From a bacterium (lineage in GTDB: Bacteria; Acidobacteriota; Aminicenantia; Aminicenantales; Aminicenantaceae), in contig JAGXKI010000024.1 of the NCBI GenBank assembly GCA_018335295.1, forward strand, positions 1 through 34,273: a stretch of DNA of 34,273 nt, written 5' to 3'. Position 1 is the first letter of the stretch; every line of letters begins with the position of its first letter. The notes beneath the pieces were generated by a model that had not been told where the DNA came from, did no database searches, and saw nothing but the letters and a program-made list of their open reading frames with translations. The translations under genes and the position numbers were made by a program. Below are positions 1 to 34,273 of this stretch, one piece after another.

Positions 1-45
1 AATCTGTTTTATATCTTTTGTGTATTCTGATTTCAAGGTCTCATT

Positions 46-73
46 TTGATTTTTCTTTTTTCCCTAGTATAAT
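46..73 (+). promoter_or_regulatory. Sigma70-type promoter giving a leaderless mRNA
   Basis: TTGATT (46-51), a 16-base spacer and a perfect TATAAT (68-73). Only seven bases separate the -10 box from the ATG at 81, so the predicted transcription start falls on or one base before the start codon. No Shine-Dalgarno sequence could fit. Confidence 0.6.
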
Positions 74-80
74 TTTTGCG

Positions 81-1016
81 ATGAGCAGTCCAGCTTTTGA
101 ACCTTCCTACATACAGACTTACCGGCAAGGATTCCTCTATGAAAAAATCAAAAAGGCCTATCGGTTAATACAGGAATGTTCCCTGTGCCCCCGAAATTGT
201 GGAGTCAATCGGTTCCAGGAAAAAAACGGATTCTGTCAAGCAGGGTACTGGCCGGAAGTTTCTTCCTGTGCTCCTCATTTTGGGGAGGAAAGACCTTTAG
301 TGGGCTCCCACGGGTCAGGGACCATTTTTATGACTCACTGCAACCTGAAATGCCTTTACTGCCAGAACTATCCCATCAGCCACAAGGGAGAAGGAGAGGA
401 AATATCCTTTGACAAATTGAGTCAGATGATGCTTCATCTGCAAAATTTGGGATGCCACAACATCAATTTTGTCTCTCCTTCTCACTATGTGCCCCAGATA
501 CTCAAATCCCTTCCTCCTGCCATTGAAAAGGGCCTCTCGGTCCCTCTCGTTTTCAACACAGGGGGATATGATGCATTTGAAACCTTGAAGCTCCTGGAGG
601 GAGTTTTCGATATCTACATGCCTGATTTCAAGTACGCTGAGAGCCGTGCAGCTGAAAGATGCTCGGGGGCCTCAGATTACCCTCAAGTAGCCAGGATGGC
701 TCTCAAAGAAATGTTCCGTCAAGTAGGGGATCTCTATGTTGATGACAGGGGTGTGGCTGTGAAAGGTCTTCTGGTTCGCCATCTGGTCCTTCCCCAAGAA
801 CTGGCGCACACACCCAAAATTATGCATTTTCTGTCCACTGAAATTTCTAAAAACACTTATGTGAACATTATGGATCAATACTATCCTTGCGGAAATATTC
901 CCTCTGGTTCTCCCCTTCAACGAAGAATCAGCCGCAGAGAATTTAAACAGGCTGTGGAATCGGCCCAAAAAGAAGGACTCTCCCGGCTGGATAAAAAACA
1001 TTTCCGTCTGTTTTAA
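81..1016 (+). CDS. PflX-type radical SAM protein
   Basis: A 311-residue radical SAM protein related to the PflX group (COG1313), which resembles pyruvate formate-lyase activating enzymes but whose substrate is not established. The 4Fe-4S/SAM motif C87-x3-C91-x2-C94 (CNLKCLYCQNY) is intact. Before it lies the Cys-rich stretch typical of the group (C33-x2-C36-x3-C40, C52). The open frame extends upstream to a TTG at 18, but the ATG at 81 is preferred: a near-consensus promoter lies directly in front of it and would exclude the upstream codons from the mRNA. The gene is transcribed alone and converges on the minus-strand gene ending at 1038. No pyruvate formate-lyase gene is in the window, so the partner is unknown. 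Family assignment is confident; the reaction is not. Confidence 0.88.
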   Translation: MSSPAFEPSYIQTYRQGFLYEKIKKAYRLIQECSLCPRNCGVNRFQEKNGFCQAGYWPEVSSCAPHFGEERPLVGSHGSGTIFMTHCNLKCLYCQNYPISHKGEGEEISFDKLSQMMLHLQNLGCHNINFVSPSHYVPQILKSLPPAIEKGLSVPLVFNTGGYDAFETLKLLEGVFDIYMPDFKYAESRAAERCSGASDYPQVARMALKEMFRQVGDLYVDDRGVAVKGLLVRHLVLPQELAHTPKIMHFLSTEISKNTYVNIMDQYYPCGNIPSGSPLQRRISRREFKQAVESAQKEGLSRLDKKHFRLF

Positions 1017-1036
1017 AAATAGGGAAATTGAATTCA

Positions 1037-1055
1037 TTCACTCTTGTTGAGTGAA
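1037..1055. terminator. Hairpin shared by two convergent gene ends
   Basis: A perfect 7-bp stem (TTCACTC at 1037-1043, GAGTGAA at 1049-1055) with a 5-base loop spans the last codons of the minus-strand gene, just past the end of the plus-strand gene. No clear T-run follows on either strand, so its role as a terminator is uncertain. Confidence 0.3.
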
Positions 1056-1499
1056 GGATTCCAGGGTGAAATTTCTGTAATGGTCGATGATATCTTGAAT
1101 CAGTGTGTCCTGCTGGATGTTTAAAACTTCGGAGGCCTCAATGTCTCCCAAAAAAGGCTCTTCCCACTCTTTTTTCAAACTTCTTTTTTCATTCCGTCCC
1201 TTCAGCCTCAGTTTTAGTTTCATCTCCGGTGAATTCTTAGGGAGATAGATGATATACTGGAAATTATCGACCCGAGAGCGGGGAAAATTTATCTGGAAAA
1301 GAATTGATTTTCCTTTATCTCGTTTATATTTGGTCTTCACTCCATAATCCTTAAATTCTTCTTCTAAAGATTCAAAGGCAGGCTCAGCGATAAACTCGCA
1401 AAAATGATCAAAATTTTGAAGAGTTTCTTTCTTGCAGTTTTCCAAAATGGCAAATTCTTCGAAAACTTCGGATAATTGCTTTTTCCAATCTTTTTCCAT
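1038..1499 (-). CDS. Conserved-looking hypothetical protein, 153 aa
   Basis: I do not recognise a family. The protein is soluble, charged and has no signal peptide or membrane segment. It starts with a predicted helix rich in Glu and Lys (MEKDWKKQLSEVFEEF), followed by alternating beta-like segments around residues 60-110, including the sequence NFQYIIYLPKNSPEMKL. The start was placed at the ATG at 1499 and not at an upstream in-frame start at 1544, because GAGG lies just before it and a promoter at 1529-1557 sits between the two. It is the last gene before the convergent radical SAM gene and is separated from the upstream glycosyltransferase by about 100 bases with its own promoter. Function cannot be inferred from context. 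Confidence 0.7.
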   Translation of the reverse strand: MEKDWKKQLSEVFEEFAILENCKKETLQNFDHFCEFIAEPAFESLEEEFKDYGVKTKYKRDKGKSILFQINFPRSRVDNFQYIIYLPKNSPEMKLKLRLKGRNEKRSLKKEWEEPFLGDIEASEVLNIQQDTLIQDIIDHYRNFTLESFTQQE

Positions 1500-1528
1500 C
1501 AAGACCTCGACCAAATAGGATTGATAAT

Positions 1529-1557
1529 ATTTTATCACAATCAAAAGGAATGGTTAA
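1529..1557 (-). promoter_or_regulatory. Promoter of the 153-aa hypothetical gene
   Basis: Reading on the minus strand: TTAACC (1557-1552), a 17-base spacer and TAAAAT (1534-1529). The leader would be roughly 20-25 bases and contains GAGG before the ATG at 1499. Confidence 0.4.
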
Positions 1558-1598
1558 GCAGGACACCAAGTTTTTCATCAGTCCGAAAATAGCTATTT

Positions 1599-2576
1599 TC
1601 ATTTGTTGAGGGTGGCGGAGCCGCCATGGGCAATTAGCTTATTGAAGATCGTTTCTCTGACCGAATCATAACCAATCATATCTATGGAATCAGCGCTGAG
1701 AACAGAAATATTTCCTAAAGGTCTCCATTCCTTTTCATATTCTTTAAGGAAAAGAGCCAGCCCCTGCGGAGCACAGAGGGCCGCTAGATGGGTCACTCCG
1801 GAATCATTTCCCAGGTAAAAACAGGCTTGACTGATAAGACTGGAGAGGCCAAAAAGGGAAGGGTTTCGCAGCCAAACCCATGATGAAGGCAGGGGAGACT
1901 CGTGGATCTGGGATTCCAGTCTCTCCTCAGCGGGACCCGTGACCAAGATCCCCTTTATCCTGTGGTGAGTTAAATCTTGGATAAGACGAAGAAAACGGGG
2001 CCACGGCCAGCATTTCCGGGGGCTTCCACTCCCCGGGTGAACCACCACAAAAGGGGAGAAGGATGAGACAAATCGGGAAGGAAGAAGATTCAAACTTTCC
2101 TTTTTCTCTCTCCTTCCGAGTGGAAGCTTCTGGTATTGATTGAACCAACAGAGAGAAGGCTTCTTTCCTTGTAGACATTCCACCGTCTTATCAAAGAAAA
2201 AACGGCTCACCCTCTTTGGCTGCGAGGAGTCGTAAACAAAAAAATAGCTTTCCTTGGGAGTGAGGAAAGAAGATTCTTTTATCCGAGCCGTCCTGAGGCT
2301 CTGAAACCATCCCATCATCCAGGAATATTTGTGTATCCATTTTCTTACCTGGAGGCTTTCCTCCGGGGATTGAGAAAATAAAGGACGAAGCCTTCTGTCC
2401 TCTGCTGATAAAAGTTCATCCACCACTCCCGTCTTTTCTAGAAGAGATCCGTATTCCTTCCGGCCCACCAGAGTGATCCAGCAGGAAGAGAGGTGATTTC
2501 GGAGCCAATAAATGGAAGGAAAGGTTACCAGCAAATCTCCCAGACTTCCCCACCGGAACAGGAGGATGTTTTTCAT
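1599..2576 (-). CDS. Glycosyltransferase family 9 (heptosyltransferase-like)
   Basis: A 325-residue GT9 protein, the family of ADP-heptose:LPS heptosyltransferases that build the lipopolysaccharide inner core in the cytoplasm. Family landmarks are the N-terminal SLGDLLVTFP (11-20), the donor-site HPGSGSPRKCWP beginning at H180, and the GNDSGVTH loop (256-263). Three bases separate it from the stop of fprA upstream, so the two are probably co-transcribed. RfaE2, which makes the ADP-heptose donor, is encoded at 21132-21638, which supports use of heptose by this organism. The last ten residues (AHGGSATLNK) are encoded by a dispersed palindromic repeat that has become part of the 3' end. The acceptor sugar is unknown. 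Confidence 0.85.
   Translation of the reverse strand: MKNILLFRWGSLGDLLVTFPSIYWLRNHLSSCWITLVGRKEYGSLLEKTGVVDELLSAEDRRLRPLFSQSPEESLQVRKWIHKYSWMMGWFQSLRTARIKESSFLTPKESYFFVYDSSQPKRVSRFFFDKTVECLQGKKPSLCWFNQYQKLPLGRREKKESLNLLPSRFVSSFSPFVVVHPGSGSPRKCWPWPRFLRLIQDLTHHRIKGILVTGPAEERLESQIHESPLPSSWVWLRNPSLFGLSSLISQACFYLGNDSGVTHLAALCAPQGLALFLKEYEKEWRPLGNISVLSADSIDMIGYDSVRETIFNKLIAHGGSATLNK
1605..1628. repeat. Dispersed palindromic repeat, copy 1
   Basis: A 24-base unit with core TGGCGGAGCCGCCA, a perfect 6-bp stem around AG. It matches 5658-5681 at 23 of 24 positions, in the same orientation. This copy lies inside the 3' end of the GT9 coding region. Confidence 0.75.
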
Positions 2577-2579
2577 TTT

Positions 2580-3782
2580 TTATGACTCTTTTTGCACTGC
2601 TTCAGCCAATTTTTCCCCCAGTTTCTCCGCTTGATGAAGGTCCTCTTTGGTAGGACTCCCCACAAACTCCAGAGTCTCCAACCATTCCCATTTTAAAGGT
2701 TCAACAATTTTTTTCAGGTTTCTCAGAGCCCCTCCACTCCATCCATAACTCCCAAAATAGGCGCCTTTCTTGTAGCGGATATGTTTGAGAGCGGCCATGT
2801 GCATCACACCGGCCACAGGAGGAAACAGGGAGACTTCATAAGTGGGAGCTCCTACCATCACTCCTTTTTGAGTCCAGATAGAAGGGAGAATGTAGCTTAC
2901 ATGAGTGCGGGCAGCATCAAAAATCTGCACGGGAACTCCTCTCTGAGAAATCCCCTGAGCCACAGCGTTCAGGGCCAACTCGGTGTTTCCATACATAGAG
3001 CCGTAGATCAAAGAGATGCCCGGCTCGGTTTCTCCGGAAGCATATTCGGCCCACTTCTTGTACAGAGACACGATTTGACCCGGGTCTTTCCGCCAGATAA
3101 GTCCATGAGAGGGAGCGATGACCTCTACAGGCACATCTTGAAGCTTTTCAATGGCTTTCAACACCGGAGCACTGAAACTGGCCACTATATTTGAATAATA
3201 ACGGAGAGCTTCTTTTTTATAAAATTCAAAATTTTTGCATTCATCATCAAAAATAGCTCCTCCGATAGCTCCATAAGATCCGAACGCATCACAAGAGAAA
3301 AGGATGCGGTGGGAGGTTTCATAGGTCATTATGGTCTCTGGCCAGTGAACAAAAGGAGTGGAAAAAAATTTCAGGGTTCTTTTTCCCAGGTTGAGGGTAT
3401 CGCCCTCTTTCACCACCTTGATATTTTCCTTTATCGAAAAAAAATCTTCCAACATCTGCCTGGTTTTCTCAGACCCCACCAGAGTCACATGAGGAGCAAT
3501 CCTTCTCAAAGTCCTCAAAAGACCTGAATGGTCGGGCTCCATATGGTTGACGACCACATAATCGATTTGAGACAGGTCTGTCAGTTCATTAATCTGATCA
3601 AAGTACTCATCCCCTTTAAATGATTTCGTTAAGTCAATGATGGCCGTTTTCTCATCATCGATGAAATAAGAATTATAAGAAACTCCCTCTTGAGTTATAG
3701 GCCACAATCCTTCAAAAAGGTCGGTGGTTCTATCGTTAACCCCAATCCAATACACTCCCTCTTTGATTTGAATCGCTGTCAT
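2580..3782 (-). CDS. fprA: Flavodiiron protein (A-type flavoprotein)
   Basis: A cytoplasmic four-electron reductase that removes O2 and/or NO in anaerobes, using electrons from rubredoxin or a related carrier. The 400-residue length is standard for a class A enzyme: metallo-beta-lactamase-like diiron domain (about 1-250) then a flavodoxin domain (about 255-395). All six diiron ligands are visible: H80, E82 and D84 in HMEPDH, then H146, D165 and H226. The FMN-binding loop is SLIYGSMYGNTE (257-268). The start codon follows AAGGAGG at ideal distance and a good promoter at 3812-3840. It leads a two-gene unit with the GT9 gene. No rubredoxin gene is adjacent. O2 versus NO preference cannot be read from the sequence. 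Confidence 0.95.
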   Translation of the reverse strand: MTAIQIKEGVYWIGVNDRTTDLFEGLWPITQEGVSYNSYFIDDEKTAIIDLTKSFKGDEYFDQINELTDLSQIDYVVVNHMEPDHSGLLRTLRRIAPHVTLVGSEKTRQMLEDFFSIKENIKVVKEGDTLNLGKRTLKFFSTPFVHWPETIMTYETSHRILFSCDAFGSYGAIGGAIFDDECKNFEFYKKEALRYYSNIVASFSAPVLKAIEKLQDVPVEVIAPSHGLIWRKDPGQIVSLYKKWAEYASGETEPGISLIYGSMYGNTELALNAVAQGISQRGVPVQIFDAARTHVSYILPSIWTQKGVMVGAPTYEVSLFPPVAGVMHMAALKHIRYKKGAYFGSYGWSGGALRNLKKIVEPLKWEWLETLEFVGSPTKEDLHQAEKLGEKLAEAVQKES

Positions 3783-3811
3783 AATCTCTCCTCCTTCATC
3801 TTTTTGTTTTC

Positions 3812-3840
3812 ATTTTACGAAGGATCCCCCCTCTTTTCAA
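3812..3840 (-). promoter_or_regulatory. fprA promoter
   Basis: On the minus strand: TTGAAA (3840-3835), a 17-base spacer and TAAAAT (3817-3812). A leader of about 25 bases follows, carrying AAGGAGG before the ATG at 3782. Confidence 0.55.
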
Positions 3841-3907
3841 CTCACTCCCCCACTCGAATTACCCTTTCAAAAATCTTCTGTGAGTTCCTCTGATGGACCT
3901 CCTACTC

Positions 3908-3938
3908 ACTTTTCTCGCCCATCTCGCCTTTCTCGCTT
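3908..3938 (-). repeat. Dispersed CGAGA repeat, copy 1
   Basis: A 31-base unit, read on the minus strand, with three CGAGA cores at 9-10 base spacing. It matches 5557-5587 on the plus strand at 27 of 31 positions. It lies in the 297-base gap between fprA and the first NSS gene, which otherwise holds only the two divergent promoters. Confidence 0.65.
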
Positions 3939-4012
3939 AATCAAATCCATCCTTTGATAGGACCTATCCAAAAAAATATTATCCCTCTCGCCAAAAGAGG
4001 CTTCCCGTTTCT

Positions 4013-4079
4013 TATTTACAATTCTCAAGGTTTATGATAATTAATACGGAAATAATGACCGCCTCGGCAAGGAGATAAA
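4013..4079 (+). promoter_or_regulatory. Promoter and conserved leader of the first NSS transporter
   Basis: TTTACA (4015-4020), a 17-base spacer and TAATTA (4038-4043), then a leader ending in AAGGAGAT before the ATG. The whole stretch is about 84 percent identical by hand alignment to 5787-5854, ahead of the paralogue, with the same promoter spacing. CTC followed six bases later by GAG could pair over the ribosome binding site in both copies, but the hairpin is weak. Confidence 0.55.
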
Positions 4080-5447
4080 ATGGGAAAGTTAACACAAGAT
4101 CAACGAGGAAGCTGGGGCTCCAAACTCGCTTTCATCTATGCCGCTTCGGGCTCAGCCATCGGGTTGGGGAGTATCTGGCGCTTTCCCTTGATGGTGGGCA
4201 AAAACGGGGGAGCTGTATTCGTTTTGGCCTATATCCTGGCTGTCATTTTTATAGGATTCACGGTGATGCTGGCTGAATTCACCCTCGGCCGGCATACCCG
4301 TAAAAATCCAGTGGGAGCTTACAAAGCCGTAAGACCCCATAGTCATTGGAAATTAGCGGGTTATCTGGGAGTCATAGGAGCTACCTGCATCCTTTCCTAC
4401 TACGGAGTTGTGGCGGGATGGGCTTTTGGGTATTTTTATAAGACCCTCGGGGGAGTATTCAAGGGAAACATCACCTGGCAGGTCTCGGACCAAATCTTTA
4501 AAAATTTTGCTTCCAACACTCCTGAAATTCTGTTCTGCCTTTTTGTGATCATCGCCATCACCACCTTTGTGATCTCCAAAGGAGTGGAAGGAGGGATCGA
4601 ACGGTGGTCCAAAATCCTCATGCCGGTTTTGTTCACCTTGATCATCCTGCTGGCTGTCCGGGCGGTTACCCTTCCTGGAGCAGATACAGGACTGTCTTTT
4701 TATCTTAAGCCGGACTTCTCTAAACTCACTCCCAAGGTTCTGTTCTTTGCCGTGGGACAAGCTTTTTTCTCTCTCAGTGTGGGAGTGGGGACCATGATCA
4801 CCTATGCCAGCTATCTATCCAAAAAGGATAACCTGGTCTCTTCAGCCGGCTGGGTATGTTTTTCCACCACTCTGGTGGCTCTTCTCACCGGAATCATCAT
4901 CTTCCCCACCCTGTTTGCCACTCCCGGAATAAACCCTGGTGACTTTGAGATCAGCTTGGGATTGATGTTCCAGGTCTTCCCCATCATCATCTCTAAACTT
5001 CCGGGGGGATTCATATTCGGGATGTTCTTTTTCTTTCTCATCTTGGTGGCTGCTTTAACCTCCACTATTTCCATGCTGGAGGTTCCAGTGGCTTATTTTG
5101 TCGACGAAAGAGGATGGTCCCGAAAGAAAGCCACCTTCCTGGTGGGACTTTTCTGTTTTGGCCTGGGCATTCCTTCCGGATTATCAGTGGGAGGAGTTAA
5201 GCTTTTCACCAAGTTGAATTTTATGACCAACATGGATATCATCTTCGGCAACATCGTCCTGGCCCTGGGAGGGCTCCTCATCAGTTTGTTTTTGGCCTAT
5301 GTGTGGAAAGTCAAAAACGCTCTGAAAGAAATTTCTTTCGGGAACCGCCGATTCAAACTGAAACCGCTGTGGGTATTCGACATAAAATTCCTGGCACCAG
5401 TGGCCATCCTCATCATCCTCATCTTTATAAGGACTCTCACCGGATAA
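4080..5447 (+). CDS. Sodium-coupled NSS (SNF) family transporter, paralogue A
   Basis: A 455-residue neurotransmitter:sodium symporter-family protein of the LeuT fold. Bacterial members import amino acids or related amines with Na+; the substrate cannot be told here. TM1 holds the unwound family signature SGSAIGLGSIWRFPL (about residues 24-38), followed by GKNGGAVF. About eleven hydrophobic helices are visible, the usual number for short bacterial members. The start follows AAGGAGAT. The next gene at 5855 is a close paralogue of nearly the same length, preceded by the same leader, so gene and promoter were duplicated together. The two coding sequences share a 40-base identical tract (4588-4627) in otherwise diverged DNA. 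No accessory subunit gene is adjacent. Confidence 0.92.
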   Translation: MGKLTQDQRGSWGSKLAFIYAASGSAIGLGSIWRFPLMVGKNGGAVFVLAYILAVIFIGFTVMLAEFTLGRHTRKNPVGAYKAVRPHSHWKLAGYLGVIGATCILSYYGVVAGWAFGYFYKTLGGVFKGNITWQVSDQIFKNFASNTPEILFCLFVIIAITTFVISKGVEGGIERWSKILMPVLFTLIILLAVRAVTLPGADTGLSFYLKPDFSKLTPKVLFFAVGQAFFSLSVGVGTMITYASYLSKKDNLVSSAGWVCFSTTLVALLTGIIIFPTLFATPGINPGDFEISLGLMFQVFPIIISKLPGGFIFGMFFFFLILVAALTSTISMLEVPVAYFVDERGWSRKKATFLVGLFCFGLGIPSGLSVGGVKLFTKLNFMTNMDIIFGNIVLALGGLLISLFLAYVWKVKNALKEISFGNRRFKLKPLWVFDIKFLAPVAILIILIFIRTLTG

Positions 5448-5481
5448 TTAACCTAAAAAAATAGAAAAAAATAGGGTCGTG

Positions 5482-5511
5482 TCTTACATTATGACATTTT
5501 TCCCTGAAATT
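5482..5511 (+). repeat. Dispersed repeat with TGTC/GACA ends, copy 1
   Basis: A 30-base unit beginning TCTTACATTATGACA. It matches 13017-13046 on the opposite strand at 28 of 30 positions. TGTC and GACA face each other at its left part (TGTC begins at 5480), like a short imperfect inverted repeat. Confidence 0.7.
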
Positions 5512-5556
5512 GTTTCGAAAAGAACTGGTTTGATGAAATTTGAGGCGGTCATTATA

Positions 5557-5587
5557 AAGCGAGAAAGGCTAGAAATGCGAGAAAAGT
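5557..5587 (+). repeat. Dispersed CGAGA repeat, copy 2
   Basis: A 31-base unit starting AAGCGAGAAAGG, 27 of 31 identical to the reverse complement of 3908-3938. The two copies sit upstream of the two NSS genes in opposite orientation. Confidence 0.65.
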
Positions 5588-5602
5588 TAGAGAGAAAGGT
5601 CT

Positions 5603-5631
5603 GATTTAATTCAAATAATTTTGACTTTTGA
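5603..5631 (+). repeat. Dispersed AT-rich repeat, copy 1
   Basis: A 29-base unit containing AATAATTTTGACTTTTGA. It matches the reverse complement of 20761-20789 at 27 of 29 positions. Confidence 0.65.
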
Positions 5632-5657
5632 CTTTTTATTTTTGAATTATTTCCTAG

Positions 5658-5681
5658 GTTGAGGGTGGCGGAGCCTCCATG
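5658..5681. repeat. Dispersed palindromic repeat, copy 2
   Basis: A 24-base unit identical to 1605-1628 except for one base (CCTCC in place of CCGCC), which breaks one pair of the stem. Here it is fully intergenic. Confidence 0.75.
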
Positions 5682-5786
5682 AAAAATCATTTGGAAAATC
5701 GAGGGGAGAAGAACACTTTTCAAATAGCGATCCGGTCACGCAAAGTATAGGAAAAGCGATAAAGACCATCTGGGCGAGAAAGATAT

Positions 5787-5854
5787 TATTTACAATACTC
5801 TGTCTTTATGTTAATTAATACGGGATAAATGACCGTCTCGGGAAGGAGATAAAA
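5787..5854 (+). promoter_or_regulatory. Promoter and conserved leader of the second NSS transporter
   Basis: TTTACA (5789-5794), a 17-base spacer and TAATTA (5812-5817), then a leader ending AAGGAGAT before the ATG at 5855. It parallels 4013-4079 base for base apart from about eleven substitutions and one added A. Confidence 0.55.
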
Positions 5855-7225
5855 ATGGGAGAGAGCATCACCGATCCAAGAGGAACTTGGGGCTCTAAAC
5901 TCGCATTCATATTTGCCGCCTCAGGTTCAGCCATCGGCTTGGGAAGCATGTGGCGGTTTCCTTTAATGGTGGGAAAAAACGGAGGGGCCGTATTTGTTTT
6001 CACATACATCATCTCTGTTTTTTTTATCGGCTTCACCATTATGCTGGCCGAGCTCACGTTGGGGCGCCGCACACAAAAAAATCCAGTGGGGGTTTTCCAA
6101 ACCATCAAACCCGGGTCTTCCTGGAAATATGCGGGGTATGTGGCTCTCGTCACCTGTGTGTGCATCCTTTCCTATTACGGTGTGATTGCCGGATGGGCTT
6201 TTGGTTACTTCTATAAAACCATCGGGGGAATGTTCAGAGGAAATATAACCTGGGATATCTCAGATACTATTTTCAAGAACTTTGCCTCCAATCCTTTGGA
6301 AATCGTATTCTGCATTTTCATCATCATGGCCATCACCACCTTCGTTATTTCCAAAGGAGTGCAAGGAGGGATCGAACGGTGGTCCAAAATCCTCATGCCG
6401 GTGCTTTTTGCTCTGATCCTCTTTCTGGCCATCCGAGCCATCACTTTAGGAGGAGCCCAAACCGGTATTTCTTACTATCTCCTCCCTGACCTTTCCAAGA
6501 TGGATCCCAATGTATTTTTCTTCGGGGTAGGTCAGGCTTTTTATTCGTTAAGTCTGGGAATGGGGATCATGATGACCTACGGGAGTTATATCGGCAAAAG
6601 GGATAATCTGGTCACTTCGGCTGGTTGGGTCTGTTTTTCCACCACGTTAGTGGCTTTTTTGACCGGAATCATCATCTTCCCTGCCTTATTCGCTACCCCG
6701 GGCATCAATCCCGGCGAATTTGAAGTCAGCACAGGGCTTATGTTTCAAGTCTTTCCCATTGTCATTTCTAAAATACCCGGAGGTTATCTTTTCGGCATCC
6801 TCTTCTTCTTTCTCCTTCTGGTGGCCGCCTTAACCTCCACTATTTCTCTCTTGGAAGTTCCTGTGGCCTACTTTATCGATGAGAAAAGATGGCCCCGGAA
6901 AAAGGCCGCTCTTCTGGTGGGAATAGTGACTTTCGCTCTAGCTATTCCTTCCGGTCTTTCGGTGGGAGGAGTTAAATTTCTTACAAACTGGAAATTCTTA
7001 ATCAGTATGGATCTGGTATTTGGCAACATCATGTTGGCTGTGGGAGGACTTATTGTTTGTGTGTTTTTGGTGTATTTATGGCGGACCCAAAACGCTCTCC
7101 AGGAAATTTCTTTAGGAAGCCGTGGGTTCAAACTCAAATCTTTGTGGGTTTTCAATATTAAATTTTTGGCTCCCGTGGTGATCATCATTATTCTTTTCTT
7201 TAAAATTTTCAATGCGATCTCTTGA
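5855..7225 (+). CDS. Sodium-coupled NSS (SNF) family transporter, paralogue B
   Basis: A 456-residue LeuT-fold symporter, colinear with the gene at 4080 and very similar throughout. The TM1 signature SGSAIGLGSMWRFPL and the following GKNGGAVF are kept, as is KGV-GGIERWSKILMPV in the middle of the protein. Differences concentrate in loops and at the C-terminus, so the copies may differ in substrate. The start is set by AAGGAGAT in the duplicated leader. Thirty-one bases separate its stop from the flippase-like gene, and no terminator was seen between them, so read-through into the envelope cluster is possible. Substrate is unknown; amino acids are the usual cargo of the family. Confidence 0.92.
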   Translation: MGESITDPRGTWGSKLAFIFAASGSAIGLGSMWRFPLMVGKNGGAVFVFTYIISVFFIGFTIMLAELTLGRRTQKNPVGVFQTIKPGSSWKYAGYVALVTCVCILSYYGVIAGWAFGYFYKTIGGMFRGNITWDISDTIFKNFASNPLEIVFCIFIIMAITTFVISKGVQGGIERWSKILMPVLFALILFLAIRAITLGGAQTGISYYLLPDLSKMDPNVFFFGVGQAFYSLSLGMGIMMTYGSYIGKRDNLVTSAGWVCFSTTLVAFLTGIIIFPALFATPGINPGEFEVSTGLMFQVFPIVISKIPGGYLFGILFFFLLLVAALTSTISLLEVPVAYFIDEKRWPRKKAALLVGIVTFALAIPSGLSVGGVKFLTNWKFLISMDLVFGNIMLAVGGLIVCVFLVYLWRTQNALQEISLGSRGFKLKSLWVFNIKFLAPVVIIIILFFKIFNAIS

Positions 7226-7256
7226 TGTCAAAAACCATCCATTTTTTTATTTCTGA

Positions 7257-8201
7257 ATGAAAAAGAAGAAAAAAACACTGACCTTCATCGTTAAGTTCAT
7301 TTTCAGTGCTTCCATCCTGGCTTTCATCCTCACTTATAAAACCTCCCTTCAAGGTATCCTGGAGGTTCTTGGAGGAGTCAACCTTTTCTGGCTGATAATC
7401 TCCTTTTCTCTCCATTCTCTGGGTCTTTTGATCAGTGCCGTCCGTTGGAAAATCCTTATCCAGGCTCATGGGGAAAAAGCTCCTCTTGGTTTTCTCGTCC
7501 AATCCTATCTTGTAGGAAACTTTTTCAACAATTTTCTCCCCACCCGCATCGGAGGAGATGTGGTGCGCATGTGGGACGGCTCTCGCTACTCCCAAACCTT
7601 AGTCCGGTCTTCAGCGATCATCTTGGTGGAACGGTGGACAGGGATGTCTGTTCTTCTTTTGTTCGCAGTCCTGGCCTCTCTCATCCGGATGGATATGGCC
7701 CAGAAAATCCCGATCATCTGGGTCTCTTTGCTGCTGGGGTCAGCCGGGATTCTTTTGTCCTTGACCATCCTGTTTCCTTTCACCGGAAAGTGGCTGCAGC
7801 TGATTCCAGAAAAGGGGTTTCTGGCCCGGGTGAAGGAAAAAATTTTCAATTTTCGAGAAACCATTTTTGTCTATAAAAACAAACCGATCTTTTTCTCAAA
7901 AGCCCTTTTTTGGGCGTTCCTCCTTCAAGTGAATGTCATCCTGCATTATTTCCTGATCGGAAAGGCTCTGGGACTCTCCATTCACTTCCTGGACTATTTT
8001 ATTTTCATTCCCATTGTTTATCTCATCCTGATTATCCCGGTTACCATCAATGGGTTAGGACTGAGAGAGGGCTCCTACATAGAAATATTCAGTTTTTATG
8101 GAATCCTTCCTCAAACAGCTTTTTCTTTCTCTATCATTGATGTGGCTTTTGGCTTGATCATCGGGATTGCCGGAGGTATTATTTACACCCTGCGAAAATG
8201 A
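7257..8201 (+). CDS. Flippase-like integral membrane protein (LPG-synthase TM/UPF0104)
   Basis: A 314-residue multi-pass inner-membrane protein of the family covering YbhN and the flippase half of MprF (lysylphosphatidylglycerol synthase TM region). Family landmarks visible are RWKILI near residue 63, the polar NFFNNFLPTRIGGDVVRMWD stretch (about 89-108) and the late GLGLREGSY motif. About eight hydrophobic segments can be counted. Members are thought to move lipids or lipid-linked precursors across the inner membrane, but few have been tested. No ribosome binding site is evident before the ATG at 7257. The stop overlaps the start of the EnvC-like gene by four bases, so it is translationally coupled to the envelope cluster downstream. 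Confidence 0.82.
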   Translation: MKKKKKTLTFIVKFIFSASILAFILTYKTSLQGILEVLGGVNLFWLIISFSLHSLGLLISAVRWKILIQAHGEKAPLGFLVQSYLVGNFFNNFLPTRIGGDVVRMWDGSRYSQTLVRSSAIILVERWTGMSVLLLFAVLASLIRMDMAQKIPIIWVSLLLGSAGILLSLTILFPFTGKWLQLIPEKGFLARVKEKIFNFRETIFVYKNKPIFFSKALFWAFLLQVNVILHYFLIGKALGLSIHFLDYFIFIPIVYLILIIPVTINGLGLREGSYIEIFSFYGILPQTAFSFSIIDVAFGLIIGIAGGIIYTLRK

Positions 8202-9373
8202 AAAAGCTAAGGGGTAAAAAGCATCTGTTTATTTTTATTTTATCAGGAGTCCTGATAACTCTTCTCCCTCCACACTCTTTTCTCCAACAGGATGCCTCTG
8301 ATTATGAAAAACGGTTGAAACGAATCTCCCAGCAGATTGAACAGGTGAAAGCCAAGATAAAAAAACAAGAGGAGAAAAAATCATCGGTCCTCTCACGGCT
8401 GGCTACAGTGAGTTTCCAAAAAAAATTAATCCAGAATCAAATTTCCCTTCAGCAGGTCAAACTGAAAAAGGCCAACGAAGAACTCCAAACTGTTCAGCAA
8501 AGAATCGATCATCTCAATTCTCAAATGGAAAAAGAGAAGAATTCTATAAAAAAAATTCTGGTCTGCCTTTATAAATTTGGCAAACCCAGTTTTTTTGACT
8601 ACATGCTCCGTGCCGAAGAGGTTGAATCCCTGTTTGCCGAAAGCAAATACCTTTCTCTTTTAGCCCAGTATCAAGAAAACATCATTTCGGATTACATAGA
8701 AATCTTAGAAAATCTAAAGGAAACCAAAGAAAAACAAAAAACTCTCAAAAAAGAGATCCATCAACTCCTCTCTCAAGCAGAACAAAAACGAAAGGCTCTT
8801 CGGGCTCAGGAAAGAAAACACAGAGCTCTGGTTCGGAAAATTGAACAAGACAAACGGGTTCATCAAAAAACCCTCCAAGAACTCAAGAGGAGGGCTGAAC
8901 AACTTCAAATTTTGATCGAAAAACTGATCAATGAAAATGTTTCTCTTCCTTTCAACATCATCCCTCTTTATGAAAAAAAAGGAAAACTCCTCTGGCCCCT
9001 GGAGGGTCAAGTGGTATCTAAGTTTGGGCTTCACCGACATCCCCGATTCAGCACCATCACGAGGAATAAAGGGATTGAAATCTCTCCTTCCCAGGACAAA
9101 CCCATCATTAAAGCGGTTCACCCTGGAATGGTTGTTTATGAAGATTATTTTCATGGGTACGGAAATTTGATCATCGTGGACCACGGATTGAGTTATTATT
9201 CCTTATACGGACATTGCTCGGATTTTCTTGTGAATAAAGGAGATGTGGTGAATAAAGGAGAACCCATCGCTGTGGTGGGAGAACTCAGTTCTTTAAAAGG
9301 AACCACCCTTTATTTTGAACTCCGGTTCAAGTCTAAACCCATGGATCCCTTGAAATGGCTAAAAAAAAGATGA
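8198..9373 (+). CDS. EnvC-like coiled-coil protein with degenerate LytM (M23) domain
   Basis: A 391-residue exported protein: signal/anchor segment (about 8-26), long coiled coil (about 33-245), then an M23/LytM fold (about 264-390). In active M23 enzymes zinc is held by an HxxxD pair and the second His of HxH. Here the first site reads N290-K-G-I-E294 and the last reads TLYFEL with Y372 in place of His; only the middle H339 (LYGHCS) survives. E. coli EnvC has the same kind of losses and works as an activator of peptidoglycan amidases at the septum, so a regulatory and not hydrolytic role is inferred. It overlaps the flippase gene by four bases and is followed by a CtpA-like and a YibQ-like gene, the order known from many proteobacteria. 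No amidase or ftsEX gene is in the window. Confidence 0.85.
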   Translation: MKKLRGKKHLFIFILSGVLITLLPPHSFLQQDASDYEKRLKRISQQIEQVKAKIKKQEEKKSSVLSRLATVSFQKKLIQNQISLQQVKLKKANEELQTVQQRIDHLNSQMEKEKNSIKKILVCLYKFGKPSFFDYMLRAEEVESLFAESKYLSLLAQYQENIISDYIEILENLKETKEKQKTLKKEIHQLLSQAEQKRKALRAQERKHRALVRKIEQDKRVHQKTLQELKRRAEQLQILIEKLINENVSLPFNIIPLYEKKGKLLWPLEGQVVSKFGLHRHPRFSTITRNKGIEISPSQDKPIIKAVHPGMVVYEDYFHGYGNLIIVDHGLSYYSLYGHCSDFLVNKGDVVNKGEPIAVVGELSSLKGTTLYFELRFKSKPMDPLKWLKKR

Positions 9374-9396
9374 TAGAATGATTTTTCAAGAAAAAG

Positions 9397-10545
9397 ATGA
9401 GATTAAAAGGACTAAAGCTGTTTTTGCCGATTGGGGTGTGTGTCCTTCTCCTTTTTTCAATCCTCCAAACTGACTTTCTCTCCGGAATTTCTCTGGCTTC
9501 GGCTCCTCAAAAAAGTTTCCATATGGTGGAAGCAGTGATTCAATTGATCCGAAACGACTATGTGGAAAAACCCAATCCTTCTCAAACCATGGCCGGAGCT
9601 TTCAGGGGAATAGCCAATTCTTTGGATCCGCTTTCCTGCTATTTAACTCCCCAAAATGTCGCCCAATACCAAAAAGAAACTCCTCTCCAGGAAACAGGGT
9701 TAATTCTTTATAAAACCCCCGACACTTTTCCTCAAGTGATCGGGATTAAAGAAAACTCACCAGCCCAAAAAAAGGACATTCAAATTGGGGATTTTATCAG
9801 CTCCATCGATAATCAATCCACACTTCACAAAGGCATGATCGAAGTCAATCTCCTTATGAAGGAGAAAATAAAGGAAGAATCCGAAGCCCCCGTGAACTTG
9901 AAAATTCTGCGGGAAGGAAAATCTCATAAAATCAAGGTGAAACGAAAACTCCTTAACTCCAGACCTTTTTCCTATGTTTCCTCCGAAGGGACGAGCGGGA
10001 TTCTCAAAATACACAACCTCTATCCTTCTTGTGTTCAGAAAATAAGGGATCAAGTGTTAAGTGAAATAAAGGGAAAGAGAAAACCCCTGATTCTGGACCT
10101 GCGAAATTGTTATCAAGGTCATTTCACAGAAGCTCAAAAACTCATCAATCTGTTTATCCGGTCAGACAATATAGGGTATCTATCCAAAAAGAATGGAGAA
10201 AAAGAAAGCCTTTCCTGTCCTCGAACCCCTGAATTAAAAAAAATACCGTTGAGGGTCTGGATCAACCAGGCTACTTTCGGGCCGGCTGAAGCGGCAGCCG
10301 GAGTGTTAAAAGATAAAAAAAGAGCCAAACTGGTGGGGTTTCCTTCGTTAGGTTTAGCCGCCAGATTAAGGCTTTATTCTCTGGAAGATGGAAGCGGTGT
10401 TATCCTTGTTTCCCGTCTTTTTCACCTTCCTTCGGGAAAAATCATATGGGAAGAGGGTATCCAGCCGGGTATAAAAATCAAAGGAAAAGATCAAAGCACC
10501 GAAGCTTTCCTCCAAAAAACTCTCTCCACTTCGCCTGAAACTTAA
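9397..10545 (+). CDS. CtpA-like S41 family protein lacking the catalytic Ser/Lys dyad
   Basis: A 382-residue exported member of the C-terminal processing peptidase family. It has a signal anchor (about 8-25), an N-terminal helical part with the family sequence NSLDPLSCYLTP (74-85), a PDZ domain (about 95-185), and an S41 core (about 195-365). In active enzymes the core carries a TASASE-like motif and, 25 residues later, the Lys of TFGKG. Here the aligned motif is TFGPAE (293-298), with Gly at the serine position, and the Lys position is Leu (L320 in SLGLA). Both catalytic residues are therefore gone while the fold and PDZ look intact. A binding or scaffold role beside the EnvC-like protein is inferred. 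The start has no strong ribosome site. It lies 23 bases after the EnvC-like gene and 3 before the YibQ-like gene. Confidence 0.83.
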   Translation: MRLKGLKLFLPIGVCVLLLFSILQTDFLSGISLASAPQKSFHMVEAVIQLIRNDYVEKPNPSQTMAGAFRGIANSLDPLSCYLTPQNVAQYQKETPLQETGLILYKTPDTFPQVIGIKENSPAQKKDIQIGDFISSIDNQSTLHKGMIEVNLLMKEKIKEESEAPVNLKILREGKSHKIKVKRKLLNSRPFSYVSSEGTSGILKIHNLYPSCVQKIRDQVLSEIKGKRKPLILDLRNCYQGHFTEAQKLINLFIRSDNIGYLSKKNGEKESLSCPRTPELKKIPLRVWINQATFGPAEAAAGVLKDKKRAKLVGFPSLGLAARLRLYSLEDGSGVILVSRLFHLPSGKIIWEEGIQPGIKIKGKDQSTEAFLQKTLSTSPET

Positions 10546-10548
10546 CTG

Positions 10549-11712
10549 ATGCAGATAGCCATCCCTCCTTGGGGGAAACGAACAAAGCTTCATAAATCTT
10601 TTTCCCCAATCTACCTTATATTGATATCCCTAGCTGTTTTCTCCATTTTGAGTTTGGATTATATTCAATGGAGAAAAAAAAGTGTGGGTTCGAAGCCCCC
10701 TCAAACAGAACAAGGGAAAAGCACATCCACGGATGAAAATGCTCTGCATACAACCCTTCTGCAGAAATTGTCCCAATCCAAAATTTCCTCTGAATCCATC
10801 CATACGTTCAAAGATAAACAAGGAATTTATCATCTGCTGATTGAAATTTCCCTTAAAAAATTCAACCACATTCAATCTTTCCTGGAAAAGGAACTCCACA
10901 AAAAAGGAGCCTCTATTCTTCACCAGGAAAAACAAATAACCAAAGACAAAACTTTTTATCTTTGGCAGATAAAGGGAAAGAAGGGGGAAAGACTGGCCCT
11001 GCTTTTTTCCTGTAAGAAAGAAAAGCCCATTCCTCCAGCAAAGCCTCAGAATAAAGTTTCCTTAATCATGGATGACATGGGTTACAGCCTCAAGGCCATC
11101 TATGATATCTGCGCTCTCAAGGTTCCCATCACGGTCTCCATCCTCCCTTACAGTCCGGTAGCCCAGGAAACCGCTCATATCGCCCACCAAAATAATCTGG
11201 AGGTCATCCTTCACCTTCCTCTTGAGGCTATCAATGCCCGAGAAAATGACAATCATATGAAGGGTATCATCCACTCCCAGATGAAGCCTCAGGAAATCAT
11301 CCGAACTGTGGACTCATGTCTCCAGCAACTTCCCTATATCAAAGGAGTTAATAATCATATGGGTTCCAAAATAACTCCGAATCCCTCCTTCATGCGCACA
11401 ATACTGGAAAGGCTTAAAGGAAAAAACCTTTATTTTATCGACAGCATGACCACCGGGGACTCAGTGGCTTACAGAATGGCCCAATCCATGGACATCTCAT
11501 CTGCTTACCGTCAGGTGTTTCTGGACACTCAAAAAGATAAGGATTCCATAAAAGAAAAACTCCTTGAGCTTTTCCGGTTGGCCCAAAAACGAGGAAAGGC
11601 TGTGGGGATCTGTCATCCCTTTGAGGAAACCTTGAGGGTCCTTAAAGAAAACCTCCCTTTGACAAAAAGATACGGGATTAAACCTGTTTTTGCCTCCCAG
11701 ATTGTGGAATAA
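10549..11712 (+). CDS. Divergent polysaccharide deacetylase (YibQ family)
   Basis: A 387-residue protein with one N-terminal membrane segment (about 20-36), a basic low-complexity linker, and a C-terminal NodB-like barrel from about residue 168. Family landmarks are SLIMDDMGY, ITVSILPYSP, LHLPLEA, VNNHMGS, YFIDSMTTG and GICHPFEETL. The YibQ branch is a distant relative of polysaccharide deacetylases and is regularly encoded beside EnvC and Ctp proteins. Its substrate has not been established, though a cell-wall polymer is assumed from the company it keeps. It is the last gene of the cluster, begins three bases after the preceding stop, and is followed within six bases by a strong hairpin terminator. 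Confidence 0.87.
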   Translation: MQIAIPPWGKRTKLHKSFSPIYLILISLAVFSILSLDYIQWRKKSVGSKPPQTEQGKSTSTDENALHTTLLQKLSQSKISSESIHTFKDKQGIYHLLIEISLKKFNHIQSFLEKELHKKGASILHQEKQITKDKTFYLWQIKGKKGERLALLFSCKKEKPIPPAKPQNKVSLIMDDMGYSLKAIYDICALKVPITVSILPYSPVAQETAHIAHQNNLEVILHLPLEAINARENDNHMKGIIHSQMKPQEIIRTVDSCLQQLPYIKGVNNHMGSKITPNPSFMRTILERLKGKNLYFIDSMTTGDSVAYRMAQSMDISSAYRQVFLDTQKDKDSIKEKLLELFRLAQKRGKAVGICHPFEETLRVLKENLPLTKRYGIKPVFASQIVE

Positions 11713-11717
11713 AATTT

Positions 11718-11759
11718 AAAAGAAGGGGACGGACCGGACCCGGTCCGTCCCCTTCTTTT
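11718..11759. terminator. Strong bidirectional intrinsic terminator
   Basis: A perfect 19-bp stem (arms 11718-11736 and 11741-11759) with a 4-base loop and a G+C-rich centre (GGGGACGGACCG and its complement). It has T-rich ends on both strands. It serves the YibQ-like gene on the plus strand and the membrane protein gene on the minus strand. Confidence 0.92.
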
Positions 11760-11766
11760 CTTCTTT

Positions 11767-11802
11767 CTAGGGTTATCCTACCAACTAGGGTTATCCTACC
11801 AA
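11767..11802. repeat. Perfect 18-bp tandem duplication
   Basis: Two identical 18-base units (11767-11784 and 11785-11802), each containing GGGTTATCCTACCAA. The stop codon of the minus-strand membrane protein lies in the second unit. The duplication adds nothing to the protein, since either copy alone would supply the same ending. Confidence 0.85.
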
Positions 11803-12705
11803 AGTCAAACGGTCTATCGTCCAAAACACTCCTAAATCAAACAGAATCAAAAGGACAAACAGAATGGATTGGAGAAAAACTTTCCCTCGAAGCTTTTCCC
11901 ATCCATAATTCATCATTTGGACTATGACAAAAATCTCCAGGGCAAACGGAAGAAATCCAAAATACCCAAACACGGGCATCTGGAAAATCCTTCCAAAATT
12001 CAAATAAGGAATGGAATACTCCCAATGAGACCCGGACCAGAAATTCCAGAATTCCCAGAAAAATCCCGCTGCCAAGCCGGCCATGAGCCAGCTCCAGAAG
12101 CGGTCCCAGTTTCTTTGGGCTATATCCTTTATGAATGTTGGATTCCCCAACCAGTAGTTTACAGGCTCCAAAAGAAACACAAAACAAAGCCACACCAAAG
12201 GAAAAAAGAGGAGAGGCCATATCAAAGGCAGGAAAATACAGACCACTCCCAAAAACAAACTTCCCCAGAGTAAGAGTGGAGTGATATTCAACCTGAAAAG
12301 ACTCATCCTTTTTCCTTTGAAGAGGTTCCCGAAAAACCGGGAAAGCTCCATCAAAGCAGGAATAACTGTGGCAAAAGCGACAAAATAACCGAACCATCTT
12401 AAAGGGGTATTCAAAGGAAGGTTATGATAGCTCCAGTTATTGATTCGGAGATTAAAAAGTTCGAAAAGGAGCCAAACAGTGACTGAAAGGAATGCATAAA
12501 AGAAAAAACCTTTTCCATAATCATAAATCAACGAAGAACGGCTCATCCTGAAATTCACACTGTCCATGATCAAAATAAAAGACCACCAGGCTAAACTGTA
12601 ATACCAAGTCTTGATAAAGGTATACTGAAAGATAATAAGAACAGAGGCTCCCAGGAGGATGATTAGACCGAGGAAAAGGTTCAACCGTAAAAATTTTTCT
12701 TTCAT
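11791..12705 (-). CDS. Multi-pass membrane protein with internal duplication
   Basis: A 304-residue protein with about eight to nine hydrophobic helices, rich in Trp and Phe. I do not recognise a characterised family. The two halves repeat each other: W40..D48SVN51..E82LFN85..W91SY93..G106Y..P116ALME120 lines up with W172..E180PVN183..E218FWN221..W228EY230..G247Y..P253FALE257, at an offset of 132-141 residues. Conserved acidic, Asn and Trp residues in both halves suggest a pseudosymmetric pore or active site. The general look recalls membrane cyclases and transporters built of two copies, but that is only an analogy. The -10 box ends eight bases before the ATG, so the mRNA is probably leaderless. 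Transcription ends at the shared terminator downstream. Confidence 0.8.
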   Translation of the reverse strand: MKEKFLRLNLFLGLIILLGASVLIIFQYTFIKTWYYSLAWWSFILIMDSVNFRMSRSSLIYDYGKGFFFYAFLSVTVWLLFELFNLRINNWSYHNLPLNTPLRWFGYFVAFATVIPALMELSRFFGNLFKGKRMSLFRLNITPLLLWGSLFLGVVCIFLPLIWPLLFFPLVWLCFVFLLEPVNYWLGNPTFIKDIAQRNWDRFWSWLMAGLAAGFFWEFWNFWSGSHWEYSIPYLNFGRIFQMPVFGYFGFLPFALEIFVIVQMMNYGWEKLRGKVFLQSILFVLLILFDLGVFWTIDRLTLVG

Positions 12706-12713
12706 CGGTTTTC

Positions 12714-12742
12714 AGAATACATAAATTTGAATCCAAAATCAA
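12714..12742 (-). promoter_or_regulatory. Promoter giving a leaderless mRNA for the membrane protein
   Basis: On the minus strand: TTGATT (12742-12737), a 17-base spacer and TATTCT (12719-12714), then eight bases to the ATG at 12705. The predicted start site is within a base or two of the start codon, and no Shine-Dalgarno sequence is present. Confidence 0.45.
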
Positions 12743-12935
12743 AAACCCTAATAATTGGGGGAAGTTTACTTATTTCCCTTCTATGATTGGAATCTTTTTA
12801 TTATTTTGACATATCGATAAACCAGACAAACTCAATGGCTGTTTTCGAACTAATTCCCCATGGCGACCTCACCAGGGAAAACAGTGTAAGTAACCGATGA
12901 AATCGTGGGTTCATCACGGCAATCATCACTTTCTC

Positions 12936-12983
12936 TCATCCCCGCAAAGGCATGTGCCCGCGAAAACGGGTGCGGGAATCCAG
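12936..12983. repeat. REP-like G+C-rich nested hairpin
   Basis: Outer stem CCCGCA (12941-12946) with TGCGGG (12971-12976); inner stem CCCG (12957-12960) with CGGG (12967-12970) around CGAAAA. The flanks TCATCC and GAATCCAG resemble intergenic palindromic elements common in many Gram-negative genomes. Only one copy lies in this window. Confidence 0.55.
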
Positions 12984-13016
12984 AATATAAGATGAATTCA
13001 ATGTCTATTTCTAGGT

Positions 13017-13046
13017 AATTTCTGGGGAAAATGTCATAATGTAAGA
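13017..13046 (-). repeat. Dispersed repeat with TGTC/GACA ends, copy 2
   Basis: The reverse complement of this stretch equals 5482-5511 at 28 of 30 positions. It lies about 35 bases upstream of the -35 box of the lipoprotein gene. Confidence 0.7.
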
Positions 13047-13079
13047 TATGATTCCCTTTTCTGTTAGAACAACTTCGGG

Positions 13080-13108
13080 TTGCATAATCCTTTTTTATCC
13101 ATTATATT
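13080..13108 (+). promoter_or_regulatory. Promoter of the lipoprotein gene
   Basis: TTGCAT (13080-13085), a 17-base spacer and TATATT (13103-13108). The short leader carries GAGGAGG at 13118-13124 before the ATG at 13131. Confidence 0.55.
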
Positions 13109-13130
13109 TGTTTTTATGAGGAGGAACTTA

Positions 13131-13688
13131 ATGAAAAAAACACTTGTGGCTATAATCATAGTGATGATCCCCCTATTCATTACCTTTTTCCAGATTGGCT
13201 GCTCCCAAGGTCCCTCTCCCGAAGAACTGAAAAACGCCATAAAACTCACCGATATACAAACAAAGTGGGTCTCCAAGGAGTATCAACCCTGGCCTCCCAA
13301 ATTGGTGTTGGTTCCCGCTATTTCCTTCAAGGTTAAAAATGTTTCTGATTTCCCTCTGACCTACGTCAATTTCAATGCCGTGTTCAGACTGAAAGGAGAA
13401 CGTGAAAACCTGGGAGACAACTTTATGGCGGCCATTCGGGGAGAACCTGTCAAGCCTGGAGAAAAAAGCGAAAAAATTCTCCTGAAAAGCAACTTTGGAG
13501 TGGAAGGAAATTCCGTGGAGCACTTTCAAAACAACCCCCAGTGGAAAACGGCTATAGGGGAAGTCTTCGCTCAATCCCAAGGATCCCGTTACGTAAAGCT
13601 GGGCGAATGGGAAATTTCCAGGAAAATCGCTTTCGAGCCTCCGGAACCGGTAGGAGAAAGAAAGAAAAAGGAAGAAAAAAAGAAATAG
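13131..13688 (+). CDS. Putative lipoprotein of unknown function, 185 aa
   Basis: A small exported protein. Residues 1-23 form a signal sequence (KK, then a hydrophobic run) ending at C24 in FQIGCSQG. Gly at -1 suits lipoprotein processing, though Gln at -3 is unusual. The mature part has alternating beta segments, including ISFKVKNVSDFPLTYVNFN (about 68-86) and a KPGEKSEKILLKS stretch, which resembles small immunoglobulin-like beta-sandwich lipoproteins. No family name can be given. It ends in a charged GERKKKEEKKK tail. The ATG at 13131 was chosen over an upstream in-frame start at 13080 because GAGGAGG precedes it and the upstream start coincides with the -35 box. It converges on the SurA-like gene, 18 bases away. 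Confidence 0.72.
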   Translation: MKKTLVAIIIVMIPLFITFFQIGCSQGPSPEELKNAIKLTDIQTKWVSKEYQPWPPKLVLVPAISFKVKNVSDFPLTYVNFNAVFRLKGERENLGDNFMAAIRGEPVKPGEKSEKILLKSNFGVEGNSVEHFQNNPQWKTAIGEVFAQSQGSRYVKLGEWEISRKIAFEPPEPVGERKKKEEKKK

Positions 13689-13706
13689 ATTCCCGAATAA
13701 TCCAGG

Positions 13707-14687
13707 TTAAGAAACATATTCCCAAGGTTTGGAAATTTTAATCTTGACATAGTTTTTTTCTCTTAATTCCTGAAGAAATTGTTGCATTTTCTTCTCTCTT
13801 TTCTGATTGAATAATTTCTCTTCAATCTTTTTTCTCACTTCATCAAAAGGTTTCACTCTTTTCTCTTTTTTCCCTTTCAGTTTATACAGGTACCATCCAT
13901 TCTGGATTTTTATCCAGGGAGTACGTTCTCCTACTTCTAATTTTTCCACAGCCTTCTCCAGGTTTTCAGCTAATTCACCCTTCTTAAAAGTGCCTAAAGA
14001 GCCTTGGGACTTTTTTTCAGGACCTTCTCCATACTCAGAGGCCACCTGGGCAAACTTTTCTCCCGAGTCTAGTTTTTCCAGGATGTCTTTCTTCTTCTTT
14101 TCCACTTCTTCCTTACTTTTATCCTGGGAGGAGACATAGATGGCACTCAACTCATATTCCTCTGGTTCTACAAATTCTTCCTTGTGCTGGTTGTAGTACT
14201 CCACCAGGTCAGAATCATCGACAGAAATATCTCTCACCACCTCTGAAAAAATGACCGCTTGCTTCATCTGATTCCTTTCAATCTGCTCTTTCCAATCCTC
14301 AAAGTTAATCCCTTGCTGTCGCATGAGCTGCTTCAGTTTTTCATCCGACTCGATGGCGTTTTCCTTCTTGATGTTTTCGATGGTCCTACGGACTTGTTCG
14401 CTCACATCCATATCTCTTTTTTTCGCTTCTTGAAAAAGCAAAAGATCGGTGATCATGCTCTCCAACAAATTCTTTTTCAAATTATCATACCGCTGGGTAA
14501 ATTCTTCTCCTTCATACTGCGACCGAAGGTTTTGATACTGCTTTTCAAATTCCTTTCTGTATTCAGACAAAGTGATAACGTCATCATTCACTACAGCCAC
14601 GATAGCCTCAATGACTTCTCCTCCACTGAGAAACACAGCTGTGCACAAAATAAAGATGGTTAGGAGACAAATTTTTGGTTTGTTCAT
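13707..14687 (-). CDS. SurA-like periplasmic chaperone/peptidyl-prolyl isomerase
   Basis: A 326-residue exported protein. It has a signal peptide (about 1-23), then the SurA N-terminal helical domain beginning IVAVVNDDVITLSEY, the family's opening motif. One parvulin (PpiC) domain follows at about 178-275, with ASEYGEGPEKKSQGSLGTFKKGEL, and a C-terminal helix. E. coli SurA has two parvulin domains; one is common in other phyla. The expected role is folding of outer-membrane proteins in the periplasm. The start overlaps the stop of the upstream chaperone gene by four bases, so the two are translationally coupled and probably share the mfd transcript. Confidence 0.9.
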   Translation of the reverse strand: MNKPKICLLTIFILCTAVFLSGGEVIEAIVAVVNDDVITLSEYRKEFEKQYQNLRSQYEGEEFTQRYDNLKKNLLESMITDLLLFQEAKKRDMDVSEQVRRTIENIKKENAIESDEKLKQLMRQQGINFEDWKEQIERNQMKQAVIFSEVVRDISVDDSDLVEYYNQHKEEFVEPEEYELSAIYVSSQDKSKEEVEKKKKDILEKLDSGEKFAQVASEYGEGPEKKSQGSLGTFKKGELAENLEKAVEKLEVGERTPWIKIQNGWYLYKLKGKKEKRVKPFDEVRKKIEEKLFNQKREKKMQQFLQELREKNYVKIKISKPWEYVS

Positions 14688-15604
14688 GAGTGATTCCTTT
14701 GATAAGGGAAAGTTAAATGTTCTGGATAATAATCCCAGTTCATCTCTTTTTTGAGTTTTTGGACGTGTCGAGAAACAATTTGTTTGATTTTTCGCTTCAT
14801 AATGGTGAGTTCTATAGAAGATCGAACTTCATCCACAGCCATAAGCTGGGGTGGATATTTTTTATCCAGCCGAAAAATATGAAAGCCGTAAATGGATTTG
14901 ACCACCGGGCTTATTTCTTTTTCATCCAAAGAAAATATTACTTTTTCCATGGTGAACGGAAGTTGTCCCATTTCAAACATTCCCATCCTCCCCCCTCTGG
15001 AAGCTTCAGCTCCCTTGGAAATTTCTTGAGCCAGCCTCCTGAATTCTTCCTGAGTTGAGTCTTTCAATTGTTCTCTAATCTCTATAGCTTTATCCTCGGT
15101 CTTGACCAAAATCTGACTCACCTCCACCTGTTCGGGACGGAGAAATTTTCGTTTATTCTGTTCATAGTATTCTTCAATCTCCTCTTTTTTGACCTGCAAA
15201 TCTTTAACCAGTTTAGAAGTATACTTCTTTGTCAGCAAGTCCTCATAGAGGAGCTGCTTTTCCTCCAAAGAAAGCTCCTTATCCTTCTGCGGAAAATCAT
15301 CCCGTAATCTCACCAGGTGATCCTTCTTCTCCTTAGATGATAAAGATATCTCATTTGACCGAGCGGCTTCCAAAAGTATCTTCTCCTCGATAAAATTATT
15401 AAAGATTCGGCTTAAAGAAAGAGAGGATAGATTTTGATAATCTTCTCCGACATTGAGTTGGAGGTGCTTTTCAAAATCTGCATTCCGGTATTCAGAGTCC
15501 TGGACCTTAAGAATAACAGCGTTACTCTTCTGGGAATCGGTCTGAGCTGCTTCAGAGACACCTTTCCGTTCATCCTGAGTCTGACAGTGCCCCAGGTGTA
15601 ACAA
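14684..15604 (-). CDS. Parvulin-type isomerase with displaced signal peptide
   Basis: A 306-residue open frame for a PpiC/PrsA-type chaperone: helical N-domain (about 25-150), parvulin domain (about 155-250, with EVSQILVK, GGRMGMFEMGQLP and YGFHIFRL) and a C-terminal helix. The only in-frame start is a poor TTG at 15604, and the protein then opens in the middle of a signal sequence (LLHLGHCQTQ). The missing first part lies at 15605-15653 in the other frame, split off by a run of ten A. With nine A the protein would begin MLKKKYFNVGWCLLLALLHL and continue into this frame, a normal signal peptide with a possible lipidated Cys. See the entry for 15605-15653. It overlaps the next chaperone gene by four bases. 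Confidence 0.82.
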   Translation of the reverse strand: MLHLGHCQTQDERKGVSEAAQTDSQKSNAVILKVQDSEYRNADFEKHLQLNVGEDYQNLSSLSLSRIFNNFIEEKILLEAARSNEISLSSKEKKDHLVRLRDDFPQKDKELSLEEKQLLYEDLLTKKYTSKLVKDLQVKKEEIEEYYEQNKRKFLRPEQVEVSQILVKTEDKAIEIREQLKDSTQEEFRRLAQEISKGAEASRGGRMGMFEMGQLPFTMEKVIFSLDEKEISPVVKSIYGFHIFRLDKKYPPQLMAVDEVRSSIELTIMKRKIKQIVSRHVQKLKKEMNWDYYPEHLTFPYQRNHS

Positions 15605-15653
15605 GGCTAAAAGGAGGCACCACCCTACATTGAAGTATTTTTTTTTTCAACAT
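15605..15653 (-). other. Out-of-frame 5' end of the parvulin gene, with A10 tract
   Basis: ATG at 15653 and TTG are followed by ten A (complement of 15638-15647). As written, this frame stops after about 26 codons. Dropping one A joins it to the frame of 14684-15604 and restores a complete signal peptide. The candidate causes are transcriptional slippage, phase variation, or a one-base error in the sequence. The ATG lies just past the stop codon of mfd (which ends at 15657), as expected for a coupled gene. Confidence 0.7.
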
Positions 15654-15656
15654 CCT

Positions 15657-18600
15657 TCATCTTTTTTTATTCCAAATCATTATATTACACTTGGATAACT
15701 CCTTCAAGATAGAGATGGTTTCATCCATGATCTGTGTGGGATCCTCTCTCTGGAGATAAAGGCTCAAAACTCCCTGCGGAGTTATCGAACCCGAACGCTT
15801 TTTTATAAGACGGGTCATGGTTTGGACATCGGCGGAAGAAGAGGGGAAAAATTTAAATATCACTCTTTTTCCCACCCGGTCAATAGCCTTGATTTTCAAT
15901 TTTTGAGCCAAAAACTTGACCACTCCATAGCGGAGGAGCCTTTCCACACTGGGGGGAAGGGGTCCATATCTGTCTTCGATTTCCTTTCGGATCCCCTCGA
16001 TCTCTGATAATTCCTCAATAGAGGAGACTCTTTTGTACAGACTGAGTCTGAGATTGATTTGAGGCAAGTATTTTTCGGGAATTCTTATATCCACCTTTAA
16101 ATTGATCTCACTTTTAACCTTTTCAGTTTTTTCGCCTTTGAATTCTTTTATGGTCTGGTCCAGAAGATGCATGTAATAATCATATCCCACCGCTTCGATG
16201 TATCCGTGTTGTTGGGAGCCGAAAAAATTTCCCGCTCCTCTTATCTCTAAGTCCTTGGCCGCTAAACGAAACCCGGCTCCCAGTTCAGTAAATTCCTGTA
16301 AAGCTCTGAGCCTTTCCTTGGCCGTCCCGGTTAACTCAGTAAAAGGAGGAACCAAAAGATAAGCCACCGCTTGACGGGAAGACCGTCCCACTCGACCTCG
16401 AAGTTGGTAAAGCTGAGCCAGTCCAAAACGATCCGCTCGGTTGACAATGAGAGTGTTGACCAACGGAATGTCAATGCCGTTTTCAATGATGGTGGTCGAC
16501 ACCAGGACATTATATTTTTGGTCTATAAAGTCAATCATCCTTTTCTCTAACTCTTTACTGGACATCTGACCGTGGATGGTGATCACCCGGGACTCCGGAA
16601 CCCACCTTTGAATCATCTGAGCAATGGAATCGATATCTTCAATCCGGTTGTGAATAAAATAGACCTGGCCGCCGCGGAAAAGTTCGGTCTGTATAGCCGA
16701 AGAGATGAGTTTACGGCTAAAAGGAGTGACTACGGTGTGAATGGCTAATCTATCTTTAGGGGGCGTTTCGATCAAACTGATATCTCTCAATCCGCTCAAA
16801 GAGAAATTCAAAGTTCGGGGGATAGGGGTGGCCGACATGGTTAAAACATCGATCCGGGTTTTCATCTTTTTGATTTTTTCTTTGTGGTTCACTCCAAACC
16901 TCTGCTCTTCGTCAATAATAAGAAGCCCGAGGTCCCGAAACTGCACATCCCTGGAGAGCAACCGGTGAGTGCCGATAATGATATCCACCAAGCCCTTCTT
17001 CAAATCCTTGATTATCTTTTTCTGCTGGGCCTTGGATTGAAGGCGAGTGAGAGACTCAACTCTCAAAGGAAAAAGAACTATTCTATTCCGGAAAGTCTGA
17101 AGATGTTGGGAAGCCAACACAGTAGTGGGACAGAGCACCGCCACCTGCTTTCCATCCATCACCGCTTTAAAGGCCGCTCTCATGGCCACCTCGGTCTTTC
17201 CGTACCCTACATCCCCGCATAACAGCCGATCCATGGGGAAATCGGATTCCATATCCACCAACACTTCACGAATAGCCTTTTCCTGATCTTCGGTTTCTTC
17301 GTAGGGAAAAGTCTTTTCAAACTCTGACTGCCACTCCCCAGGAGGGCTGTATTTGTATCCTTTGGTCGATTTCCTTTCCGCATACAGCCGCAGCAACTCC
17401 TTGGTCATATTTTCAATGGCTTTTTTGGTTTTGGCTTTGGTCTTTTCCCACTGGGGACTTCCCAATTTGTGAAGTTGAGGAGAGTGAGATTTTGAATGGG
17501 AATATTTCTGGACCAGGTTAAGATCCTCCACAGGAACAAAAAGTTTGTCCCCATCTTTATACATGATTTCAATAAATTCCCCGGCGCTCTTATCCACTTT
17601 CATCTTAATCAACCCCTTAAAAATCCCGATGCCGTAATCGGCGTGGACTACATAATCCCCGGCCTTTAAATCCTGAAAATGAGTGCGAAAGGGTTTGACC
17701 CGGCGCCGGCTGACCAGAACTTTTTCTTCGGTGAACACGTCCTCTTGAGAGAAAAAAATGATTTTTTTATCGGGGAAACTGAAGCCATGATGGAGATTCC
17801 CCAACAGCAGCTTCACCGCCCCATCCCTGGAAACAGAAAACGGATTGGAAGCCTCCTCATACCGTAACTGGTGTTGAGAGAGGAGAGTGGCTAATTTCTG
17901 CCGCACTCCTGGACTCTTGAAGAAAATAAAACATCTTTCTCTTTCTTCCTGCAATCTTTCCAGATATTGGAGAAAGAAAGGAATCTTATTGTTAAACTGA
18001 GGAGTCGATTGAAAGGAAAAAGAAAAAGATTTCTTCTGAAGGGAAGGACTCAGGGGCCTCAGGAAGACAGCCTTTTTCTGGATCCTCTCCCATAGAGTCG
18101 GAGGATACATCTTCTCAGGAGGCAAGACAAAAATATTCTGGGATTTCAATTCTTCCTGTTGCTCTCGATAATCATGAAGGGTTTGATCCCAATCCTTTTT
18201 CACTTCCTCGTATTCATCCATAACCAAAAGGAAATCTTTCAAATAATGATGGAAGGGGACAAAATAATTTTCATTCATTAAAGAAAGGAAAGAAAAAGAA
18301 GGGAAGACGTCTTCCTCTTCCAAACACCGGATTTTTTTATTTAAATCTCCCCGACAATCAGGGGGGCAATCGTGAAGAGCCTTCTCCTTCCATTCCTTTA
18401 GAAATTGGAAGAGAGGGGGGTGTTCCCGAAGGGATGGAATGAGGACATGATCCAATCTTTCTTGGGACTTTTGGGTAGAGGCATCGAATTCTCTAAGAGA
18501 TACAATCTGGTTTCCACTCAGTTCAATCCGGAAGGGATGGGAAGACCAGGGAGAAAACACATCCACGATCCCTCCTCTCCATGCATACTCACCTGAAGAG

Positions 18601-19112
18601 TTGATCAAATCCTCTTTGGTGTAACCAAAATGTTTCAGCTTTTTCAAGAGTTCATCCCTCTCCACAGAAGTGCCTACTTCCAAGGTAAGGAACAAGTCTT
18701 GGATATACTGAGGGTGAGGGAAAGGTTTCAAAAGACCTAAGAGATTGGTGACCACCAACCGGGGATCGTTGTGAGTGAGTTCATAGAAAAAACTCATCCT
18801 GGAGGACACGGCTTCCAAGGAAGGAAAGATTTCCTGGTAAGGATTTTCAGAGAGAGGAGGAAGCGTATAGGTCTTCAAACTCGAAGAAAACAGAGACAAA
18901 AAAAACCGGCACTGCTCTTCAAAAGGAGATAAAGAATAAGTCGAGGGGCGTATAAAAATGATTTTCTTCTGGGTTTCCTGGAGCAGAGTGGAAAGAAAAT
19001 AGGGCTTGGCGGCTTCAGTAAGCCCCGTTACCTGGAGCCCTTCCGGTCTTTGATTCAGGGACTGAACGAAGGACTTGAACTCCGCGGTATGTTTTAAAAA
19101 ATCAACATTCAT
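15657..19112 (-). CDS. mfd: Transcription-repair coupling factor Mfd
   Basis: A cytoplasmic ATP-driven translocase that removes RNA polymerase stalled at DNA lesions and recruits UvrA. The 1151-residue length is standard. In order: UvrB-like module (about 1-340), RNA-polymerase interacting domain (GDYVVHADYGIGIF, about 485-498), helicase domain 1 with Walker A GDVGYGKT (633-640) and DEEQ (734-737), helicase domain 2 with RGRVGRS, and the C-terminal TRCF domain. The open frame reaches 19169, but the ATG at 19112 (MNVDFLKH) is chosen: an extended -10 promoter lies just six bases before it and would exclude the upstream codons. The two chaperone genes follow directly, so mfd probably heads a three-gene unit. 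Confidence 0.96.
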   Translation of the reverse strand: MNVDFLKHTAEFKSFVQSLNQRPEGLQVTGLTEAAKPYFLSTLLQETQKKIIFIRPSTYSLSPFEEQCRFFLSLFSSSLKTYTLPPLSENPYQEIFPSLEAVSSRMSFFYELTHNDPRLVVTNLLGLLKPFPHPQYIQDLFLTLEVGTSVERDELLKKLKHFGYTKEDLINSSGEYAWRGGIVDVFSPWSSHPFRIELSGNQIVSLREFDASTQKSQERLDHVLIPSLREHPPLFQFLKEWKEKALHDCPPDCRGDLNKKIRCLEEEDVFPSFSFLSLMNENYFVPFHHYLKDFLLVMDEYEEVKKDWDQTLHDYREQQEELKSQNIFVLPPEKMYPPTLWERIQKKAVFLRPLSPSLQKKSFSFSFQSTPQFNNKIPFFLQYLERLQEERERCFIFFKSPGVRQKLATLLSQHQLRYEEASNPFSVSRDGAVKLLLGNLHHGFSFPDKKIIFFSQEDVFTEEKVLVSRRRVKPFRTHFQDLKAGDYVVHADYGIGIFKGLIKMKVDKSAGEFIEIMYKDGDKLFVPVEDLNLVQKYSHSKSHSPQLHKLGSPQWEKTKAKTKKAIENMTKELLRLYAERKSTKGYKYSPPGEWQSEFEKTFPYEETEDQEKAIREVLVDMESDFPMDRLLCGDVGYGKTEVAMRAAFKAVMDGKQVAVLCPTTVLASQHLQTFRNRIVLFPLRVESLTRLQSKAQQKKIIKDLKKGLVDIIIGTHRLLSRDVQFRDLGLLIIDEEQRFGVNHKEKIKKMKTRIDVLTMSATPIPRTLNFSLSGLRDISLIETPPKDRLAIHTVVTPFSRKLISSAIQTELFRGGQVYFIHNRIEDIDSIAQMIQRWVPESRVITIHGQMSSKELEKRMIDFIDQKYNVLVSTTIIENGIDIPLVNTLIVNRADRFGLAQLYQLRGRVGRSSRQAVAYLLVPPFTELTGTAKERLRALQEFTELGAGFRLAAKDLEIRGAGNFFGSQQHGYIEAVGYDYYMHLLDQTIKEFKGEKTEKVKSEINLKVDIRIPEKYLPQINLRLSLYKRVSSIEELSEIEGIRKEIEDRYGPLPPSVERLLRYGVVKFLAQKLKIKAIDRVGKRVIFKFFPSSSADVQTMTRLIKKRSGSITPQGVLSLYLQREDPTQIMDETISILKELSKCNIMIWNKKR

Positions 19113-19118
19113 AGAATA

Positions 19119-19127
19119 ATTATAACA
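19119..19127 (-). promoter_or_regulatory. Extended -10 promoter of mfd (leaderless)
   Basis: On the minus strand TGT-TATAAT, a perfect -10 with a TGn extension, then six bases and the ATG. The -35 region is weak. The predicted start site is the A of the ATG. Confidence 0.55.
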
Positions 19128-19202
19128 TGCCTTTCCCAGAAGAAATAACCATCGGAAAGGCCGAGTCAATCGGAATTTTATGGATGATGAGGAGATTCCG
19201 TG

Positions 19203-19208
19203 TATAAT
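19203..19208 (+). promoter_or_regulatory. -10 box of the 79-aa gene (leaderless)
   Basis: TATAAT, eight bases before the ATG at 19217. No clear -35 box was found (TGGATG, 16 bases upstream, is the best). It is divergent from the mfd promoter. Confidence 0.4.
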
Positions 19209-19216
19209 TTAAAGTG

Positions 19217-19456
19217 ATGAGCAATCAAAATTCATTGAAAATCCGTTTCTATGAAGGGTATAAAGGCAAGGAAAGCCCTCGGGCTGTAATCATAGGAGAG
19301 AAGGAATTTCACGTCGATCACATTTTCTGGAGGAAAAGAGTTCAAGCCCCTTCCGGAAAGTCACATCAAATCTTCAAATGTTCTCTGGAAGGAAAAACAG
19401 CGAAAATCATCCTCAGCGAAGACGGAGACATCGACCTCACCTTCCCCCAAGAATAA
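19217..19456 (+). CDS. Small hypothetical protein, 79 aa
   Basis: A soluble basic protein with no signal peptide. It begins MSNQNSLKIRFYEGYKGKESPRAVII and reads as a run of short beta strands: IRFYEGYKGKESPRAVIIG, EFHVDHIFWRKRV, QIFKCSLEGKTAKIIL and DIDLTF. The pattern suggests one compact beta-barrel or sandwich domain. I do not recognise a named family. A GTG three bases earlier is an alternative start, but the ATG matches the predicted transcription start better. It is transcribed divergently from mfd and separated from the next gene, which has its own promoter. The coding pattern resembles its neighbours, so it is probably real. Confidence 0.65.
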   Translation: MSNQNSLKIRFYEGYKGKESPRAVIIGEKEFHVDHIFWRKRVQAPSGKSHQIFKCSLEGKTAKIILSEDGDIDLTFPQE

Positions 19457-19523
19457 GGGGGGATAGAAGAATCAGCGTGCTGACGATTCCCATCCCTCTC
19501 CCCCCTCCGATTCATCCTTTTTC

Positions 19524-19552
19524 TTGCTCTGGATTAAGGAAGAAACTATAAT
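19524..19552 (+). promoter_or_regulatory. Promoter of the exported amidotransferase-like gene
   Basis: TTGCTC (19524-19529), a 17-base spacer and a perfect TATAAT (19547-19552). The leader of about 20 bases contains AAGGAG before the ATG at 19581. Confidence 0.55.
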
Positions 19553-19580
19553 GAAAAGAAATATGTGAAGGAGTTCCATT

Positions 19581-20735
19581 ATGATAAGAATTAACTTAAA
19601 AAAATCACTGATTTTATTTTTTATCATTCTTTATTCTTGCACCGGAATCCTCTGTTCTCAATCTCAAGATAAATACTTTGATTCCCCAGGATTTCGGCCC
19701 CAAAAAATCCACCTCACTGTTTTCAGTCCTTCGGTAGGCCACCTCCGTTCCCTGTGGAAGCTCCAGAAAGAAAACCTCATTTCCCTGGACAACCTGATTG
19801 TGGTCGGGGTCTACCACTATAAAGAAAAAACCAACTACCGCCGGTCCAAAAAATTCATCCAGGACAATCAGCTAGGTTGGGTACGCTTCCACGAATTATC
19901 CGCAGATATCAACAAGGATAATCTTTTCGGTCCCAACCCATTGTCCCCCGAATTTGAGAAAATCTTCCAAAAATCCGATGGGATTATTTTCTTTGGAGGA
20001 GCCGATATCCCTCCCTATTTATATGGTGAAAAGACAAACCTTCTGACTTCTATCCGCACTCCTTACCGTCATTTTTTAGAACTCTCTTTCGCCTTCCATC
20101 TTTTAGGCGGTTTTCAGGATGAATCCTACCATCCTTTGGCTGAATCAGCTCCTTCTATCCCTGTATTGGGTCTCTGTCTGGGAGCCCAAACCTTGAATGT
20201 GGGCACGGGAGGGACCCTGGTCCAGGATATTTGGTCTGAAATATACGGGAGGACTTATGTGGAAAAGGTCATCGATATGCCCAGGAAAAACTGGCATTTC
20301 AATCCCTATGATAAGCTCTTCCCTCAGGAAAATCTCCTCCATTACAACTTACATCCCATTTCCCTCCAGAAAACAGGCAAATTCTGCAAACAGATGGAAT
20401 TCAAGAAATCGGATCAACCTTACATCATCAGCTCCCACCACCAGATGATTGAAAAATTGGGAGAGGGATTGAAGGTCACCGCTACTTCCCTGGATGGAAA
20501 AGTGGTGGAGGCGGTAGAACATAAAAAATACCCCCATGTGTTAGGGACCCAATTTCATCCCGAATTCACCATCCTCTGGGATAAGGTCAAGAAGTACAGG
20601 ATAACTCCCGAAGATGAAAAGGGAATCAACTTGAATTCTTTTCTGAAAAGCCACCCTCCCAGCTTCGAATTCCATAAAAAAATCTGGTCCTGGTTCTCTA
20701 AAGCCTTAGCTGATTTCCACAAAAAACATCGGTGA
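19581..20735 (+). CDS. Exported class I amidotransferase-like hydrolase (peptidase C26)
   Basis: A 384-residue protein of the class I glutamine amidotransferase fold, in the C26 group (gamma-glutamyl hydrolases, PuuD-like). The catalytic triad is complete: C199 in LGLCLGAQTLNVGTGG, and H326 and E328 in GTQFHPEF. Oxyanion-loop residues FFGGADIPP (137-145) are also present. Unusually for bacteria, it opens with a signal sequence (about 1-19) ending in LYSC, a plausible lipobox with C20, so it probably acts in the periplasm or on a membrane surface. A gamma-glutamyl amide or peptide substrate is inferred from the family; the real one is unknown. An insertion relative to PuuD lies at about 150-190. 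It has its own promoter and AAGGAG ribosome site. Confidence 0.85.
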   Translation: MIRINLKKSLILFFIILYSCTGILCSQSQDKYFDSPGFRPQKIHLTVFSPSVGHLRSLWKLQKENLISLDNLIVVGVYHYKEKTNYRRSKKFIQDNQLGWVRFHELSADINKDNLFGPNPLSPEFEKIFQKSDGIIFFGGADIPPYLYGEKTNLLTSIRTPYRHFLELSFAFHLLGGFQDESYHPLAESAPSIPVLGLCLGAQTLNVGTGGTLVQDIWSEIYGRTYVEKVIDMPRKNWHFNPYDKLFPQENLLHYNLHPISLQKTGKFCKQMEFKKSDQPYIISSHHQMIEKLGEGLKVTATSLDGKVVEAVEHKKYPHVLGTQFHPEFTILWDKVKKYRITPEDEKGINLNSFLKSHPPSFEFHKKIWSWFSKALADFHKKHR

Positions 20736-20760
20736 GGTTGAGGTTTAGTCAATTCAATAT

Positions 20761-20789
20761 TCAAAAGTCAAAATTATCTGAATAAAATC
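20761..20789 (-). repeat. Dispersed AT-rich repeat, copy 2
   Basis: The reverse complement equals 5603-5631 at 27 of 29 positions. It lies just after the hydrolase gene. Confidence 0.65.
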
Positions 20790-20850
20790 AAACAATCCAC
20801 GAATGGGAGAAATGACTTTATTATCAGTAATTTATGTTCGGTCCGACCCC

Positions 20851-20970
20851 ACATTAAATTAACTAATTAAAAATATTCATTTTTAGGGATAAATTATTTA
20901 AATTTATTAATTATTTCTCCTTCTAAAATTGATTATTTTATATAATTTTAACAAAATTATTAATTTTTAT
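20851..20970. other. Extremely AT-rich block
   Basis: Only 12 of these 120 bases are G or C, far below the surrounding genes. No open frame or clear hairpin was seen. It lies directly upstream of the promoter at 20988 and could act as an UP element or bent DNA, or be foreign sequence. The rest of 20736-21051 holds one repeat and that promoter. Confidence 0.7.
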
Positions 20971-20987
20971 GAAAAATCAGGTTTGTC

Positions 20988-21016
20988 TTGCCAATTCTCT
21001 ATTTATATGATATAAA
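20988..21016 (+). promoter_or_regulatory. Strong extended -10 promoter
   Basis: TTGCCA (20988-20993), a 17-base spacer ending in TGA, and TATAAA (21011-21016). The TGn extension and optimal spacing make this one of the best promoters in the window. Transcription would start near 21023. Confidence 0.65.
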
Positions 21017-21051
21017 TAATAGTCTATAGATTCCCAAAAAGGAGGAACCGA

Positions 21052-21114
21052 ATGCAAAAATTTATGCTTCCCCGAGTGGCTCACTGCAGTGAAGGCTGCC
21101 TTATCTCATCCTGA
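21052..21114 (+). CDS. 20-codon ORF behind a strong promoter
   Basis: ATG to TGA, 20 codons, with AGGAGG (21040-21045) at ideal spacing and the strong promoter at 20988-21016. The peptide (MQKFMLPRVAHCSEGCLISS) has two Cys, no clear signal sequence and no known match that I recognise. A weak hairpin (TGAGC 21112-21116 with GCTCA 21130-21134, then TTTT) could end the transcript. It may be a real small protein, a small RNA with a short ORF, or the surviving 5' end of a deleted gene. It runs into the end of rfaE2 on the other strand. Confidence 0.4.
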   Translation: MQKFMLPRVAHCSEGCLISS

Positions 21115-21131
21115 GCAAGATGTAAAAAGGC

Positions 21132-21638
21132 TCATTTTTGCTTCAAATTGTCTCCGCCCTTCACCCTATTCACAATCTTTTCAATGACCTGGGAAGTGGA
21201 GTGTCCCTTTTGATAAGGAATGATTTTCACCTCTCCTCCCTCCTCCTCCACTTCCTTTTTACCCACCACTTCATCCGGTCTCCAATCTCCTCCTTTGGCT
21301 AAAATATCGGGCCGGAGCTCTGCGATGAGTTTGCGAGGAATGGCCTCAGAAAAAGAAACCAGACAATCAATCTCCTGTATGGCCGAAAGAATTTCCAGCC
21401 TCTCGTTGAGAGGAAATAAAGGGCGCATGGGTCCTTTGATTTTTTTTACCGAAACATCATCGTTCACTCCCACGATCAGGACATCTCCCAGCTTCTGGCA
21501 CATCTGAAAAAGGTAAATGTGACCTCCGTGAATCAAGTCGAAACATCCGTTGGTGAAAATCACCTTGATTTTCTTTTTTTTGAACCGCTCCCGGACCTTC
21601 ACTAATTCTTCCAAACGGTAGATTTTATCCCGGCACAT
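21132..21638 (-). CDS. rfaE2: D-glycero-beta-D-manno-heptose 1-phosphate adenylyltransferase
   Basis: Transfers AMP from ATP to heptose 1-phosphate to make the precursor of ADP-heptose, the donor for LPS inner core or glycan heptose. The 168-residue protein is the stand-alone nucleotidyltransferase domain of HldE. TNGCFDLIHGGH (29-40) holds the HxGH-type nucleotide-binding motif, and GGDWRPDEVVG follows late, as in the family. The ATG at 21638 is chosen over a TTG at 21659. It is the last gene of the long minus-strand run, 33 bases after wzt. The kinase half (RfaE1), GmhA and GmhB are not in the window. It fits with the GT9 gene at 1599. Confidence 0.92.
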   Translation of the reverse strand: MCRDKIYRLEELVKVRERFKKKKIKVIFTNGCFDLIHGGHIYLFQMCQKLGDVLIVGVNDDVSVKKIKGPMRPLFPLNERLEILSAIQEIDCLVSFSEAIPRKLIAELRPDILAKGGDWRPDEVVGKKEVEEEGGEVKIIPYQKGHSTSQVIEKIVNRVKGGDNLKQK

Positions 21639-21671
21639 AAACCCTATTCCTTTCCTCAACCCTTCAGCTCT

Positions 21672-22937
21672 TTAAGGATTTTTAAACTTAATCCCCGAAG
21701 TAAATTCCCATGTATGGGGAGGACGAACAATCCCCATATCTTTACCGCGGGAAGAAATCATGAACGAATAGAGGTTCCGATGGTAATCGTAAGGATATCC
21801 GTTCCTCTTGTGGGTGGCTACATCCATATAATAAGTCCCGTTAATCAGGTTTAATTTTTTGATTTTGAAGAGAACTTTTTCCTTTCCCTCTATAGAGACA
21901 GGAATCATATCCTCAATATAAGTGTTGGTTCCGTAACAGCATATTCCCTGGGAATTGTAGATCCCAACCCCAAAAACAAAATCTTTGATCCGGGAACGGG
22001 CTTCCACATCCATCTCAATAATCATTCCTTCCTGGGGTGAATAAACGGATTTGACTTTTCCTTGCAGATCTTTTAGCTGGACCTTCTTAATTTCAATCTC
22101 CCTCTTTCCCCATCTGTTTTCCCTCCTTTCTTTTTCTCCACTTTCTTTCTCCTTAACTTCTTTCTGCTCGGCTTCAAAATCTTCTTCCTTTTTCTCGGTA
22201 ATATCTTGAAGGTAGGCATCGATAACTCTTTTGGGTTCTCCTATGGTTTCCACTTTCCCTTCCTTAAACCAGGCCACTTTATCACAAATTCTTTCCACTG
22301 TGGTAAGGTCATGACTGACAAAAAGAATGGTCTTTTTCCTGCGACGGAAATCATTGATCCGATCCAAACATTTGGGCACAAAAGAGGCATCTCCCACAGC
22401 CAAAACCTCATCCACAAGCAGAACCTCAGGATTGACATTGATGGCTATAGAAAATCCCAGCCGCATGTACATTCCCGAAGAATATGTTTTCACCGGAGCA
22501 TCAATAAAATCTTCCAATTCGGCAAATTTCACAATCTCGTCAAATTTCCGGTGAATTTCTTTTTTGGAAAGACCCAGCATAATCCCGTTGATATAGACAT
22601 TTTCTCTTCCCGAAATCTCCGGATGAAAACCCGCTCCAAGCTCGATGAGAGCGGATACCTTCCCTTTGACACTTACCTTTCCATAAGTGGGTTTGGCTAT
22701 ACCGGCAACAATTTTCAAAAGAGTGCTCTTTCCTGAACCGTTTTCGCCGATCACCCCGAAGGCAGTTCCCTTCTCCACTTTCAAGCTCACGTTTTTCAGA
22801 GCATTAACCCTCTCATCGGGACGAAGAGATTTAAAAATATCTCCTCTCATCAGAGCGCTCTTGAAGGTTTTAAACCGATGACGAGCAGAATATTTTTGAT
22901 AAATTTGGGTGACATTATCCACATCGATGGAAATCAA
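21672..22937 (-). CDS. wzt: O-antigen/polysaccharide ABC exporter ATPase with Wzt C-domain
   Basis: The ATPase of a Wzm/Wzt exporter that moves a lipid-linked polysaccharide across the inner membrane. The 421 residues comprise an ABC domain (1-245), a highly charged linker (about 247-280, Glu/Lys) and a C-terminal beta-sandwich like Wzt-C (about 281-418). Walker A is GENGSGKST (64-72), signature YSSGM (152-156), Walker B LLVDE (173-177), and the H-loop VSHD (207-210). In characterised systems the C-domain recognises the modified non-reducing end of the glycan, so a capped O-polysaccharide is inferred. It begins directly after wzm. Glycosyltransferases that would make the chain are not adjacent. 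Confidence 0.93.
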   Translation of the reverse strand: MISIDVDNVTQIYQKYSARHRFKTFKSALMRGDIFKSLRPDERVNALKNVSLKVEKGTAFGVIGENGSGKSTLLKIVAGIAKPTYGKVSVKGKVSALIELGAGFHPEISGRENVYINGIMLGLSKKEIHRKFDEIVKFAELEDFIDAPVKTYSSGMYMRLGFSIAINVNPEVLLVDEVLAVGDASFVPKCLDRINDFRRRKKTILFVSHDLTTVERICDKVAWFKEGKVETIGEPKRVIDAYLQDITEKKEEDFEAEQKEVKEKESGEKERRENRWGKREIEIKKVQLKDLQGKVKSVYSPQEGMIIEMDVEARSRIKDFVFGVGIYNSQGICCYGTNTYIEDMIPVSIEGKEKVLFKIKKLNLINGTYYMDVATHKRNGYPYDYHRNLYSFMISSRGKDMGIVRPPHTWEFTSGIKFKNP

Positions 22938-23756
22938 CTATACCTCCTCAGGAATAGATTCGCGGAGTCTATCAAAAATGTAATATCCTATAAAAAACAG
23001 TACCAGAGAAACCAGGAAAGTGACCCCCAATCCCTTCCAAGGGGGATAGGTCCCGAAAAAGATACAATTTTGGTAACCTCTCATGATATGAGTCATGGGA
23101 TTCAAATAGAGAAAAGTCTTGAGGATGGTGGACTGCTGGATGGTTTGGAAGGTCACAGGATAGACAATCGGAGAGGCAAAAAACCAGAAAGTGAGAAGAT
23201 TCGCTAAAATATCTTTTATGTCCCTGAAATGAACGGTCAAAGAGGAAATCATAAGGGAAAAACCCAAGGAAAAAATGAACTGAACCATTATGACGAGCGG
23301 GAGAAACAAGAGATAAGAGGTGTAGCCCTTTCCCAGGATGGGGATAAAGATGAACACAATTGGCAGGCCCAGAAGAAAATGGACCAGATTGCTGGTGACC
23401 ACCACCACAGGGAGGACTTCGGAGGGAAAAAGTATCTTCTTGATCAAATTTCCTTGCACGATCAGCACATTGGCTGACTCCAGTTGAGAAGAAGAAAACC
23501 AAACCCAGGGAAGAACGCCACAGAAGAGAAAAAGGGCGTACATCCATGGGTTCCCCCCGAAGGCCGGGTCTCTGGGCTGGATGATAAACCCAAACACGAT
23601 GGTGTACACAATCATCAGAAGAAAAGGGTTCAAAAAGGACCACAAGAAACCGAGAACAGTCCCCCTGTACCTGGCTTTGAGCTCCCGGTTCACTAGATTC
23701 TGGATAAGAACCCTGTATTTGAACAGTTCTCTTAGGTTTTTAAGGAGTTCTTTCAT
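22938..23756 (-). CDS. wzm: Polysaccharide ABC exporter permease
   Basis: The membrane subunit of the Wzm/Wzt exporter: 272 residues of the ABC-2 family with about six hydrophobic helices. The N-terminal cytoplasmic sequence LVNRELKARYRGTVLGFLWS (about 21-40) is characteristic of polysaccharide exporters and precedes TM1. The start overlaps the end of the trmN6 gene by 17 bases, and the stop abuts wzt, so translation is probably coupled along the operon. Confidence 0.93.
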   Translation of the reverse strand: MKELLKNLRELFKYRVLIQNLVNRELKARYRGTVLGFLWSFLNPFLLMIVYTIVFGFIIQPRDPAFGGNPWMYALFLFCGVLPWVWFSSSQLESANVLIVQGNLIKKILFPSEVLPVVVVTSNLVHFLLGLPIVFIFIPILGKGYTSYLLFLPLVIMVQFIFSLGFSLMISSLTVHFRDIKDILANLLTFWFFASPIVYPVTFQTIQQSTILKTFLYLNPMTHIMRGYQNCIFFGTYPPWKGLGVTFLVSLVLFFIGYYIFDRLRESIPEEV

Positions 23757-24478
23757 CTCTTCTCCCTGTAAATATTTGTTTCACTTCGGGGGTATAATTC
23801 CCTTTCCTATCATACAGAACCATCGGATTAAGGGGAATCATTTCCAAAGAAATCAAATCACATTCGGTCATAAAAAAATGGGGCGGCTCTTCTGTACTGG
23901 GATACACGTAGCGAATTTTCTTAATCTTCATTCCACTCCGCTTCAACGCTTCCATAAAATCATCTTCTCTTCGGGCCGGGAATATAAAATACGATTTTCC
24001 TTCTTTTTTTAAAAGCTTCACGGTCTTTTGCATGACTCCTTCAATGTCACATTTTATTTCGTGTTTGGCCACTGATTTCTCTAAACAGGGACTCAAATGC
24101 CCCACTTGTTTTTTTATGTAAGGAGGATTGGAAAAAATCACATCAAACCTTTGGGAAGGATGGAACTGAAAAAGGTCCTTTTCAACCACTGTAATTCGAT
24201 CCTCCAGTCCATTCAACTTCACATTCCTCCGAGCCAAATCTGCCAGGGAAGGCTGGACTTCCAAAGCTGTGATACGATGGTACGGCTTGAAACTCAATAA
24301 TAGCGATATGATCCCGCTTCCAGTTCCCAAATCGAGAAGTTCATCTCCTTTTTGAGGTTGAATAAAATCAGCAAGAAGAGGCGCATCCACAGAAAACCGG
24401 TAGCCTTTCTTTTTTTGGAGGACCTGAATCTGTCCTTCATAGAAAGAATCCAGGGTTTCATCCTCTTTCTTAAGGGGC

Positions 24479-24492
<14 letters not shown>
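23740..24492 (-). CDS. trmN6: tRNA1(Val) (adenine(37)-N6)-methyltransferase-like protein
   Basis: A SAM-dependent N6-adenine methyltransferase of the TrmN6 (YfiC) group, 250 residues from the chosen ATG. The SAM-binding motif I is LLDLGTGSG (52-60) and the catalytic motif IV is NPPY (122-125). The opening LDSFYEGQIQVLQKKKGYRFSVDAPLLADF is typical of this group. The open frame continues to 24543, but the ATG at 24492 gives the family's normal start. It overlaps atpC by 14 bases and wzm by 17. Its place between ATP synthase and polysaccharide export looks like operon packing and not a functional link. Confidence 0.87.
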
Positions 24493-26277
<1,785 letters not shown>

Positions 26278-26288
26278 TCACTCCCTTC

Positions 26289-27152
26289 TTATTTGCTTCC
26301 CAAAGCTTCGACAGCAGTCATGATTTCCAGAAGTTCTTTGGTGATGGAAGCCTGGCGGATTTTGTTCAATTCCAACGTTAAATCTGATATCAAATCCTCC
26401 GCATTTTTGGAAGCATTCTCCATAGCCATCATCCGGGCTGCCTGTTCCGCAGCCAAAGATTCAGAAAAAAAGTGATACAGCTGAGTATCAATGTACTGAG
26501 GCAGAAAAGAATCCACAAACAGGCTTACCGAGGGGTCCCAATCCGGGTAAACTCCTTTCTGATTTGTCTTCTCCGGAGGATTCAAAGGAATCAATGGGGC
26601 CACAGTGATTTTAGGAGAAAGGATTGACTTGAACTCATTGTAAATCACATAAACCGCATCCCTCTTATGCTGGATGTAAAGGTCCAGTAAATACCGGGAA
26701 ATTTGTTTCAAATCCTGAAAGGTCATCTTTTCGATCCGGTCATAATAAACTCTATCCAGAGGAAAAGATTGTTTCTGGTAGAAATTCACCCCTTTTCTTC
26801 CTAAAATCAATAAATTCACATCTGAGGACTGTTTCTTCTCCTGAAAAAAAGAAAGAGATTTCTCCAACAAATTTGAATTGAAAGAACCGCACAAACCTTT
26901 ATCTGAACTGATCACCACGCCCTCGATTTTGTTTTCTTTTCTTTTCTCCAGGAGAGGATGATGCTGCATTTGAGCCCAGAACACCACTTTTTCAGCCAGA
27001 CCCGGAGAATTGTGCCAGAATGGCCGAGATTCCATCACCTGGCGTTGAGATTTCTTGAACCGAGCCGTGGCCACCGTTTTCATGGCCTTGGTGATCTCCT
27101 GAATGTTTTGGACACTTTTGATTCTTCGGCGTAGATCGATCAGAGAAGCCAT
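26289..27152 (-). CDS. atpG: ATP synthase F1 gamma subunit
   Basis: The central rotor shaft of F1, 287 residues, the usual length. The N-terminal coiled-coil helix opens MASLIDLRRRIKSVQNIQEITKAMKTVA and the C-terminal helix closes with NKIRQASITKELLEIMTAVEAL; both are the conserved family ends. The Rossmann-like middle contains SSDKGLCGSFN. It begins directly after the atpA stop. Confidence 0.97.
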   Translation of the reverse strand: MASLIDLRRRIKSVQNIQEITKAMKTVATARFKKSQRQVMESRPFWHNSPGLAEKVVFWAQMQHHPLLEKRKENKIEGVVISSDKGLCGSFNSNLLEKSLSFFQEKKQSSDVNLLILGRKGVNFYQKQSFPLDRVYYDRIEKMTFQDLKQISRYLLDLYIQHKRDAVYVIYNEFKSILSPKITVAPLIPLNPPEKTNQKGVYPDWDPSVSLFVDSFLPQYIDTQLYHFFSESLAAEQAARMMAMENASKNAEDLISDLTLELNKIRQASITKELLEIMTAVEALGSK

Positions 27153-29267
<2,115 letters not shown>

Positions 29268-29278
<11 letters not shown>

Positions 29279-29834
29279 ACATCTCCCCGATTCTTTGGAT
29301 GGATTCCTGGATAATCCGAAACTGATCCTGTGAAGACATCTTCCTTCGGATCCTCTGTTCAGCCAGTTGGACGCTCAAATCAGCGACATATTCTTTGAGT
29401 TCCTGGACTCCCACCGAAGTAATATTTTCGATTTCCTCTTGAGTATCCTTTTTAATGGTTTTCACCTCTTCTTGAGCTTGTTGGAGGATTTTTTCTTTTT
29501 CTTTCTTCCCTTCTTTTCGGGATTGCTTTTTCATCTTTTCTGTTTCCTCTCCCACTCTCTTCAAGCGTTTTTGAGCCTCCTTGAGTTTCTTCTGAGCCTG
29601 TTTCTGGGATTTTTCTGCCTCTTGGAGTTTGTTTTGAATGTCTTGAGTTCTTTGGTTGAGAAGCGAACGAAAGGGCTTGTAAAGTAAATACGTGAGCCCT
29701 CCAAAAAGAACCACAAAATTGAGGGCTTGAGCTAACAGATCTCTGGTTCTGGAGCCGTGTTCATCCTGAGAGGCCATCCCTATGAATAAAGGGATAGTGA
29801 GAAATAAAACCAGTATCTGTTTTTTGTGAAGCAT
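29268..29834 (-). CDS. atpF: ATP synthase F0 b subunit
   Basis: A 188-residue peripheral-stalk subunit. Two hydrophobic stretches are visible: one at residues 6-21, which may be a cleaved signal, and the membrane anchor at about 36-52 (ALNFVVLFGGLTYLLYKPF). A long charged coiled coil follows. The ATG at 29834 overlaps the stop of the preceding b-type gene by one base; a TTG just upstream is less likely. Confidence 0.9.
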
Positions 29835-30250
29835 CAATGAAGCAATTTCCGTTCGATCTTCTCAGCGAGATCTTCACTCTCTGACTTTAGCTTCTTTTTC
29901 AGTTCTGTTTTATTTTTTTCCATCTCCTTTTTAGCCTGTTCAACTTGATTTTGGCATTCCTTGTTGATTTCTTCGATCATTCTTTCTTTTTCCTTCAACG
30001 CTTCCTGCTTGAAATTTTCTCGAGTCTCCTGCGACTCTTCCTTCGCCTCCTTTAAATTTTGTTCTATCTTTTGGAGAGTTTGCTCATACTCTTCCCATTC
30101 TTTATCCTTGGAGTTAAAGTTTTTGTTGATCTTGCGGTTCCGTTTATCCATTATGAACCGGATAGGATTAAAGAACAATTTGGAAAGAACAAACAGTAAA
30201 AGCCAGGCGAGTAAAAATATGAGGACAGCATTTATATTTATTGAAAGCAT
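29834..30250 (-). CDS. atpF: ATP synthase F0 b'-type subunit
   Basis: A 138-residue second b-type subunit, with one membrane helix at residues 5-28 (NAVLIFLLAWLLLFVLSKLFF), the NPIRFIMDKR junction and a charged coiled coil to the end. Paired b and b' genes form heterodimeric stalks in several phyla. It is the first gene of the ATP synthase run. No atpB (a) or atpE (c) gene precedes it. Confidence 0.88.
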   Translation of the reverse strand: MLSININAVLIFLLAWLLLFVLSKLFFNPIRFIMDKRNRKINKNFNSKDKEWEEYEQTLQKIEQNLKEAKEESQETRENFKQEALKEKERMIEEINKECQNQVEQAKKEMEKNKTELKKKLKSESEDLAEKIERKLLH

Positions 30251-30272
30251 TGGTAGAAAGATTAAAAAAGAT

Positions 30273-30285
30273 GTCTAATTTAGAC
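30273..30285. promoter_or_regulatory. 13-base palindrome upstream of the ATP synthase genes
   Basis: GTCTAATTTAGAC, symmetric around one base, 22 bases before the first atp start codon. It could be an operator. A TTGACT lies farther upstream on the minus strand, but no convincing -10 box was found with it. Confidence 0.3.
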
Positions 30286-30368
30286 TAAAATGTAACAATT
30301 TTTACCTAAAAAAGCAAGTCAACGGGGGAAGCATTTTCATTTCCATAGCTTGAAAATAGCTGCTAAAT

Positions 30369-31670
30369 TCAAGGATGAAAATTTCCTCTGGGGAACAACT
30401 TTTTGACTTCTCCGGCTAAAAACAAAGATCCGCTGATGATCACACTCCCTCCCTCACCAGCTAGCTGAACGGCCTTGGGGACAGCTTGGCTGACTTCAGG
30501 TTCTAACAGGAGACGATCCCGGTAGCGAAGGGTCCTATCTTTAATCTGTTGGGGAGAAGCCGATTTATGGAAAGGAAAGCGGGTGAGTATGACCTTTTCG
30601 GTCAAGGGGAAAAGAATGTCCGCGACTTTTTCGATTTCTTTGTTTTTCATGACAGCAAAAACCAAAACCAAAGGGGGAGGGACAAAATTCTGGATATATT
30701 CTCTTAAGGCCAGAGCCCCCTCTTCGTTATGAGCTCCATCTAAAAGGATCAAAGGAGACCGGGAAATCACTTCCAGCCGTGCTTCCCATTCCGTGGTCTC
30801 AATCCCTTGAATGATTTTCTCCGTTTCCAGCCCCCAGTTCGGACTCAGCCGTTCTGAAGCCAGGATAGCTACACTGGCATTCTTTCCTTGGTGCTCGCCG
30901 TGGAGAGCCGGAGTGAACTTGTAGGTATGGGAATCAGACCGGTACTCAAAAGAATAACCCCAGGAACCTCGGTGAACAAGACATTCCTTTCCGTTTTCAA
31001 AAACTCCATAAAAAGGGGCCTTGACTTCCTGGGCTCTTTTCTTGATTGTGGCATAAGCCTCGGGTTTCTCCACTCCGCAGACCACTTCCACGCCGGGTTT
31101 GAGGACCCCGGCTTTTTCAAAGGCGATCTGAGATAAGCTCTCTCCTAAAAATTCTTTGTGTTCCATAGAAACGGTGGTGATCACAGAAAGTGCTGGGTCC
31201 ACCACATTGGTCGCATCAAAGCGTCCCCCCATTCCTACCTCCAGAACAGCCATATCCACATTTTGTTCTTGGAAATAAAGGAAAGCCAAACAGGTCATGT
31301 GTTCAAAAAAAGTGGGAGGATGGGAGAGTTTCTTTCTTTCAATCAACTGTTCAATCTTCTCCTTGAGCAGAGATAAAAGGCGGCAAAAACTCTCCGGAGG
31401 AACGGGGTTCTTTCCTACTTGGATTCTTTCCTCTGTACGGATCAAATGAGGAGAGGTATAGAGGCCGGCTTTGTAGTGATGAAGAGATAAAATTCGGGTC
31501 AGCATGGCACAAACAGAACCCTTGCCGTTGGAACCAGCCACCAGGATGGAAGGGTATTTTTGGTGGGGGTTGTCTACAGAAGACAGGAGAGTCCTGACAT
31601 TATCCAGGCCGAATTTAATTCCTTGAGCCTGGACATGTTCAAGGTACTCCAAACACTGTTTGTAATTCAT
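30369..31670 (-). CDS. folC: Folylpolyglutamate/dihydrofolate synthase
   Basis: Adds glutamate to dihydropteroate and/or to tetrahydrofolates in the cytoplasm. The 433-residue length is normal. The Mur-ligase-type P-loop is GSNGKGS (46-52), followed by TSPHL, the metal-site region VGMGGRFDATNVVDP, and the C-terminal domain with LLDGAHNEEGAL. It overlaps accD by four bases, an arrangement (accD-folC) seen in many bacteria. About 118 bases separate it from the ATP synthase genes. Confidence 0.95.
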   Translation of the reverse strand: MNYKQCLEYLEHVQAQGIKFGLDNVRTLLSSVDNPHQKYPSILVAGSNGKGSVCAMLTRILSLHHYKAGLYTSPHLIRTEERIQVGKNPVPPESFCRLLSLLKEKIEQLIERKKLSHPPTFFEHMTCLAFLYFQEQNVDMAVLEVGMGGRFDATNVVDPALSVITTVSMEHKEFLGESLSQIAFEKAGVLKPGVEVVCGVEKPEAYATIKKRAQEVKAPFYGVFENGKECLVHRGSWGYSFEYRSDSHTYKFTPALHGEHQGKNASVAILASERLSPNWGLETEKIIQGIETTEWEARLEVISRSPLILLDGAHNEEGALALREYIQNFVPPPLVLVFAVMKNKEIEKVADILFPLTEKVILTRFPFHKSASPQQIKDRTLRYRDRLLLEPEVSQAVPKAVQLAGEGGSVIISGSLFLAGEVKKLFPRGNFHP

Positions 31671-32458
31671 CGAGGGAGATTCAGAAAAAGTCGAACCGCT
31701 CTGATAATATAAGGCCGCAAATGCTTTCTCTGCACCACATCATCCAGCATTCCGTGTTGCAGGAGAAATTCGGAACGCTGGAAACCTTTGGGCAGTTTTT
31801 GCTTAATGGTCTGCTCGATCACCCGAGGCCCTGCAAACCCAATCAGAGCATTAGGCTCAGCAATGTTGATATCCCCCAGCATGGCAAAGCTGGCTGTAAC
31901 TCCCCCCGTGGTAGGATCGGTGAGTACAGAAATATAAGGGATTTGGGCTTCCTCCAACCTAGCGATCGCGGAGCTAGTTTTCATCATCTGCATCAAAGAG
32001 AGAGTTCCCTCCTGCATCCGGGCTCCCCCAGAGCAGGAAATAATGATGATGGGAAGTTTTTCATTCAGAGCTCGTTCCAGAGCCCTGGTGACTTTTTCTC
32101 CCACCACCGAGCCCATGCTTCCGCCGAGAAAACGGAAATCCATGACCGAAATGATCACGCGAATCCCCTCCATAGTTCCCACTGTATTCACCACAGCATC
32201 CGGGTTGGAGGTCTTTTCTCTGTATTCCCGCAGTCTCTGAGAATATTTTTTAGTGTCTTCAAACTTCAAAGGATCGTCGGAATGAATGTTCTCATCCAAC
32301 TTTTCAAACTGAGCTTGATCGTAAAGGAACCCCAGACGTTCTTTGGGAGTCAACCGGAAGTGAAAATTACAAGCAGGACATACCGAATAATTATCAAGGA
32401 TATCCTTTTTATAGAGGATTCGACGGCATTGGTTGCAGCGGGTCCATAATCCTTTCAT
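31667..32458 (-). CDS. accD: Acetyl-CoA carboxylase carboxyltransferase subunit beta
   Basis: Half of the carboxyltransferase that makes malonyl-CoA for fatty-acid synthesis; it works with AccA, which is not in the window. The 263 residues start with the zinc ribbon C8-x2-C11 and C27-x2-C30, followed by the crotonase-like core with FLGGSMGSVVGEK, SCSGGARMQEG and DPTTGGVTASFAMLGD. The ATG at 32458 has only a weak purine-rich ribosome site. It is coupled to folC. Confidence 0.96.
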   Translation of the reverse strand: MKGLWTRCNQCRRILYKKDILDNYSVCPACNFHFRLTPKERLGFLYDQAQFEKLDENIHSDDPLKFEDTKKYSQRLREYREKTSNPDAVVNTVGTMEGIRVIISVMDFRFLGGSMGSVVGEKVTRALERALNEKLPIIIISCSGGARMQEGTLSLMQMMKTSSAIARLEEAQIPYISVLTDPTTGGVTASFAMLGDINIAEPNALIGFAGPRVIEQTIKQKLPKGFQRSEFLLQHGMLDDVVQRKHLRPYIIRAVRLFLNLPR

Positions 32459-32604
32459 ATTTTTCTCTCTTTGGGCTCAAGCTTGGCTGGGCCGAAAGTC
32501 ATCATACTAAAAATCCTTTTTTATTGAAAGCCCACTCTTTTTCCCTCTATTCATCCCCCTCCATCACCCGAGATGGTTCATTATCTTTACAATAATCAAG
32601 GGTT

Positions 32605-32624
32605 GGGAAAGGCTTCCCTTTCCC
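32605..32624. terminator. Hairpin in the gap after the response regulator
   Basis: GGGAAAGG (32605-32612) pairs with CCTTTCCC (32617-32624) over a 4-base loop. It lies about 40 bases past the stop of the response regulator on the minus strand, but lacks a following T-run. The remaining bases of 32459-32662 show nothing else. Confidence 0.35.
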
Positions 32625-32662
32625 CCTACGAACCCAAACCGATAAAAAGAGAGGGGAACGGA

Positions 32663-33139
32663 TCAGGAAGATTTATTTTTTTTCGATGAAGAAGCCTCAG
32701 GACCCATTTGGCGGAGTATCTTTTTTACATCCTCAGGTTGAGGAAGCTCTTCTTCAATATCCGTTTCATCCTGGAGTAAATTCATTATCGACTGAATAAG
32801 TTTTTTCTCATCAAAGGGTTTTTCGAAATAATCGGAAGCTCCGAAAGACCGCAGAGCTTCATTCCTGTACTGAGGACCTTTATACAATCCTGTAACAATC
32901 ACAATGGGCAGACTCCCTTTGGTTTCAGTTGAGATTTTTTGAGTCAAATCAAAACCATGATATTTGGGGAGCATGGCCTCCAGCAGTATCAGGTCAGGTT
33001 TTTCGGATTTGTACTTCTCATAAGCTTCTTGGCCGTCTGCAGCTTTGAGGATCTGAAAATCATAGGAATCAAAAAGGCTGGCCATCTTATCCAGACTTTT
33101 TTTATCATAATCCACGATGAGAATTTTCTTTTCTGACAT
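32663..33139 (-). CDS. Receiver-domain protein with Glu at the phosphorylation site
   Basis: A 158-residue single receiver domain (about 4-122) with a short charged tail. The acidic pair is D10 and D12 (IVDYD), the switch Thr lies in IVIVTGL, and the conserved Lys in YFEKPF. The phosphoacceptor position, normally Asp before the MLP sequence, is Glu (E54 in LILLEAMLPK). Glu often mimics the phosphorylated state, so the protein may be fixed in an active form or signal without phosphorylation. There is no output domain and no histidine kinase nearby. The promoter at 33157-33185 is close to consensus, with a leader of about 11 bases and no strong ribosome site. Confidence 0.88.
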   Translation of the reverse strand: MSEKKILIVDYDKKSLDKMASLFDSYDFQILKAADGQEAYEKYKSEKPDLILLEAMLPKYHGFDLTQKISTETKGSLPIVIVTGLYKGPQYRNEALRSFGASDYFEKPFDEKKLIQSIMNLLQDETDIEEELPQPEDVKKILRQMGPEASSSKKNKSS

Positions 33140-33156
33140 AACCCAAATCTAAAAAG

Positions 33157-33185
33157 ATTCTAGGATAGACTTTCCCTATTGTCAA
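33157..33185 (-). promoter_or_regulatory. Promoter of the receiver-domain gene
   Basis: On the minus strand a perfect TTGACA (33185-33180), a 17-base spacer and TAGAAT (33162-33157). Confidence 0.7.
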
Positions 33186-33248
33186 ACTTCTAAATCATTC
33201 CCAAAAAGACCATGCCCATTCAGGCTAAAAGAAACAGTGCCACGAATA

Positions 33249-33278
33249 TTGATAGGGTCAATTTCTTTGTGGTATATT
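33249..33278 (+). promoter_or_regulatory. Promoter giving a leaderless glycosyltransferase mRNA
   Basis: TTGATA (33249-33254), an 18-base spacer ending in TGG (a TGn extension) and TATATT (33273-33278). Seven bases separate the -10 box from the ATG at 33286, and no Shine-Dalgarno sequence is present. Confidence 0.6.
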
Positions 33279-33285
33279 AGCTAAG

Positions 33286-34266
33286 ATGAAAAGTTCCACT
33301 CAATATGAATTATCTTTAGTCATTCCTGTATTTAATGAAGCAGAAAATCTGTCTGAATTATTTGAAGAAATATTGAATTCATGCTCCCAACTGGGAAAGA
33401 CCTATGAAATCCTGTTTGTGGATGACGGAAGTTGGGATCAATCCTTCTCTATTTTAAAAAAAATCCAGAAGAACCATTCCCAAGTTAAGATCATAAGTTT
33501 GAGAAAAAATTTTGGTCAAACCGCAGCTATTTCTGCAGGTTTCGATCACGCCAAAGGGGATGTCATCATCACCTTGGACGGCGATTTACAGAACGATCCT
33601 CAAGATTTCATCCACCTTATCCGTAAAATTGAGGAAGGATATGATGTGGTCAGCGGATGGAGGAAAAAAAGAAAAGACAAATTCTTCACCCGGAAACTTC
33701 CTTCCCTTATCGCCAACCGCCTTATTTCTTTTATCACCCGAGTCAAACTTCATGATTTTGGATGCACTCTGAAAGCTTTCCGAAAAGAAGTGGTGGAAAA
33801 CATCAATCTCTACGGAGAACTGCACCGATTCATCCCGGCCATCGCCAGTCATATGGGTGTTTCCATCGCTGAAGTCCCGGTCAACCACCGTCCCCGCCGC
33901 CGGGGAAAATCAAAATACAGTCTTCTCCGCTTTTTCAACGTCATCCTGGACTTATTGACAGTCAAATTTATGCTGAGTTATTCCACAAGACCTCTTCAGA
34001 TATTCGGGGCCTTCGGAATCGTCAGCGGAGGTTTGGGATTTTTCTTGGGTGTTTATCTTTCTTATCAGCGTCTTATCCTCAAAATCGGAATAAGCGACCG
34101 CCCTCTCCTCTTATTGGCTATCCTTCTGATGGTCATTGGGATTCAATTTATCACCTTGGGGCTTCTTGCTGAGATTATGGTCCGGTCCTACCACGAATCG
34201 GTGGAAAAAAAAATCTATTTCATCAGAGAAATCATCGATTCTGATTCTGAAAAACAACAAGACTGA
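33286..34266 (+). CDS. GT2 glycosyltransferase, DPM1/ArnC/GtrB type
   Basis: A 326-residue membrane-bound glycosyltransferase of the polyprenyl-phosphate sugar synthase group, which moves a sugar from a nucleotide donor to a lipid phosphate on the inner face of the membrane. The GT-A domain has SLVIPVFNEAENL (10-22), VDDGS (45-49), the metal-site DGDLQNDP (98-105) and RRRGKSKYS (204-212). Two C-terminal membrane helices follow at about 238-259 and 273-296, as in GtrB and ArnC. The sugar is unknown. It is divergent from the receiver-domain gene and complete within the window. Confidence 0.93.
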   Translation: MKSSTQYELSLVIPVFNEAENLSELFEEILNSCSQLGKTYEILFVDDGSWDQSFSILKKIQKNHSQVKIISLRKNFGQTAAISAGFDHAKGDVIITLDGDLQNDPQDFIHLIRKIEEGYDVVSGWRKKRKDKFFTRKLPSLIANRLISFITRVKLHDFGCTLKAFRKEVVENINLYGELHRFIPAIASHMGVSIAEVPVNHRPRRRGKSKYSLLRFFNVILDLLTVKFMLSYSTRPLQIFGAFGIVSGGLGFFLGVYLSYQRLILKIGISDRPLLLLAILLMVIGIQFITLGLLAEIMVRSYHESVEKKIYFIREIIDSDSEKQQD

Positions 34267-34273
34267 AACCCAA

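Follow-up and report, generated by a model that had tools for sequence, protein, structure and literature searches.

The gene cluster around psiCtp

The stretch of DNA analysed here (the window, 34,273 nucleotides) belongs to the MAG of a Candidatus Aminicenantes bacterium (Acidobacteriota) and carries a compact cluster of co-directional genes on the + strand. The first of them (7257–8201, +) encodes an LPG_synthase_TM or flippase-like membrane protein (PF03706, 2.3e-36), and its stop codon overlaps the start of an envC-like gene (8198–9373, +). This is followed, after a gap of 23 nt, by the gene for a 382-aa product (9397–10545, +) that we call psiCtp, a CtpA-type S41 pseudoprotease, and then, after 3 nt, by a yibQ-like gene (10549–11712, +). 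Such is the layout of an envC-ctpA-yibQ operon, and the position of psiCtp between EnvC-like and YibQ-like genes, pointed out in the earlier note, is conserved throughout the order wherever the contig reaches. The LPG_TM gene is usually found upstream in the order as well, and it also precedes envC in the class families f8–f11. Directly upstream of the cluster are two tandem transporters of the sodium:neurotransmitter-symporter family (SNF; 4080–5447 and 5855–7225, +). On its other side lie two ORFs without a Pfam match, one membrane-protein-like (11791–12705, −; 304 aa) and one lipoprotein-like (13080–13688, +; 202 aa), and beyond these two adjacent SurA/PpiC-type PPIases (13707–15604, −) downstream of mfd (15657–19169, −).

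The EnvC-like protein comprises a signal or anchor sequence, a coiled coil and a degenerate LytM domain (PF01551, 2.9e-23) in which the zinc ligands have been replaced (H to N, D to E, HxH to TxY). Among the orthologues these columns are N in 52/57, E in 53/57 and Y in 53/57. The match to the EnvC model NF008644 has an E-value of 1.9e-31 and a score of 109, below the cutoff of 270, and so falls short of equivalog status; the coiled coil and the LytM domain devoid of zinc ligands are nonetheless those of an amidase activator. A LytM domain without zinc ligands is the normal state of amidase activators such as EnvC. The YibQ/SddA-like protein, a divergent polysaccharide deacetylase (PF04748, 1.5e-68), retains its D, D, H, H metal ligands, as do all 55 of the 55 orthologues compared (residues according to PMC12440217), and is thus predicted to be active. 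In E. coli its homologue SddA removes acetyl groups from denuded septal glycan strands and also modulates amidases (PMC12440217). Since the degeneracy of EnvC is normal and the metal residues of YibQ are intact, the Ctp is the only enzyme of the cluster that is unexpectedly dead. The earlier suggestion of a scaffold complex built from pseudoenzymes, with two dead enzymes paired in one operon, is consequently unsupported in that form. Elsewhere the window genome encodes two Amidase_3 proteins, as well as FtsX with an FtsE-like ORF immediately upstream of it.

Fold, catalytic positions and conservation of psiCtp

The product of the third gene has the domain order N-terminal anchor – NDR-like region – PDZ – S41 core. 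Pfam detects Peptidase_S41 (PF03572, 1.7e-17), PDZ_2 (PF13180, 1.4e-6) and a CtpB_N-like region (1.4e-4), and the TIGR00225 prc model matches as well (4.3e-38). A hydrophobic N-terminal helix (about residues 6–25; 9412–9471, +), either a signal peptide or an anchor, has no lipobox; hydropathy over residues 5–23 is 2.37 and the structural model has a helix at 9–25. The PDZ domain occupies residues 114–182 (9736–9942, +) and the S41 core residues 218–360 (10048–10476, +; 64 bits against a 24-bit cutoff). An AlphaFold2 model, computed with the window and related-locus sequences, reached a pLDDT of 81 and a pTM of 0.79, with low confidence at residues 1–9, 19–39 and 58–76, and its best PDB matches in Foldseek are CtpA, CtpB and the D1 protease (D1P). 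The model thus supports an intact PDZ domain and core fold, as had been supposed from the sequence, and with its S41 core, PDZ domain and NDR-like N-terminus psiCtp belongs to the S41A CTP fold family. Among proteins of solved structure, CtpA of P. aeruginosa, CtpA of H. pylori and CtpB of B. subtilis come nearest. The model lies nearer to inactive-state CtpA/CtpB chains (8sxe_B and 4c2e, TMq 0.65–0.66) than to active ones (8sxe_A and 4c2c, 0.51–0.56), the inactive state of 8sxe chain B being inferred from the paper and not given in the Foldseek table.

Aligned with active Ctps, the catalytic Ser position of psiCtp is G295 (10279–10281, +) and the catalytic Lys position is L320 (10354–10356, +), exactly 25 residues apart; both assignments and the spacing agree with the earlier note. 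The auxiliary residues have gone too: L79, in the DPLSCYL segment (residues 77–83; 9625–9645, +), replaces the His that is H84 in P. aeruginosa CtpA (PaCtpA; PMC11021448), and L324 replaces the Gln. In that enzyme S302A or K327A alone abolishes proteolysis; H84A reduces it, and the effect of Q331A is small (PMC11021448).

This loss is not peculiar to the window. Of 60 genomes from its family and order, counting the window genome itself, 58 have an orthologue, with 33–54% identity to the window protein. A search among 67 order-level orthologues for an intact dyad found Ser or Lys in none (0/67), which confirms the dead Ser/Lys dyad of the earlier note. Residue 295 is G in 64/67 and D in 3/67; residue 320 is L in 65/67 and F in 1/67, the one other sequence being truncated; residue 79 is never His. 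Gln at position 324 is kept in 46/67. Around the former catalytic positions, new near-invariant motifs have arisen, TxGPAE (TFGPAE in the window) and TPGL (SLGL in the window). Two tryptophans, W288 (67/67) and W351 (63/67), and two cysteines, C238 (62/67; 10108–10110, +), which replaces the Asn of the LDLRNNPGG loop, and C274 (57/67), are likewise conserved. A C238–C274 disulfide is unsupported: both Cys occur in 52/67, exactly one in 15/67 and neither in 0/67, so that there is no co-loss. At the carboxylate-loop position of the PDZ domain, psiCtp has ETGL (residues 99–102; 9691–9702, +) where active Ctps have GLGI, and residue 99 is acidic in 60/67 orthologues in place of the first Gly. This hints at a changed ligand preference, and because of this replacement it is uncertain whether the domain binds C-termini in the classical way.

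Pairwise dN/dS of psiCtp is 0.075–0.29 (16 pairs, with large dS near saturation), and EnvC and YibQ give similar values when the same pairs are compared. The former Ser loop (97th percentile), oxyanion loop (99th) and His loop (99th) rank among the best-conserved parts of the protein; the loop that held the Lys has average conservation (61st). The resemblance of its dN/dS to that of its neighbours and the conservation of its former active-site loops indicate that psiCtp is maintained and that the old site still has some role that constrains the sequence. With its catalytic residues lost and purifying selection acting on it, psiCtp has, on sequence grounds, the marks of a maintained pseudoenzyme; an assembly error or a recent pseudogene is ruled out by the 67 orthologues and the dN/dS. 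One genome (G005) carries two full psiCtp operons (G005:C25 and G005:C8; L011 and L036), 50% and 47% identical to that of the window, but its contamination is 5% and the pair may reflect a mixed bin.

We also checked whether the window genome has another, active Ctp. It does: judged by its residues, a catalytically intact Ctp (at G000:C61), with His, Ser, Lys and Gln all kept, is encoded away from the operon and is 29% identical to psiCtp. Both types are present in most genomes of the order. Other contigs of the window genome carry, in addition, three long S41 ORFs of about 1,090 aa.

Operon Ctps in other Acidobacteriota and other phyla

EnvC, Ctp and YibQ are linked widely among Gram-negative bacteria. 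In the Acidobacteriota, a survey of the phylum anchored on YibQ, together with a class search and alignments, revealed a Ctp adjoining YibQ in about 18 additional families, in most cases with EnvC as well. All of them have lost Ser and/or Lys, by differing substitutions, except family f35 (L139, L140), where Ser, Lys and Gln are kept and the auxiliary His is Phe; these are the only operon Ctps with an intact dyad seen in Acidobacteriota. Some losses are partial, Ser being kept and Lys lost in L076 and L127, and the reverse in L131. Between EnvC and YibQ no Ctp was detected in genera g36 and g40 of family f9 (L151, L152, L153), where the protein is therefore dispensable. Dead Ctps of other Acidobacteriota families also occur outside the envC operon, beside genes for class A PBPs (L157, L158), MltG/YceG (L155) or the threonyl-tRNA synthetase thrS (L155, L159, L160).

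In other phyla, sampled through plasmid-collection records, His, Ser, Lys and Gln are all intact in the Ctps from four EnvC-Ctp-YibQ operons of alphaproteobacteria and in the Ctp of an EnvC-Ctp pair from Neisseria. In a tree built with the catalytic columns left out, these proteins cluster with the stand-alone Ctps of Acidobacteriota that are intact (SH-aLRT 99) and the psiCtps of the order form a clade of their own (SH-aLRT 99). The differing substitutions and the intact f35 proteins suggest several independent losses of catalysis, but the AU test on an earlier tree did not reject the grouping of all intact Ctps in a single clade (p 0.47), so that there may have been one ancient loss or several. 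It is conceivable, and we advance it as a tentative proposal, that the Ctp in the EnvC-Ctp-YibQ division module changed across the phylum, either once or repeatedly, from a protease to a non-catalytic binder. If this is true, the ancestral role of the operon Ctp may have been in part non-proteolytic, that of a scaffold for EnvC, amidase and deacetylase, even in lineages where it still cuts.

Possible functions of psiCtp and known systems

With its cutting residues lost and its shape kept, psiCtp is probably a binding or scaffold protein rather than a protease. The reading that we somewhat favour is that of a long-established S41A-family pseudoprotease which, through its PDZ domain and groove and without proteolysis, would scaffold or regulate septal peptidoglycan cleavage. 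After export the protein would stay at the inner membrane, where its PDZ domain and its vacated, still-conserved substrate groove would bind a putative protein partner without cutting it. It may in this way scaffold or regulate the FtsEX-EnvC-amidase step that produces denuded glycan strands and, likewise, the YibQ/SddA deacetylase that acts on them; the second, unlinked and active Ctp would presumably take care of ordinary proteolysis. Several observations support this: dN/dS and the conserved old loops point to constraint; the operon persists throughout the order and in many more Acidobacteriota families; the genome has the Amidase_3 proteins, FtsX, the FtsE-like ORF, an intact YibQ and an intact second Ctp; the dead Ctps outside the operon adjoin class A PBP, MltG or thrS genes; the model fits inactive-state chains better; and both positions whose mutation abolishes PaCtpA proteolysis are lost in 67/67 orthologues. 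The f9 genera without a detected Ctp and the acidic residue in the PDZ loop weaken it, and gene neighbourhood is circumstantial evidence.

Alternatively, psiCtp could be a regulatory pseudo-subunit that hetero-oligomerises with the active Ctp, or competes for its substrates or adaptor, as an activator or a decoy. CTPs do assemble into dimers and hexamers, one subunit of which remains inactive (PMC11021448), most genomes of the order hold both proteins, and CspC of C. difficile is a pseudoprotease that activates a related protease (PMC4619724). We nevertheless consider this unlikely: the active Ctp is encoded away from the operon and has diverged deeply, psiCtp tracks EnvC and YibQ in gene order, and its predicted N-terminal interface is of low confidence. 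Still less probable is a ligand carrier, the vacated groove binding a lipid, a glycan or another non-peptide ligand, much as the dead S41-like modules of vertebrate RBP3/IRBP carry retinoids and fatty acids (PMC11750400); here the invariant Trp288, the nearly invariant Trp351 and the hydrophobicity that Leu320 and Leu79 confer on the old site have to be set against the retention of a PDZ domain and of a peptidoglycan operon. That psiCtp has kept protease or other hydrolase activity by means of relocated catalytic residues seems very improbable. The frequent Cys238, which sits within the old oxyanion loop, and Cys274 could be considered, as could the relatives that keep Ser (L076), Lys (L131) or both (f35), but neither Cys is invariant, the highly conserved Ser, Thr, His, Lys, Asp and Glu of the clade are the same as in active Ctps or conservative swaps of them, and the 67 orthologues offer no new highly conserved nucleophile. 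Finally, an inert remnant preserved through operon polarity or translational coupling, for which the tight gene spacing and the lowering of SddA output by envC co-expression in E. coli (PMC12440217) might speak, is scarcely credible, since neighbour-like dN/dS, conserved old active-site loops and order-wide retention exclude neutral decay, and the lineages that dispensed with psiCtp have no Ctp gene there.

A scaffold or regulator of septal peptidoglycan cleavage thus stays our preferred interpretation. In the open-licence literature we found no paper on S41 pseudoproteases of the envC-ctp-yibQ operon or in Aminicenantes; the CTP fold, pseudoenzymes and the operon are already known, and the notable part is the phylum-wide extent of the dead Ctp. 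A phylum that keeps the Ctp gene while dropping its chemistry separates binding from cutting, and a dead operon Ctp amounts to a natural test of the Ctp role in septal peptidoglycan remodelling. There is also a practical caution, in that automatic "S41 family peptidase" labels in Acidobacteriota often name non-proteases.

The closest known counterpart is P. aeruginosa CtpA (PDB 8sxe–8sxh, 7rpq/7rqh), the best match both in phmmer (8.3e-32) and in Foldseek (2.5e-25), which shares the fold and the gene order. Its operon is envC-ctpA-PA5135 and CtpA is active (PMC12569750), degrading peptidoglycan endopeptidases together with LbcA; psiCtp, however, lacks all three of its residues Ser302, Lys327 and His84. 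The EnvC-S41-YibQ-RppH operons of alphaproteobacteria (Sinorhizobium pSymB, L172; Rhizobium, L175; also Shinella, L171, and Methylobacterium, L173) have the same EnvC-Ctp-YibQ order, but their catalytically complete Ctps fall with the stand-alone active ones and psiCtp is not intact. A mirror image of the window is provided by A. tumefaciens ATU2773 (YibQ family, PDB 2QV5), an envC-operon protein without catalytic residues for which a regulatory role has been suggested (PMC12440217): there the deacetylase is degenerate, whereas in the window it is the Ctp that is degenerate and the deacetylase intact. The modules of vertebrate RBP3/IRBP have, like psiCtp, an S41/CTP-like fold from which the protease residues have been lost (PMC11750400), but they carry retinoids and fatty acids in the eye and have no peptidoglycan operon. 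C. difficile CspC is comparable as a bacterial pseudoprotease that controls cell-wall hydrolysis (PMC4619724), although it belongs to the subtilisin family, acts in spore germination and has a fold unrelated to that of psiCtp.

Follow-up and report, generated by a model that had tools for sequence, protein, structure and literature searches.

The stretch of DNA analysed here (the 'window') is a whole contig, C29, of 34,273 bases, from an assembly of 2.54 Mb in 107 contigs with an estimated completeness of 93%. On its minus strand, mfd (15657-19169) is followed by a parvulin gene and then by a second, SurA-like parvulin (13707-14687). The mfd-parvulin junction reads, on that strand, ATGAAGGATGTTG, ten A (15647-15638) and then TACTTC, and it is this run (A10) that parts the parvulin reading frame from the ATG codons ahead of it. 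The features of the locus are as follows.

15657..19169, minus strand: mfd (transcription-repair coupling factor), the upstream neighbour
15702..15707, minus strand: -35-like element TTGAAG within the mfd 3' end; similar sequence in many relatives
15679..15684, minus strand: -10-like element TATAAT, 17 nt past the -35 element; also in many relatives
15658..15660, minus strand: upstream ATG, the probable ancestral start codon by promoter spacing and N-terminal profile; overlaps the mfd stop as ATGA
15651..15653, minus strand: downstream ATG, the start codon of the preliminary description; poor match to the N-terminal profile
15638..15647, minus strand: A10 tract (T10 on the plus strand), from the sequence and run counts
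14684..15637, minus strand: parvulin frame past the tract, with the remaining signal peptide (YFNVGWCLLLALLHLGHC) and a PrsA/SurA-like peptidyl-prolyl isomerase
13707..14687, minus strand: second parvulin with a SurA N-terminal domain, the downstream neighbour

As the preliminary description of this DNA had it, the run stands directly after an ATG-TTG (15653-15648), as T10 on the plus strand at 15638-15647; the frame from that ATG closes early, after 27 codons (about 26 had been given); and the parvulin frame amounts to 306 residues. These are counted from the TTG at 15604, the first ATG, GTG or TTG in that frame. Past the tract the frame meets no stop until 14684, a length of 317 codons (318 positions including the stop), and with ten A a TGA at the tract edge closes it just upstream. 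What had been overlooked is a second ATG, at 15660-15658, which overlaps the mfd stop and opens a frame of 11 codons (MKDVEKKNTSM) that then stops in turn. The two ATGs lie seven bases apart and in different frames, and neither is in frame with the parvulin, which is -1 relative to the upstream ATG and +1 relative to the downstream one. One A more joins the upstream ATG to the parvulin and one A fewer joins the downstream ATG; ten 'serves' neither. Since the ATG frames differ from that of the parvulin, A10 is a run of at least nine A bridging two frames, as in genes that use slippage.

The encoded protein carries a PPIC-type rotamase domain, with scores of 81.9 bits for PF13145 (cut-off 27) and 59.5 bits for PF00639 (cut-off 21.7), and its best-scoring solved relative by sequence is 4wo7, Foldase protein PrsA. 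It resembles the PrsA/SurA-type foldases in this domain content (PF13145, PF00639), in an export signal recognised by eye and in the second parvulin that adjoins it, but differs from them in reaching the cut-off of none of the NCBIfam models, and in being ~50% identical to the nearest relatives compared. A Cys is seen by eye in the N-termini of most relatives, and the residue ahead of it is in many cases N, H, Q or D, where a usual lipobox has G, A or S. We suggest that the gene probably encodes an exported, presumably lipid-attached, parvulin of the PrsA/SurA-like kind; nothing on this parvulin gene or its tract in Aminicenantes was found among the literature matches listed.

Promoter and start codon

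A sigma-70-like sequence, TTGAAG-17-TATAAT, lies within the 3' end of mfd (window 15707-15679, minus strand) and similar sequences occur in many relatives, both within the family and elsewhere in the order. We take it as the probable promoter of the parvulin gene. The mfd stop of several relatives falls within the -10 region itself, and the leader that follows the embedded promoter is short, often with no obvious Shine-Dalgarno sequence.

An in-frame ATG stands exactly 18 nt past the -10 element in 19 of 47 copies of the gene in relatives, counting exact TATAAT only; these 47 omit L042 (taken as the contig of L011, whose length and N-terminus it shares), L032 (which repeats the locus of L052) and L053 (which is not orthologous). 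In the window this distance is 18 nt for the upstream ATG and 25 nt for the downstream one. Several relatives also share an N-terminus of the form M-K-x-L-x-x-K, for example MKDLELK (L012) and MKFLKRK (L006), and the upstream ATG gives MKDVEKK. Scored against a profile of 23 N-termini (drawn from the same 47 copies, 45 of which have an ATG), the peptide of the upstream ATG is equalled or beaten by 0.6% of random peptides, whilst that of the downstream ATG is equalled or beaten by 77% as read and by 88% as joined to the parvulin. The count of 23 is biased upward, because the ATG at 18 nt was preferred where present (without that preference the number is 19 of 47), and we regard the profile as supportive rather than as proof, because the leave-one-out scores of its own members range from -13 to +14.

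Promoter spacing and N-terminal resemblance thus favour the ATG at 15660 over the ATG-TTG at 15653 that had been taken as the start, and the former is probably the conserved start codon, as judged from the sequences compared. It follows that the proposal of nine A as the length that joins a signal peptide to the parvulin is sound for the ATG at 15653, but does not carry over to the probable start at 15660, which needs another length.

Relatives and the state of the mature gene

The gene is present, at E <= 1e-45, in 36 of the 38 family genomes searched, the window's own included. In all 35 of the others (every one of them from outside the window's genus) inspection of the N-terminal region revealed an in-frame ATG and, by eye, a signal-peptide-like N-terminus. 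Comparison of the tract in relatives, which the preliminary description had proposed as a check, therefore yields no conserved frame break: among the genomes compared, the break is private to that of the window. Three relatives have long A-runs in the same lysine-rich n-region, A10 (L022), A9 (L164) and A8 (L010), each of them in frame, and in 42 of 45 no A-run exceeds six within the first 60 nt. With 35 other family genomes in frame, three of them across A8-A10, this does not look like a conserved slippage 'device'; given the in-frame runs, the simplest reading of the tract is that it arises from AAA codons in the n-region of a signal peptide.

Beyond the family, 14 orthologs from the same order comprise 12 with an in-frame ATG, one with TTG (L043) and one with none of ATG, GTG or TTG (L052). 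The last of these (G028:C8, around 2500 on the minus strand), which belongs to a different family within the order, has no such codon in its parvulin frame and its nearest ATG lies out of frame across an A7; a sister species of the same genus, G034, appears to use the TTG of L043.

Downstream of the tract the window's gene has changed at one of 27 otherwise invariant columns, no more than many relatives have. With an open frame, both domain cut-offs passed and the invariant columns kept, there is no sign of long decay; judged from its sequence, the frame break would then be recent, not real, or tolerated. The ratio of parvulin to mfd terminal-branch lengths is on the high side, at 3.15 in the window lineage; it ranks fourth among 34, the median being about 1.6. 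Some relaxation could be hinted at here, though higher ratios occur on comparably long branches in L034 and L049, both of which have intact starts. The 34 sequences of this tree are the 32 other family copies with enough mfd, which include the second gene copy of G005 (L051), together with L026, from another family of the order, and the window.

Long A-runs in the genome

Base composition alone makes the run unsurprising, as the window holds three runs of nine A, fewer than its shuffles (mean 7.1). Genome-wide such a run is rare: in 2.54 Mb there are 94 runs whose length is exactly nine A, and 5 that reach ten or more. Successive run lengths fall by a ratio near 0.4 up to eight A in a 331-kb sample of 43% GC, with a steep fall beyond; this sample was used for runs of up to eight only, because its stretches lie beside ones chosen for runs of nine. 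Extrapolating from runs of 5-8, on the assumption of a constant ratio of about 0.38, one would expect roughly 340 runs of nine and 210 of ten or more, both far above what is observed. For G000 as a whole, the shorter runs would thus project several-fold more runs of nine A, and tens-fold more of ten or above, than there are.

A census covered 98 different A/T runs with a length of nine or above (93 of nine, 4 of ten and 1 of twelve). For 78 of these, the run falls within a frame that has a start codon and spans 80 codons or more, the run being read as A in 64 and as T in 14. By criteria that are simple, such that breaks in short or atypical genes would escape them, a gene was judged to be broken by its run in one case of the 98, the A10 of the window. 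Seven entries have a long frame opening at the tract: besides the window's, five have an ATG or GTG nearby, and the last (L090) has neither near the tract, yet the stop that opens its frame precedes the run. Three suspects at the other end of genes (L089, L133 and L143) look by eye like ordinary gene ends or overlaps. One further run of exactly nine, outside the census at 34205 in the window, lies inside a 326-aa frame (33286..34266). A widely error-ridden assembly was considered and rejected, the census having found a single gene break.

As for the longest runs, an intact frame of 237 codons carries a second A10, in frame, close to its start (C35, L039); an A10 in C60 and the A12 in C30 lie near gene ends, and the A10 of C86 precedes a gene. 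The A12 (L036, around 1498-1510, G000:C30) is the longest A run of the genome and stands near the end of what looks by eye like a gene of the metallo-beta-lactamase fold, such that a change in its length would affect the C-terminal tail alone. L090 (around 1470-1510, G000:C24) has a long frame that appears by eye to be TPR-repeat-like, with a signal-peptide-like N-terminus, VIYKKKHLKILVFLVLF. None of the usual start codons stands at its front, where an ATT following GAGGTG may serve instead.

Origin of the frame break

The relatives read straight through this region, so an ordinary one-letter slip is the most likely origin of the break, rather than an evolved switch. We accordingly put at about 70% the probability that A10 reflects an ordinary homopolymer indel (net one base), in the sampled cells or in the assembly, and not an evolved, conserved switch; the programmed slippage or phase switch raised in the preliminary description finds no support where every other family genome with the gene has its ATG in frame. 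In the mechanism we propose, the lysine-rich front of the signal peptide would be coded by the A-run, in which a net change of one base would have shifted both ATGs out of register with a gene that is intact in other respects, either through replication slippage in the sampled cells (probably recently) or in assembly. If the ten A are real, some full-length protein would probably still be produced: RNA polymerase is prone to slippage on runs of this kind, and the gain and the loss of one A would each join a signal peptide to the parvulin. Leaky expression of this sort is plausible by analogy with the tssM1 and symbiont genes described below, and would be helped by the two starts in different frames. 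Against a simple indel, an intact mature frame is also expected if the gene is steadily expressed by slippage, and the parvulin/mfd branch ratio is high. More generally, breaks of this sort in draft assemblies of uncultured bacteria resemble switches and call for caution; here the checks that argue for an ordinary slip are those made on the relatives, on which start codon is the true one and on all the genome's other runs of this kind.

The second half of this explanation, taken alone, is that sequencing or assembly miscounted a run whose true length is in frame. We think this possible, but would not bet on it: the sequence comes from a single assembly in 107 contigs, presumably of metagenome type, all family relatives are in frame and the mature frame is intact, but no other of the 98 long runs was judged to break a gene, the region occurs just once in the assembly, which gives no hint of mixed strains, and the A10 of C35 is in frame, from which it follows that the assembly can render such runs correctly.

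Alternatively, A10 may be real and 'rescued', with RNA polymerase slippage varying the length of the transcripts, some of which would carry the complete exported chaperone, and with selection maintaining the arrangement. Baranov et al. (PMC1088944) link depletion of long runs, often from nine bases, to slippage, and runs of at least nine A are depleted in this genome; however, depletion does not separate replication from transcription slippage, and could stem from the former instead. The two ATGs in different frames, which make the gain or the loss of one A productive, and a mature protein free of decay fit a rescue well, but the tract and the break are not conserved in any of the 35 family relatives, and on balance we consider it unlikely. 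Frameshifts in homopolymeric tracts were reportedly treated by Tamas et al. (2008) in the context of Blochmannia and Buchnera. These symbionts, as described in PMC3017870, offer a parallel in genes that are intact but for a single poly-A indel, with transcriptional slippage as a possible rescue; they differ in being AT-rich and obligate, in that some of their frameshifts are shared between species and in that rescue was shown, where the present genome is of 43% GC (331-kb sample) and the frameshift is found in it alone. The A11 of Citrobacter rodentium tssM1, according to PMC4256274, is also a long A run before a premature stop, with the downstream part out of frame, and is rescued in this way; mRNAs with 10-15 A were measured there, whilst the parvulin tract is read here from DNA sequence.

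In its strongest form, which we judge decidedly improbable, A10 would be real and fixed in the species, with expression arising only by RNA polymerase slippage at the dual-start site, such that two exported N-termini are made and slippage about 25-35 nt into the transcript sets the level of the chaperone. A real and fixed tract would make this a case of slippage-dependent expression of a conserved envelope chaperone in a genome of moderate GC and of presumably non-symbiotic lifestyle, in which the two-start layout renders slippage productive in both directions.

We find little to recommend phase variation, in which the run would act as a contingency tract turning the exported chaperone on and off. 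Poly(A) runs are described in PMC2831843 as hypermutable and preferentially placed at 5' ends, and the parvulin tract is indeed an A-run at the 5' end of a gene for an exported protein; in Listeria inlA, from the same source, a 5' poly(A) run in the first codons likewise truncates an exported protein to a short peptide, although the parvulin tract is read here from a single genome. Against phase variation, a long run at the site is not conserved (at most six A within the first 60 nt in 42 of 45 relatives), the gene is of housekeeping type, and two starts in different frames mean that one length class in three is 'off', which makes for a poor switch.

Less credible again is translation from the TTG at 15604, the first usual start codon in frame, to give a 306-aa protein with no signal peptide core, as this would forfeit most of the hydrophobic N-terminal segment of the relatives. 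Programmed -1 ribosomal frameshifting at A AAA AAA, read from the ATG at 15660, is the least probable of all and was rejected for want of a stimulatory structure and of conservation: the 0 frame does read GAA AAA AAA AAT, which contains the heptamer A_AAA_AAA, with the parvulin in the -1 frame and an AAGG a few bases upstream, but the site lies just five codons past the start and is not conserved, folding of the 79 nt downstream does not improve on shuffles (z +1.1), and neither does that of the leader and start region (z +2.1).
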